From: Trichostrongylus colubriformis
Taxonomy: Eukaryota; Nematoda; Chromadorea; Rhabditida; Trichostrongylidae
DNA: 64,000 bases
NCBI GenBank assembly: GCA_963978905.1
Contig: OZ022257.1
Span: 18,371,664-18,435,663, forward strand
Reading direction: 5' to 3'
The number at the start of each line of letters is the position of its first letter. Within the stretch, counting starts at the first letter, position 1. Position numbers and translations under genes: made by a program. The notes below the pieces were generated by a model. That model was not told the origin of the DNA, did not search any database, and saw only the letters and a program-made list of their open reading frames with translations. This document shows, piece after piece, positions 1 to 64,000 of this stretch.

Positions 1-484
1 GTAGTACAGCTCTTCGAAATATTCCATATTTAATACAACATACACGACGCGGAGGTGCACATTTCGCATATTTCTTTACCGGAACAAGTCCTAGATAGCC
101 AGGTTGGAGGTCCATCCGAGAAAAATGAATGTCTGCCCCATCAATAGTGCCCTACATATAGCCGGGAACCGATAAAACGGCTATTGTTTCCGAAGAAGAT
201 GTCGCGTTTGGTGGAGTATTCAGGTGTTCCGTTGGTTTGAAGGATAAGTATGGTGGGGATCGAGTATTCACCCCGTTATGTGAGCAAGGAGTCGTCGGTT
301 TTGGCATAGGTGTAGCGGTAGGTGGATGTACAGCGAAAGCTGAGATCCAACTCGGTGACTATATCTTCCCGGCAGATGCACCATAAAATGAGTTGCTCGA
401 TGGTTCCAGCTTAACGGCTGCCGCGGCTCAACGGCACACGACTCGACACCAAAAGCTCACCAGTTTATCCTCAAACTTGGGTAG
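1..484. other. Unassigned sequence, left edge
   Basis: No open frame, RNA or repeat structure that I can support. It ends at the TTAA that flanks the MITE starting at 489. Confidence 0.4.
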
Positions 485-488
485 TTAA

Positions 489-1040
489 AGGCAGCATTAG
501 GGGAAAGTCGGACGAAAAGAAAAAGAAATAGTGCGTATAAAAGTCGAGATGCCTAGTTACAGGATAGTGGAGAAAAAACGGATGGAAATGGCCCAAAACC
601 CGAGAAATAGGACCCCTTTTTACTGTTGATTCTCGACGCGGACGACCTGTCCGTCAAGAGGGGAGTAGTCTGATCTAGTTTTCCATTGGCATGTTGCCAA
701 ATAAACACAGGGGATTGTTTGGAAATACGACAGCATCCACTTTTTGGAGTGAGCTTCGAGCTAAAACTGCGAAAGCGCGCCGCAAAACTTCCGATCCTGC
801 CGCATCTAATTGGCCGCTCCCACCCCAGTCAATCGGGAATTACGTCATCGGGAGGAGGGACCGCTGTGTCCAAGAGGCGGAACCGCTGCATGGTTGCGGC
901 GTTTTGCAGGGCTTCTACAGCTTGGAGGAGCGCTTTTTCACCGGGATTTCGCCACAGATAGCCTTCCTAGGCCCAGGACTACCATGTGAGTGACTTTTTG
1001 CAGGGATTTCTCCATTACCGCATTACCCCTAATGCTGTCT
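489..1040 (+). mobile_element. TTAA-flanked MITE, copy 1
   Basis: A 552-bp non-coding element with imperfect terminal inverted repeats: the left end reads AGGCAGCATTAGGGG and the right end, reverse complemented, AGACAGCATTAGGGG. Both ends abut TTAA (485-488 and 1041-1044), the target duplication of piggyBac and Kolobok transposons. Diverged relatives lie at 45007-46125, 36341-36833 and partially at 35460-35640. Shared internal blocks are the 'ttctcgacg.ggacga' segment (about 630-655) and the 'gggatttcgcca' segment (about 942-955). Short open frames inside are not conserved between copies, so I treat it as non-autonomous. Superfamily is inferred from the TTAA target only. Confidence 0.8.
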
Positions 1041-1044
1041 TTAA

Positions 1045-2814
1045 ACAAAGAATTAAAACATCGCAATAATGCAAAGGTGTGTATAACGGATTAAAGCACC
1101 ACGGAAAAAAGAGTGATCAAATTATCAACGCGTGAGATTGAGAATACTTAGAAGAATTTGACACAAACGAAGAAAAAAATAGAAACTATGCGCAGCGCTT
1201 ACTGGAGTGATTGACGATGTCGATGAGTGAGCTGTCGAAGACGTCATTGCCTTTTATAGGAAATTGGTCTGCCCTCCCGCGATTGTACAGTCGTACTGGT
1301 TTTGAGAGGATTCAAAAAAAAATGTCTGAAACATGGTGTGTAAGACAAAACAACTTCTTCTTCGCAGTGCAAACATAACGTGCGAAGCAGAACAAAACTG
1401 TCTCTGCTCAGAGAAAATTCTAGCTGTATAAACTGAAATTATGCATAAGCGTGAGAATGTCAAGAAAAAACGCGGAATATCCGCGATAGGCTTCTCGCTA
1501 ATTCCCGTCAACCCTATCATTCGAATTCCTTTATCTTTCATTCTATGGATGTGAACTGTTTTTGATTATTTTTGATTCTTAACTTGATTTGAATCACTTT
1601 TTATTTATGAGGTGTTTTCTAGTGTTCTAGCAACATGATGACCTCGACCTACATGAGCGTCACTTGCAGGTTCTGATAGCTATGTCAGTGTCGTTTGCTG
1701 GTGATCTTAATAATCTGATTTCGTACGTGGCATTCGCACAATGGTCTCAACGAGCTTGCACTATGGGAGCTTTGATATGGATTCGTTTTCGGTGCGTGAG
1801 TTCTTAGCCTCGGAATTTTATCCTCACATCGCTGTGGCTTACAGGCGTTGGCCAGTTCATCCTGAAAAGATTCGTATGCCTATCTTTATGCCAGTCTTTT
1901 TCTGCATCGTCTGTACTACGCTGGTTCGTTTTCTGTGGATTTATCAGTTCAAACTCATCATAGAATCATACCGGTGTTATAGGTGGTGGTGACAATAGTC
2001 GACAACTTCTCCTCGGCTTCCGTTGGTCTAGGTCAGTCAATTGACATCACTATCTCGGGATTTAGCTCGCAGCTCACCACAAGCGTCCCATGAAAAGCAA
2101 CTTCGAACGCTTGTTTCAAGCAGTCCTCAGAACCAGATCGCTCGTAGGAATCCTCCACGGAAATTCCATGATCCTCATTCCTCTTAAAATCACTCCACTA
2201 GATACAGTATACGCAAACGGAAACACAATGGAACGCAAAAATTTCTTTGTTTCAAAGCAGAATTTTCCAAAACTGAAAGAAGAGCAGCTCGTTTGTATGC
2301 CCGCCGCACTGAGCAGTCGTCGACGGGCAGAGCGCAGTTAGAATTCTCGCGCTCAATGTTGATTTGCTTCCCACTCCACGTCTCTGACCACGTGACCGTC
2401 GCCTCTTCGGTCTTGGAATCCTCGAGGCCGCCACCTCTTGGAGGTCACGTCTCACCCCGTCGGACGTCTTTTAGAAGCTCTGTCTCAGCCGAATTCTTCT
2501 TTCGGATGAAACTTTGCGTGCGGCTCTTAATAAGCAAATACAACACAAGTACATGAGTGACAGAAGAACTTAAATTTTGAACATCTTACTCAATCAATGT
2601 TTAGGCAACTGACCAATATTCCTCTGAATAATTTTAGTCAGTAGCAGGTGCTGCTAACGCACACTTCTTCAGGTATTTGAAAATTGACCAGACCCGCATT
2701 GACTCACAAAACCTTCCAGCTTCCCGAATTAGCCATTTTCTGTTAGACTTACGTAAAATGGTTGATACAAGAGATCCTAATGCTACCCCTAGGATACATT
2801 GTGTAACCAAGGAA
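1045..2814. other. Unassigned sequence
   Basis: Short open frames only, for example 83 codons at 1741-1992 with a hydrophobic stretch. None has a supporting splice pattern or a recognisable domain. Confidence 0.4.
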
Positions 2815-2940
2815 CAGGGTCAAGCGCCCAGATGAGGAAAATTTCCAAAAAATACGACCCCCCCCCCCAAAAGGGGGTCTCAATACGACCCCCCCTCTTT
2901 TACGTCTGTTATTGTCTTTTGCGTCTTTTACGTCTGAAAT
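2815..2940 (-). repeat. A-family repeat, truncated copy
   Basis: Reads CAGGGTCAAGCG and then two 'tacgaccccc' blocks with long C runs. In opposite orientation it matches the right ends of the A copies at 13517-13900 and 17665-18056. Similarity stops near the 'cttttacgtctg' segment. Confidence 0.7.
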
Positions 2941-3961
2941 AATGTCTGCGCGAGCAAAAATAAGCGACAAGCGAGAGATAGCGTTCATACCCGGCGATGC
3001 AACCGCCACGATTTAGCGGCTTCACACCTCACAACTTGCGTGACGCGCGACCCTTCGATCACAACACCCGCTATGTTTGTGGGCAGGGCGGCATACATAG
3101 CACGGTCGAACGTACACATAAAGTCTCAAAGAAGTTACCGAAACCTAGCTTCGAACAAGGAAATAGCCATGTGGCTTTGTGCGGTGCGAAGTTTGCGATT
3201 GGTGTAAGACGGGAAATGTGGGAACTTCACTGTGTGCACACAACTGTGAGATTATACAACCAAAAGCTTGCACGGTGCACGCATTCAAAATTAAACAACA
3301 CCAGAAATCAAAGTGGCTGCACCGTAAAATGAGACAAAAATCTTCTTAGTGTAGCAATTGATAATAGTTTTTTTTATACCACTGAGGGATTGAAATGAGT
3401 TTCAATTTCATGCTACGTATGAAGTTCTATATCAGTATACTCGGTCACAGGAGAATGCAGGAGAGCGCACCGTCATTTCGAAGCAAAATGGTGACACAGC
3501 ATTTTATTAAATGCTGACGCTTTTGACACAGTAAATATGAGCCACAGAGCATCCAGCGACTCTAACTGCCATACACCACAACCTGGTAAAATCTGACTAG
3601 CTTTAAAAATGGTGATTGGGCAATGGAAAAAATGCAGGAAAACGTACCGCCCCGTGGAATCTTCAGAATCAATGGAACCTTCATCCACTAATACAGTGGG
3701 AACATCGCAGTTCTTAAAAGGATGCTAGGACTTGACACGAGAAAAAACAATCAAAAATTAACAATCAGTATCCAACACTGAATATCAGTTGAAACGGTAA
3801 AATACGCGGAATACATTCTTTAAGAATACATGTTCGATCCAGTGTCCCGAATAAAGACATTACGCTGAGCTACAATCATAAATATGCAGCTATCGCTTCA
3901 TGATCAAACGTGCCCTGCCTCAGCACGCAGCTTAATGAGTGGGACCAACTACAATTTGCGA
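2941..3961. other. Unassigned sequence
   Basis: No gene or structured repeat recognised between the truncated A repeat and the first B repeat. Confidence 0.4.
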
Positions 3962-5007
3962 TCAGGCGACGTGCGACGCGGCGATCACGATGGAGCGCGT
4001 TATCTTCCCCTACTAAATCCCGACATTCTTGAAATGCTCTGAACTTTACCTAGAGCCCATCTTTCAAACAGCTGTGAACTGTTTTCCTGATAATTCCCTT
4101 AGACCTATCTATTGGCCAATTGCTTGCTCCAATGGTTGCTTAGTTCTCGATATGGGTTCTTTGATGAGGATTTGATGAGCAAAATTTTGAAGTGTTTCAC
4201 GGAAATGGCCATAACTTCCTTCAAACTTAACCGTATGAGTTCGTTTTGGTGAAGCGGGGTCTAATAGGTTGTCGCTTTCGAATGACTACCTGAGCTATAC
4301 CATATCTTCAAAACGAAGGAAGTTATTTTGAGGGAAGGGTGATGAGGAAGGCTTTTTTTCGCCGAATTTGCGAGATCTTTCCACGAATCTTCCCAAAAAT
4401 CGATTCATTGTTACTGAAATTTTTCCAGTATGCATCCTTCGCTCTCGGAGGCCCAGTGGAGAGGCGAGAAGCGTCGGTCAGCTTCTCTGTGGGATGCGCC
4501 ATGCATCAGGATTTCATCCACATTCTCAATGAATACAAACGTTTTTCCGGTCCGCATAGTGGCCGCCAACACTAGATTACGTACTTGCGATCGTAGTAAG
4601 ATATGGAAGAAGTCCATATCAGCTAATTTTCCGCTTTGATCCCATTGTTTCTGGAGTGTCCATCCACGGTGGTACTCGCTGATAGATATCGCTTTCCACG
4701 GCTTATCGGTGAATTCCGGAGGTGTCTCTGTACGTAGTTTCGGTGTCAGCGGACCAACGAAAGAGTTATTGGTACTGGCCGGTTTCGTTGTGGATTGCGC
4801 CATGCATGAGGTTTCCATGGTCATTAAGTTAAACTGGTTTTGTGTTCGAACCCATTCAGTCAATTTAATCACTTCTCCCCTTACACTTTAGACCCTAAGC
4901 CTGAGAAATTCTGCTGATCACTGCCTACCTCAACAATTACGACCCCCCTCCTAGCGGACCAAATACGACCCCCCTGTTGAGGATTCCTCAACGGAGGCTT
5001 GACCCTG
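3962..5007 (-). repeat. B-family 1.05-kb repeat, copy 1
   Basis: Reverse-oriented copy of the repeats at 11146-12193 and 14823-15868. One end reads TCAGGCGACGTGCGACGCGG. The other ends in a small palindrome (TTGAGGATTCCTCAA) followed by CGGAGGCTTGACCCTG, with two G-rich 'ggggtcgta' blocks inside it. The three copies have constant ends but no shared target duplication. Copy 1 keeps the longest open frame of the family (4411-4872). Confidence 0.8.
4411..4872 (-). CDS. Residual ORF of the B repeat, unknown protein
   Basis: Open frame of 153 codons. The part conserved with the other copies starts at the ATG at about 4818 (METSCMAQSTT). It contains LTPK, RTETP, FTDKPWK and HRGWTLQKQWD and continues as TGKTFVFIENVDEILM and ADRRF to a stop at 4411. 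Copy 3 has the same N-terminal half but lost one base near 15261 and switches frame. Copy 2 keeps the later frame but meets an early stop. I recognise no domain. The pattern suits a decayed element gene or a captured host exon; function unknown. Confidence 0.4.
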   Translation of the reverse strand: MIKLTEWVRTQNQFNLMTMETSCMAQSTTKPASTNNSFVGPLTPKLRTETPPEFTDKPWKAISISEYHRGWTLQKQWDQSGKLADMDFFHILLRSQVRNLVLAATMRTGKTFVFIENVDEILMHGASHREADRRFSPLHWASESEGCILEKFQ

Positions 5008-6817
5008 CCAAGGAACTTTATTTGAAACTAAACATCTGCCAACATCCATGTATCCATGTATTGCTTTCACTGTATGAATCCATCCTTGAGTAAGTCGTTC
5101 TGGCTGCATGTGTTGCATGACGAGATGTGTTGCAATTGTAATGATGCGTATCAGGTAGTGATTAACCAAAAGTGACGTCTATTCAAGGTCAGCATTAGTT
5201 ACCACTCACGCAAATGGGACTAGTATCAGCAGTACTAGTCGCACTCCCGCTATCAGTATCGATGTCAACAATGAGCAGATCAATCGAAATTAATGAGATC
5301 TTTTGCGAAATCACGGCTATGTGCCATTGCTATCGACCCCAATTCCAACGGCGAAGTCTTAGTCATGCGGTTATTTTTTAGGAATTTGGATAGGTGGATT
5401 TGCATTCTACTGGGTGTTCCTCTTCGGTCGAGCTCTTCCGTCGAGCGCAACCTACACAGTATATACCAATAAAGCCAACAGTTCGTCTGCTCTGAGTTCA
5501 TTCTTTCAATATTACGTGATCAGAAAGGTTTTTCTTTTAGATAGTACTACCAAGTGGGCACAAATCGTTTTCGACCTGATGCCCGAACGAAGTGATGAAA
5601 GTGAGATCGATAATGCGATTACTGCAATCAATGACAAGGTGACTTCTTTGTTAACCGTCACGTAGGCCAGTTTTTTTTCACTCCCCGTCCGACGACACAC
5701 TGCTTCAAGAATATTTTAAAGTTTGGGACATTTTGCTCGCTGGTTCTGAGGGTGCAAGCGCAGTGGTGCCGCCCTCACCCTGTGGAGGAAGGGAGATCAA
5801 TTGCAGAATGGTACCGCTCCGCAAGAGAGAGGCCAGAGGCTGCCCGGGGAGGTTTGTGATGGTACTGTGGTGGGCAGCCGTCGTACGGTGTGATCACGGA
5901 ATTTGACCAGGTTGTCAAAACCACGAGAACTCATGTACCTAAGCAACTTAAAGGCGATCCTCCCTTTTGCGACAAATGGATCGATGTTCCTATGTTTTGA
6001 GACTACTCTGATTCTAACACTGGAACATATAGGTATTTTAGAATGTGATTGGCGAACAAGATTTGTAGAAGTAGCGCCACTTGTCACTGCACAATTCCGT
6101 CTTCGCAGTGCAATTACGGCTATATATTACTTGCTGGGACGATCAGATTAAAACGACTCAAAGGCACACCACGCGATAATCAAAGTGGTCCTCACCTTCT
6201 CACGGCAGGTAGACCTTTGGATAGTTGTAAAGATCGTACCCTTTTCGCGGCGCCACGGCTTTCCCCCGCCGGGCACGGCCTAGTCGATTTGAGCCGAGTT
6301 GAGCCCACCGAGCCGAATCACACTCTGCTAAGACGAGAGGGAAACTTGCGATAAGACAAGATAAGGCAGCAATATCAATAGCGAAGGTAGCACAACAGGG
6401 AAGAACAGGTAATATCGTAGCTTTTCGCACGATATCATCGATGAAAATCTCTTCTATAATCTTCAATTACTCGAACGAGAACTGAGGGCAGGGAGTTTTT
6501 CTGAGGGGTTTTGATTCATTTTCCTTCACTAGTGGGTAAACTAGGGCCTCTACATCCTGTAACACGCGCAATAGCTCTCACAATTTTTCGCCAGGTGTGC
6601 CTTTAATGACTCGTAGAATGCGTTGATGTATAGCATGCCGACTTTATCCGATCATGGCAATCTTGTCTACGAGTTTTCAAAAAAAAAAGTTTTGTTGACC
6701 TGATTTCAAAGTTGTGCATCATTAATGTTTACCTTTGACAACAAATCAAGTTGCTTCAAGCTTCTTAGTGATTCCCTACTTCGTTCTAACATGCAGTTGC
6801 ATTTATTAAGTAATATA
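5008..6817. other. Mostly unassigned sequence
   Basis: Contains the low-confidence exon candidate at 5382-5638. Otherwise only short unconserved open frames. Confidence 0.35.
5382..5638 (+). CDS. Possible exon of an unknown protein
   Basis: A stop-free stretch preceded by a T-rich acceptor (TTATTTTTTAG) and ending at AAG|GTGACT. The implied peptide starts with a hydrophobic run (IWIGGFAFYWVFLFG), then a polar part with KWAQIVFDLMPER and ends SEIDNAITAINDK. No partner exons were found on either side, so this may be chance or an exon remnant. No family recognised. Confidence 0.22.
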
Positions 6818-7319
6818 CAGTAGCGCTCAAAAGTCTTCGGCGAAATGGTCTAGCACTTGGGTTTTTCACCTGTAACTTTTTTGCGGCTGGACCGATCTAA
6901 GAGAAATTTTAGTATGTTGTACTTGGAAACACTGCATCCTTAATATACTATTTTGGCGCTCAACGGTGTAGGTTACGTGTTATATGAAATTTTTTGTTTT
7001 TGGGCCATCGCTATGCCCTCCCGCTGTGCCGCTGTCATCGAAAGTCGTGATCTTTCTACAAAATAATAATGTTCTTTGAGGCTTGCTCGTTTTGTTTTTG
7101 TGAAGAAAGACGTTTTTCTTGACCAAGCCATTTACTTTTTTTTGGTGGTCTTGTAATAAATTCCTGCAAAAAACCATGAAAAGTGTCAAGCGGCACTCAT
7201 GTAGAAGGAAATGTTGGCAATAGGTTCAGGCGCCACATATTAAAATTTTGTCAAATTTGGTCAAGTAGGAAAAAAGTTATGACAAAGAAGTTTTGGCCGA
7301 AGACTTTTGAGCGCTACTG
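6818..7319. mobile_element. Tc1/mariner-type MITE with 24-bp TIRs
   Basis: Both ends carry the same inverted repeat, beginning CAGTAGCGCTCAAAAGTCTT and continuing CGGC. The left end follows a TA; the right end is followed by TT, probably a decayed TA. At 502 bp and with no transposase motif, it is a non-autonomous derivative of a Tc1/mariner-like transposon. Confidence 0.82.
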
Positions 7320-9403
7320 TTTGTATTGTATACTTATCATAATAGTGAGATAATGTGCGCGATCAGGGCTCAGCGACTGGGAATAAAATCACATGCTCTG
7401 ATTTAGGTCATCCCTTCGGAATCACATAAAGAGTCGCTCTTCCACGTCATGGGGAACGACGATACAAAAACACGGCTCTGATGTATATAGTGTGCATATA
7501 AGTGCTAGTTTTGTGCTTCATGAACTTCTACAGTGTGCTCATATTTTGTGATCGCCTTCACTGGAAGGCTTCATCATGATTCTGGGTTGTTTTTCAGATT
7601 TTCCATTTTTTTCGAATAGTCCGTTCATTCAAAATCGACTGCCTCGGGCCATCATTTGCTCATGTGAAAAGCTTATGCATTAAGGCAAACTATGGGAATA
7701 ATTCGACGGGACAGTAAGTAAATGAGCCTGCATAACTTCCCAAAATAGCTTCAGAGCTTATCCTATAACAGACACGATGCCGTATCTTGCTAGAAATGGT
7801 AAGCGAGAAAATGAAAGCGAACCGGCAGAGAGAAAGCGAACGAAAACCAGCCCGTAATGTGAGTTCCCCAGTTTCGGGTTTTTTTTTCAGATGATCTACG
7901 ACTGCTGCAAAGAAAATTCACAGACGCCTGATGCTATGTCATTTCCTCCTTGTTCACCGTATGGTCCTACCTTGTCCTGAAGATCCACCACCTAGCCACA
8001 GTTCTATTTCTGACGAAGAAATAACAGACTAACTAAGATGATCTCAAAACCGCATTTCAATCTTTTTTCGATAAATTGTCTGTGGAGTTACGCAGAAAAA
8101 GATTGAGGATAGTCGGTGTGCACACCGATGAATGAATGTAAAGGAGAAACAGCAAAAAAATCAGATTGGTGCACAAGTCTTGTGACATTTTCAAATTTTT
8201 GAGCATCGCTGCTGTATCAAGTAGCAATTGACCGGAGGAAGTTTGAAGTGCTCCGATAATTTCCTCGGAACCTGCATGTGATTTCGTCGCTCTCAAGCAA
8301 GGACAAAACCCATGTTCGGACACGTGATTTCTTACAAGTGTACTTGTTGTACTTCTCAGTACACAGCTGAAGAAACAGCTGCTAATAATTGTACTTCAGT
8401 CATTGGGTATGCCACCTTTTACTATACAGTGTCTTGCTGCTACATTTGCTTTGGTTCGGAAAATACGAATTATGTTGTCCACCCACCCATAGATGGATCA
8501 AAGTCCACTGAAGGAAATGATATCTTGAAGGTTAGAAAGTGGCCAGATGAACATTTTGAAGGTTGGAAAATGGCCAGGGGGATAGGCAACAGCCAATGCA
8601 CTCGTGCGACATAAGGTAGACCTATTGATTCCAGGAATACACACAGTTTGGATGCCTGACCGATTGAGTGAAACAGACAAGGCAGTTTATTAGTGGCAGG
8701 TACCTTTGTTGTGCTTCCTCGCTTGGCAAAAGTTTTGTTAAACATTAAGTTAGGAGATGGAACCTTGGTACTCGCTGTTAATTATGAGAATGTGTACTAC
8801 TGATAGATTAGTGGGAACTTGTCTTGATGGTCCAGCACTAATTAGTATCTTCGTATATTGCGAGATCGATTTCCCTTACCATCCCCTGTCACAACCACTC
8901 ACCTGTGGACGGACAGGCATACAAACCTATAGAGAAACCGACACACAAAGTTAATAGTTTTTATAATGGAGAGGCATCAGTTGCAGCAATGTATCGGCCG
9001 CTGAACCATTGAGGCTTCTAATAATGGCGCTGTCTTTTGTTGAAGAGGTCTACATGAATGTCTGAATGCGATCTGAATTTGTAATAATTTCTAAGCAAGC
9101 AAGTGAACCATTTCTAATGCGATATTAGGAGCAACAAAGCGTATCAGCGAACTGACTGAAACTCCAAATAGTGGTGATGTTTAGAAAAATGATAAGCAAC
9201 GCGATAAACTGCTAATGGGCTTACCAGCAGTGTGAGACTTTGATGTTCAGTGGTGGTAAAAACCCAAATCATCAATCGCCAAACCATTTACACCCGCAGT
9301 AGTGACCGGTGTGGTTTCAATGTCAAATGATCAATGAGTCGACGAATTTCGTTCGTGGCTCGAGATCAATTGTGTCAAGAAGTAGCGACCGCTAAGTCTT
9401 TAC
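7320..9403. other. Unassigned sequence
   Basis: No repeat structure or gene recognised. Open frames stay at or below about 100 codons on either strand with no domain. Confidence 0.4.
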
Positions 9404-9440
9404 TCTTCTTCTTCTTCTTCTTCTTCTTCTTCTTCTTCTC
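9404..9440 (+). repeat. (CTT)n microsatellite at a LINE 3' end
   Basis: About twelve CTT units. On the minus strand this is a (GAA)n tract directly after the C-terminal coding end of the RTE fragment, so it is best read as that element's 3' tail. Confidence 0.85.
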
Positions 9441-10920
9441 CCTAGCGTTAGTCTTGCGCCATCGCAGGGTCCGCTGTTTTTGTCACACGTCGCCATTTCC
9501 TCCTATCCAAGGCATTCTCTGCCGAAGCCTTCACCTCGGTAAGGTCCCTCTTGATGACGCCCCTCGACCTCTTCTTTGGGGCTCCACGTGGTCGCTTCCT
9601 TTCCGCTTCGAACTCAAGTGCTTTTCTTATGGGGTGGTCTTCTTTTCTCCTCAACACGTGCCCATGCCATCGCATCCGTCACTCTCTTAACTTCAGCTGG
9701 AAAGGAGCCGTCTGCGTGATCGCTCTCACGTCCACGCTCCTTATCTTGTCCAGTCGAGTTCAGCCGCATGCCCATCCCAACGTCCTCATTTCAGTTGCGG
9801 GCAGCTGCCTTTCATGTATCTTAGTTATAAGCCAACACCCAATCTCGTATAGCTATCAGGCAAGGTGTATCGTATAGCTATACGATACACCTTGCCTTTA
9901 AGCGTCCTGGAGCAACGCCGAATCGCACAGTATTTCAGGAGACTCCCTCCACTTTATCCATGCTACGTATATCCGTGCCTTCACTGCCTGGTCTACCGTA
10001 CCATCGGCCGCTAGATCACTGCCGAGATATCGGAAGTCTTCTACCTTTTCAATGGTGTCCCCATGGCAGTCCGTTATCGGTTCTAGGCATCCTTCGGAGC
10101 TTATGAACCGTCTTATTGACGTTCAATCGGAGCCCATTCTTTGCCGGCCTCTCCTGCCGTTAGTGGACTTTCGATTGCAGCTCTTCCCTGCTTTCCGCTA
10201 CCAGCGCTATATCGTCCGACTAGAGGATGGTCTTTAGGAATGCTTCCATGAAATCTTCTACCATCACATCCACAGTGAGAAGGAAAAAGAACGGGCTCAG
10301 GGCAGATCCTTCATGCACCCCTACCGTAATACCACTTCATTGGACAGCCCGTGCGGAGTATGTACGTAGCTGCCTTAGCTCCATCGTACATATCCCTTAT
10401 GAGGGCGATGAACCGTGAGGGTTTCGCAAGGCATTCCAGAGCGCTGGCCTGGGGAGACGGTCGAAAGCCTTTTCGAGATCGAGGAATGCTAGGAGCTGGT
10501 CGCCGCTTCTCTCGATATGTCTCCATCACCTGCCTGGCGATGAAGATGGCATCGGTTGTGGATTTTCTCGGCATGAACCCGAACTGTTCCTGGAAGATAG
10601 GAGTGAGTTCCTCAGCCTTGAATCGTACAGCTTTATGGTATGCGCTGTCAATTTGATCCCACGGAAGTAGGAGCAGTGCACTGCAGCGCCATTCTGCTTG
10701 AAGATAGGAACGATCGTACTAGTCCTTCACCCATCTGAAATCCTTCCTTCAGCGGCTGCGGTGTTGAAGGATCGAGTGAGCCACTCCAACCCGTACTCAC
10801 CCAATACCTTCCATGCATCTATAGGCACCCCACCTGGACCAACCGCCTCCAAAGTCTTCATCTGCCCTAGCATAAGACGGACCCCTCCTCTCGTTCAGGG
10901 TAGGATTGGACCAGCGTGAC
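9441..10920 (-). pseudogene. RTE-type LINE reverse transcriptase, decayed
   Basis: Minus-strand conceptual translation over several frames gives the order expected of an RTE LINE ORF. Near 10860 there is a pre-RT segment. At 10574-10500 comes GFMPRKSTTDAIFIARQVME, followed by a frameshifted relative of the palm motif. At 10400-10360 is ALIRDMYDGA, near 10320 the GVHxGSALSP-like block, near 10220 a DDIALV remnant, and at 9675-9448 the C-terminal block RWHGHVLRR with KRPRGAPKKR. Frameshifts, stops and an inserted palindrome (9858-9897) make it non-functional. It belongs to a different RTE subfamily from the element at 48.3 kb. The 5' endonuclease is missing, as is usual after target-primed reverse transcription. 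Confidence 0.85.
9858..9897. repeat. Perfect 40-bp palindrome
   Basis: Two 20-base arms meet with no spacer: AGGCAAGGTGTATCGTATAG and its exact complement. It lies inside the RTE pseudogene, beside another CGTATAGCTAT. A local template switch or foldback duplication is a simple explanation. Confidence 0.9.
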
Positions 10921-11145
10921 CTCCCTCTTTGAGCTTTCACGAGATGATTCCCCCTATATGTTAGTATCATATTGTAGTAATGCACTTGTGCCACTGAAAA
11001 AGGACGTAGGGTCGTCCATCATAATGCATCATATTATTGTGACCTAATGCTAGGTGACATGATCGATTGCAGTATTGTACTAGTGAATGGAGAACTATGG
11101 GTTACTTGGAAAATGTTCCCATCAAATACGGCAACAACCTCCCAC

Positions 11146-12193
11146 CAGGATCAAGCCTCCGTTGAGAAATGCTCATCGGGGGAGGGGTCGTATTCGATCG
11201 GCTAGGAGGGGGGGTCGTAATCGTTGAGGTACTAGTGATCAACAGAATTTCTCACGCAGAGGGTCTAAGTGTAAGGGAAGAAATGATAAAACTCACTAAT
11301 TAGGTTGGGACCTGAAACTAGTTTAACTTAATCATCATGGAAACTTCATGCATGGCGCGATCCGCAACGAAATCGGTCAACGCCAATAGACCTTTCGTCA
11401 GTCCGCTGACACCGAAGCCGCGTACAGAGACACCTCCGAAATTCACGAATTCACCGATTAACCGTGGAAAGCGATAACTATCAACGGGTACCACGTGGAG
11501 GGACACTCCAGAAACAATGAGATGAAAACGAAAAATTAGCTAATATGGACTTCTTTCATATCGTTCTACGATCGCAAGTACGTAATCTAGTGTTGGCAGC
11601 CACTATGCGGACCGGAAAAACGTTTGTATTAATTGAGAATATGGATGAAAATCTCATGCGTGGTGCATCCCACAGAAAAGCTGACCGACGCTTCTCGCCT
11701 TTTCACTAAGCCTCCGAGAGCGAAGGATGCATACTGGAAGAATTTCAGTAACAATGAATCAATTTTTGGGAAGATTCGTGGGAAGATCTCGCAAGTTCAA
11801 CGAAAAAAAGGCTTCCTCATCACCCTTCCCTCACAATAACTTTCTTCGTTTTGAAGATATGGTATAGCCCGGGTAGTCATTCGAAAGCGACAACCTAGTG
11901 AACCCTGCTTCACCAAAACGAACTCATACGGTTAAGTTTGAAGGAAGTTATGGCCATTTCCGTGAAACACTTGGGAATTTTCCTTATCTAATCCTCATCT
12001 GGAAGCCCATATCGAGAACTAAGCAACCATTAGGGAAAGCAAACGGCCAATAGATAGGTCTGAAGGAGTTATTAGGAAAACAGTTTACAGCTGTTTGGAA
12101 GATGGGCTCCAGGTAAAGTTTGAAGTATCTTAAAATTAGTATGGAGAAGATACCGCGTTCCATCGTGATCGCCGCGTCTCAGCCGTCGCCTGA
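11146..12193 (+). repeat. B-family 1.05-kb repeat, copy 2
   Basis: Direct-orientation copy running from CAGGATCAAGCCTCC to CGCCTGA. It keeps the ORF-derived region (about 11338-11790) with several substitutions and an in-frame stop after the RRFSP block, so it is more decayed than copies 1 and 3. Confidence 0.8.
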
Positions 12194-13516
12194 AATAACG
12201 TCTCAGAACTACGAGTTTTTTATCCTGTTCGTTTGATTCATTTAATGATTTTTTTGTAATGTTAGCATGTTTCATAATGTGAATCGCTCGAAAATTTCTG
12301 AATTTAAAATGTTTCATAATGATGAATCGCTGTGTGTTTCATTATGAATGTTTGCATGCTTCATAATGATGAATCGCTTGAAAATTTCTGAATTCTGAAA
12401 ATTGGCTCGTGGCCCATTACGATCAAACGAACACAACTTACGGGAATAAGAAAAACTTAATTCTCTGAGGGCGATTTCTGTGATACCTGCTTCGCAATGG
12501 TTAAAATTGTTTCTTATGTCGAAGTTAGGCTTCCAGCGAACTCCTTACAGGTCTAATGCTCGATATCTCATCGAGAGAACTTGCTGGCGCGTTTGTCTTT
12601 CCGGCTCTTCTGAAGAAAAGTTTCGACCGTTTAGTAGAAGTGCTACTTTTGTTTCTTGTTCCTGCGTACGTCTTCCTGAAGATTAGAAAAAATGCTGGTG
12701 AGGATTCCGCTCATTTCAAATTATTTCGGGAGTTAGGTGAATGTCTTTATAAGCATTGTTATTCCATTTCCATCTTGCAGTGTACCGTAAGTATCCACCC
12801 CCTGCAGTTTTGTAGGATGCGAGCGTAGAAAAGCAAAGCAATGCTACAATGGAGGAAGAGCGACCTCTCTCCCACTGACTATCATCGCCGGAGGGGTAGG
12901 GCAACGTTCACGGTTTGTTGAAGCCGTCTCATACAGACCACGGCCGTTTGTCGAACCCTTCACCCTTCACGGTTAATCTGCCATCCGCAGCGCGATAGGA
13001 ACATTCATATAAGGATCTGCTATCAACGCAAAATTAAACCACACGCACAGTTTTATGAGTCTCAAGAGTTCTTTGATAGCCAACATGTCTTCTACTTTGA
13101 ATCTTGAATTCGCCCCTCTCGGTGCCTCCAAATGTATCCGAAGGCCGCGAAGTTTCTAAAAAAGACTCATACGTGCATTGGCAAAAAGGAAATGGTTAGT
13201 TGCTGGCGCACAACACTGCGCACATTTCAATATGGCCGCCGTCAGACTTAGCGATTCTGCGATTTTGCATTGTCGGAATCCGCACGCGAATACGGCATTG
13301 CATAATCTCACAGTCGTAGTATCGCGTGCTAAAGTACGACGCCGCAAAATCACGATTCTGGCGGTGGTCTTCATCGTAGAACGGACTCATTTCCATCCTA
13401 CAAATCAGTGGGTCGCGCCTATTTCGCATTATTACGCTACTACTTTATGTGATGCGCGATGTACCAGGAAAGCTTGTGACTTCGTAGTAGGCGCAGCGAC
13501 GCCCGACGATATTCTC
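12194..13516. other. Mostly unassigned sequence
   Basis: Holds the short tandem array at 12266-12402. An open frame from 12556 contains a hydrophobic run (VEVLLLFLVPAYVFL) and meets a good donor-like GTGAGG, but no partner exon was found. Confidence 0.35.
12266..12402. repeat. Short AT-rich tandem array
   Basis: The phrase 'ttcataatg..gaatcgct' recurs about three times, twice followed by 'gaaaatttctgaatt'. Units are imperfect. Confidence 0.65.
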
Positions 13517-13900
13517 GTCCATTTTCTTTCGTTCATCAAGCTTCTGTTTTTTCCCTATCCCATCCCATTCTCTTTCGTCGTGCAAAGAAGAATGGGATGG
13601 GATCTCTTCCCCTGGGGTGGGAGGGAAAGGGAGGGAGGGCATTTTCTTCTCCACCTTCTAGTCTAAAAAAGTTCTTTTGGAGTGGGAGGGAAGAAGGGAG
13701 GGCGTTTTCTTTGCCACGCGAAGCTGTTTTTTCAATAAAAACTGGTTAACATTGAAAAAACCTTTATTGATATGCAACGATTGTAGCAAATTAAAAACTT
13801 ACAATAACAGACGTAAGAGGGGAGGGGGGTGGTATCGAAACCCCCTTTGGGGGGGGGTCGTATTTTTTGAAAATTTTCCTCATCTGGACGCTTGACCCTG
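13517..13900 (+). repeat. A-family repeat, copy 1
   Basis: Direct match to 17665-18056. Both copies show, in order: a 'ttttttccctatccca' segment, a G-rich 'gggatctctt.ccctgggg' block, 'cacgcgaagctgtttttt', 'cctttattgatatgcaac', 'aataacagacgta', G runs with 'gtcgtatttttt', and the end CGCTTGACCCTG. The last bases are shared with the B family. Left boundary is approximate. Confidence 0.8.
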
Positions 13901-14636
13901 CCTCCCACACCCCACGTAAATCCTTGGGTCATCTCCTGATTCTGGTTGTATAGAGATACGTTCCTTTATCATTTTTGTAGATCTGTAGCTGATTGCATCT
14001 TTTATTTCATTACTTCTTTATTATGGGTTTGGATTTTATTGAAAATTTTAGGAGAAGGTTCAGCGCATGATTAACCCCATGAAAGGGTTACTGAATCCCG
14101 AAGGCATCATAATTCATCACGTCCACCACAAAAAAGAGGAAAATGTTGTGGAACGTCAAAGAATTCTTTGGTGGCTATAAATGTCAGTGAATCCAAAGAA
14201 TTCGCATTGTCGGAGTACTTTTTCCGTTCCTTCATTCAAGCCCGTGTTTTTGAGCAATTCAGGCTCTTGACTGTGAATTGTTGAGTTGTTGCCTCTTTCA
14301 AGAGTCATGACGCTGCTACTGGAGTAACTCTAGCGTCGTACTTCACATTTCAAAGATCATTTTTTGCCGTAGCTGTGCATGTCTTCATCGATGAGCTACA
14401 AAAGTACTTTTTTCACAGGGAGATTTTACAGCTGAAACAATAATGGCTGAAAATAAATGTGCTCACAAGCTTCGTCATCTGAGTTTCAAGAGCATTCTAA
14501 AACTGATAGTTACATTGAGTGATTGCATTGCATGCGTAATCGCAGGATGGGACTCTAAGGCACCTTACGCGATAGTCAGATGAGTTGATTCACCTTGTTA
14601 GAACAGTAGATTCTTGGGTAACTAGTCAGGCTGCAA
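13901..14636. other. Unassigned sequence
   Basis: No gene or repeat structure supported. Confidence 0.4.
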
Positions 14637-14803
14637 AATTTTTGCGTCGCCCCAGTGCGCTATGCGGCACTACACCTGCTCGAACCCACTCCGACGCCAC
14701 CCATTTTGCTTAATTGGCCTATAAGAGAGCTCAAGTGTGTGGCGTCGCAGTGAGATCCAGCAGGTGAAGGGCCGTGATAGCGCACCGGGGCGACGCGAAA
14801 AAG
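14637..14803. repeat. Foldback repeat, about 165 bp
   Basis: Arms of about 62 bp (left about 14639-14700, right 14739-14803) begin TTTTGCGTCGCCCC/GTGCGCTAT and meet at GACGCCAC/GTGGCGTC around a 38-bp spacer. No coding capacity. Probably a small MITE. Confidence 0.75.
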
Positions 14804-14822
14804 GTACAGTCTCATTAGGAAC

Positions 14823-15868
14823 CAGGGTCAAGCCTCCGTTGAGGAATCCTCAACAGGGGGGGTCGTATTTGGTCCCCTAGGAGGGGGGGTCGTGATTGTT
14901 GAGGTAGGCAGTGATCAGCAGAATTTCTCAGGCTCAGGGTCTAAAGTGTAATGGGAGAAGCGATTAAATTGACTAAATGGGTTCGAACCCAAAACTAGTT
15001 TAACTTAATCATCATGGAAACCTCATGCATGGCGCAATCCACAACGAAACAGGCTAGTACCAATAACTCTTTCGTTGGTCCGCTGACACCGAAACCACGC
15101 ACAGAGACACCTCGGGAATTCACCGATAAGCCGTGGAAAACAATATCTATCAACGGGTACCACCGTGGATGGACACTCCAGAAACAATGGGATGAAAGCG
15201 GAAAACTAGCTGATGTGGACTTCTTCCATATCTTACTACGTTCGCAAGTACGTAATCTAGTGTGGCGGCCACTATGCGGACTGGAAAAACGTTTGTATTC
15301 ATTGAGAATATGGATGAAATCCTCATGCATGGCGCATCCCACAGAAAAGCTGACCGACGCTTCTCGCCTTCCCACTAAGCCTCCGAGAGCGAAGGATGCA
15401 TACTGGAAAAATTTCAGCAACAATGAATCGATTTTGGGAAGATTCGTGGGAAGATCTCGCAAATTCGACGAAAAAAGGCTTCCTCATCACCCTTCCCTCA
15501 CAATAACTTTCTTCGTTTTGAAGATATGGTATAGCCCGGGTAGTCATTCGAAAGCGACAACCTAGTAGACCCTGCTTCACCAAAACGAACACATACGGTT
15601 AAGTTTGAAGGAAGTTATGGCCATTTCCGTGAAACACTTCGAAATTTTGCTCATCAAATCCTCATCAGGAAGCCCATATCGGGAACTAAGCAACCATCGG
15701 GCAAAGCAAGCGGTCTGTAGATAGGTCTTAGGGAGTTATTAGGAAAACAGGTCACAGCTGCTTGAAAGACAGGCTCTAGGTAAAGTTTGAAGTATTTCCA
15801 AAATGTCGGAATTTGATATGGGGAAGATACCGCGCTCCATCGTGATCGCCGCGTCGCACGTCGCCTGA
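14823..15868 (+). repeat. B-family 1.05-kb repeat, copy 3
   Basis: From CAGGGTCAAGCCTCCG to CGTCGCACGTCGCCTGA, 1,046 bp, the same length as copy 1. It carries an open frame from the ATG at 15014 to 15565. The first 80 or so residues match copy 1 (METSCMAQSTT, FTDKPWK, GWTLQKQWDE). A one-base loss near 15261 then shifts the frame, so the second half is an out-of-frame reading and not the ancestral protein. Confidence 0.82.
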
Positions 15869-16904
15869 AACGAAATTAAAGGCCGATTTCCCGATGTGAT
15901 TGATGTTTGATGGCCCCATCGGCGACATTTCCCCATCTACTTTGGTCTGTTCCATTTACCTCAGATGTCTGCACTTGTTACTGCTCGAGTTCAAGAAGCT
16001 GCCCATCCTCTCATTTGCATGACACCACTCTGTGCTAAACCGATTTCGATTTGAATGCCACAACATCATTAGCCTTGAGAGATGTTAATCACCCTCTACA
16101 TTTAGCCAACCTATTCCTATTTTTATGGAATTCTGATTTGATAGAAATTGATTTCGTAATATTTTGAACGTATTCCCGGCAGAGGCTAGCGTATTTCATT
16201 GATTCTATATCCATTTTTCAGTACAGTTGAGTTTAGTGTTTATTACTACCAATTATGATTTGGCAGCTGTTTGGACGTCTGGAAGAGAAATTGGGCTGAG
16301 TAAGTCAGCAGACGTTGTGCATTAGTTTCTGAGAGTCGTGTGCGCAACGTTTGGAGATTAGGATACTTATAAGTAAACGGTTAATGTGGCCATTAAACCA
16401 ATGAGAGAAAACACTCAGGTAATGCAACCTGTTTCTTCCTCAAGTGAACGAGTTATCGTAGTTCTTCATGTAAAACTCGCTTTAGGCGTTGCGTTACTCG
16501 CAGTTTGTAGTAGAGTATCTGCTGTTCATGAGCGACGGTGTTGTCCTTTATTGCTACTCACTATAATTGTGTTGCTTTTTTCATGAGGGGCATTTTAGCA
16601 CTTTATTGTTATGCGCTGTTTCCGTACGTAACCATGTAAAGGTATCAATGTCCAGCGTTTGACAAGTTTGACTCGTCAGTGATGCATAGGCTTTCAATAC
16701 TCTATAAGGTACCCCCCCCCTCCCCCCGCTCAAGGTAGCATCGTAGGTTTTGAAAAGTCGAACAGATCCACAATGCTTACCTGTTCACATGGTCAGTATC
16801 AAGAACCATTTCTCATTATGTTAGATGCACGAAGTGCGTTTACACCTTCATATTGAATAGATAAATCTATGCCGGATAGTTGACATTTAAGCTCTACTAG
16901 ATCA
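15869..16904. other. Unassigned sequence
   Basis: Non-coding as far as I can see. A run of C with a few T lies at about 16711-16727. Confidence 0.4.
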
Positions 16905-17350
16905 CTGCAGAATCGCAATATTGCAGGATAGCGCCCTAGATGACCGAAGCGCAATATCGCAAAGTCTGGCACAAGCCTAGGAACTCAAGAAAAATGAAGC
17001 TAAAAACTCCCATTTGGAGGGAGAAATGTACGTCCCAATATCCTCAAACAAGACATTGGAACGTTTTTTCCATCTATAATAGTCTCTGTCATTGTCGGAG
17101 ACAACAGACTCGTATCTCGTGCGCTCAATCTCGCCTCAAAATTTCATAAAAATTGAGAAGTGGGAATGTCCGCGCGAAACTCGGCAAACAAGTGGTTTGC
17201 CAAGTTTTTTCTCTGGCTTAAATTTCTTGTTTCGAGATGACAATTCAGTTTCCATGGTTATTGGAAGGGAGTTCCTAGGCTGGTGCCAGACTTTGCGAAA
17301 TTGCTCTTTTGCGATCTAACGCTCCATTCTGTAATGTTGCGACTCTGTAG
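16905..17350. mobile_element. Foldback MITE with long imperfect arms
   Basis: The left arm (about 16905-16990) contains TCGCAATATTGCAGGATAGC and then CGCAAAGTCTGGCACAAGCC. The right arm (about 17245-17345) is its imperfect inverse: GGCTGGTGCCAGACTTTGCG and then TGTAATGTTGCGA. No TSD was settled because the outer ends are diverged. Confidence 0.72.
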
Positions 17351-17664
17351 TCATGTGACTTTGCATCCCAAATCGCAAAGTTTGACATGCCTGTGTTCTC
17401 TCTTTCTGTATTGAATTTTCTCTCCTAGGACTGAGCGGTATTGGGGTCAAATAAAGTCGGGGGAGGCACAACTTTGCGTCAAGGTCGAGGCTCCTTTCCT
17501 TCCCTAGGGTGAGGTTAAAATTGATATCCGCTCCTCCCACATGAAAGAGCATCTCTCAAAGCATAGGTTTCATCTGCTTTAGCCTAAGCCTAGAGAGGGA
17601 AAGAAGTTTTGACGTTGGTGAAAATTTGACGCCGCGAAGCTGCGTTCTTCAAAGCTGGATCTCA
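17351..17664. other. Unassigned sequence
   Basis: Nothing supported between the foldback and the second A repeat. Confidence 0.35.
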
Positions 17665-18056
17665 TTCGCGTCCGTTTTTCTTCCGTTTGTCAATCTTTTG
17701 TTTTTTCCCTATCCCATTCTCTTTCGTTGTGCAAGAGAGAATGGGATGGGATCTCTTTCCCTGGGGTGGGAGGGAAAAGGAGGGAGCGAGGGCATTTGTT
17801 CTCCACCTTTCGATCGAAAAAAGTTCTTTTGGGGTGGGAAGGAGGGAGGGAGGGCGTTCTCTTCGCCACGCGAAGCTGTTTTTTGATAAAAACTGTGTTA
17901 ACATTTAAAAAACCTTTATTGATATGCAACAGATTGTAGCAAATTGAAAACTAACAATAACAGACGTAAAAAGGGGGGGGGTCGTACTGAGACCCCTTTT
18001 TTTGGTGGGGGGGTCGTATTTTTTGGAAATTTTCCTCAAATGGACGCTTGACCCTG
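17665..18056 (+). repeat. A-family repeat, copy 2
   Basis: About 390 bp, closely parallel to 13517-13900, ending CGCTTGACCCTG at 18056. The segment before the last G run contains GGAAATTTTCC, a short palindrome near the 3' end, as in the B repeats. Confidence 0.8.
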
Positions 18057-20544
18057 TTAGGAACCCAAGGATATACTGTTCCGAGAAGGCAACTCGATCC
18101 ATCTGATTATCGCAAAATGTGCCTTCACATGTTTATGGCTATTTTTGTTATGCTTATTATTAGAGTACAATCCAATTTATTAAGAAAATGCGGTTATTAA
18201 TATTCATTGAAAACCAAGAACAAACTTAACAATCACATTCCCGAGTCTTTGTCATGCCGTGTCGATACCATTTTGATTTCTGAAAAATGGGAATAAATCA
18301 GTGTTTTTATCCAGAAAAGCATACAGCAAACAGAAACAACAGGTTTGTCAATCAACCTGGAGTCCTTCATCGACAAGCTCGATGATTGCACACCAAGGTA
18401 ATGTTTTTACTGTCCTGACTTTTCCAATTGTTTTCGGAAAAAGTCTCCTTGCACCAACGGCTAGTCTTCACTGTACTGTAGGTCTCAAATTCGATGAAGC
18501 CACATTGGCAGCCTACCGTAGTTGGGAACTGTGAGAAGTGCGTTCTCGCGCATTGGCATAACTAGCTCTTATCCCACAAAAATTGCAATCTCCACATCAG
18601 CTGGTGAAAAGTCTTCACGCATCTATGTAATTGTACACGTACGCATTTGTACTATAGCGCATAAATTGAAGAAGGTCATATCATCGCATGAAGCTTACAA
18701 TCTCAGATACTTTTCGCGATTTCTACACAGTCCATGAATTTGCTTTTCTCGCGAAGCCAACAGGTGAGTACAGCATACATATTTTGGAACCACGCTTTAC
18801 GCGATGAATGGACACTCCTTTCAAACAATGACAAGAGAATCTGCAGCGATTCATCGGCTCGAAAGCACTTCCATAAACAAACGACTCCTTTTCATTGAAT
18901 AGTGTTTCCACAAACAGGTTCCCCCTGAATTTGACGATATTCGAGCCGGTGTCAGGTTCTGTTGTCACTTACCTTTTTCGCCTCTACTTCTCTCTTCTCT
19001 CCGCCGCCTACCTTCTTCGACAACTGCCCTCAAGTTTGAAATTGACCGTGCAGTAAGCGCTTTATCGGTGCAATAGGGGGCATCTCTTAAAAAGTGTCTT
19101 AAATGGGTATCTCTGAAGGTTTCTTGTAGGGTCAGTCTGCACATTCAAGCGCATAATTCTGCCTGAACCTCAATGGGCAAAGATCGGGCTTCTTTCCTTT
19201 TTTGGCTTCGGTAAAAACAGGGTCCAGTAGTGATTCCCCTTCCATTGCGATAGCACCGCTTTGTCTTCAGTGTATCGACAAATTCCTTCCCAACATCGGA
19301 AGAATTGAAAGCTACCTTAATCTTTCAGCAAGACTCCAATGATGTGGCAAGGAGATCTGAACTCTGATAACTGTTGACATTCCCGGTGATCGTTTCAAAA
19401 AATTGCGAAGGTGGTGCAGCGACAAGTGGTGCGGGTTTCCCCCTCCCACAGTGCGGGTGTCAAATGCCGTCTCATTGCCTACCCAAAATATCGAACCTCC
19501 CATCTCTCAAGGGTAGGTGAATCGATACCGTGCTCACCTAGGAGGATGGTAGCACTAGTTTGCTCAAAAGCTGGTACCCGTAATTCACGTAATATAAGGG
19601 AAAAGCATTCACCTGCCACCACGATTTCAATGGAATTTGAATGCGCGCAATAAGGCATTGATTGATGCCAAAACTTTATCTTCCATACTGTATCAAATTC
19701 ATCAATAATGTCGTGAAAAATCATACCTATGATAGCAGCGCATACTATATTAAAGCTGTAGAACAAGAGAGGGAGCTTTACACAAGAAGCATAGCTTCGC
19801 ATTTTCTGCCTCTCACCCAAACGAATGTGTCACGTACGAGGTACTGGAGCCACGTGTCACAGATCAGCGCGGATCTAACCGATGCAGCAATGACTAATCA
19901 CGCCATAAGCATGGCGTCCGTTAATATCGACCGATATGTCAGTTTATTTTAAAGGTTTCGGTCACTTCGTCTGCTTTTCTCTTCACTGTTGCGTCACTCA
20001 GCACCATCACTTCTCCTTTCAGAGTCGAGTTAATCAGCTTGCTTAGTATTTTTCAGGGATGAAACCTTGAAAAAAAGAGAGTGTCCAATCCAATCCAACA
20101 AAAAAGCTAGGTGTCGTATCAGTAATGGCATCATCAACCTGTCATTCGAGGTTGACGTGATGATTGGCCAGCTCCTAGCTACCAACCATTATACCGGTAA
20201 AAAAATGCAAGGCCCCGCTTTCTACTTTTGCTTCACACGAGGACGTTAACTACGAATGAACAATTTCTTCTTAAAGCGGCATTTTTCAATTTCCTCACCA
20301 ATATAATTATTGGTGGCTAGGATAGCCAATGTTTCCGTTTGCATCAAATGGGTTCTTCCGTTTACTCGCTACATCTCGGAAGTAGTTATTATCCACACCA
20401 TATATGAAACGCTTCGTCTGTGCGTCCCTTTGTCCGTCAGTCCGTCAGTCACGAAATGAGGTACTATATGAAAAACAAACTGTGGGGATGGGGCTATGGG
20501 TAGAGCATGGGCAGGAAGCAAAGACCACACATAGACCAACTTGA
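18057..20544. other. Unassigned sequence
   Basis: Only short open frames. A 'gtccgtcagtccgtcag' microsatellite-like stretch lies near 20430. No exon chain could be built. Confidence 0.35.
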
Positions 20545-20680
20545 GCTCCGCCCACGGTGGGCGGGGCATACCTGAAGTGTTCCATTTTCAGACCGAAACT
20601 TATTGATCGGCTTCCAGTATAACCCAAACGTGGGGAGAAGATGGGTTTCGGTCAGTAATAAGTTTATTCATGAAAGAGGC
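20545..20680 (+). repeat. Direct repeat left of the split palindromic element
   Basis: Contains 'ttttcagaccgaaa' and 'ggggagaagatgggttt'. The same arrangement recurs at about 23375-23500 on the other side of the element ('ttttcggactgaaa', 'ggggagaagatggattt'). The two may be ends of one larger host repeat or part of the mobile unit itself. Confidence 0.55.
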
Positions 20681-21539
20681 GTGGGTCCAGTGGGTGGAGC
20701 ATTTATTTTGTTAGGACATGGGACACAAAGTAAAGAACACACATGGACCAGGCTAATAAGGGAGGGACCCCAGATCGAAGTGGCCATTCGGAATGGGATA
20801 CACATGGTCCGACGTATTTTCGGACGCTGATCTCGGATCTGTATTCAAAATTTGCAATACGATTCGCTAAACGGAGTCATGGAGGTTTTTGTTTTGAAAA
20901 AAACAGTACTAATGTATGGTAAGTTTGGAAGCCTATAACACGCGAGCCAGACGTTCTTGCGCAAAATCAGGGCGATTTTCGTGCTCATGGAGTCAAATTA
21001 CCTCAAGATACTAATTTTTAGCCAATTCGAGAATTTGACCGAATTTCGGAAAAATTCGCGGGCTATAAGGTGGCAGCCCATTGAACAAAGGAGAAGTCGT
21101 TGACCCTTGCCTAGGAAATGGTCCTATTTGACACTCATTTCGTACATTTAGTGCGATGGGCAAGTGTAAAATGTATGAGTAGGCTATGTTGTCCAGATTG
21201 CAGGGTTTTCTGTAAAAGAAAATTCAAAAACTACCACTTTATCCCCTGGCCACCCAGAATTTTCCGAAGTTGGACCAAAAACTGAATTTGGCTGAAAATT
21301 TGCAGAGTGGTACTTCGACCCCCTGTGTCCGAATATCATGATCTTTTTACGCAACAACGCCTAATTCGTGTGGTACGCGATTTTCTTCGACTTGGTATCC
21401 TTCCCTTGTGAGTAATGTTAGTAGTTATAAATAAAGTGGCGGAGTAAATGATGGATGCGATAAGTACCAGCACAAGAAAACGTTCAGAAGTGAAAGAAAA
21501 GCACTTGCTGACAATGAAACACAAAATGCAAAAAAATTC

Positions 21540-21606
21540 GCACCGGCGGGGACCAAACCCATGATCCTGCAGATCCGGAACACTATCCCTGAGCCACTGA
21601 AGCCGT
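21540..21606 (-). pseudogene. tRNA-like (tRNA-Cys-derived?) sequence
   Basis: On the minus strand: an A-box-like GTGGCTCAGGGATAG, a CTGCAG centre compatible with a GCA anticodon, and a B-box-like GGGTTTGGTCCCC. The acceptor stem does not pair and the anticodon stem is poor, so it is not a functional tRNA. It is followed by 'tttttgcattttgtg'. A second tRNA-like copy with a similar 3' flank is at 47681-47740, which suggests a SINE-like family. Confidence 0.5.
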
Positions 21607-21769
21607 TCATGGATCGGCAACGGCCGTGCTCACGACATAGTGCCTCGCCAACGAGATCCAACGTGTAGCCGTTCATTCAAAAAAAACCTCTATAACTCCG
21701 CTTAGAGCATCGTTTCGCAAATTTTGAATACAGATTTGCGATCAGCATCCGAAATTACGTCTGACCATA

Positions 21770-23323
21770 CACTGCGGTGCATAATGATAAAACCACTCAT
21801 AAATTGCTTAAAAATTATCATAGTAAGATGTTTCTTGGAAATTTCTCAGGTATAGATTGTAGCATATTTGATCGCGCATTCGTACATCGAAACGGTTCCA
21901 GACCAAAACCGAGGAAACTTTTATCTTAATTCTTCAAAAAATGCAGCTTTTGCGATGGTGCAAAATGATAAAGCCACCCTAAGTTTTTCCATCGCTTCTC
22001 ATCTTTATTTGTTGAAACGTTTCGCTGATGTAATGTCTTTCTTTTTCAGGTAATGGGGAAAGGAAAACCCTTATTTGACTTTGAAAAAGGCCAAGTTGTC
22101 GCAAAAACGCTGGGATTGTCAAATCGTCATATTGTGCAAGAATTGGACCGAGCCACACAGTCGTCGACAACTTCCTCATGGATCCTGCAACATATGGAAC
22201 TAAGAAGAGTTCTGGGCGATCTCCTTCACTTTACGAGAAGGATAAGCGCCGTGTTCTCAGGAAAGCATCGAATTCCACCAAGTCGAGCTCGGATATCAGG
22301 TCTTCTTTGGAGCTAATTGTCTCCAAAATAACTGTTTTGCGGGTTCTAAAAAGTGCAAGTTCATCTCGCGAAAGAAAATGACGAAAGCACCAATCATGAC
22401 ACGAGAACACCGCAAAAAGGAGTGCAGTTCGCCAAAACATGCAGCCGAGTGGACTGGAGTAAAGTAGGATATTAGGTCGTGAAGTCCCTCTTGCTTTCTT
22501 ATGATGTTTTTCCTTTTCAGATTGCTTTATAAAGAAAGTTCAACTGCGACGACTCAGATGGCAAACGACATTTTGAGAAAGCACATGCTTCGATTCTCAA
22601 GAGATTTCAAAGAAGGGGCCGTAATGGTATGGGCCGCATTGAAGAAACGTCTGAAGTTTTGGTTCGTTCTTAGAAAGGTGAGTCTTGCCGTTTATTAAGT
22701 GGTCACGCGCAGTGCTCTTCTTTCTTCCAGTGTCAAAATCGGAGCCGAAATCTTGTTTTTGGGCAAGATAACGCACCAATTCACGTCAGCCAGAGCACAA
22801 GTGCATGGTTCAGCCGTCATCGAATAAGGCTCCTGCCCTGGCCGGCAAATAGCCCAGACCTTAATCCGATGGAAAATGTATGGGGCTTCATGGTGCGACG
22901 GATTTACGCAGATAACAGGGAATTCCAAGGAGTTAAGGAGCTCAGAGGGGCTATACCACGCGTGGCACCAAGTGGACCAAGATCTCATTAATAATCTTTA
23001 CATGAGTCTAGACAATCGGATTTTTCAGGTGATTCGGAGAGAAGGAAGGCCAACAGATTATTAGAGTAGCGTACTGCCCTTTCGTTGTTTACGAGTTGTT
23101 GAAATTCCTTACTGGCTTTATCATTTTGCACCACCGCAAAAGCGACTTTTTTTGAAAGAATGAAGATGAATTTGTTCTGTTATTTCGAGCTCAAGTTTGG
23201 TATTAATGTGTGAATGCGCGATCAAATTTGCTACAATTTATACCTGAGAAGTTTCCAAGAAACATCTTGCTATGATAGTTTTGAAACAATTTATGAGTGG
23301 CTTTATCATTATGCACCCCAGTG
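21770..23323 (+). mobile_element. Tc1/Tc3-like DNA transposon
   Basis: A 1,554-bp element with inverted repeats of about 110 bp (21770-21881 and 23213-23323). They start CACTGCGGTGCATAATGATA on the left and CACTGGGGTGCATAATGATA on the right arm read in reverse. TA duplications flank both ends (21768-21769, 23324-23325). It encodes a broken Tc transposase and sits inside the F1 palindromic element, so it is the younger of the two. Confidence 0.93.
22053..23064 (+). pseudogene. Tc1/Tc3-like transposase, frameshifted
   Basis: The N-terminal part starts MGKGKPLFDFEKGQVVAKTL and holds a helix-turn-helix-like segment (SNRHIVQEL). The frame then breaks after about 22230. A central block at 22600-22650 reads FKEGAVMVWAA, close to the Tc-family GxVMVW motif. 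The catalytic end at 22749-22900 has FGQDNAPIH, then WPANSPDLNPMENVW, with 34 residues between the second Asp and the Glu. That is the D34E signature of Tc1-type transposases. A further shift near 22930 leads to the C-terminal segment ending GRPTDY at 23064. Several frame changes make it inactive unless some are introns. Confidence 0.88.
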
Positions 23324-23374
23324 TATGTATCCCATTCCGAATGGTCACTTCGACCTGAGGTCCTTTGTAAGTTC

Positions 23375-23500
23375 CGCCCCCGATGGGAGAAGCGTGCAGT
23401 GGAATGTCCTGTTTTCGGACTGAAAATTGTAAATTATTTTCAAATATGCCCCAAACGCGGGGAGAAGATGGATTTAGGTCGGCGATGAGTTCCTGAAGGT
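23375..23500 (+). repeat. Direct repeat right of the split palindromic element
   Basis: Counterpart of 20545-20680, same orientation, with a shared 'ccccaaacgcggggagaaga'-like segment. Confidence 0.55.
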
Positions 23501-26211
23501 CGCGGTGGTCGTAGATAGAGATCGACGTTACATGAAAACAACCTGTGGAGAAAGGGTCAAGTTTGGGATGGGTAGGCATGGGACGAGATTTAAGGAGCAC
23601 CCATGCATCAAGTTAAGCTGCCACGGCGAGAGCAGCAAACACTGAAATACTCTGTTCTCATGAAAAGAGCAATTCCGATCAACATACCGACGCACATGGT
23701 GTTTCGCGCACAGTAGGGTGCGCCAGCAAACTGGTCACTCATAGTAAAACACTCGGAAACCAAAACCTTTCATCTCCTATTTTTGTTTTCGACCTCTATT
23801 CAGCCAAAAATTTCATGTAGGCCGACATTCCAATAAACTACAGATGGAGATAGATGAAGCACGCCAGGGTTTATCTTCATGATTTGAGCCTTTTGCGGTA
23901 TTCCTCTGCAGCAGACTTCGATTCACTCAACTTTCTGCAAAGTGCACTCCAACGGACTTACACAAACCGCTAACTCTCCACAGCCATTCATTCCACATGG
24001 ATTACACGTCAGGTTTGCTGGGATCTTTCTCCATACTCCTTCTCAAGCAACAAACATTATATGGTGCATGACCTAGAAACATAAGAGAAGCGGCCAGAAG
24101 CCCTGACAACTTTTTTATGCACTGCACGGCTTCTGCTCCATATTCCTCTTCTCGCAATCCACAGCACCATTTTCATTACTCTCACTTTTTTATACTAACA
24201 TATTCCTGTGCTCGGTATTCAGGGTACAGTTGTTGTTAAACGCACTTTTTGCTGTGCTGAAGTTACCGCTACCAGATTCAATACCTGCCATTAGATGAGT
24301 ATCTCCGAAAGGCGTCGACAGTAAGCACGAGAAACTAAGTGAGATCTCACCAAAAGCAAATGTGGGAAGATGCAAAGTGACCTACAATACCCTTTTGATT
24401 ATCATACCTTGTATACTAAACTATGACAGAGAATGTCCTGATAAAAGTAAGTGGCGACACAGCTTACAGCAGCAGCGGATTCCGCGAAGGTGCGGGACTA
24501 ACGCTAGGCAGAAGAAGAAGGCTAAAAGTGCTCAGCCCAGAACAAGGAATGTAGTGTTCATCGGCGAACGATGGACGGGGTTATACAAGTAAAAGATTTC
24601 CACACTGAAAAAACACATCGTTTTCCTCATATTACCTCCATAGAATTTCCTTAGGGACATGTGGATTGAGCTTGACTTCCACCAGTAATTCGACGGTCGT
24701 GATCAAACATATTGTTATACCTTACGAATTCAATCCATTTGCGATCGTCACCAGTGAACCTCTTTTGTTTCTATCTGCGCAATGATTATAGCGCAGTTTC
24801 ATGTGCGTCGAGCTCATCCCTCTATTCTACTCACTGCCTCCCTATGGACCACGAGTGAGCCGACCTGCATCTCTGTCCAGGCAAGTCCAGGACGACCACA
24901 TGCGGTGTTGTTCGATTCTTCTTCCGAAATAAGCCTTTCATTTCTGTTCTCACGCTCCTAAAGACATTCATTCTGATTATTCCTAATCATTCGTTTTTGC
25001 CTTCTATCTATAGGAGTGTCGAACATTTTGAACATTTCGCGTATTTCTCTGTAGTATTGTATCTTTCATTAACTTTGCATCGCAGTGGATGCACCACAAA
25101 CCTTCAGAAATCGTACTTAATGTTGAATAACTGCAACAAATACGAATATTAATCAATAATGTATTAAAGGTAGGTGTCCACAGCCTTCCTTCATCGAATG
25201 GACGGCATTAAACTTTTTTACTTCATAAGTCATGAATTCAAGTTTTGCACCGAAACACAGACGTAAATTTTTTCCTAGAGTATGTCAGCATAGATGTGTG
25301 GAAGGAGCAAATAATAGCAGGAATGCCTTCGGAGTGGGATGGATTAGAAAGCTATTTGGTCTGACTTCTTTCCTTCTGAGCGACGCTAATGCTGGGGGAC
25401 AGGATTATTCCTTGCGAGATGAAAAGAACCTCAACCTTCCTGACACCATGGTCTGCCTACTTTGAACGCTCTCTCTTCTCAGTTAAATTGTACGTTGCAG
25501 CAAATCTCATGTACTTTATATAAGGGTCCTCCTTCTCAGCTGCTCAAGTGTCTAAACAGAGTAGAATCACTACAAATTTGCACCTTATATGTTTGCTTTT
25601 GAATAAGTGAACTGTGAATTGTACCATCCACTCATGTACGCCGGAAATTTAATGCCCGAGTCAGATTGCGCTGTGCAGGAAGAACACTGCGGCAATGTTA
25701 ATCCCCTAGTGAATGGCTGCCTTCACCCAGAAATCTAAATCCCCCAAAGTCTGTACTGCAACTAGTGTAGATCCTCAGAAAGAACTTATCACATCCTTCT
25801 AGACCATGTGCATTTCAATGAGCAATCGTGGCCAAGATGCCAGATATGGAACGAAAAATCGTTTCCTAGCAATTAGTTTTATGAGGCTTTATGATTGATT
25901 TAATTGCTGCTCTGTGAGATATACACAGATAACCCGTTCGCAAGCGCGTGCGGTCATGTTGTGTCATACCTAGAACGCCTCAATTACATTCCATCGGTCC
26001 ATAAGCTCCCGACACTTCACATCTACTGCTGTAAAAATTTTTGGAGGAATTTCGAGGTTCCGCTTCTTGTGAGATAGCATGGATTTCATCTTCACCACAC
26101 TGATTAGCTGTCTAGCTTGCTTACTCACCGTTCGTCCTAGCTATAATATTATTTTGCGAAAAGCTCATGAGCCCATTTTCTTTATGAGCATCGCATGGGA
26201 CATTCCAAGGG
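23501..26211. other. Unassigned sequence
   Basis: No gene, TIR pair or tandem array supported. This is the region 3' of the receptor gene. Confidence 0.35.
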
Positions 26212-26273
26212 GTGATCGTACTCTCCTCCGTTGCGTGGCCGTACGGCCACGCAACGGAGGAGAGTACGATCAC
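26212..26273. repeat. Perfect 62-bp palindrome
   Basis: Two 31-base arms with no spacer, centred between 26242 and 26243. The centre reads GTGGCCGTACGGCCAC and the outer bases GTGATCGTA/TACGATCAC. It lies about 110 bp beyond the stop of the minus-strand receptor gene. Confidence 0.95.
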
Positions 26274-26380
26274 TCTTTCTTATGGACCAACCCAATAGAA
26301 GGTGGGGAATGTTTCAGGAGTAGTAAGGTTTGCGAGACAGCTAATAATTAAACAGCTTCTTATCCCTTTTAGAAAATGAG

Positions 26381-29300
26381 CTATGTAGAAACAGGAACGT
26401 ACCTGTTAAATATCATGTACGGCAAGATGAGAACGTCATAGTAAATGAGCGTCGAGTAACTTTCCAGGAAATGTTGCCAGGACCCCGGCGGGGCTGAGCT
26501 TACTCCAAATTCCCAATAGACGAAGAAGAGCAATTCAAATACCGACACAACTGCGGCCTGCAGAGCTGGAGTCTTAGGACATATCAATGTATGAGCTGAA
26601 TATATGTATGTATGTAAACGAATGTAAGTGCTCGCAGACGCTCATATCGTATAACCGATGTTTCATGTGATAGTCACACGGTCAAAATTAGTATTACCGT
26701 GCGTGTTATATACATTTATTCATTATAGTTGTGGCTGTCTTGAGTTGGATGTGATGTGAATCATTACAACAGGTTTTCGCTGAGCGAGCTGATGGTACCG
26801 CATTGGTTAAAAGCTCAAGACGATTGCCACGTACCATTTGTAAAATAAGCTCAGTGAGTTGGTGACAAGCGTCTCTAATGAACCGTTGGTCAGAAGCATC
26901 TCTAGGGAGCAGCAGACCAGCTCGGTATAGCCCATGATGTTGTGCTGCTGCTAACAAGGGAAGGATTCTAGGTCGAAGTGGCCATTCGGAATGGGATATA
27001 TATTGTCTGACGTACTTTCGGACGCTGATCTCGAACCTGCATTCCAAATTTGCTGTCCGATTCTCTGAGCAGAGTTATGGAGGTTTTTTTTTGAAAAAAC
27101 AATGCTATTATATGGTAGGTTTGGAAGCCCGTAGCACGCGAGCCAGACGTTCTCGCGCAAAACTAGTGCGATTTTCGTGTTCGGGGGACCAAACTGCACT
27201 ATGGAACATGTTTTTAGCCAATTCGAGGCCTATAGGGTAGGCCAAGAGTTTTTCCGAAATTAGGTCAAATTCTCGGTAAGCCAAGAATTTTTCCGAAATT
27301 CGGTCAAATTCTCGAACTGGCTAAAAACATGTTCCATAGGGCAGTTTGGTCCCCTGAACAGAAAAATCGCACTAGTTTTGCGCGAGAACGTCTGGCTCGC
27401 GTGCTACGGGCTTCAAAACCTACCATATAATAGCATTGTTTTTTCAAAAAAACCTCCATGACTCCGCTCAGAGAATCGGACAGCAAATTCGGAATGCAGG
27501 TTCGAGATCAGCGTCCGAAAATACGTCAGACAGTATGTATCCCATTCCGAATGGCTACTTCGACCTAGAATCCTCCCCTTGTAAGCAACGTCATAGCTTG
27601 AAAAACTACCGATGGATACACTGTGTCTAGAAAGTAAGCTGATAAATCCGATTATCGTGCGCTTTGCCTCCAAACATGCATATGACCACGGCGCACGCAA
27701 CGGTTTTCATTCAAACTCTTTTATGATTCTGTGTGAAGAGGTACTCGATTTACGCACCCTTGAGGCATGAAAGATACACGCCCTGAATAAATATTACAGC
27801 TGCGGGTAGAGTGGAGAGCTAGAAACGCATATTATACCTTGAAATTCAGTAGTACACTAAGGACGCAATTTCAGAAACGAAGCCGCGCAGAGTAGGAGCA
27901 ACCCTCGAAAATTTTTAGAGAAAACCCGTATTTTAGTTTATTCCGGGAAAGTAAGTCTCTCAAGAGGTGCTTCAACTTCTCCGGCGAGCTCTGTGACGGA
28001 GTACCAAGTAGATTCATGACCTGTACGGTCATCATTATTTCACTATTACTTCTAAAGGTTAGTGATCCTTTGATGTATAGTGTGGTAAACATAATAACAT
28101 AGGCAGCCACATTAAAGATGCCGGTGACGTAGTTGGATATTCCGTTTAACCTGAAAAATGCGTAGTAGTTATCAGTGCTGATTATCTGGCCATAAGCCTA
28201 AATCACATCAGGTGGGCTAGGCTTTCTATCTCTCCAAAGCCAGCAACTAGCTCATCATATAGCTTTCATCAGTTTTCATCATTATAACTTAGAAATAACT
28301 TAGAAAATGGGTATGCAGTGAAAGTTATGTATGAGCCACTAAATGCACTCTTGTTGGTCAAAGGCGGCCTACCGGTCAAGCGCCGTGCACATTAAGGCGC
28401 GGATACACATGGTCTGGCGGGAATGCCATACCACAAGAAAGAGTCTTTTCTAGGGTTTAGTAGGATTCGATTCAACGAGGCACCTGGCCCACTGCCCTTT
28501 TCCGGGAACCCACTTTTCCCCAATTTTTATTGTGTATTAATACTTCGTTGTGCGTTGATCGTTTTAATTGTGCGGACCTAGAAATAAGGATTTGATTAAA
28601 TCGTGTGTTCCTTTGTATTGGATTACGTTCTCGCATACCGAGATCGATTTCAACGGGACAAGTATCCCACACTGTAATATTTCTCAGTGGGCTTACTGCT
28701 GTAATCAATACCGACAACTGGAGACTCTAAACGTACCACGAAGTTGCTGGCTTGAGGGGACCATCCCCATAGTAAAAGAAGAAATGAGCAGCGCAAAATT
28801 CCACAGAAGCCAACGGTGACAAGGTAGTCGCTATGTAAGCACCATAGAAAGTAAATATAAATGCAATACACATCTGTAAGTACCAAGTATCCGAAGCTCA
28901 TTGTGACAAGCCTTCAGGACGAAGTCTCGAGCTTTTCTCACTCTCTTTTGAAGGTTCGACAGAATATGAACTAATTCATCTCTACGACAATTCGGTTTGG
29001 TACTAAGGGCAGTTAAAAGGTGTCATTCTCTCTCTTGAAGATTCGATAGAATATGAACTACTTCATCTCTACGACAACACCGCGGTTTGGTACTAAGGGT
29101 AGTGAACAGGTGGGGGAAGTAATCGTCATTACGGAAGCTCTAAGAAATAGAAACTGTGTGAACTTCCGACCAAATTTTAGGCGAGGAGCTCCGGAGGATT
29201 ATCCCAGGCAGGCCCGATTCGATTGACGTGTTATCCTAAAAAACAAGCATGGTGTGAAGTTACTGTAAGCACCCCAATGACAGACCACGCATCTTTCGTT

Positions 29301-31006
29301 CGCTAGTAGTTTTGCACATGTCCTTGACCCATGATCTGATGACTCAGCGCTATTATACTGAGCAAGCATCATTCGTCATCAACATTGGATTCGACGGGTA
29401 TTCGGCATCAAATGATGGACATTTTTCTTTCACTTTTCACTTCCAGCAACACCACTCAAAAGCCTGAATGTACGTAATTCTTTTTGTTTCTTTTCGAACT
29501 TTGTGAACAAGGATTATTCGCGAGCAGCGCACAACTACCAATTTGGCGTCCTCTCGATGAATGAAGAAGCATAAAGGAATAACAAGAGAATTTATATTTG
29601 AACCTTACCCTCTCAATTCTTTCAGTCAAAATGAATTGCGCGTTCACCGGAAGCAGAGTATAGAAAAGGCGATGAATAGTGAGGCACAAATCGGCTAACT
29701 GGAAGGCAAGGGAACTACCCTGATAGTTGGCTCCTGTTATCTGAGTTACTCTGAATTACATTGAAAAGAAGATGTTCATAGACGGTAATGACGGCAATCA
29801 TATTCCTACTCTAGAGAGCGCAGGTGAGTCAAATAGGATTTGTCCATGAATATACGACAACAGAAACCCGATGTAGTTCAGAATGCTGAACAATGCCATA
29901 ATTCGCAGAAGATGAAACGCGAAGTCCGACTTCCAGCCTTTCATCTTCTGACAGATCTGAAAAACTTCACCACGCTTACGAAATCATTTCGTTCGAGGTC
30001 GATGCTTCTGAATAATCAGTACAAGATATCTTACGGAAATAACACATCTCCGGCCACTAGTCTTCGGCTTGCTGCTCGAGCAACGCTTGGTTGCATTCAC
30101 ACTCCGCGGCGGGTCGTAATGTATGCGGCTATGTAGGCTTCGCTTCTAGTCTGTTAACACGACACGCTCGGTGGTGTTGCAGGGTAGGCCAGCTTATTTA
30201 TTGCGCAGCGTGAGTTGCAGGCGCGTTAACAGATCGCAGAATTGTGTGATAAGGTGCGAATGCAACCGTCATAAAATCCATAACACGCTTTGATAAAAGT
30301 CAGCTTTTGAGCCCTTTATTTTCGCAAGTTTATTGTGTCTATTCCATGGCAGTGACTAAATCGCTCACAGTAAACCATGGCACTATTTACCCTCAACAGC
30401 ACCACCATCACGATCTTGATGGGTTGGAAGAGGTGATTTTCTGCAGAAGAATCCAGTTTGGTCAGAAACTTGTACTAGGTGGCGATTCGACCCGTAGGAC
30501 ATGAATATGACACTCACTCAGCGCAGAACAGCTCAGCCCTTGCGCCAAGTAGGGTGAATTTTTAAATTGCCATGGCTCGTGCCCAGACAAATTCATGGCG
30601 AAAGTGTGATATTTCTACTCAGAGGGTCAAGCTACATCTATATATGGATAAATTTTAAGCGACTGTGATGATTCACTCCTTCCTGGCTCCAGGCGGTGTC
30701 GCGCTCATTGAATGTTATATTCGTGTTCAACAGGTAGAACTCCTCTTGGGTGCAAGTTCTCAACCGAATCAGAATGTTCACCAGGAACCAACTCTTTCGT
30801 CCCATCGAGAGTTGATAAAGTGGGGTTGCTCGGGTGAATACACTGTTCCTAAATCATGTAGCCGAAGATAGAAAAGAGCGTACCAGAGCAAATATCATTT
30901 GAAGGGTAATGGAAGCAGTTGTAATTGCCGAGCATGATGCCACGTACAGTATACGGGTGGAACCGACTAATGGAAAATTCGGAGTCAAGCAGTCCATGCC
31001 AGACAT
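26381..31006 (-). CDS. Nematode serpentine chemoreceptor-type GPCR, six exons
   Basis: Exons on the minus strand: 31006-30884, 29956-29856, 29750-29609, 28873-28737, 28150-28021 and 26557-26381. Every junction has GT/AG ends and matching phase, giving 269 residues with no internal stop. Hydrophobic segments fall where seven membrane helices should: TM1 about 16-41, TM2 about 52-75 (FHLLRIMALFSILNYI), TM3 about 87-111 with LTIHRLF in place of DRY, TM4 about 123-144, TM5 about 174-194 (IFNVAAYVIMFTTLYI), TM6 about 212-230, and TM7 about 247-263 ending LPYMIFNR. This order is typical of nematode Sr-class receptors (Srx/Srt/Srv groups); family unassigned. Start chosen at the ATG at 31006, just after a TAATTTAG that could accept a spliced leader. 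The last exon has a donor-like GTACGT at 26402, so the C-terminus is uncertain. Likely expressed in sensory neurons (family knowledge). Confidence 0.68.
26945..27600. mobile_element. Palindromic element (family F1), intact copy in intron 5
   Basis: About 650 bp, almost entirely an inverted repeat centred near 27250. The left arm begins GGATTCTAGGTCGAAGTGGC and runs through GACGCTGATCTCGAACCTGC, 'cacgcgagccagacgttctc' and 'aactagtgcgatttt' to CTAAAAACATG; the right arm mirrors it. Related to the split copy at 20786-23395. Strong hairpin potential, no coding capacity. It sits in the 1.46-kb fifth intron of the receptor gene. Confidence 0.9.
28937..29112. repeat. Tandem duplication, unit about 88 bp, in intron 3
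   Basis: Two units share 'gaatatgaact.attcatctc' (one variable base) and 'cggtttggtactaaggg'. Within an intron of the receptor gene. Confidence 0.85.
30379..30849. mobile_element. Foldback element with imperfect 8-bp TSD, in intron 1
   Basis: Starts GGCACTATTTACC, followed by 'gaagaggtgatttt', a 'cgattcgacccgtagg' block and its degraded inverse 'attcgtgttcaacaggta'. Same family as 45387-45819. Flanks read TAAACCAT (30371-30378) and TAAATCAT (30850-30857), a 7/8 match, which supports an 8-bp target duplication. It ends 33 bp from the donor of the receptor gene's first exon. Confidence 0.78.
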
Positions 31007-32211
31007 TTCACCAGTGATAAAGGTTCCTAAATTACAGACCGTTAACCAATAAAAAGCACTCAGGTGCGCATGAAACACGTTAAAACAGTAGAAACATTCG
31101 AGAGAAGCATTTTCAAAAGCTCTAATTCTCTGCTGCTGTGAGGCACAAAATCTAAACAGCTTACAGAGATCGTTTAGCGATTCTATGGTAACTTTGATTA
31201 TGTTCACATCAAAAGACGAGAAACAGTCATGGCTCGGAGCAATCCTCACGGGAAGTTATCCGCGAATGGTAGAAAAGTAGCATTAGCCTTGCTGGTGTGA
31301 TGCTAAGACTTTGACACTACATCAGTAGGGGGTAATATAATAAGTTTATGGCAATATAGGTTGTATTTTGTTACCTTCAACAATTCACTTATGGTCATGT
31401 ACTTTGCCACCGATTTTCCATATAAATAAGGGGTGAAACTGAAATAGCTGTCTCTTTCTCAACTCAGCTAATTGAAAGGCTCGTATTTTTCAGATTCTTT
31501 TAAATTTTTCCCTCCCTTTCGAAGAGTCACTTTGAAAGCTTTGCATAGAATAAGCAAGAGAAATCTGGTAAGAAGTATATGAAACTCGGAATGGTGACAA
31601 AAAAGTTTAGGAACTTCAGTTAGGCAGTCCACAGCTTAAGGGCATGGGTAACAAGGAGAAAAGCTTTGCTCTTCGTGCATCGTTTTTATTAGGCACGTGA
31701 GTAAGTCTTGCGACACACACGACTTCTTTTTTCGGCGCATGACTGCATAATCTCTCAGATATATAGACGAAGTATTGCCTGCTACCACTTGCCTCCAATA
31801 AATAGGTAGCTGATCAATGCCTCTATTCAAAAGTCCACAAGCTACGAGAGGGGCACATGGCCATAAGAATCAGTTGCAGTTAAAGAATCGAGCTCACCAC
31901 TTCCTAAGTAACATTCAAAACACTGATTAAGTGGTGTTTGGAACAACTAGAAGATAGATTTATATAGATTAGATTTAGAGAAGATTTATAAGAAAATAGA
32001 TAGAATGAAGCGGTACTACAGAACTCAGCTCCTTCTTATTTCTCGCCCTATCCTTGCATACAGGCGTGAGTGGAACTGTTGGAAGACGAATCAGCTGCTT
32101 TCTGGAAAATGGTGAAAGCAAATGTGGGCTAGTTCCCAGATAAGATTGTCACTAACTCTAGCCGTTACTACTTTCTCTGCTATGCCAACGTAAAGTGGAA
32201 CTTTTATTGAC
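31007..32211. other. Unassigned sequence upstream of the receptor gene
   Basis: Would include the receptor promoter. The open frame of exon 1 continues upstream to 31249, so an earlier start cannot be excluded. No clear promoter element recognised. Confidence 0.35.
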
Positions 32212-32250
32212 GGCCTGACGTTTCGACCAGATCGTCTTCCTCGGGTGACG
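32212..32250 (-). ncRNA. Degenerate hammerhead-like motif, 3' of a Penelope fragment
   Basis: On the minus strand: CCGAGGAAGACGATCTGGTC followed by GAAACGTC. Type I hammerheads have CUGAUGA, a stem II hairpin and GAAA. Here GAC/GTC could form stem II and GAAAC is kept, but CUGAUGA has decayed to CCGAGGA. Penelope-like elements are known to carry hammerheads; this copy is probably inactive. Confidence 0.4.
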
Positions 32251-32251
32251 G

Positions 32252-32456
32252 TTGGGACACACGAATCTAGGCCGTGACCCTGTGACAGCCTGTGGCCTTT
32301 GCCCGGTGACATGAATAATTCAGACAATTTGACTATACAACGGAACAGACTTGCAAGGAGGACACGGTTTACATGAACAAATTGTCTGAATTATTTAAGG
32401 CTTAGGTCAAAGGCCATAGGCTGTTACAGGGTCACGGCCTAGATTCGTGTGTCCTA
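32252..32456. repeat. Inverted repeat next to the Penelope fragment
   Basis: Arms of about 75-80 bp: GGACACACGAATCTAGGCCG, then 'cctgtggcctttg' and 'gaataattcagacaatttg' on the left, all mirrored on the right at 32383-32456. Possibly derived from the terminal repeat of a Penelope-like element. Confidence 0.8.
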
Positions 32457-32639
32457 ACCTACACCCCGTCTTCCTCAAGAGCGGAAGAAATTCCTTTCGA
32501 TAGAAAAGAACTTACGCACTCTACCACGGCGAGAGCGGAGCGTCGCCACACCGTGTCAGTCATTGTCGGTGAACGAGGGATGCCATGCTATGTGTATACA
32601 CATAATATAGTAGGGACTACCATGTTTTCCCTTACATCA

Positions 32640-33490
32640 GTAGCTCACATTGTGGCGAAAAGGTCAAGAGACCATTCATAATGGGTAAGCACTGATTTTG
32701 GTTGTGCATACGTGGAATCCTTGCGAAAAACCTGAGCCCTTCAAGCAGCTCCTAGCAGAAATCTCAGTCTCTCGTGCCAGATTCCTGCACTTCACATCAA
32801 AGTCGTTTCCGCCATGTTCCTCGGTCAGATGCTTTTCCAGAGGTGTTCTCATGTAACCTAGTTTTTTGCCAGCTATATATTCTTGAATACGTACTGCTAA
32901 ACATTTTCCAATTTCTCCAATGAGTAATACATTACGTTACATGTCTGACATTCAATTTGCTAGATCACACCAACTGATATGCAACCCTTATCGTGAAGCC
33001 TGTTTCGCACTAGTTGGCTTTTGATGTTGGGGGACACTCACTGAGACAACGTCATCGTTTAGTGCTGTGCTCGACTTTGAATTGCAGAATTCACTTTGTC
33101 AGAAATGGAAGGTCTGTACAGGAAACTTAATTCCGACGTGGTATGTTACGGTGCTCGGTGCGTATTCCCTTACGACGTTCTGGTACAACATAGCCGATTG
33201 ACACAGTTATGTGAAGCTAAATGATCGATTCTCTGTCAGAGCTGTGCATACACTTGCAGCCGTCTTGAACATGTTCTCTAACAGCAGCATCTTCCACAGG
33301 CGCGGGATGTGCTGATGTGGCGTGAATCAAGATGCTCTCAGAGCGAGCCTTCCTGTATCACTTCACGCAGAGCATGCCATCGCACATTTTCACCTGCGTG
33401 TTCAGGAAGGGGAGCCAACCATGGCGTTGTTCCTCTCTTGTGGCTTGATGCACTGAATAAAGCACACCCCATGACTTTAATTAGGGACTG
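32640..33490 (-). pseudogene. Penelope-like element: RT C-terminus and GIY-YIG endonuclease
   Basis: Minus-strand translation across frames gives FLNTQVKMCDG and HATSAHPARVEDAAVREHVQ near 33400-33290, then VVPERRKGIRTEHRN near 33190 and VRNRLHDKGC near 33000. A zinc-finger-like CQTCNVMYY follows, then IGEIGKCLAVRIQEYIAGKK, a relative of the IGETGRxLxxRxxEH block. It ends with TPLEKHLTEEHGGNDFDVKC, ETEISAR and MHNQNQCLPIMN. This is the order seen at the C-terminal end of Penelope-like reverse transcriptases with a GIY-YIG domain. A base insertion splits YY from IGE, and stops interrupt the RT part. The hammerhead-like motif at 32212-32250 lies downstream in the same orientation. Confidence 0.82.
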
Positions 33491-33689
33491 TTTGCGGTGC
33501 AACATCTTAGGTGGTCCAGTACGTATTACTGTCAGATCATAGGTTTTTCAATGGGTCAGCGCTTAGCTCCAGTACTTGTCATCTGAGTTATGAGCAGCGT
33601 AGAAGAAGTAGTGCTGGAACGCTCACAATTGATGTACTGTAGGTACATAGATAGCTGCTTATAATAACATCAACACAGTCCAGAATGGA

Positions 33690-33945
33690 CGTTTTCGTCC
33701 AAATGAACCAGCAGTCGCAATGCAGCATAACTTCGATGACTTGATGAAACGACTTCGATGTGAGGTGCCGGATTCTGACGCGAGTGACTGAGATTTCTGC
33801 CAGGAGCTGCTTGAAGCGTTTCGGTTTTTCGCAAAAATTCCAAATATGAACAACCGTAATGAGTGCAAATATGAACAACCGTAATGATTACGAATGATTT
33901 CTTGCAATTTTCGCCACATTGCGAGCTACTGATGTAAGGGGAGAC
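33690..33945 (+). pseudogene. Penelope-like element: GIY-YIG C-terminal fragment
   Basis: Plus-strand frame reads DFDVRCRILTRVTEISARSC, then LKRFGFSQKFQ, and after a small duplication NMNNRNDYE and FLAIFATLRATDV. It matches the end of the neighbouring minus-strand copy, so the two fragments lie head to head. The 24-bp unit 'aaatatgaacaaccgtaatga' is duplicated at about 33842-33890. Confidence 0.75.
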
Positions 33946-34168
33946 ATGCATGTCCCTACTCTACTAAATGTGTAAGGACATAAATGTATAAGGATAGCAT
34001 GGTATCTCTCCTTCACTTACAATAACTGACACGGAGTGGTGGATTTCCGCTCCCACTGTGGTGAAGCGGAAGAATTGTTCACTCTGGTAGAGAGTTTATT
34101 CAGCTGTTTCTATGATGGTTGTTTGGATATTTCAGCTTCAACCACGATTGTTAATCACTTTATTTCCG

Positions 34169-34200
34169 ACTGACGTTTCGACGTCGTCGCCTTCTGCAGA
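34169..34200 (-). ncRNA. Degenerate hammerhead-like motif 2
   Basis: Minus strand: CTGCAGAAGGCGACGACGTC then GAAACGTCAG. CUGAUGA is replaced by CTGCAGA, and GAC/GTC could pair. Downstream, in the same orientation, of the Penelope-like fragment at 34590-34830. Confidence 0.35.
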
Positions 34201-34589
34201 GTCTGGAAGAGTGAAGTCTTTATGAGAACTATTCGTCCAAACGCCATTTCATTTCACAGAAATAATCGACAGTTAATAAAACGGGGAGACGATGTCCTAT
34301 AGAATCACTGACTGACCTTTGAGACTGTCGACCGTAGAGGTCCATCTGCCACCCCGTAGTGGTAGAAGAGGGGTTCAAATAGGTAAAGACCCCAAGAAAA
34401 AACACTTGCCTGAGGAAGCACCTGAGGGAGTTTTCCCCAGTTTGACCTTTCTAGCGCTCTTTCCCCGCTCTTCAGTGTTTTTAAACTTTTTGGAATCCAA
34501 AACCGTGACCTCAATACCTTGGTTGCAATTGTAGATTGATTGAAGAGGGGGTTTGTTCTTGTGTGTATATATGTTATTTTACTGTTTCC

Positions 34590-34830
34590 CTATTCTATCT
34601 TTGAGCTTTCAACCATCCTCACATACTGTACTCCACATTCGTTACGTGCAATACAGTATATGACATTTTTTGTGTTACGGTTGGTAACAATATCTTTATA
34701 TGTATTTATACGAGGTTTTGTTACATGTGACATTATGTAATTATCATCGTTACTTATATTGCCTGTTCTACAGAATTTTTCGCACTTGCAACCTTTGAAC
34801 ATATCACCGAACTGGTAAAGCAACGCTGAT
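34590..34830 (-). pseudogene. Penelope-like fragment, second subfamily
   Basis: Minus-strand frame: CKCEKFCRTG, then INTYKDIVTNRNTKNVIYCI and ECGVQYVRM. NVIYCIxxxxCGVQYV resembles the cysteine-rich lead-in and first strand of the GIY-YIG domain in Penelope-like elements. The glycine expected after QYV is lost. Sequence downstream to 34305 stays open in places but is not recognisable. Confidence 0.5.
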
Positions 34831-35459
34831 TGGTCTCTCCCCTTACCTTACAAAATTTTGTTTCGGTGTAGTACCCAGGTGCCCTGCTTTTTGTATTATT
34901 TTTTTGACCTGGAATCTGAGCGCATGAGCGGTCCAACCCACCTGCGGAGGTGACATTCCCTAAGGTCTGGCAGGACTGTAGCCAGGGGCAGCTCTCCCTG
35001 TATGATCCGTAAGGAACGACTAGCGCGGGGGTGGGGCACCAAAAGTTGACCCCTCCTGCTATGTTTGACTTGTATAACCCTATGAGCGCCAATCCCTATT
35101 TTTTGACTACGGCGCGAGGCACATGTATTTATTTGAATCGACCAATGAGAAGTTATTTATTGGTGCATAGAGCACCTCTCTGTAAAAAAGCTGTGTAAAC
35201 GAACAGACCCTGTTAGCTGTGTTAGAAAAAAAATTGTGGTAAAGTGAATAAGTCAGAGTTCAACCGATAAAGATACATGGGCTGTAGTGACTTATGAATC
35301 AATACAAGGAGGCCTGTAGGTTTATGCTGTTGATGCATGGTGTTTGGAGCTGTACAAATTCCTTACCCAGTAGCTACCAAAATCCTGGGATGTATAGTAA
35401 GAGACTTATATATCAGAAAGACTAGAGAGAGACTCATGTTATACCGCGTTATAAATTGT
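34831..35459. other. Unassigned sequence
   Basis: No gene or structured repeat supported. Confidence 0.35.
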
Positions 35460-35640
35460 ATCGTCATTGGATGGAAAATCCCTAGAAGAAGTCACTCACA
35501 TGAGACTATGGGCATGAGAAGATCATTCATGACGAAATCCCCGTCGAAAACGCACTTCCGAGCCGTAGGAACAGCGCAACGGATAATAACTGGCGCCTCT
35601 GTATGAGCGGCCCCGCCTCCTACCGTCGACCTTGCCGAAG
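35460..35640 (-). repeat. TTAA-MITE family, partial copy
   Basis: Shares the order 'aaatccct', 'agtcactcac', 'cgaaatcccc' and 'ggccccgcctcc' with the minus-strand reading of the MITE at 489-1040. Ends not identifiable. Confidence 0.5.
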
Positions 35641-36340
35641 AATGACTGAAGTGCAGAGTAATGAGCATGATAGAAGAATGACACTTATCGTACCGTATTG
35701 AAGCCGTATTGATGGAAATGACGTGGTGCTTGACGTGTAAGCTTCGTAGTGAAAATGTCCACGTCAGTATCAATGATTAGAATGGATGAAGCAATCGAAT
35801 TACCCCTAAGGCTGCCTTCAAGAAAATGCCTTCTGTAACTTCCACCAAAACTTATTGACATGAATGCAATAAAAACGGTGAAGTATTTACACAAACAACT
35901 GCAAGCTGCGCAGCGAACTTGTGCAAGTCCACATACCTCTAGAAGCGATATATTATTCGGCTACGATTGAGATAACATGAATAAATTAGTTCAATAGATA
36001 TAATAGATATTGGCATTTTGCATGAATTCTGTGGTTATGTGAAAAAATGAAACGCGAGATGTAATTAATGTAAGGAAAACCAGAAACCTGTGTATTATGG
36101 AAAAAACAAGCGTACAAAAAACTCCTATGCTTACTTAATGAGAAAGATTGATCGTAAGTTGCGTCAAATAAATAACACAATCACTTGATGAATGGAACTC
36201 AGCAAACAACATGTCGTGGACTTGAGGTAATATGTACGATCTGTTGGATGGATTCGTCTAGCACGAGGTTTTCTAATTGTACGAGAAAACAGAGAGATAA
36301 GGTATAGGACGATAGGGGAGAGTCCAAACTCACGAAAAAG

Positions 36341-36833
36341 AAGTGAGATTGTAGGATGACCTCAAGAATCCCTAAGAGGAGTCATTCACTCGAAAACTAC
36401 GGGTTTGGAAAGCCTATTTGCTGCGAAATCCCTCGCGAAGGGCGCGCCCCCGAGCTATGGCAGAGGCGACCTTTTCAGCTCGAGCCGCCTTACAGAGGCG
36501 ACCTTTTCAGCTCGAGCCGCTTACTGTGCTCGGCCCGCCCCCTAGCGACTGATTGGCTGGGGTGGGAATGGGAGGTATCGCAGCCCGCTTTCTCAGTATT
36601 CCTCAATTCCGAACACCCCTTCGTGTTTAGGACATGGCAACACGTCAATAGGAATCTCGTTCGTACTACCCGCCTCTTCATGGGAAGGCTCCACGTCGGG
36701 AATCAGCGGTGGGGAAGGGCTCTATTTCTCAGATCTTTGACCAGTTCCTTCCGTTTTTCCTTCAGTGTCCTGTTACTAGACAACACTTTCATATTCACTA
36801 CTTCTTTTACTTTTCTGCCCCCAAACACTGCCT
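36341..36833 (-). mobile_element. TTAA-flanked MITE, copy 3
   Basis: Minus-orientation relative of 489-1040. The right end reads CCCCCAAACACTGCCT followed by TTAA (36834-36837). The left end is eroded and placed by distance from the shared 'cgaaatccctcgcg' block. The open frame of 179 codons across it is not shared by other copies and is taken as chance. Confidence 0.68.
36461..36524. repeat. Exact 32-bp tandem duplication
   Basis: CAGAGGCGACCTTTTCAGCT plus 'cgagccgc' occurs twice, starting at 36461 and 36493, within the MITE copy. Confidence 0.92.
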
Positions 36834-36837
36834 TTAA

Positions 36838-39350
36838 AAGCAAGGAGCAAGTAGAGTTGGGGTGGGGTGTACGAGAGATGAGCTCAGAATACTGACTGTT
36901 GGCAAAGGAAAAAAACGAGCGAGAGGAGAATCGTTGTCCAACGGGGGTGTCAATGCTGCGATGGTTTTGGCGAAGAGATAGTGGTCGATTAAGGATTTTT
37001 TCTCATTTCTGTACTGATGATGGTGTACAAAGCCTCAAAAACGTGCGTCTTTCATCTTATTTTTCCCCTGTTGGGCCGCACTTCTACTTGCCGCTTCAAG
37101 TTTTTGAACTTGGTGTAAGCCCTCCTTCTAGTCATCGAACCCTTTGAAGTACTCGAATAACTTTTGATCAGCAGTATACGGGAGGATTAATAAAATTGAC
37201 TCTTTGCAGCAGTTGTTCGCAAGGAAACTCTCATTATTGGACGAGTGGGTAAGAGTTTTTATGGCATGAATGTCTGTGACCATGAAATAAAGCTTGCGTA
37301 GAAAATTTTAGATGAATGGTCATTAATACAAGCAAGGTTGAGCAAAGATTTTGATACGTTGTATTTTCGGGGTATTGGAAATGAAGTTGTGTAAACATTC
37401 TCTATGATTTTGTCGTTTTTGAGAGTGAAGGGTGCATCGCAATCCTCAGTTCTTTGAAGACTGCGCTTACGATTGCTGCTCGCGTTACCGTGTCTGGGCA
37501 TACTTATCTATGTACCACATTTCAGGGTATTTTAGTTATACTAGTAAATGCGTGCCAATATATTACTGCACTTATCAGATTCTGTTCGATGAATATATTT
37601 ATCAATGTTGAAAGAGATCTTTTGTTGGGAATACGCTTATCTTTCCTCTGATAGAGTTTACCAAAAACTTTTTGTTTCAATTTTTCGCTTGTACCTATTT
37701 CATTGTTTTGTTTCAATTTTTCGCTTGTACCTATTTCATTGTACTTGTTGCAGCATATATTCTTATCCGTACTGACCTTTCAGATTAGTCGAATGCCGAA
37801 TAAAATACATTATACTATTATTGAGCTATTACGTTGGGTGCACCTTGAAAAGCTCACCTGGTTTGATGGGTGTGTGATAAATCTAAGTTATTGAAATTCA
37901 GATTATCTAATACACAAATCTGCACATAAAGCTCCGCCAATTGAGCCTTATCGCACCACGCAGGAAAAAGGATTGGCGGTATGCACATTGCATAACATAA
38001 TTCAGGTAACTTTTGAAATTATTGGAACTGATTCGGTCTATAATATTTGTGTATTTACTCTTGTTATAGAATCTGTCTATTGACGATTGAAAACGATTTT
38101 TCTAAAAGTACTGTTTTATCTTCAACTAGCTGATAACGCTACGTACGCTCGCTTCCAAAGATGTTATAGTTTCACTATTATTTTATCAGTATCTCCATTA
38201 TTAACACATTTGTACTAGCATTTATTGTTGATGTACGTTTGAAGGTAGCATCTGTTCATCATTTATATCCATTTGTATCTTTGATTGATACCGTGATCAG
38301 ATTTGTTTTAGAGGTATGTTGTCGGTTTGCTTTATTGAACATGTTATATGATTGATTTGGATCCAAGTCCACTTTCCAATTTTGCATGTGAAGGTTCTGC
38401 CGAGTGAGTTCTGATCCTATTGTAGCGGTAAGTACTAAATGAGCTTAGCACTATACATATTATAAGTAATTTTTAAACATATTGCATTGTATATTGCTAT
38501 AATGCTTTTACCAGTTGGGCTGTCGCACAGTACTGCGCGAATAATTAAATATAATTATGTAATAAATGGTCGATGTTGACTTTTTGTTTAGCATCTACTT
38601 TCTACATATAGGCGATAGATATTAAGCGATATCAAAGATATCACTACTGAGGAAAGTCACCATTTTTGCAGAGGTCCGATGATTTACCTGTCGATATCTT
38701 TTGTTACAATGATATCGACGATCAATGTTCAGGAATGACCTGGATAAATCCACTAAACAGTTAAACATTTCACTGAATTGTTCAACATTGGGAGTTTAGA
38801 TAGTCTAGGGATCAGTTTTGGATTCAAATGCATGAACTGGTAGCTATTTGTCCATTTGCTGAGCATTCCTCCATTAGTCATAGATCCATATGCCAGTTAC
38901 CCATGCTTATCGTTTTTATTAACATGCACCATTGTTTGGAATTCTGCATAATCCGACGATCGATATCCAGTATTGTAGCTGCACCGCATGAGTGAATGGA
39001 TCGCTTGATCTGCTATCACAAATTTAGATCGTGTCTTGATCATCCATGTAGATCGTGTATCAAAAAACCTGCACCATTATTTGGAATGCTAGCAATGTAA
39101 TGCTTGATACATCGGTAGCAGATATCAGAGCATAGATAAAATATGTTCACTCAATGGTTTTGAGCATAAGACGCATTTACTCTAGCAGTCGCATAGTGTA
39201 GTAAGCAATGTACCGAATTTTATCCTTCTCCATACTCTAATGGCTGTTATCAGCCCCTGTGAGCAGTTATCAGTTTCAAAAAGTCACCATAAAAGTCCCC
39301 GTCCCCTGTAGCAACTGTGAGCGTGAACATTACACTGTTGGCTAGAAGAG
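36838..39350. other. AT-rich unassigned sequence
   Basis: Markedly AT-rich from about 37.2 kb. Contains the duplication at 37671-37742 and a twice-used phrase 'gcaccatt.tttggaat' at about 38927 and 39072. No exon chain found. Confidence 0.35.
37671..37742. repeat. 36-bp tandem duplication
   Basis: TTTGTTTCAATTTTTCGCTT and 'gtacctatttcattg' occur twice in tandem with a 36-bp period. Confidence 0.92.
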
Positions 39351-39880
39351 CGGAACGAAGTTGGCGACCGCCTTTTGACGCTCCTTATTGAATCTTACCA
39401 AGCGTTATCAGTTTGGATTACCCACTATTGATGTACCCGCCAACCCTTTCAAACATCTATGAGTGTCGGTGCTATAGAATCAATTGGGGAAACGGATCCA
39501 TTCGTCACGCTTCTTATCGAATCCTGACAACCGCTATCACTTTAGATCTAACGCCATTGATGTGCCCATGCCACCACTCAAAATACTTATGAGTGTCGGC
39601 GCTCTAGGACCAATGCGAATGGGGAAACGGGTTCGACGGCTTTTGCCTTCCGACGCCCCGTATCAAATCTTATCAACCGTTCAGTGTGGATCACCCACCA
39701 GTGATGTGACTGCCCGACCCCTCAAAACACCTATGAGTGTGGGCGCTCTAGGATCGACCCGAAATGCGAAACAGATTTGACGACATTATCCTTTCGAGGC
39801 TCCTTATTAGCCCTTATCAGTTGCTACCACTCTCGGTCCACCACCGCTGGGGTTTCCTTACCACCCCGTATATCATTTGT
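39351..39880. repeat. Minisatellite, about 3.7 units of 135-145 bp
   Basis: Units start near 39351, 39488, 39623 and 39768. Each has 'ggaaacgg'-like beginnings, 'gacgctccttatt.aatc', 'ggatcaccca', 'gatgt.cccgcc', 'caaaacacctatgagtgt' and 'ggcgctctagga', at moderate divergence. The last unit is partial. GC content is higher than in the AT-rich surroundings. Confidence 0.85.
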
Positions 39881-41857
39881 GAAATTCAGAATTCCACCTT
39901 TGCCGCGACACGAAATATGAATTTCCGGTCAAAGAGACACACAACAGCGAACACACGTAACCGATTATATAAAGTAGGATTGTTGCGTACTTATCAATTA
40001 TCATTCTATAAAATCTGTATAGCGATGTTGTACATGATCTTTTTAAAAGACAGTTTCGCTTCTAGTTAACTGATTCCTTACACACGTCGGTAATAAAGGT
40101 GTAAAGCTTTTTTATTCATAATTTTTGTACTTTATTCATTACCATACATGTACTAACACTTATTGCCGTATTGCGTCTTAAACCTTTTCTTTTGATATCT
40201 GAAATAGATTTGCATGGTGACTCTAGGTTATTTTGATTAATTTTTCGATAAAATATACGTACATGCACGACAAGAATCCGCTAAGTGGGAGATTGTCTTA
40301 TTCCGGTACTAGGTAGAAATTCTGGTAAGCACTATACATGTGCAACATATTGTAAGTGATTTTCAATCTCTTAGCAATTTTTTTGCATTTGAGAGCTTTC
40401 GGTTATGTTCGATAATATCGGTCTATTGATGTAGAAAAACTTATATAGGTAGACGTATTCTGCTATATAAGTTGTATGATCGCTTTCAGATTCAATTTTG
40501 CTATGCCTCCTTAACAACATTCACTGAGCGACTCTGTCTTCGAGTAGAGATTGAGGTGAGCAACTTATATAACCTTTCATAATGCTTTTACCTACTGACC
40601 TTGTCACTTTCTTTGTTAGGTGTTGATATAATTAAATTCCTGTTGGCTAATTCTGGTCTGATGATGTGGTAAATGGTGTTTCTAAAAAGCTCCTTCCAAT
40701 TTACTCGTGTGACGAAGTAATTAAGGCGGGCAACTTTTTAGCCTTCCACTTGTTCTAATTTTCATCATAAGTTAATTGGTGAGGACGAATAATTTTAAGG
40801 ATGACTTTTTCACATTCACCATTTATTATCGCTTGAATGATCAGTGTTAATATAAGAATTTTTGTAAGAGTAGCTGGCTTCTACAATCTGAACAAAATAG
40901 ACAAGAAATGATCTAGTCGGTAGGTTAACGTTCTAATGCATCTTATTATTTCAATATACATAGAATCGAACGTTTGGGTTTGATTTTTGGGGATCACAAT
41001 TAAGTTAGGTGTACTATCTGAGATAGTGGATTTCGATCTGGAGAATAATAATCAAAGTGGTCGGAAGAAAACCTTAATAGCAGATAAGTAGTAGAGAAAA
41101 CATTGCGTATAGTGCCTTCACCAAACCGGAATGAAAATAGTGTGAATGTTATTCTGGACGAATTTCTGAAGGAAGTGGTAAAGTGCGTACTTGTAATAAT
41201 CTGAGAGTAATGTTTAAAGTTTTTTCAAAGCAACTGTGGATTTGAGATACTCTGTTTTTTTCGGTATTTTTTCCCGTTTACGGTATATGTGAGAAATCTT
41301 TGATTAATGAGTAGAAATGTAGTTCTTGTTTTGGGACTATTTTCAGCAAACTTGAAGTAAACCTACTTGACTTTAACAAGCACAATGGACCAATATAAAA
41401 ATCTCGGGGGTCAGGCTATTTAGGTGTCTACTTCGAGGATCTAACGTAAGCGTAAGGTTAGTTGGTAGAAGATAATAGTTAATTAGTTCGAATTCATTGC
41501 AGTTTGACTTGCATGAAAGGCGCGTTCTTATTATTAACTGTTACGATTGATTTAGTAGTATCAGAAATAGTAGTGAAAAACTCTTATGTGATGGTCAGAC
41601 GAAGTCTGACACAAGAAGTGAAGGTATGTAGAAAGCCTAATCGTGTCTTGCGAACCATTGATTATGAAATTTTTGAAATATAAGTTTACAGAGTGAGCAG
41701 GTTTCTTGCGCTTATTTTATAATGTCTGACATGGGACTCCAATAAAGAACGTTATGACCGCTAGTGAGTTGAAAAATACGAAGGAGTGATTCTTCGCAAT
41801 TAGCTATCATCAAACAAAGTACGCAACTATGCAATGAATATTGCTGGGAAATATATA
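39881..41857. other. AT-rich unassigned sequence
   Basis: No coding or structural signal that I can support. Confidence 0.35.
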
Positions 41858-42598
41858 CAGGGGGTGCCAAAAAAAAGTAATTTTGCCCACGTCTGACATC
41901 TGCCAATTATACAAGTAGGGAAACGAAATAGATAAATGTATTGTGGTAAAATATTCCCGAAATGCTCCTCCAAGAGCAGGAACAAGCTGTGGCTCCCTAC
42001 GTTCACCTTTATAAAAATATATAGAGCTTTCATCCGGCGCAGTCGGGCTTCAGAGCACCTACACTATCGGAGTCCGCTTAAAACGGTGAAGCCAGGTTCC
42101 GTGGTAGGTCTTTTGTGGGAAGTTTCCTGAGGATTAGCCCTTCGGTTCAAGGAAGTCACAGAGCCCCTGCTGCTTGGACAAGGCTGCTATGATCCGAAGT
42201 ATCATTTTCACGCCTCAAATCCGCCTCCGTAGGGGTTTCAGTGGTAAGGGCACGTTTTCGCTCTTGAAAATGAAGAGCGCTGGGAACTCGGAAAAAACGG
42301 AATTTCAAAGAACATCACCCAGTATGAATCCCCTTAGGTACCCAGAGTGAACGGACTCCAGCAAGGTTGTGAACAAGGGCGACGAAATTTCGGATGTTGC
42401 CCAGTTGAGGTGACACCTCTAGTTCACTCTCTCCTCGCTCCCGTTCCTGCTCGTGCAGAAAGCTGCCACGGAGTATACTGATAGAGTGAGATCTGCTCTT
42501 GAATCTGGGGATGAAAATACCTTAACACAATTTGCTGTAGTTTGACTAAAGTGGGGTGAAAGTGGAGAGGACAAAATTACTTTTTTTGGCACCCCCTG
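41858..42598. mobile_element. TA-flanked DNA transposon or MITE, 741 bp
   Basis: Terminal inverted repeats CAGGGGGTGCCAAAAAAAA and 'gtaattttg' (left) match 'caaaattactttttttggca' and CCCCCTG (right), each flanked by TA (41856-41857, 42599-42600). The interior has no recognisable transposase motif, so it is probably a deletion derivative of a Tc1/mariner-class element. Confidence 0.88.
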
Positions 42599-42600
42599 TA

Positions 42601-43431
42601 TATAGCGATCCTTGAAGTTGGAGGATATGTTAAAAGTCAGATACTGTAATAATTATTACATAGTACTTGCTATTCGGCAATTAGATATTCAGGGAAACGG
42701 TCGTGAAAGAGTTGTTGAGGTGACTGAGAGTACAACTACGGCGTGTTACAACTGGCGAGAAGTGGATCTTTCAAAGAAGAAAAAGTGATAAAGCGTTTCA
42801 GTGTATATTCAAAGAGTGAATAGTTTCGAATCCCTACGCAAATAGATCTCACATGGAATCCAGCTATCGTCTCACGTATAGACGAGTTCCCGAAACTGTG
42901 CAAGAAGTGCACCTTCTCATAATTAACAGGGGGTCCAGCTTTCATCTCCGATTATAATGCTTTGCAGATTCTTCGTCAATGAAGAACAGCATGACGAAGC
43001 TCCTTAGCCATTCACACTGCTGCTTTAGCTTACTCACTGGCTTGATAAGGTGCCTCAGCAGCATACAATATCCTGAAGCTATGGCCGTTTGACAGTCTGT
43101 CAATTGTCTTATGGGTAGAGTATGTACCGCTTGTACCTGTGATATGGCGACCTTCGGGTGCGCTTTCAATCTTCCGAGCATATGACCTGTCCAATGGCCC
43201 ACCATTCACCTGCGGGTGAATCGGCAGCAAGATTCGCATATTTGATCCAGAAGCGAAGGCGCACTGGGACACTGACAGATTGCTTCAATAGTGAGTGAAG
43301 CACTAGTAATAGTGGGCTGATATCCTCATGAGGGATTCTGTAGACACCTGTTATGAAGTGGGGGTGAACGTATGGGATTATGAATGGCGCCGATACTTGT
43401 CGCAGTGAAGCGAAACCGCCTCGCATACTTA
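42601..43431. other. Unassigned sequence
   Basis: Overlapping minus-strand open frames of 80-87 codons exist at 42942-43426 but show no known domain and no clear splice chain. Confidence 0.35.
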
Positions 43432-43594
43432 AGGAAACGCATATTTGAGGAAAATCATCGAAACATGCTCTAACTCATACTGGCAATCAAAACTAGGAAC
43501 CAGTGGAACGCACGGAAAGGCATATTCAAGGAAAATCACCAAAAATGCTCTAACTCATACTGGCAATCAAAACTAGGAACCAGTGGAACCTCAC
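43432..43594. repeat. 81-bp tandem duplication
   Basis: Two units share 'tgctctaactcatactggca' and 'atcaaaactaggaaccagtg', with slight divergence at their starts. Confidence 0.9.
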
Positions 43595-43643
43595 GAAATT
43601 TGGACAGTGTCGCAAGAGTTATGCACCAACCTGATACAATATA

Positions 43644-44515
43644 TTAGGTTGTCCCGAAAGTTCCGGAACACCTCGACCACTTTTTTTCAAATTTATTTCT
43701 TTACAACATAAACACATTTCAGCTAACAAGATATTCATCATTACTATCTATCACCTTCTATCATCTATCCGGAAGCTTGCCAATCCCATCCGCTCAGAAC
43801 TGTGGAGAATGCCTCGCGAAGAAAGGCTCGACCACCATCTCGATGTCGTGCTGCTTCTTAAACTGTTTTCCCTTTAGGAAGTTCTGTAGAGGAGCGAACA
43901 GGTGGTAGTCAGACAGTGCGAGATCGGGGCTATATGGAGTATGTGGTAGCACTTCCCAGCCTAGCGTCGCCAAGGTGTCCCGGGTGAATGTTGCCAAATG
44001 TCGGCTGTCGGATAGGGCATGGGGTTGTCCAAGTCGAGAGCACTTTCCGGTATCCCAACCGAGTGAGATGCTGATCGACTGTGGTGTTACCACAACCGAG
44101 TAGCAGGGCTACTTTACGTGTGCTTGCCGTGGGGTTCTCCTGCACAGTTCTCCTGAGAAGCTGATCGTCAGCTCAGATGGACGGCTACTGCGTTGCTGAT
44201 CTTTCAGGGCTATATCTCCAGAACGGAAGCGGGTGAACCAACGGTGGATAGTTGTGCTTGCTCCGCATGCGACGCTGATTATTTGGACCGCTTCCCTTGT
44301 GGAACTCCCTCGGCAGAACTCGTAGAGGTACAATGCTAGGAGTGACGTCTCGTCCATTTCGAGCTCTACTCCTTTTGTGGATAGGCGCGAATCCTTATAT
44401 ACCTATGGCATGGAACGTTCCTCAAAACAATCGATAAATGCCCTGGCTATCCATCGTGGGAAGGTCCGAAAACCCTTGTCCGCCAAGGTGTTCCGGAACT
44501 TTCGGGACAGCCTAA
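43644..44515 (-). mobile_element. Internally deleted mariner element
   Basis: 872 bp with TIRs TTAGGTTGTCCCGAAAGTTC/CGGAACACCTC on the left and the mirror image ending GGGACAGCCTAA on the right. TA duplications lie at 43642-43643 and 44516-44517. A full mariner is about 1.3 kb, so roughly a third is missing, from the middle of the transposase. Confidence 0.93.
43794..44357 (-). pseudogene. Mariner transposase, frameshifted and deleted
   Basis: The N-terminal DNA-binding part (FCRGSSTREAVQ, TIHRWFTRFRSG) runs from 44357. After a shift it continues with TVDQHLTRLGYRKVLSTW near 44080. The sequence then jumps to a DN-containing block corresponding to the second catalytic Asp and on to LGWEVLPHTPYSPDLALSDY with HLFAPL, the third-Asp motif of mariner D34D transposases. 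It ends RHSPQF at 43794. The first catalytic Asp region is deleted. Inactive. Confidence 0.88.
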
Positions 44516-45006
44516 TAATTGCTCCGAGTGGGCTTCCGAGGGTTGATTCAGGGGAGGTGTCAAGAGGACAAGGACTGGGGCGAGTATAAGAGAATCTGAG
44601 AGGTTCGAAAGTAAGTTTACAAATGTAATCACCTGGTGGAGAAAAAGATTATTCGAAGTAGTAACAAAGCCACCTCATTCAAATATGTCAACTCTAAAAT
44701 CAAGAAGGAAGGAGCATCACAGTCTTGGCAAAGACCGATGGTATCCTTGTGGATCTGAAGCAAATAAAGCTTAGATTTTAGCGCAAACTCTTGAACGTTT
44801 TCGAGACACCAGCTTACTCCGAACAAAAGGTACTACCGGGTGATTCCTTCCCGGTAATGTCAGACTCACTTTGTTTTTACGAACAGGATATTTACAGGGA
44901 GTTGGCTAAATGTAAATCTAAGTCGTCTATAACACCGGATGGCATTTCTTTCGCTTCATGAAGGAAGTGATTCCCTCCATTGTCCTCCCTCGCAATTTAT
45001 TTTTGA

Positions 45007-46125
45007 AGGCACTGTTAGGGAAAAATCGTACGAAATACGAAAAAAGTGGAGAATATGGTAAACGAGATGATCAGTGATAGGACGGTGAATGAAAAACGGA
45101 AGTAAATGACCAAAAACTCGAAAAGAGAACCCCTTTCTCACCACTGATTCTCGACGTGGACGACTATTCCGTCAACAGGCAGTGGCCCGGACAACTGTGC
45201 CATTGGCATGTATCCAAGCAATCAAGGCGCAAAAACAGCGTGGAAACAATACAAAAAAACTTAAAAGGCATCTTATCGTTGGCTGCAGACGAGCGAAGAC
45301 AATAAGTTAGTATTAATTGAAAAGAAAAGAAGAATAGATAAGGAAAACTAGTGAACTCTACGGGTGAGCAGCAAAAATCAAAAATAGGCACTATTTACCC
45401 AAAGCTACCCCATTGCCTTTTTAGGCGATGCAGTCAAAGAGGTGATTTTTGAAAAACCTTTCGATTTAGCTGCAAACTTGTACCCAGGGGTAATTCGACC
45501 CGTAGAACACGAATATGACATTTGTTTGACGCGAAACCGCTTGGCGCCTGCGCCAAACGAATGCATATTCGTGTTCTACGGGTCGAAATACCCCTTAGGA
45601 CAAACTTTGAGCGAGTTTGGTGATCCACCCCATTTTGGCGCCGGCGCCTATGGCGCGGGCGCCAAGCGGTTTCGCGTCAAACGAATGTCATATTCGTGTT
45701 CTACGGGTCGAAATACCCCTGGATAGAAGTTTGCAGCTAAATCGGAAGGTTTCCCTAAAATCACCTCTCCGACCGCATCGGTTGAAGAGGTAGTGGGGTA
45801 GCTTTTGGTAAATAGTGCCCAAAAATACAGAAAAAATAATCAGCTGATTAGGAAAGTGTCTGCGACGCTCTGTTTACGAAAGCGCGCTCGCTCCAGCTGG
45901 CCGCATCGCCTTGGCCCCTCCCACCCTAGCCAATCATGGGGAGCTCGTCGCTAGGAGGCGGGCTGCCCTAAACGAAGGCGGCTTGTTCTGATGAGGCCGC
46001 CTCCGCCACAGGTCTAGGGGGCGCCTTCCGCGAGGGATTTCGCCATGCATAGGCCTTTCAGTTGTTTTTCACTAAATGGCTCCTTTTGGGATTCCTTATC
46101 ACCCACATTAAGCCAAACACTGTCT
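45007..46125 (+). mobile_element. TTAA-flanked MITE, copy 2, inside the LINE
   Basis: Ends AGGCACTGTTAGGG and CCAAACACTGTCT match the family TIR. The right flank is TTAA (46126-46129) and the left TTGA (45003-45006), one change from TTAA. The sister LINE reads straight through this site ('gcaat.tatttttaccttgag' becomes 'gcaatttattttt...cttaagc'), confirming an insertion. The element is enlarged by the nested foldback at 45387-45819. Confidence 0.85.
45387..45819. mobile_element. Foldback element with perfect 8-bp TSD
   Basis: A 433-bp near-complete palindrome. It begins GGCACTATTTACCCAAAGCT, ends with the inverse of GGCACTATTTACCAAAAGCT, and is flanked by CAAAAATA on both sides (45379-45386, 45820-45827). 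Inside, 'cgacccgtagaacacgaata' and its inverse occur as nested arms, with a third partial copy between them. An 8-bp duplication is the habit of hAT and a few other superfamilies; no transposase is present. Relative at 30379-30849. Confidence 0.93.
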
Positions 46126-47420
46126 TTAACTTAAGCTTCTTCCGAGCAGAAGAGCGTGTAAGATGAAGACATGTTTATGTCATCTTAAAAAACCCCAACT
46201 TAGTGACCCTTCTAACTATAAAACCGTGAGTATCACGTCGATTTTCTGCAGGGTTTGGAGAGAATTCTAAAGAAAAGAATAGTTGAGCATCTGAGTAATT
46301 GCAATATTCGGTCCGATTGATAGCACGGTTTTCGAATGGGTCATTCAACTGTCACCCAAATATCAAAAGCGATGGTGTTAGACGCGGCATATGGACTATA
46401 GGGAAGGGATTGATGTAATAAATTTCGATTTCTGTAAGTCGTTCGATAAGATGCCACATGACAATTTACTAGTCAAGCTCAAACACACTGGTATTCATCA
46501 GGATATTATGCTGGTAGGACTCATTCTTGAAGCATCGCACTTTCCGAGTGCGGATCAATGGGACCTTCCCCAGTGTCAAGGCTGCACCTAGTGGTGTGCC
46601 ACAGGGATGCGTGCTGTCACCGGGTTTGTATAATATATACTCTTATGAGGTCCTCAGTCTGATCGAAGCTTCAGGAGTGTCTTGCAAAATGTTTGCCGGT
46701 GATAGGAAAATTTATAGAACAGTCCCCTCACTAGATGGTGCAACCCTAATTCAGAATTCAATCGGAATCGTTAGCTCATACTCTGGGAAGTGGGGTCCCT
46801 TCAGCCTATGTGAAGATGCCCATACTCCACATAGAACCCAACACCTCCCCTTTCGTCTATCACAGATAACAGCGTAATTAGAGAGCCTCACGTGATTAGG
46901 GACTCAGGATTCCTAATTGATAGCAAATTATCGTTTAATGACCACTGCTAAACCATTGCGGCCAAGACAGCTCGACGACTACATTAGGTCCTGCGGTGTT
47001 TGCTTACCAAGGATCCCTGCTTACTTTTCAGCATACAAAATTTATGTCCGCCCGATCTTGGGATATGGCACCATCGTTTACGACCCGCATTCCAAAGGAA
47101 ATATCAGAAAGCTTGAAGCCGTGCAGAATGCTTTACAAGGAAATTAGTTATCCGCGCGCATGGAATCAACTATAGCGCTATACCTAGAGGGGTTGTTCGG
47201 AATAAAATGCTAGGTCCTGATTCCCAATAATACAGACGAAGACTGTTTGACCTCATAACACTATTCAAAATGACTCAGGGAAACTTGATGTCATAAGTAA
47301 GTATTTCTTTACCACTAATCGCTTACCTGGGAGATTCGGTCCCATAAACGTGAATATCACATTCATTTTGCGAAGTAACACTCGGCCCACTCAATATGGA
47401 AACTAGGACCAAGACATGCT

Positions 47421-48180
47421 AGAATACACTGAACACTGGTAGATAGAAGTCCGATAAGCAGCGAACAACAAATGTCGTGCCACGAGTTGATAATGACAGC
47501 TTGGATTAGGTCTCTCTCGTCTTTCAATGTTGGAAGTACGAAAAATTATAGGTCGAAGCATCCAGTTTTTCTTAAAGGATACGTAGAACTTCGTCAGTAG
47601 CTAACATAAAGAGTAACACCAACACAAAGGTTGAAGATTGAAATTGATTTTAGACCAAATACAAATGCAAAAACTTAAGCGTTGGTAGGGAACAAACCCA
47701 CGTTCTACCACTTTCAAAGCGAATGCACTACAATGAAGCCGTATAGGCTGTTATTGTCAAAGTTGAAAACCTCTCCTGCTTGGATCAATGCGCGATCTTT
47801 GAAGCCCAAAATCAGGGAATTCTGTTGGCACTGATGAAGTTGGATCTAGGAATCGTTCCATGGGCCACGCTCTCCATCATGCACCATTTCCCGCAATTCC
47901 AACTGAAGCTCAAAGGTTCACAATAAATTTCGTTGGTCACCACGTTCAACAGTGATTTATGAGAGTAACGTGTTGAAAAACACATATGAGTATAAGAAAA
48001 AGATCAGGTGGACCTATTGAACTCCCAAAATACTGTCCTTCGATATTTGGCCTGAACGAGATCGGAGCCAGGAAGTGGTTACTAGAGTATTCTTTCCCGG
48101 CAGCTTTGTCCTGTAAATGAAGATTTCGTCTTTTTCATTGCGATGGATAACACGCCTGGTGGCGATGTCCGTTCCTCCCT
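47421..48180. other. Region between LINEs, with a tRNA-like remnant
   Basis: Mostly unassigned. It may include the 5' untranslated part of the RTE element that follows. The tRNA-like segment is listed separately. Confidence 0.4.
47681..47740 (-). pseudogene. tRNA-like SINE-type remnant
   Basis: Minus strand: GGCTTCATTGTAGTGCATTC as an A-box-like part and GGGTTTGTTCCC as a B-box-like part, followed by 'aagtttttgcatttgtat'. It shares its 3' flank with the tRNA-like segment at 21540-21606. It does not fold as a complete tRNA. Confidence 0.4.
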
Positions 48181-51100
48181 GTGGTGCCACTGGAAACTGC
48201 TCTTCCCACCGGAAGAGCCGAGCTGAACACGGACAACACACGATTTCCGGCGACAGGCCCAGGCGACAGGCCGGCTGAAGGACAAAATGTTGCATCAACA
48301 TGGACGATGTCTCCAAGAGTTTCGAGAAGAGCTACGGCGTTCCCGGGAAGCGACGCTCGACAGCGGGACCCGGCTGTCGTGTCAAATCAGTTAGGGGTGT
48401 CGACGCAAGGGCGGCGTCGATTAAACAAGCAAGCCCACCACACCCGCTTCGCGACGCTCAACATCGGCAGCATGACGGGAAGAGGCGCTGAGGTTGCGGA
48501 TGCTCTCAAGCGGCGAAGAATTGATGTGTGTGCAGTGCAGGAGACAAGATGGAGCGGATGCAAGTCGCGTGACATCGGCGAAGGCTTCAAGATCATCTAC
48601 TTCGGAAGCACACGCACGCGCAATGGCGTTGGTGTTATCGTCTCCGAGAGGTACCGAGATGCCGTCTCTGAAGTCTGCCGATTCGATGACCGCCTTATGA
48701 AGATCGTTGTTATCGTCAATAACACTCGTCTGCACATCTTCTCTGCCTATGCCCCACAGTCTGGATGTAGCGACGTCATTAAAGACGCCTTCTGGGAGCT
48801 GCTCGATGCGAAGACGAACGACGTTCCGGAGGAGGAGACGCTCATTGTGTTGGGGGACCTGAATGGACACGTCGGTTCTACCAGTGATGGCCATCGAGCA
48901 CACGGAGGATACGGATACGGAATACGAAACGAGGATGGCGACCGCATTCTTGAATACGCGGAAGCAAACGAACTCATTATCGTCAACACGTTTTTCATGA
49001 AACGGTCAACCCACCTCGCAACGTACTATAGTGGAGGCTGTTCGACGCAGATCGATTTCGTCCTTATCCGTCGCCGACACGCTCGTTTGGTCCACGACGC
49101 GAAGGTCCTACCCCATGAAACTGTTGCGACTCAGCATAGACCACTCGTCGTCGACATGGCCGTTGCCCCTCCAAGGGCAGGACGCGTGGAGAGGACAGGA
49201 GCTGCAAGAGTGAAGTGGTGGAAGTGGACAGAGAAGAAGGATTATGTCATCCCCCTTATCCACCTCCCACCAGTCACAAACGATATCGACGAGACGTGGA
49301 AGCTGGCCACCGCGGCAAGTAGCAACGTTATATGTGGTGAACTTGGGACAACAAAGCCGGGTAGACGCTTCATAGACAAGAAAACGTGGATATGGACCGA
49401 CGACGTAAAGAAGGCGGTACGAGAGAAGAAGAGACTGTACCATGCTTACCTTGTCACACGAAATCCGGCTGATCTCGCAAAGTACCACGAGGCAAGGAGA
49501 GTCGCGAAGAAAACAGTGGCAGCAGCGAAGGCCGACAAGGAGAAAGAGCTGTACGACAAATTGAACACATGGCAGGGCGAGAGAGAGGTCTACCGTCTCA
49601 TCCGCGCAAGACACCAGAAAACGGAGGACATTGAAAAGTTTTTCGGTATCAATGACACGAACGGCACTCTGCTTACGGACAAAAGAAGTGTCCTTGAGAG
49701 ATGGCGAGCATATTTCGAGGGCATCTCAACGCAAGAGTTCCCGCATCCACCGCTACCGACCATTGAACCTACCCACGGGCCCGTGCAGAGGATCACATCA
49801 TCAGAGGTGGCGACAGCACTGAAGGCTATGAAAGCTGGGAAGGCGAGCGGCCCCGACGACATTGCCGCGGAGGTGTGGAAGGAGAGCAGCTGGAACCCTG
49901 CTCCGTGGCTCGCGGACTTCTTCAACAAAATCGTGGAGCAGAACCGTGCGCCGGCCGAGTGGAGCAACAGCGTCACGATACCGATATGGAAGAAGAAAGG
50001 AAGTCCGGCCGACTGCAGTAACTACCGCCCAATCCGACTACTCGCCCACACGATGAAAATTTTCGAGCGAATTGTAGACGCACGGATTCGAGGTATAATC
50101 AACATCAGCATCAACCAGTGCGGTTTCGTCAAGAACTGCGGCACAGTTGATGCCATCCATGCAGTGCGGCTCCTCATGGAAAAGCATCGTGAGAAAGGGA
50201 AACCTCTTCACTTGGCTTTCCTCGATCTCGAGAAAGCGTTCGATCGAGTCCCCCACGAACTCATCTGGTTTTCACTGAGAATACATGGAGTTCCAGAGCA
50301 TATCGTCCGATGGGTTCAGCTCCTCTACGTCAACACGAAAAGTAGAGTTCGTACAGCTGCCGGGACATCGAAAGATTTCTGCATCAGCGTTGGTGTTCAC
50401 CAAGGCTCCGCCCTGTCCCCTCTTCTCTTCAAAATCGTGATGGACGCGATCACCCGTGACCTGCAGCAACCCATCCCGTGGACGCTGCTTTACGCAGACG
50501 ATGTGGTGTTGGCAGCAGAGACGAAGATGGAGCTGCAGAGGCAAGTTCAGAGATGGAAAGACCGCTTGGCACGATACGGTCTCCGACTTAACATCAAGAA
50601 GACGGAGTACCTGACGACGGATACTGCAGAAGCTGGCTCCATCCAAATCAGTGGCGAGATGATGCCTCGCGCCAGCCACTTCAAATACCTGGGCTCAACA
50701 GTGAGCGAAGACGGAAACCTTCGGCACGAGGCCACTTCACGCATCAGCGCCGCTTGGAAAAAGTGGAAAACGACAACGGGAGTCCCATGCGACCGTAAGA
50801 TCGGCGACAGGCTTAAGTCAAAAGTGTATCGCACAATCGTAAGACCTGTCGCCCTCTACGCCTCGGAAACCTGGCCGGCAACGAAAGAGACGGAGCGAAA
50901 GCTCGGAACTATGGAAACGAAAATGCTGCGCTGGATCTCCGGTCTCACGAGACTTGACAAAGTGACCAACGTGGACATCCGAAGGCGATATGGCATCGCT
51001 CCCATCGACGAGAAGATGCGGGAGAGAAGACTTCGATGGTTCGGCCACGTACTTAGAGCTAATGTTGAGAGCGTCGCCCGTATTGGATACGAAACGGAGG

Positions 51101-51285
51101 TGATAGGCAAGAGGCCGAGAGGAAGACCGAGACAGCGATGAGCCGATACCCTTCATCAAGACATGAAGAAACGCGGCCTTCATCCAGGTGACGCAACAAA
51201 TCGAGAGGAATGGAGACGGAAGTCCAGATATGCGGACCCGTGCAACAAAGCGGGATCGACGCTAAAGAAGAAGTAAGGATAACAC
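48181..51285 (+). mobile_element. RTE-type non-LTR retrotransposon, nearly complete
   Basis: The whole visible element is a single long coding frame with endonuclease and reverse transcriptase and a very short 3' tail, typical of RTE LINEs. GC content is clearly higher than the flanks, as for a young insertion. The exact 5' end and target duplication could not be fixed. Confidence 0.85.
48307..51141 (+). CDS. RTE LINE polyprotein (endonuclease + reverse transcriptase), one nonsense codon near the end
   Basis: Start taken at the first in-frame ATG (48307); the frame is open back to 48181 without ATG. 944 residues. The apurinic-like endonuclease spans about 48-290: FATLNIG (48), QETRW (78-82), GDLNGH (183-188), and a QHRP block replacing SDHR. 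The reverse transcriptase spans about 500-830: SNYRPI (571), FLDLEKAFDRVPH (638), GVHQGSALSP (696) and YADD (729-732). The C-terminal block has YLGSTVSEDG and RRLRWFGHVLR and ends RPRGRPRQR. The TGA at 51139-51141 stands where a TGG would keep the frame. After it the same frame stays open to a TAA at 51274-51276 with typical RTE C-terminal residues (DMKKRGLHPG, REEWRR). All catalytic motifs are intact. Confidence 0.93.
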   Translation: MSPRVSRRATAFPGSDARQRDPAVVSNQLGVSTQGRRRLNKQAHHTRFATLNIGSMTGRGAEVADALKRRRIDVCAVQETRWSGCKSRDIGEGFKIIYFGSTRTRNGVGVIVSERYRDAVSEVCRFDDRLMKIVVIVNNTRLHIFSAYAPQSGCSDVIKDAFWELLDAKTNDVPEEETLIVLGDLNGHVGSTSDGHRAHGGYGYGIRNEDGDRILEYAEANELIIVNTFFMKRSTHLATYYSGGCSTQIDFVLIRRRHARLVHDAKVLPHETVATQHRPLVVDMAVAPPRAGRVERTGAARVKWWKWTEKKDYVIPLIHLPPVTNDIDETWKLATAASSNVICGELGTTKPGRRFIDKKTWIWTDDVKKAVREKKRLYHAYLVTRNPADLAKYHEARRVAKKTVAAAKADKEKELYDKLNTWQGEREVYRLIRARHQKTEDIEKFFGINDTNGTLLTDKRSVLERWRAYFEGISTQEFPHPPLPTIEPTHGPVQRITSSEVATALKAMKAGKASGPDDIAAEVWKESSWNPAPWLADFFNKIVEQNRAPAEWSNSVTIPIWKKKGSPADCSNYRPIRLLAHTMKIFERIVDARIRGIINISINQCGFVKNCGTVDAIHAVRLLMEKHREKGKPLHLAFLDLEKAFDRVPHELIWFSLRIHGVPEHIVRWVQLLYVNTKSRVRTAAGTSKDFCISVGVHQGSALSPLLFKIVMDAITRDLQQPIPWTLLYADDVVLAAETKMELQRQVQRWKDRLARYGLRLNIKKTEYLTTDTAEAGSIQISGEMMPRASHFKYLGSTVSEDGNLRHEATSRISAAWKKWKTTTGVPCDRKIGDRLKSKVYRTIVRPVALYASETWPATKETERKLGTMETKMLRWISGLTRLDKVTNVDIRRRYGIAPIDEKMRERRLRWFGHVLRANVESVARIGYETEVIGKRPRGRPRQR

Positions 51286-51324
51286 GCCTCTTTTCTTGAG
51301 TAGATGCCGCTGGTCAAAATGATA

Positions 51325-51514
51325 CAGGGTGTCTCACTAATGGGCTTTCTACGCGTTTAGCATTCGTCCAGGGGCTGCCCTGAAGTGCATGCCCTGCAAT
51401 TGTGGGACGGGCTATCGCTAATGGATGTAAACAGGATAGTCAAACTTACTCTAGCTGTGCTTTGAGGGGCACGGGAAGGAGCAAGAGGGAAGAGCGTATT
51501 CTAGACACCCTCTG
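51325..51514. mobile_element. Small TA-flanked MITE
   Basis: 190 bp with ends CAGGGTGTCT and AGACACCCTCTG, each next to TA (51323-51324, 51515-51516). The short inverted repeat (about 10-12 bp) with TA is Tc1/mariner-like. It lies about 40 bp from the end of the RTE. Confidence 0.65.
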
Positions 51515-52974
51515 TAAACAAACATTCAAATTCCGAGAAGGTAATGTGTAGCGAAAGTGGCGTTGAAATTGCGCCTTTACTGATCTACTGCGATTTTAGC
51601 GCGCTTCAGCTCGAGCTGCACTTTTCAAGCGTTCCTACCTCGCTGTCATTTGATATCGCGTAAAACGATGTAGAACCAGTGAAAAAACAAAGCAACAAAC
51701 AAGTGAAGCAGTGAAAGGAAGAATAAGAAAGAGTGAGTAAAGATGGTGTTCATAATAAAAACCCATTGAATTCACACACGACGTCTTGGCAAGGCGTCGT
51801 GCGGCGACCGACGAACTGCAAGTCACCGTAAGCCCATACCCGATGTCTTCGAGGCCGAAATAAAGACATAGGTCGCAGTGTGGAAGAATAAGAGACATCG
51901 CTAAGGCCCAGTTTCGTTCCCTATCGCTAAGGCCCATATTTTATGCGCGACTCTGAACCCTTTTCAATACCCTTGGACACATGTTTCGCAACAAAAAATG
52001 CCGCTCAGAATGTATGGGGATGGAGAGAGATCCTGACAAAGGATTTGATCCCTTTGTGATCGAAAAAAAATTTAACTATATATGGGACAAGACTACGGTC
52101 AATAGATGGAACTTCGTTCAATTGACTTCCCAAACAAGGTTGAAGTCCAAACCATTCATTCCAAAGCTTGGATCTTCTGAGGGGAAGGCTGTTTTCGCAG
52201 GTAGTTCTCAAAAAGAGGTATTAACTTATATCTTCATGCACTCGTTCAGACAAGATTTCCTTCTTAATTCTGATTTTATTGGGGCCGCGTCTTTACGATC
52301 CAGCGTTATGGCTTTCTCCACTCCTAGAGCACTGTTTCAACGCTTCAAGAGAGCCGTAGTTTATATTGAATGCATCAGAGATTGGCGAGATAGAGCGGAA
52401 TTCCTGGATATCTCATTTTCGATATAGAGAAATCGCGTAACCGCGGAAAGCCATCCGACCTCAGCTGTTTAATCAAGATAGCTCAGTTCTGGCGGAACAT
52501 GGTCAGTTTTCATTGTAGAGTTTCACTGCTATGCTCAGAATTTGTTCGTAGAATTTCAAAGGACTAGGCTATGATAGGCGATGGAAAAATCTCTAAAGGG
52601 GTCCATCAATTTGATCAGTGTCTCTCAGGTCTGAACTTGCGAGGCTACACCCTACTACCCATGGCGTGACAATATCCCTTCCGAAACAAGTCATATTTCG
52701 AGCTAAGTGCCACGTAGTTTCAAGAAGTCTTGAGGCAACCAATACTAGCAGCCACAATATCGTCATTTTCAGTGGTCTGAAATAATGCTTGGAACAGTGC
52801 CTTTGTGGAAAACTCTCCAAGTTTTGGATGTCGGAGTAAGAGGAGATTTTTCTCGATAAAATGGTACCCGAACGATTCAAAAAAATCATGGAGTCTACTG
52901 CTGAAAAGTTACAAGAACGTTCAGTTGATAACGGTGGGAACGTTTTGTCGTGATTTATAATGTCCGATTTGATA
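51515..52974. other. Unassigned sequence with one longer ORF
   Basis: An open frame of 148 codons on the plus strand (51981-52427) shows no known domain. Its position upstream of the RT fragment leaves open that it is a decayed part of the same LINE. Confidence 0.35.
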
Positions 52975-53200
52975 CTACATAGGGATGGGGAGCCTACACG
53001 GATGTCATTTACTTGGATTTCCCTGGGGCTTTTGACAACATCGCCTTTGACGAATTATTGCATAAGCTTACCGCTGGCATTCACCCGAGCAGTGTCCCTC
53101 GTACGAGAGTGCATCTTTCTAATCGATTGCTATTCTCGATTAAGACTGTTCCGTAGAGGTGTCTCACAAGATGGAGCCCTCTCCACAACACTTCAAATAT
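52975..53200 (+). pseudogene. LINE reverse transcriptase fragment
   Basis: One frame gives TDVIYLDFPGAFDNIAFDEL then LHKLTAGIHPSSV, the palm A motif and following helix of CR1-like reverse transcriptases (S changed to P in DFS). A shifted frame continues with RGVSQDGALSTTLQIFTL, a decayed GVPQGxxLSP block. No active-site YADD/FADD is found downstream. Confidence 0.72.
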
Positions 53201-53854
53201 TCACACTCACAACATCTCACAACATTCCTTGTCAAAAACATGAAGTCATCCTCTGTGAAGGAAAAAAACAGAATTTTCGCTTATGGTACAAGGTATCAGT
53301 GATGTGAATCGTGCCACGTATCTTACTGAGAGATCGATAATTGAAAAAGTGCATAAAATTGCAGATTCAAGAATTTTGATGGCCGTGATCTCTACTTCGA
53401 CGCTTACTGCAAAGAAATTGCGATGAAAAGTGAGGAGAGACATGGCGATGTCAAGTTGTGGGTATACATAGCTGTTGAGTGATAGGCACATGTGGGAAAC
53501 TGCACAATCACAGATATTCCTTAGTATGAAAGCATTTCTCTTTGTCATCATTCTTTCTCACTGCATTTGGGAATGAACCGTGAAACGAGATGGGGTACTT
53601 TCAAGCTTCACGTAGATATCGGTAGCGAGTGTCATGGGGTTGGCAACGTGTCTCTAATCTTCGAGAAAAGAGACCGTTTTTGAATGATCTGTGCCAGTGA
53701 TGTAGTATCGGTTGAGAGATCACACCGAATCGGTTGCGTGGCTGATCCTGCGAGTGGCTTGGTCCTTGGGAAATCCCAAACGGTGCTCGTAAAAATCTAG
53801 GTGTCGGTGATTCCTCCGCCAAGCTATACCAGTACAACAAAACAAACATACCAC
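53201..53854. other. Unassigned sequence
   Basis: No structure recognised beyond the decayed LINE. Confidence 0.35.
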
Positions 53855-54175
53855 AATATGATTTTGATATTTTTGATTCTTGATAGCTGCTGATTATCGC
53901 CGCGGTCCACGGTGCGAATGTTACTACAAGGATGCTGAGCAATGGGCAAAAGCCCGCACTCCGTGCTTTCCGGGCATATGTGCTAATCTATTACACTAGC
54001 GACACCCCTTCCACCTTAACTCAGCACATATGCCCGGATGGCATGAAGTGCAGGTTGGAGTCCCGTCTTACACCCAAGCTTTTGCCCTGCTCAGCATCCT
54101 TGTTGTAGCTTTCGCATCGTGGGCTGCGGCGATAATTAGCAGCTATGAAAAATCAAAAATATCAAAAGCATTTTT
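53855..54175. repeat. Two SINE-like copies in inverted orientation
   Basis: The left copy (minus, about 54008 to 53855) and right copy (plus, about 54022 to 54175) share a tRNA-like head ('attagcacatatgcccgg') and a tail with 'gccctgctcagcatccttgt', 'cgataattagcagct' and 'aaaatcaaaaatatcaaaa'. The left copy lacks the B-box region; the right has GGTTGGAGTCCC. Together they form a hairpin of about 150-bp arms. Confidence 0.75.
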
Positions 54176-54295
54176 ACTCAAGCTTTCAGCTTCACGGTTC
54201 GAGGCCGATACTGGCCAACCGGCTAAACACGTTATACGTGTGAGTGCTGATAAGCTATGGTAAATCAATTATTCAAAAGCTGAGTTAAGGGGAAA

Positions 54296-54372
54296 GGGGT
54301 GTCGGTAGCGTAATGGATTAGCACTATGCCCGGAAAGCATAAAGTACGGGTTCGAGTTGAGTCCCACACCGA
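54296..54372 (+). pseudogene. tRNA-like SINE head
   Basis: GGTGTCGGTAGCGTAATGGA and 'ttagca' resemble an A box. TATGC/GCATA forms a perfect five-pair anticodon stem around CCGGAAA. GGGTTCGAG with a four-base insert and TCCC is a B box. The anticodon reading would be GGA, but C replaces the universal U33 and the acceptor pairs poorly. It is a tRNA-derived head, not a working tRNA, and matches the heads at 53855-54175. Confidence 0.6.
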
Positions 54373-54373
54373 A

Positions 54374-55238
54374 CTTTCAGAATGCAACAGGATCGCTTAA
54401 GGTGAATGATGAGGAGGGCTGGGCAAGCATTTGTCGTGGGTCGCTGTTGATCGCCCCCCAAATCGTCTCATGACCCGTATGACATGTCTTGAAAGCAGCG
54501 AATGTTCCGAAGGTAGCGCGCTCTACACTCCAAGGTGAAGTGATCGAATGTCCTAACTTCCCGTAAATTCATTGTAGAAAGGGGCTGCTGCAAGGCTGTG
54601 CAGCGGAGTAGGGAATTTCCGCTATGCCGACGAGATTCAAGTCGAAACCATTCAGGAGAACCAACTCAACGATGTCATCAGGAGAACTGTACACCTCCAA
54701 ATGATCCCTCTTTCGAGTCCAGGTTCGCATGACTTCCAGCAGGCAGGCAGGTGGCAGCCCATCACAAAAGGTTGCAGCAGTAGTCTCAGATCAGCCTCCA
54801 CTACTTCACCACCTCGCAGCATTTGCCAGCAAGTAGCAAAAGGCTTAATCCACTCGACCCTCCCTCTAGGGAGATGGCTGACTACTGGGCACAATTTTCT
54901 CGACTTTCTGAAGTCCTACGCTCACTGCGGATGGAGCAGAAGAAATTTACTATATTTCGATAATTCCGTGTTGTTGAAGAATCTCTTTAGTCTGTGAATA
55001 TTACTTTTACAGACATATCGCCAAATGAGACAGTGTAATATGCGATATTATAAGAACAAGTAAAGTGCCCACTTTTTTTTTGGATAAAGACTCAGGGGTG
55101 GATTTCCGTAATGAAGACTTTCAGTGGCTCTATGAAATGTGAACAACAGTCGCCTGTGCAGCATGAGCGAGAAATGTTCGCACAGAGAATTAAAGGTTGA
55201 TCAACCTTTTTTGATGTGTGAATTCTATAAATGATCTA
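54374..55238 (+). repeat. Long inverted repeat, left arm
   Basis: About 860 bp matching the complement of 57374-58231 throughout. Examples are 'gaatgcaacaggatcgctta' at the outer end, 'acttccagcaggcaggcagg' at about 54730, 'actacttcaccacctcg' at about 54810, and 'gtgtaatatgcgatattata' at about 55034. The inner end is where a mariner inserted at TA (55237-55238). Open frames inside are not conserved between arms. Confidence 0.88.
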
Positions 55239-55995
55239 TTAGGCTGTTCGGAAAGAAATCGCGTTTGAGTTCAAAAAATTTTTTATCAAAAAAGACGAAA
55301 GTAAACAAGATTAATTCAGAAAATAATCTCCATTACTATCAATGACTCGTTGCCAACGTTTATGCAAAGAATGGATTCCTATTTCGAATAACTCGGCCGG
55401 CTGCGACTCAAAGTAGTTGGACACCCAGAGGTGGAGTTTTTCGCGGTTTGTGAACTATCTCTCGGCCAGGGAGTGCTGCATCGACCGAAACAGATGGTAA
55501 TCGGATGGTGTCTGGAATGTATGGCGGATGAGGCAAGACTTCCCAGCCAAATTCCTCATTTTTTTACAAAGTGATTGGAGTGACAAAGTGATGTCGCGAC
55601 ATGTGGACTAGCGGTGTCGTGGAGGAATTTCGTCGACGTCGATTCGACACCTTGACGACGCAGTGCTTGGTTGCGGTTCAACTAATCTTTGTAGATGTGC
55701 GCCGTAACTGATTGACCCGAATCCAGAACTTCAAAGTACACCGAACCTTTGCTGCTCCACCAAATACAGAGCATCACCTTTTTGCCGGTATATCCGGTTT
55801 CGGAGTGGGTTTTGGAGTGTCTCCGGCGTTTGATCACTGCTTTTTCGCTTGCGTTGTCGAAGCACATCCATTTCTCATCTGATGTAACAATAGAGTCAAA
55901 GAAACCGCTGTTCTTGGAACGACGAAGAAGAATTCAGGCCATTGCCACTCGTGTTGCATTGTTTGCGTCGCTCAGCTGGTGAGGTACCCATTTTC
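55239..55995 (-). pseudogene. Mariner transposon, 5'-truncated
   Basis: The TIR TTAGGCTGTTCGGAAAGAAA at 55239 follows TA (55237-55238). Minus-strand translation starts at KWVPHQLSDAN near 55995, so the N-terminal third is missing. It continues with FFDSIVTSDEKWMCFDN (first catalytic Asp), GYTGKKVMLCIWWSSKG, then a decayed HDTASPH in place of HDNAxPH. A shifted frame follows with SDYHLFRSMQHSLAER-like residues and WQRVIDSNGDYF at the end. It is a different mariner lineage from 43644-44515, with stops and frameshifts. The other TIR is lost. Confidence 0.85.
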
Positions 55996-57373
55996 AAATA
56001 TATTATAAATATTATATACGTTTCAAAAATATACAGAAATATACCAAAAGATACGCAATAAAAATCTATTCCTGATGAACAAGACTGTTTCGAATAATCT
56101 TCTATAGTAGGAGATAGATAAATAGACGAAATCAAGAAATTCAACACGCATTTCTTTACGAACAACTTAATAAATACAGAATAGGTCTGCGACTTGGTGC
56201 TCAGGTTCTTCCCAACCTTTTTTCGAAGCTTCGGTCGCTGGATGTGATTTAACCGAAAATAAAATGAGAACAGCCTGAACATTGGGTCCGATGACGAACT
56301 GTTGGCATGCAGCGATTTGCAATAATCGCTTTCTTCTTCTGAAGCGTTTCGCCAATTAAATCATCTTCTCACACGCTTATCGCAATGCTACCCAGTTTAC
56401 GCGGAAGTGCTGTAGAATAAAATATGATCTTAATTCTTTGCACTTCTGCGCTCATTCTGGGACTGCACACATGGGGAGCACGCACACCGCAATCGCTCAC
56501 TTCTGCTCACAGTATGGAGCGGGAGAGTTTCGCTATATAATGTCATGTTTGATAATTCCTCGTGGATATCAGCCAATGGAGAATCCATTGCATTTGTATA
56601 TTTCTTTCATAGCCATGCCAAATCGGAAGTGTAATATGTAATGTTATAGAGCAAGTGAAATTTCTCAGTTCTTTTCCTGTTGTCAACTTGGATGGGCTTT
56701 CCGCTTTAAATTTTTTTTTGCAAACTAATGTGCATGTATACGTGCACAACATTTTCTAAAAACTTTACGTCTTCCACTGTTGTAGAAGGATTGTGCATTA
56801 AGCACTGCTCTACTTCCTGTCTCAGTTTGTTTTCGTAAGAGTGCCAGTATGCATCGGACACCACGGGCCCTCCATTTTCGATGGTTGAATGGATGACCAA
56901 TTTCCTTTGGTAAACCGCATGAATATACTGTATCCGCGACTATCGTGTCACATCAAAGACGTCCGACTGATTAGTTAATGGAAACAAATCATGAATATGG
57001 TTTTTGGAGGGAGGGTTTGCAGTATCGACAAGAGATGCTCTATTAATCTTTCATAAACAGTGCAAACATCTGTCACGATTGCGTATCATGAAGCACTCTT
57101 CCCGACACTCACGATAGCAGCCATCTGAAAATGGAAACTGACGAGGGTCTGCTTTTACGTCCGCGCATATTTTCAGGTATCCCCACTAAAATCAGTTTTG
57201 TTCATAGCGTGGTCTTTCAAGAGCTATAAGTTATTGTAACGGGATCTAGTCTGCTTTGGTCATGTGGCACTGCGCTGATGGAAATCACTCCATAATGATG
57301 AGGGTGATTTCTAACGGGAGGAAAGGTCAGAGTTGGAAGAACCTGAACATCGTTCGCAGTCCTACTCTGTATT
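55996..57373. other. Interior between inverted-repeat arms
   Basis: Unassigned apart from a diverged copy of part of the arms at 56592-56665. No transposase is visible, so the arms plus interior are not shown to be one transposon. Confidence 0.35.
56592..56665 (+). repeat. Third, diverged copy of an inverted-repeat segment
   Basis: 'tgtatatttctttcatagcc' and 'gaagtgtaatatgtaatgtt' parallel 54980-55064 of the left arm. It is about three-quarters similar by eye. Confidence 0.55.
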
Positions 57374-58231
57374 CAGATCATCTACTATAGAATACACACA
57401 TCGAAAAAGGTTTGACATGGCAGGCTCCAATTTTTCGATCAATATTTAATTCTGTGTGCGTATTTCATTCGCTCATGCAGCAGAAACGACTGCTTTTCAC
57501 ACTGCATAGAGCGACTGGAAGTTTTCATTACAGAAATCCAACCCAGAGTATTCATTGCAAAAACGGTGGGCACTTCACCTTTCCCTATAATATCGCATAT
57601 TACAATGTCTCACTTGGCGATATGTTTGTAAAAGAAATATTCACAGGCTGAAAAGATTCTTCATTGACGAATTATCAAAATATAGCGAAAAAAAGTAGGA
57701 TTGCAGAGAATCAAGAAAGCTGTGCGCAGTGGCGCAGACATCGTCCTAGAGAAATGTCAAGTGGGTTAAGCCTGATGCTGTTTGTTGCAAATGTTTCGAG
57801 GTGGTGAAGTCGTGGAGGCTGTTCTGAGACTACTGAGCAACCTTTTGAAAATGGGCTGCCTTCTGCCTGCCTGCTGGAAGTCATTCGAACTGTACTCGGA
57901 AGAGAGATCACTTGGAGATGTACAATTCTCCTGATGACATCGCTGAGTTGGCTCTGCCAAATGGTTTCATCGTCGGATTAGCGGAAATTCTGTACCCCGC
58001 TGCATTGCCTTGCAGCAGCCCCTTTCTACAATAGATATACGGGAAGTTGAGACATTTGATTACTTCATGTGGATGCAAAGCCTGCGCCACTTCCAAAATT
58101 CCTTTGCTGCTTTCAAGACATTTTATACGAGTCATGAAACGATTCGGGCGGCGATCAACAGCGACCCCGGCAAATGCCTACCCTAGCCCTCGTCATTATT
58201 TACTTCAAGCGATCTTGTTGCACTCTGAGAT
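57374..58231 (-). repeat. Long inverted repeat, right arm
   Basis: Complement of 54374-55238 with scattered substitutions and small gaps. The outer end reads 'gttgcactctga', mirroring 'tcagaatgcaac'. It is uninterrupted, and so shows the pre-insertion form of the left arm. Confidence 0.88.
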
Positions 58232-60575
58232 CATACTGTGATATGTTTGTTTTGCAGATCACATATACCAGCGGATTTATGCTGATACTTCCTATCTAAT
58301 TGTCTGGTAAGGCTTTGTCAGACAGTCACTACTTTTGCAGCTCTCCGTATAGCTCACATGTGTGTTGCCGCTAGCAACTAACGTGGTTATTTAAAGCTTC
58401 AAAGTTTTCATCATAGGAAACTTCTCGGTGCGCATTTGTGAAAGCGTTCCAAAAATGTCGGCATTCATAACTCGTAATGCCAGTGATGCCACAAAGTGAC
58501 ATGGAATTAATTTCTCTTGAGAAGTGCCATTTCAACACTTTCAATTTCTTTGTTTTGCATTAACACGATATGCCATTTACGTAATCAAGGGTTCTGTGCA
58601 AATCTGTGCAATTAGAAGACTCAACCCAAGTGGAGGTGAAAGAGGGGTGTGTTGCAAGTGTTCCGGTGATAAGTGTGGGGTCAAGTCACCCATGAGTGGG
58701 TTTCATTCAGCAGACGATTGATTTACTAACAATTGCAAGATCATGGCTGCGTAGTGGGCTGGTCTATTCATGTCAAAGATAAGGGTCAAAGAGTAAAAAG
58801 GCAGGAGTGAGAGCCATAAATAACCCAGCAACTCACAGGGATACTTTTCCACTCAAAACCGAAGAAAAAATAGATTTTTATTTTTTAATGGTGATATTTC
58901 ATTATGGCATCACTTCATCCAGTTCGTTATAGTAGTCATCACCTGATTATTAATTAACAAAATTGATTTGTTTTAGTTTCAACGATCTTACCTGATCCAG
59001 GAAAAATTTCAACTATTTTGGTCAATCGTGTCACTATCGATTTAGGTATGAAATCCATGACCATGAGTGAAGTTATCACTCCCTTTCAAATGCTTTGCCG
59101 TTCTACCCTTTCTGACCCCTCAACCTTGTAGCAAATTAGTCAGCGTAGCAATTATTCAGCTCAGCGAGCTTTTCCAGAAAGGTGTAGATCGGCCTCCCAA
59201 AGCGATGTGCACGAAAACTGATTCAGAACGATGAAGCGTTTGCGAAGGAATGGAAATTCACCTTCTGATTTTGATGTAACACTGTACGCATGAATCTACT
59301 GCGATTGCCTGATGTGAGGCAAGGTTACTTAAGAATGAAAAAAAACTTGCTTTTGAATTTTGAAGGGGGAGAGGGTCAGTTGGTATGATCTGAACCTCTG
59401 AAGATTGATAAGAAAGACTCAACGCTCAAAAGCACTGGAAGCTATGCACTTCGCACAAAACTACGAAGTTGTCCAACTCTTTTGGATAATACAGTGGCAC
59501 ATCACTGTGGGAGGCCGTCAATACCTGTTTGAGAGATCTTGGTGAGCTGACTAATTGCTACGAGATCGAGGAGTCAGACAGGGTAGAATGGCAAAACTTT
59601 TGAGAGGGATTGATAGTTTGAATGGTCATGTTGTATGGACTTTATAAATAATTTATTTATGTTGCAGTTGACCAATACAGTGGAAGTTTTTTTGAGTGAA
59701 TTGAGCTCGTTGAAACTTCAAAAAAACACACTCTCAACCGATCATGGATAATGACTACTATAGCAATTGTGAACTCATACCAAAACGAACATTATCAGTA
59801 CTAGAGAGTAGAAACCTAATTTTTATTTATAGATTTGAATAGGATATTATTCTGTAAGTTGTCGAGTTATGTATGCTGACGGCGGATTTGCCTCCTGGTT
59901 ATAATTATGGCGCGCGTCGTTCGCTAATGAGTGCCCACTGGCACTTTGTGAGCACGTAAAAACTGGTTTTTGAAATCTCGAAAAGATCATTTTGTATAAG
60001 CTCATTCGAATGACATACAATTATAAGAATAACCAAGTTATAACAAAAAAGAAAAAACGGAAATCGGCGTTTTCCGTGTTTTTCAAAAATTGAGCGAGTA
60101 TTGTACCATGTCGCATAAATTTTGTTCTTTTCTTCTCTGACAGAGAAAGACTCCATACCTTAGACAAGGAAGATGTGGCCTAGACAGCAGAGTTTCACAA
60201 TCACCACTGATTCTTATTTGCCTGTAATTTCCACGACTAAAACGGGCCTATTGACTGACTAAGAACCTCACCATGATAGAGCATCGAAGAGCGTGACCGT
60301 ACGCTAACAACGGAACGTTCTATTGCGTTTGCCTATCCTTCATCTGATTCTCTGCCGATCACATTAAGCTAGTGATCACAGGCGGAAATCCAGATGGGCT
60401 ACAATGTCATGGGGTATGCGTCATTAGGAGTTCGCGTGACGGCGTTTAGCGGCTACGCGGCGAATTCGTGCTAGAGACGTTTTATTAATGAGGTCTCGTA
60501 GTAATTAGCCGCTGAGCAACGTGCACTACACCGTGATCCCCAGCATGAAACGAAGGCGTTCCTAGTTGATGCCCG
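58232..60575. other. Unassigned sequence
   Basis: Short open frames only. One at 58524-58721 contains a cysteine-rich stretch (CCKCSGDKCG) without other support. Confidence 0.35.
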
Positions 60576-60616
60576 TCCTGCCGACGTTTCGATACAAATT
60601 TTCTGTCTTGGTGACA
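60576..60616 (-). ncRNA. Degenerate hammerhead-like motif 3
   Basis: Minus strand: CACCAAGACAGAAAATTTGT, 'atc' and GAAACGTC. Same CGAAACGTC core as the motifs at 32.2 and 34.2 kb, with CUGAUGA decayed beyond recognition and a loose stem II. No Penelope coding fragment found nearby. Confidence 0.25.
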
Positions 60617-60724
60617 TTTGCTCTTAACGCGGCAGCCTCGCACTTGCTGGCCGCCTTTTATGATTAGGATCACTAATAAAGTTCACTTTTCAGTAAACAT
60701 GCGCTCAAAGAAACCATTGCCGGT

Positions 60725-61100
60725 GTAAGGTCATCCTCTGATGGTCACCAAGATCGCGTTCATACTTTGCGCACCGACGCCGGCACCGGCGGCGACCGCG
60801 GCAAAGTCATGTGTCCCTCCGACCACGACGGCATTATGACGCGCTCCGTTTGTGAAAGTCTCGACCCAGCCCCACTACCAGGTTAGCATTATGCCAAGAT
60901 TCAAATTCGAATTCGTAGCTCTCGGGACTATCATCATTCTGTAGTGTGCTTGAGCCAGCATTTTACAAAGGGAGCGCGTCACCAGAGTGACGCCGTAGTC
61001 GGCGGCCAGCATATGAACTTGCCCCCGTTGCCGCCTATGTCGGCGTCGGTGCGCGAGTATGTACGCGGCCTTAGCAGGCACCAACTGTTTTCTGGTCTTT
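60725..61100. pseudogene. Inverted pair of exon-like fragments, possibly metalloprotease-derived
   Basis: Two arms (60725-60893 plus, 60939-61100 minus) repeat the same segment head to head around a 45-bp spacer. The plus arm is open as GTGGDRGKVMCPSDHDGIMT followed by RSVCESLDPAPLP and ends at a CCAG|GTTAGC donor-like site. The CP...GIM pattern recalls the region between zinc-binding helix and Met-turn of M12B-type metalloproteases, but the HExxH helix is not readable upstream. The minus arm keeps GGNGGKF and DYGVTLVTRSLC with frame breaks. Family assignment is tentative. Confidence 0.3.
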
Positions 61101-62234
61101 TCGTGGGTGAAGGCGTAGAAACCTGCCCTCGTATTGTGGATGATTGGAGAGATGTCAAGTAGATAAATCATAAACTTCTTGTAATAATTAAAAGTCGATA
61201 AATCAGTTTGATCCCTCACTATATTCACAACGCTGTGTGCGCCTTGAGAAGCTGCACTGCCATCCTGTTTCCAAACCGGGAGTGAACCTTTCGAGCAAGT
61301 CAGGTTATCCAAATGATGATCCTAAAACGAGTTCAATCTTTGATGCACCTAAGTTGACTTGAACGATTCAAAAGTAATGGCGGTTAAACCGAAGAAGTGT
61401 TTCAACTTCTCATAAAACTTTAGGGAGCGACCTAGATGTATCGATAGAGACTCAAATATTGATAACAGATGTAAAGATAAATTGTGGAGCGCGGACGACG
61501 ACATGTTAAGAGTGGTCACAGTTTACTTGCTCGTCGGTGACCTGCTTTCCTTGATGTGACTCATGCACGGGTTTACCTTTAAGGATAAACTCACAGCTTA
61601 CAGCTCTGGAGCAGGATGGCTAACACTGAGCCTGGCATCGAGAAGAACATCCTTAGTGTATTGACAACTTGCAGATCTATTGTTGCAATTTCATGCAAAA
61701 GAAGTAGTGAGCGGATCCAGGATAAGCATTAGAGCCACGGTACGCATCTCTCTCTTCGAATAAGCTGCACTGGCTTCTCATGCAGATTCAGTCATTCCAG
61801 ATCGTGAGCCTGTAGTAATGGTGATTACTCATTTAATGTACCGTTTGCTTCATAGGGATCTCTATAATGGGACTGAGGCATTGAGTAGCTATGGCGCCCG
61901 TAGCCGCTGCATCACTTTCCAAAGTTCTCTAAGGCACATCCTTACAGCCAAGGTGTGATGTCGCGCTCGAAATGAGGATAAAAAAATGAATGTGGACCAG
62001 CATAGAGAAAACAAATGGAAATACGTGTTTCGGGTTGGTTTAGATTTAGATTCAGGTTTATTGCATGTGTGAATACACATGAAACAACATCACCAAGATA
62101 AGTCGAACCACAACACATCTATCAAATGGGAATTGGAAGACGAGGAAACCCGAATTAGATAAAGAAGACAATACAATTTGAACAAAATTGAACTAACTCA
62201 GGAAAAATGAGAACCTAGAGAACTAGACAATGAA
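61101..62234. other. Unassigned sequence
   Basis: The minus-strand open frame reaching to 61312 overlaps the inverted fragments and has no recognised domain. Nothing else supported. Confidence 0.35.
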
Positions 62235-64000
62235 TGCCGGATTTTGAGAAGTCTTTATTTGAGGTACTGATGTAAGATGTTATTGAATTAGGCTACGGTT
62301 CGAGGTAAAGGAAATTTTTCCGTTAACATAGAGAATTCGGTTACAGCTCTGACAATAAAGAACTTGGCCCCCAAATTAGTTTTGCTCTCGACACAGAAAA
62401 CTTGCGCTCCCCCTCCCCCCCTCGTATTGGAACTCCTAGTGGTGAAGAAACTCTGATTTTTGACATCAAGATTCCTTGTGATCATTTTGAATAAGGTTAT
62501 AAGTTCGAGCATTTCCGTCTGTGCAAGAGGGAATTAAGATTTAGCATTTTATTCCAAACAACCCCTCTAGGTATAGCGCTAAATCCAAGCGCGCAGATAA
62601 ATAAGTTTTTGTAAAGCTGTTCCACACGGATTCGAACTTTCTGATATTGCCTTCGGAATGCGTGTAGTAAACGGTGGTGCCATACTCCAAGATCGGGCCA
62701 GTATAAATTTTGCATGCTCTGAGAAGTATGAAGGGATCCTTAAAAACAAACGCTGCAGGAGCTGATGTAGTCATCGTGCTGCCTTGGCCGAAATGGTTGA
62801 GCAGTGGTCATCAAGGGATAATTTGCTAACAAGAACCCTAAGTCCCTAACTACGTGAGACTCTCTAACTATGCCGTTATCGGTGATGAACGAAAGGGGAG
62901 GTGTTGGGTTCTATGCGGAGTAGGGGCGTCTTCACATGGGCTGGAGGAAGACCCCACTTCCTAGACCATGAGCTGACGATTTTGATCGAATTCTGACTTA
63001 GGGTTGCACCATCTAGTGAGGAGACTGTTCTATAAATTTTCCTATCATCGGCAAACATTTTGCAAGACACTCCTGAAGCCTCGTTTAGACTGGGGAGCTC
63101 ATAAGTGTATATATTATACAAAACCGGTGACAGCACGCATCCCTGTGGCACACCACTAGGTGCAGCCTGACACTAGAGAAGGTCCCATTGATCCGTACTT
63201 GGAAAGTGCGATGCCTTAAGAATAAGTCCGACCAGCATAATATCCTATGATGAATACCACGTGTTTGAGCTTGAGTAGCAACTTGTTATGTGGCACCTTA
63301 GCGAACGCCTTGGAGAAATCGAAATATATTACGTCAATCTCTCCCCAGTTGTCCACATGCCGCGTCCAATCGTTCATTGCTTCTAGCATTTGGGCGACAG
63401 TTGAACGACCCTTTCGGAAGCCGTGCTGGCAAACGGATAGAATATTGCAACTATTCAGATGCTCGATATACTCTATTTCGAATTCTCTCAAAAACTTTGC
63501 AGAAAATCCACGAGATACTCACAGCCTATAATTAGAAGGGTCACTAGGTTGGGTTTTTTTTTCTGGATGGGGATAACATAAGCATGTTTCCATCTGACAG
63601 GCACTTCTGCTTGGAAAAAGCTCAAGGTAAAAATAAATTGCAAGGCACAATGGAGGGGATTACTCCCGTTTTGAAGCGAAAAGGAATGCCATCTGGTAAT
63701 ATAGAAGAATTAGATTCACATTTGGCGAACTCCTTGTAAATATCCTGTTCGTAGAACCAAAGTGAGTCTGACATTACCGGGGAAAAATCACGCGGTGCAT
63801 TCTGTTCGGAATACGCTGGTAATTCGAAAACGTTCTCGAAAGTTTGCGCTAAAAGCTCAGCTTTATCTGCTTCAGAAACCACAAGGGTACCGTCGGGCTT
63901 CCCCAACGCCATAATTGTTCTTTTCTTCTTGGTTCTCGAGTTAACATATTTGAATAAGACGGCTTTGCTACTACTTTCAATAATCTTTTTCTCTAACAGG
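62235..64000 (-). mobile_element. CR1/Jockey-like LINE, partial at window edge
   Basis: Minus-strand fragments in order from the right edge: LGKPDGTLVVSEADKAELLA with SDSLWFYEQDIYKEFAKCES (63912-63622), then HGFRKGRSTVAQMLEAMNDW and IYFDFSKAFAKVPHNKLLLK (63491-63216). GCVLSPVLYNIYTYE and the intact active-site FADD follow (63151-62876), then YTGPILEYGTTVYYTHSEGN (62774-62541) and a C-terminal tail ending about 62290. It needs frame changes between blocks, so it is inactive. The 5' part, including any endonuclease, lies beyond the window. Same family as 44600-47420. Confidence 0.87.

What the first reader, a model, noticed from the sequence alone, without database searches (positions are those of the whole stretch)
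26381..31006. A complete, phase-consistent seven-TM receptor gene hidden among repeats
Six short exons on the minus strand join with matching phases at every boundary and give seven hydrophobic segments in the right order, ending in LPYMIFNR. No single frame shows the gene, since the longest exon is only about 177 bp. TM3 has LTIHR where classical receptors have DRY, and the protein, about 269 residues, is short for a nematode chemoreceptor. The family may be divergent or lineage-specific.
Basis: partly seen in the sequence, partly recalled or inferred. Interest (0 to 1): 0.8.

Follow-up and report, generated by a model that had tools for sequence, protein, structure and literature searches.

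The report
Seven-exon worm chemoreceptor-type receptor gene
This stretch of a parasitic roundworm's DNA holds what looks like a working gene for a seven-helix sensor protein of the kind worms are thought to use for smell and taste, from a small unnamed group so far found only in parasitic worms of one branch.

Summary
Homologues show seven coding exons, not six: 31006-30884, 29956-29810, 29740-29609, 28873-28737, 28150-28021, 26557-26403 and 24957-24831 (minus strand, 316 aa). "LPYMIFNR" ends exon 6, which splices over 1445 bp to exon 7, outside the given coordinates, so the protein is not short. Closest protein: Haemonchus contortus, 66% identical, E 8.5e-106. The same genome, almost certainly Trichostrongylus colubriformis, has 16 paralogous loci on another contig. 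Window-branch dN/dS is about 0.16-0.26, so a pseudogene is unlikely. A simple hydropathy scan clearly shows five of seven helices (TM3 and TM7 weak); a predicted homologue structure has seven, and all 50 listed PDB matches are G-protein-coupled receptors. The window protein has no Pfam match up to E 10; 40 of 44 relatives were scanned and none is seen to reach a cut-off; Srt is nearest. All relatives with a named source are strongylids. DRY is replaced by a conserved H-R. Best reading: a chemoreceptor-type GPCR of Srg-superfamily affinity in an unnamed strongylid group. Ligand, expression and coupling are inferred.

The parts
30884..31006 (-). exon 1 (123 bp): start ATG, N-terminus with conserved Cys6, TM1; donor GTACGC
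   Evidence: tblastn of homologues that include this exon, 43-63% identity; model
29810..29956 (-). exon 2 (147 bp): first intracellular loop KGWKS and TM2; acceptor TTTTTCAG, donor GTAGGA
29609..29740 (-). exon 3 (132 bp): TM3 with CLTIHRLFYTLLP (H-R at the DRY place); 69-bp intron before it
28737..28873 (-). exon 4 (137 bp): TM4 and extracellular loop 2 with Cys161 (30 of 30)
28021..28150 (-). exon 5 (130 bp): TM5 and third intracellular loop, ends MTVQ
26403..26557 (-). exon 6 (155 bp): TM6 and TM7, DVLILPYMIFN; donor AACAG|GTACGT
   Evidence: C-terminal tblastn E 2.4e-6 with P0001; model
31027..31028 (-). candidate acceptor (TAATTTAG) ending 20 nt upstream of the ATG, possibly for spliced-leader trans-splicing or a 5' UTR intron; a similar element is visible in several but not all paralogues
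   Evidence: function inferred
26949..27587 (.). nested inverted repeat inside intron 5 (arms of 149 nt at 92% and 142 nt at 96%), foldback/MITE-like; not part of the gene product
26196..26289 (.). palindrome (2 x 47 nt, 85%) inside intron 6

Best explanation
Window 31006-24831 (minus strand) is an intact seven-exon gene for a 316-residue seven-transmembrane G-protein-coupled receptor. It belongs to a strongylid family of chemoreceptor type whose nearest named relatives are in the Srg superfamily (Srt nearest). It is one of about 17 loci of the family in this genome: 16 lie on another contig and this one lies alone on its own, so it was probably transposed out of the cluster. Most likely mechanism: the receptor sits in the membrane of a sensory neuron, binds a small environmental or host-derived ligand in its outer helical bundle under a loop-2 lid that may be tied to the N-terminus by a Cys6-Cys161 disulfide, and activates a G protein through its inner face, where His-Arg stands in for DRY. 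Shown: gene structure by homology, homology, purifying selection. Predicted: fold (on a homologue). Inferred: sensory expression, ligand, disulfide, coupling and the transposition.
For: Joined six-exon protein versus database: 16 hits at E<=1, best E 8.5e-106, 66% identity. Every exon is matched by homologues, including exon 7. Own genome: 109 exon matches (a lower bound), 7 of them this gene on C3 and 97 in C5:4.30-5.95 Mb. Fifteen modelled paralogues, 58-69% identical, share the intron positions and phases (phases were imposed in the modelling, and exon 7 was found in 13 of the 15). Independent of my modelling, the annotated T. colubriformis proteins GCK32_014567 and GCK32_014568 agree with my L054 and L051 models at 100 of 100 and 132 of 133 residues across junctions 5 and 6. 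Window-branch dN/dS 0.16-0.26 in eight triplets, highest upper bootstrap bound 0.49; 0 of 2000 neutral simulations at d=0.4 stayed stop-free. AlphaFold2 of homologue P0001: pLDDT 83.8, pTM 0.80, seven TM helices, helix 8, ECL2 hairpin. Foldseek: 663 PDB matches at E<=0.001, all 50 listed rows are GPCR entries. Colinear but sub-threshold Srt matches in relatives. Tree: Trichostrongylus genes one clade (99/97), window gene sister to L045 (95/81). Clustering on one chromosome with single genes transposed elsewhere is described for Caenorhabditis chemoreceptors (PMC2576165, passages seen).
Against: No transcript, expression, ligand or coupling data. Hydropathy of the window protein is weak for TM3 (1.14) and TM7 (1.03). 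The structure is of a homologue whose record lacks the N-terminus. The window protein itself has no Pfam match up to E 10. It departs from residues kept in at least 90% of relatives at three places (Y56H, Q59R, S94A). No AATAAA-like signal within 400 nt of the stop, as also in 5 of the 14 other loci scanned there.
Confidence: 0.8

Rival explanations
1. It is simply a divergent member of the named Srt (or Srg) family, and the strongylid group is not a separate family.
For: Srt is the most frequent Pfam match: 8 of 31 members at E<=10, best E 1.9e-4, colinear over most of the profile (P0003 16-311 of 313). UniRef names include 'Serpentine Receptor, class T' once and 'Serpentine receptor class gamma' for several.
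Against: No member is seen to reach the Srt cut-off (best 21.0 against 23 bits). The Srt profile finds 49 exon matches in this genome on C1 and C3 but none in the window or the C5 cluster. No conserved Trp in TM3 and no conserved Cys in extracellular domain 2 (TM limits assigned by me), against the Srt signature in PMC2576165.
Confidence: 0.3
2. A pseudogene or decaying copy stranded away from the cluster.
For: Lone copy on another contig, repeats in its introns, three departures from conserved residues, weak hydropathy of TM3 and TM7; decayed copies do exist in the family (L052, L055).
Against: Seven open exons with GT-AG introns; window-branch dN/dS well below 1; neutral simulation 0 of 2000 stop-free at d=0.4.
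Confidence: 0.06
3. A GPCR with a non-chemosensory role (peptide, pheromone or reproductive signalling).
For: The fold search matches peptide and amine receptors, but any class-A-like model would.
Against: Species-specific expansions and clustering are usual for chemoreceptors and unusual for conserved transmitter receptors (a contrast with peptide receptors is drawn for the Srw family in PMC2576165).
Confidence: 0.13
4. A chance assembly of open frames.
For: None found.
Against: Homologue E-values and the matching exon set.
Confidence: 0.01

Closest known systems
Unnamed H. contortus proteins A0A7I4YR39 (P0001), V3C99_014894 (P0002), A0A7I5EC43 (P0003); A. duodenale Aduo_014321 (P0004)
   Same: 54-67% identical in the alignment with the 316-aa model, colinear from the first exon (where present) to the C-terminal tail
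   Different: Not one-to-one orthologues: the Trichostrongylus genes form their own clade
T. colubriformis annotated fragments GCK32_014567 (P0025) and GCK32_014568 (P0022)
   Same: Same family and, it appears, same species; they agree with the L054 model at 100 of 100 and the L051 model at 132 of 133 residues
   Different: They are other cluster genes, annotated as pieces of 100 and 133 aa
Srt family (PF10321), Srg superfamily
   Same: Best and most frequent of the chemoreceptor profiles below cut-off, colinear, 7TM
   Different: Below cut-off; Trp in TM3 and the ED1-ED2 cysteine pair missing
Srx/Srxa families (PF10328, PF03383)
   Same: A residue followed by Arg at the inner end of TM3
   Different: H-R instead of N-R and only one conserved Cys in extracellular domain 3; Srx profile misses window and cluster
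GPCR entries of the PDB (class A by recall of the receptor names)
   Same: Seven helices, helix 8, ECL2 hairpin; Foldseek E down to 8.7e-7, TM-score 0.51-0.65 by query length in the 50 listed
   Different: 10-17% identity; no DRY

Membership tests
Seven-transmembrane GPCR | seven helices in GPCR fold | tested here: met
   AlphaFold2 of homologue P0001 and Foldseek; for the window protein only by 66% identity over 95%; its own hydropathy is weak for TM3 and TM7
Seven-transmembrane GPCR | couples to a G protein on ligand binding | not testable with these tools
   needs assay
Class A / rhodopsin-like | DRY-type motif at the end of TM3 | tested here: not met
   H113-R114 in 31 of 31 rows with a residue there; Arg kept, Asp/Glu replaced by His
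Srt (PF10321) | profile score at or above the cut-off | tested here: not met
   window 0 matches; best relative 21.0 against 23 bits
Srt (PF10321) | nearly invariant Trp in TM3 and in TM7 (PMC2576165) | tested here: not met
   no conserved Trp in TM3; Trp250 (29 of 30) lies at the outer start of TM7 and may or may not correspond
Srt (PF10321) | cysteine pair joining extracellular domains 1 and 2 | tested here: not met
   conserved outer cysteines are Cys6 (domain 1) and Cys161 (domain 3)
Srg (PF02118) | profile cut-off; Trp near the inner end of TM4 | tested here: not met
   best relative 12.9 against 22 bits; no conserved Trp in TM4
Srx (PF10328) | NR in TM3, cysteine pair within extracellular domain 3, profile cut-off | tested here: not met
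   HR; one Cys; best relative E 0.011; no window or cluster match among 55 in the own-genome search
Sru | cysteine pair joining extracellular domains 3 and 4 | tested here: not met
   no conserved Cys in domain 4
Srv | Pfam profile match (no motif given in PMC2576165) | tested here: not met
   no PF10323 match for the window nor for the 31 members
Srg superfamily | significant sequence similarity to other members by pairwise blastp (the paper's criterion) | tested here: inconclusive
   blastp against Caenorhabditis sets not run; only sub-threshold profile matches; no Caenorhabditis protein among the hits of three searches with limited prefilters
Nematode chemoreceptor (functional sense) | expression in chemosensory neurons, response to chemicals | not testable with these tools
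   no expression data

The most novel reading that the evidence does not exclude
A chemoreceptor family restricted to strongylid parasites and absent from the named nematode catalogue. It would be defined by an H-R in TM3, an invariant GW in the first inner loop, the motif DVLxLPYxxxN in TM7, and an N-terminus-to-loop-2 cysteine pair (extracellular domains 1 and 3) that the 2008 Caenorhabditis survey, in the passages I saw, lists for no family. It would be expanded separately in Trichostrongylus and Haemonchus and missed by Pfam-based surveys, so counts of chemoreceptors in these worms made that way would be too low.
Probability: 0.4. Interest if true: 0.6.

Novelty: new member of a known kind. 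Interest (0 to 1): 0.4.

Why it matters
It shows that multi-exon receptor genes in strongylid genomes can be missed or annotated as fragments (P0022 and P0025 are pieces of genes of this family), and that an expanded chemoreceptor-type family there scores below the Pfam cut-offs. If the family is strongylid-only, it is a defined set of candidates for parasite-specific sensing of host or pasture cues, testable by expression mapping. As a gene it is ordinary in kind: C. elegans and C. briggsae each have over 1,200 chemoreceptors (PMC7302863, passage seen).

Tried and rejected
My first six-exon model (289 aa) joined exon 5 to exon 6 in a wrong frame-compatible way (MTVQVMNLLALQAAVV); the homologue alignment showed an 8-residue insertion there and I replaced it. 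A second attempt had exon 6 one base too long, corrected.

Considered and rejected: Srx (own-genome Srx profile search, 55 exon matches, none in window or C5 cluster); plain Srt (kept as a rival); pseudogene; a one-to-one orthologue of P0001 (tree). The paralogue modelling script failed once because of an unsupported tblastn option and was rerun; the exon 4 of L043/L044 was then set by hand. L052 was left out of tree and alignments as degenerate; L053 lacks exon 7, and L055 lacks exon 7 and part of exon 5, in the models; L045 and L046 have an in-frame stop in the exon 7 reading, marked X in the tree and left out as a codon in the dN/dS work, though codons after it were kept; the exon 7 reading of L042 is weak. 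Exon phases were imposed in that modelling and donor ends counted for the two loci without exon 7, so the 15 of 15 agreement is not fully independent; the unspliced tblastn matches and the two annotated T. colubriformis fragments agree with it. The two profile searches scored only 7996 candidates each, so absence of Caenorhabditis is not proof. The tables for whole alignments give E-values per family, not bits; that no member reaches a cut-off rests on those E-values and on the bits. Five paper searches (5, 12 of 34, 13, 2 and 4 papers listed) listed no paper whose title or abstract start describes this family; beyond listings I saw only passages of PMC2576165 and of PMC7302863. A search for the more distant branch of the family in this genome (P0033) did not complete.
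Full report
What was checked. The minus strand of 26381-31006 does hold six exons that join in phase. Searching the joined protein gave 16 proteins at E<=1, the best an H. contortus protein at E 8.5e-106 and 66% identity over 95%. A chance assembly is excluded.

Correction of the gene. Aligned homologues run on past IFN with a conserved tail (NKTVKTEMKNLFRK...). tblastn of that tail found its counterpart at 24959-24852, preceded by an acceptor and in the phase left by the exon 6 donor. The final model has exons of 123, 147, 132, 137, 130, 155 and 127 bp, introns of 927, 69, 735, 586, 1463 and 1445 bp, and 316 residues. All six introns are GT-AG.

Which organism. The window lies in a 331-Mb genome without a name. 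The annotated T. colubriformis protein GCK32_014567 (100 aa) is contained letter for letter in my spliced model of locus L054, and GCK32_014568 (133 aa) agrees with the L051 model at 132 of 133 residues. Both cross the exon 5/6 and 6/7 junctions. The genome is thus almost certainly T. colubriformis or a very close relative. None of the nine proteins of other sources compared comes near this.

Family in the genome. The corrected protein gave 109 exon matches, a lower bound: 7 are this gene on C3, 97 fall in C5:4.30-5.95 Mb and 5 elsewhere. The C5 matches make 16 loci and an isolated exon-6 fragment (C5:4.306 Mb). Of the 16 loci, 14 give exons 1-6 open with splice signals (one with a GC donor; one with its exon 4 set by hand); L052 is degenerate and L055 has lost part of exon 5. 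Identity to the window protein is 58-69% for the 15 modelled. In a tree of 33 proteins the Trichostrongylus genes form one clade (bootstrap 99, SH-aLRT 97), most Haemonchus genes another (8 rows, 87/86; P0005 unplaced), and the window gene pairs with L045 (95/81). Each lineage expanded on its own, and the window gene probably moved out of the C5 cluster (inference).

Selection. Pairwise Nei-Gojobori dN/dS against the 15 paralogues is 0.23-0.37. Three-point estimates for the lineage leading to the window gene give 0.16-0.26 in eight triplets, with bootstrap upper bounds 0.26-0.49. Random mutation of the coding sequence left 7, 1, 0 and 0 of 2000 copies stop-free at d = 0.2, 0.3, 0.4 and 0.5. 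The gene has been kept.

Structure. AlphaFold2 on homologue P0001 with 22 aligned sequences gave pLDDT 83.8 and pTM 0.80, seven long helices, a short helix after TM3 and another after TM7, and a two-strand hairpin in extracellular loop 2. Foldseek found 663 PDB chains at E<=0.001; the 50 listed are all GPCR entries, TM-score 0.51-0.65 by query length. The window protein was not folded.

Which family. The window protein has no Pfam match up to E 10. Of the 44 relatives found in three searches, none carries a precomputed Pfam domain, and of the 40 scanned none is seen to reach a cut-off (P0020, P0021, P0024 and P0025 were not scanned). The most frequent sub-threshold match is Srt, in 8 of 31 members, best E 1.9e-4, 21.0 bits against 23. 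As a control, the Srt profile finds 49 exon matches in this genome, up to 80.6 bits, but none here or in the C5 cluster. Thomas and Robertson (PMC2576165; passages seen) give diagnostic features: Srt has Trp in TM3 and TM7 and a cysteine pair between extracellular domains 1 and 2; Srg has Trp in inner TM4; Srx has NR in TM3 and a pair within domain 3; Sru has a pair between domains 3 and 4. Here, with TM limits that I assigned, TM3 and TM4 have no conserved Trp, TM3 has HR (31 of 31 rows with a residue), and the conserved outer cysteines are Cys6 (18 of 19) in domain 1 and Cys161 (30 of 30) in domain 3; the three divergent relatives aligned lack both. A domain 1-3 pair is not given for any family in the passages I saw. 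That these two cysteines bond is inferred.

Distribution. That these genera are all strongylids is general knowledge. The search needs shared five-residue words and scored at most 7996 candidates in the two profile runs, so strongylid restriction is suggested, not shown. UniRef already names several members 'Serpentine receptor class gamma' and one 'class T'. No database protein identical to the window gene was found, but a record under 0.55 or over 1.75 times the query's length would not have been a candidate.

How it most likely works. A ligand from the surroundings or the host enters the outer helical bundle; the receptor changes shape and activates a G protein through the inner ends of TM3, TM5, TM6 and helix 8. 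Only the fold (predicted, on a homologue) and the conservation of inner-face residues (HR, Asn215, Glu217, Thr221, Gln223) and of DVLxLPYxxxN in TM7 bear on this; ligand, neuron and G protein are unknown.

Verdict.

Noticed in passing
window 48151-51141 (+): A 996-aa open frame with an endonuclease domain (PF03372, E 1.3e-7) and a reverse transcriptase domain (PF00078, E 5.4e-38): a non-LTR (LINE-type) retrotransposon in an island of higher G+C (0.51-0.54).
   Followed up: partly
window 26949-27587: Nested inverted repeat inside intron 5, arms of 149 and 142 nt, with a 39-bp tandem duplication (27236-27313) at its centre: a foldback or MITE-like element.
   Followed up: partly
window 26196-26289: Palindrome of two 47-nt arms without spacer inside intron 6.
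   Followed up: no
P0007, P0008, P0011, P0029 (H. contortus V3C99_013975, 013972, 015181, 013981): Three annotated proteins (P0007, P0008, P0011) lack the stretch encoded by exon 3 (TM3 and the HR motif) and P0029 lacks roughly the same; the exon's length keeps the frame when skipped, and genes 013975 and 015181 also have a form with it (P0012, P0013). Either exon skipping or an annotation habit.
   Followed up: no
upstream of the ATG, window 31007-31030 and the same place in several paralogues (e.g. L042, L045, L046): A shared element resembling TGTGATTYAG shortly before the start codon, a candidate trans-splice acceptor.
   Followed up: no
L057 (C7:47.16 Mb) and L058 (C5:30.02 Mb): Distant relatives of the family elsewhere in the genome; the L058 exons give a weak Srt match (E 0.018) and may bridge to the named families.
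   Followed up: partly
window 4411-4887 (-) and 14999-15565 (+): Two open frames with closely similar protein sequence over much of their length (MAQSTTK.ASTNNSFVGPLTPK...), a dispersed repeat with no Pfam match.
   Followed up: no
window 1-64000: No Rfam family reaches its gathering score anywhere in the window.
   Followed up: yes
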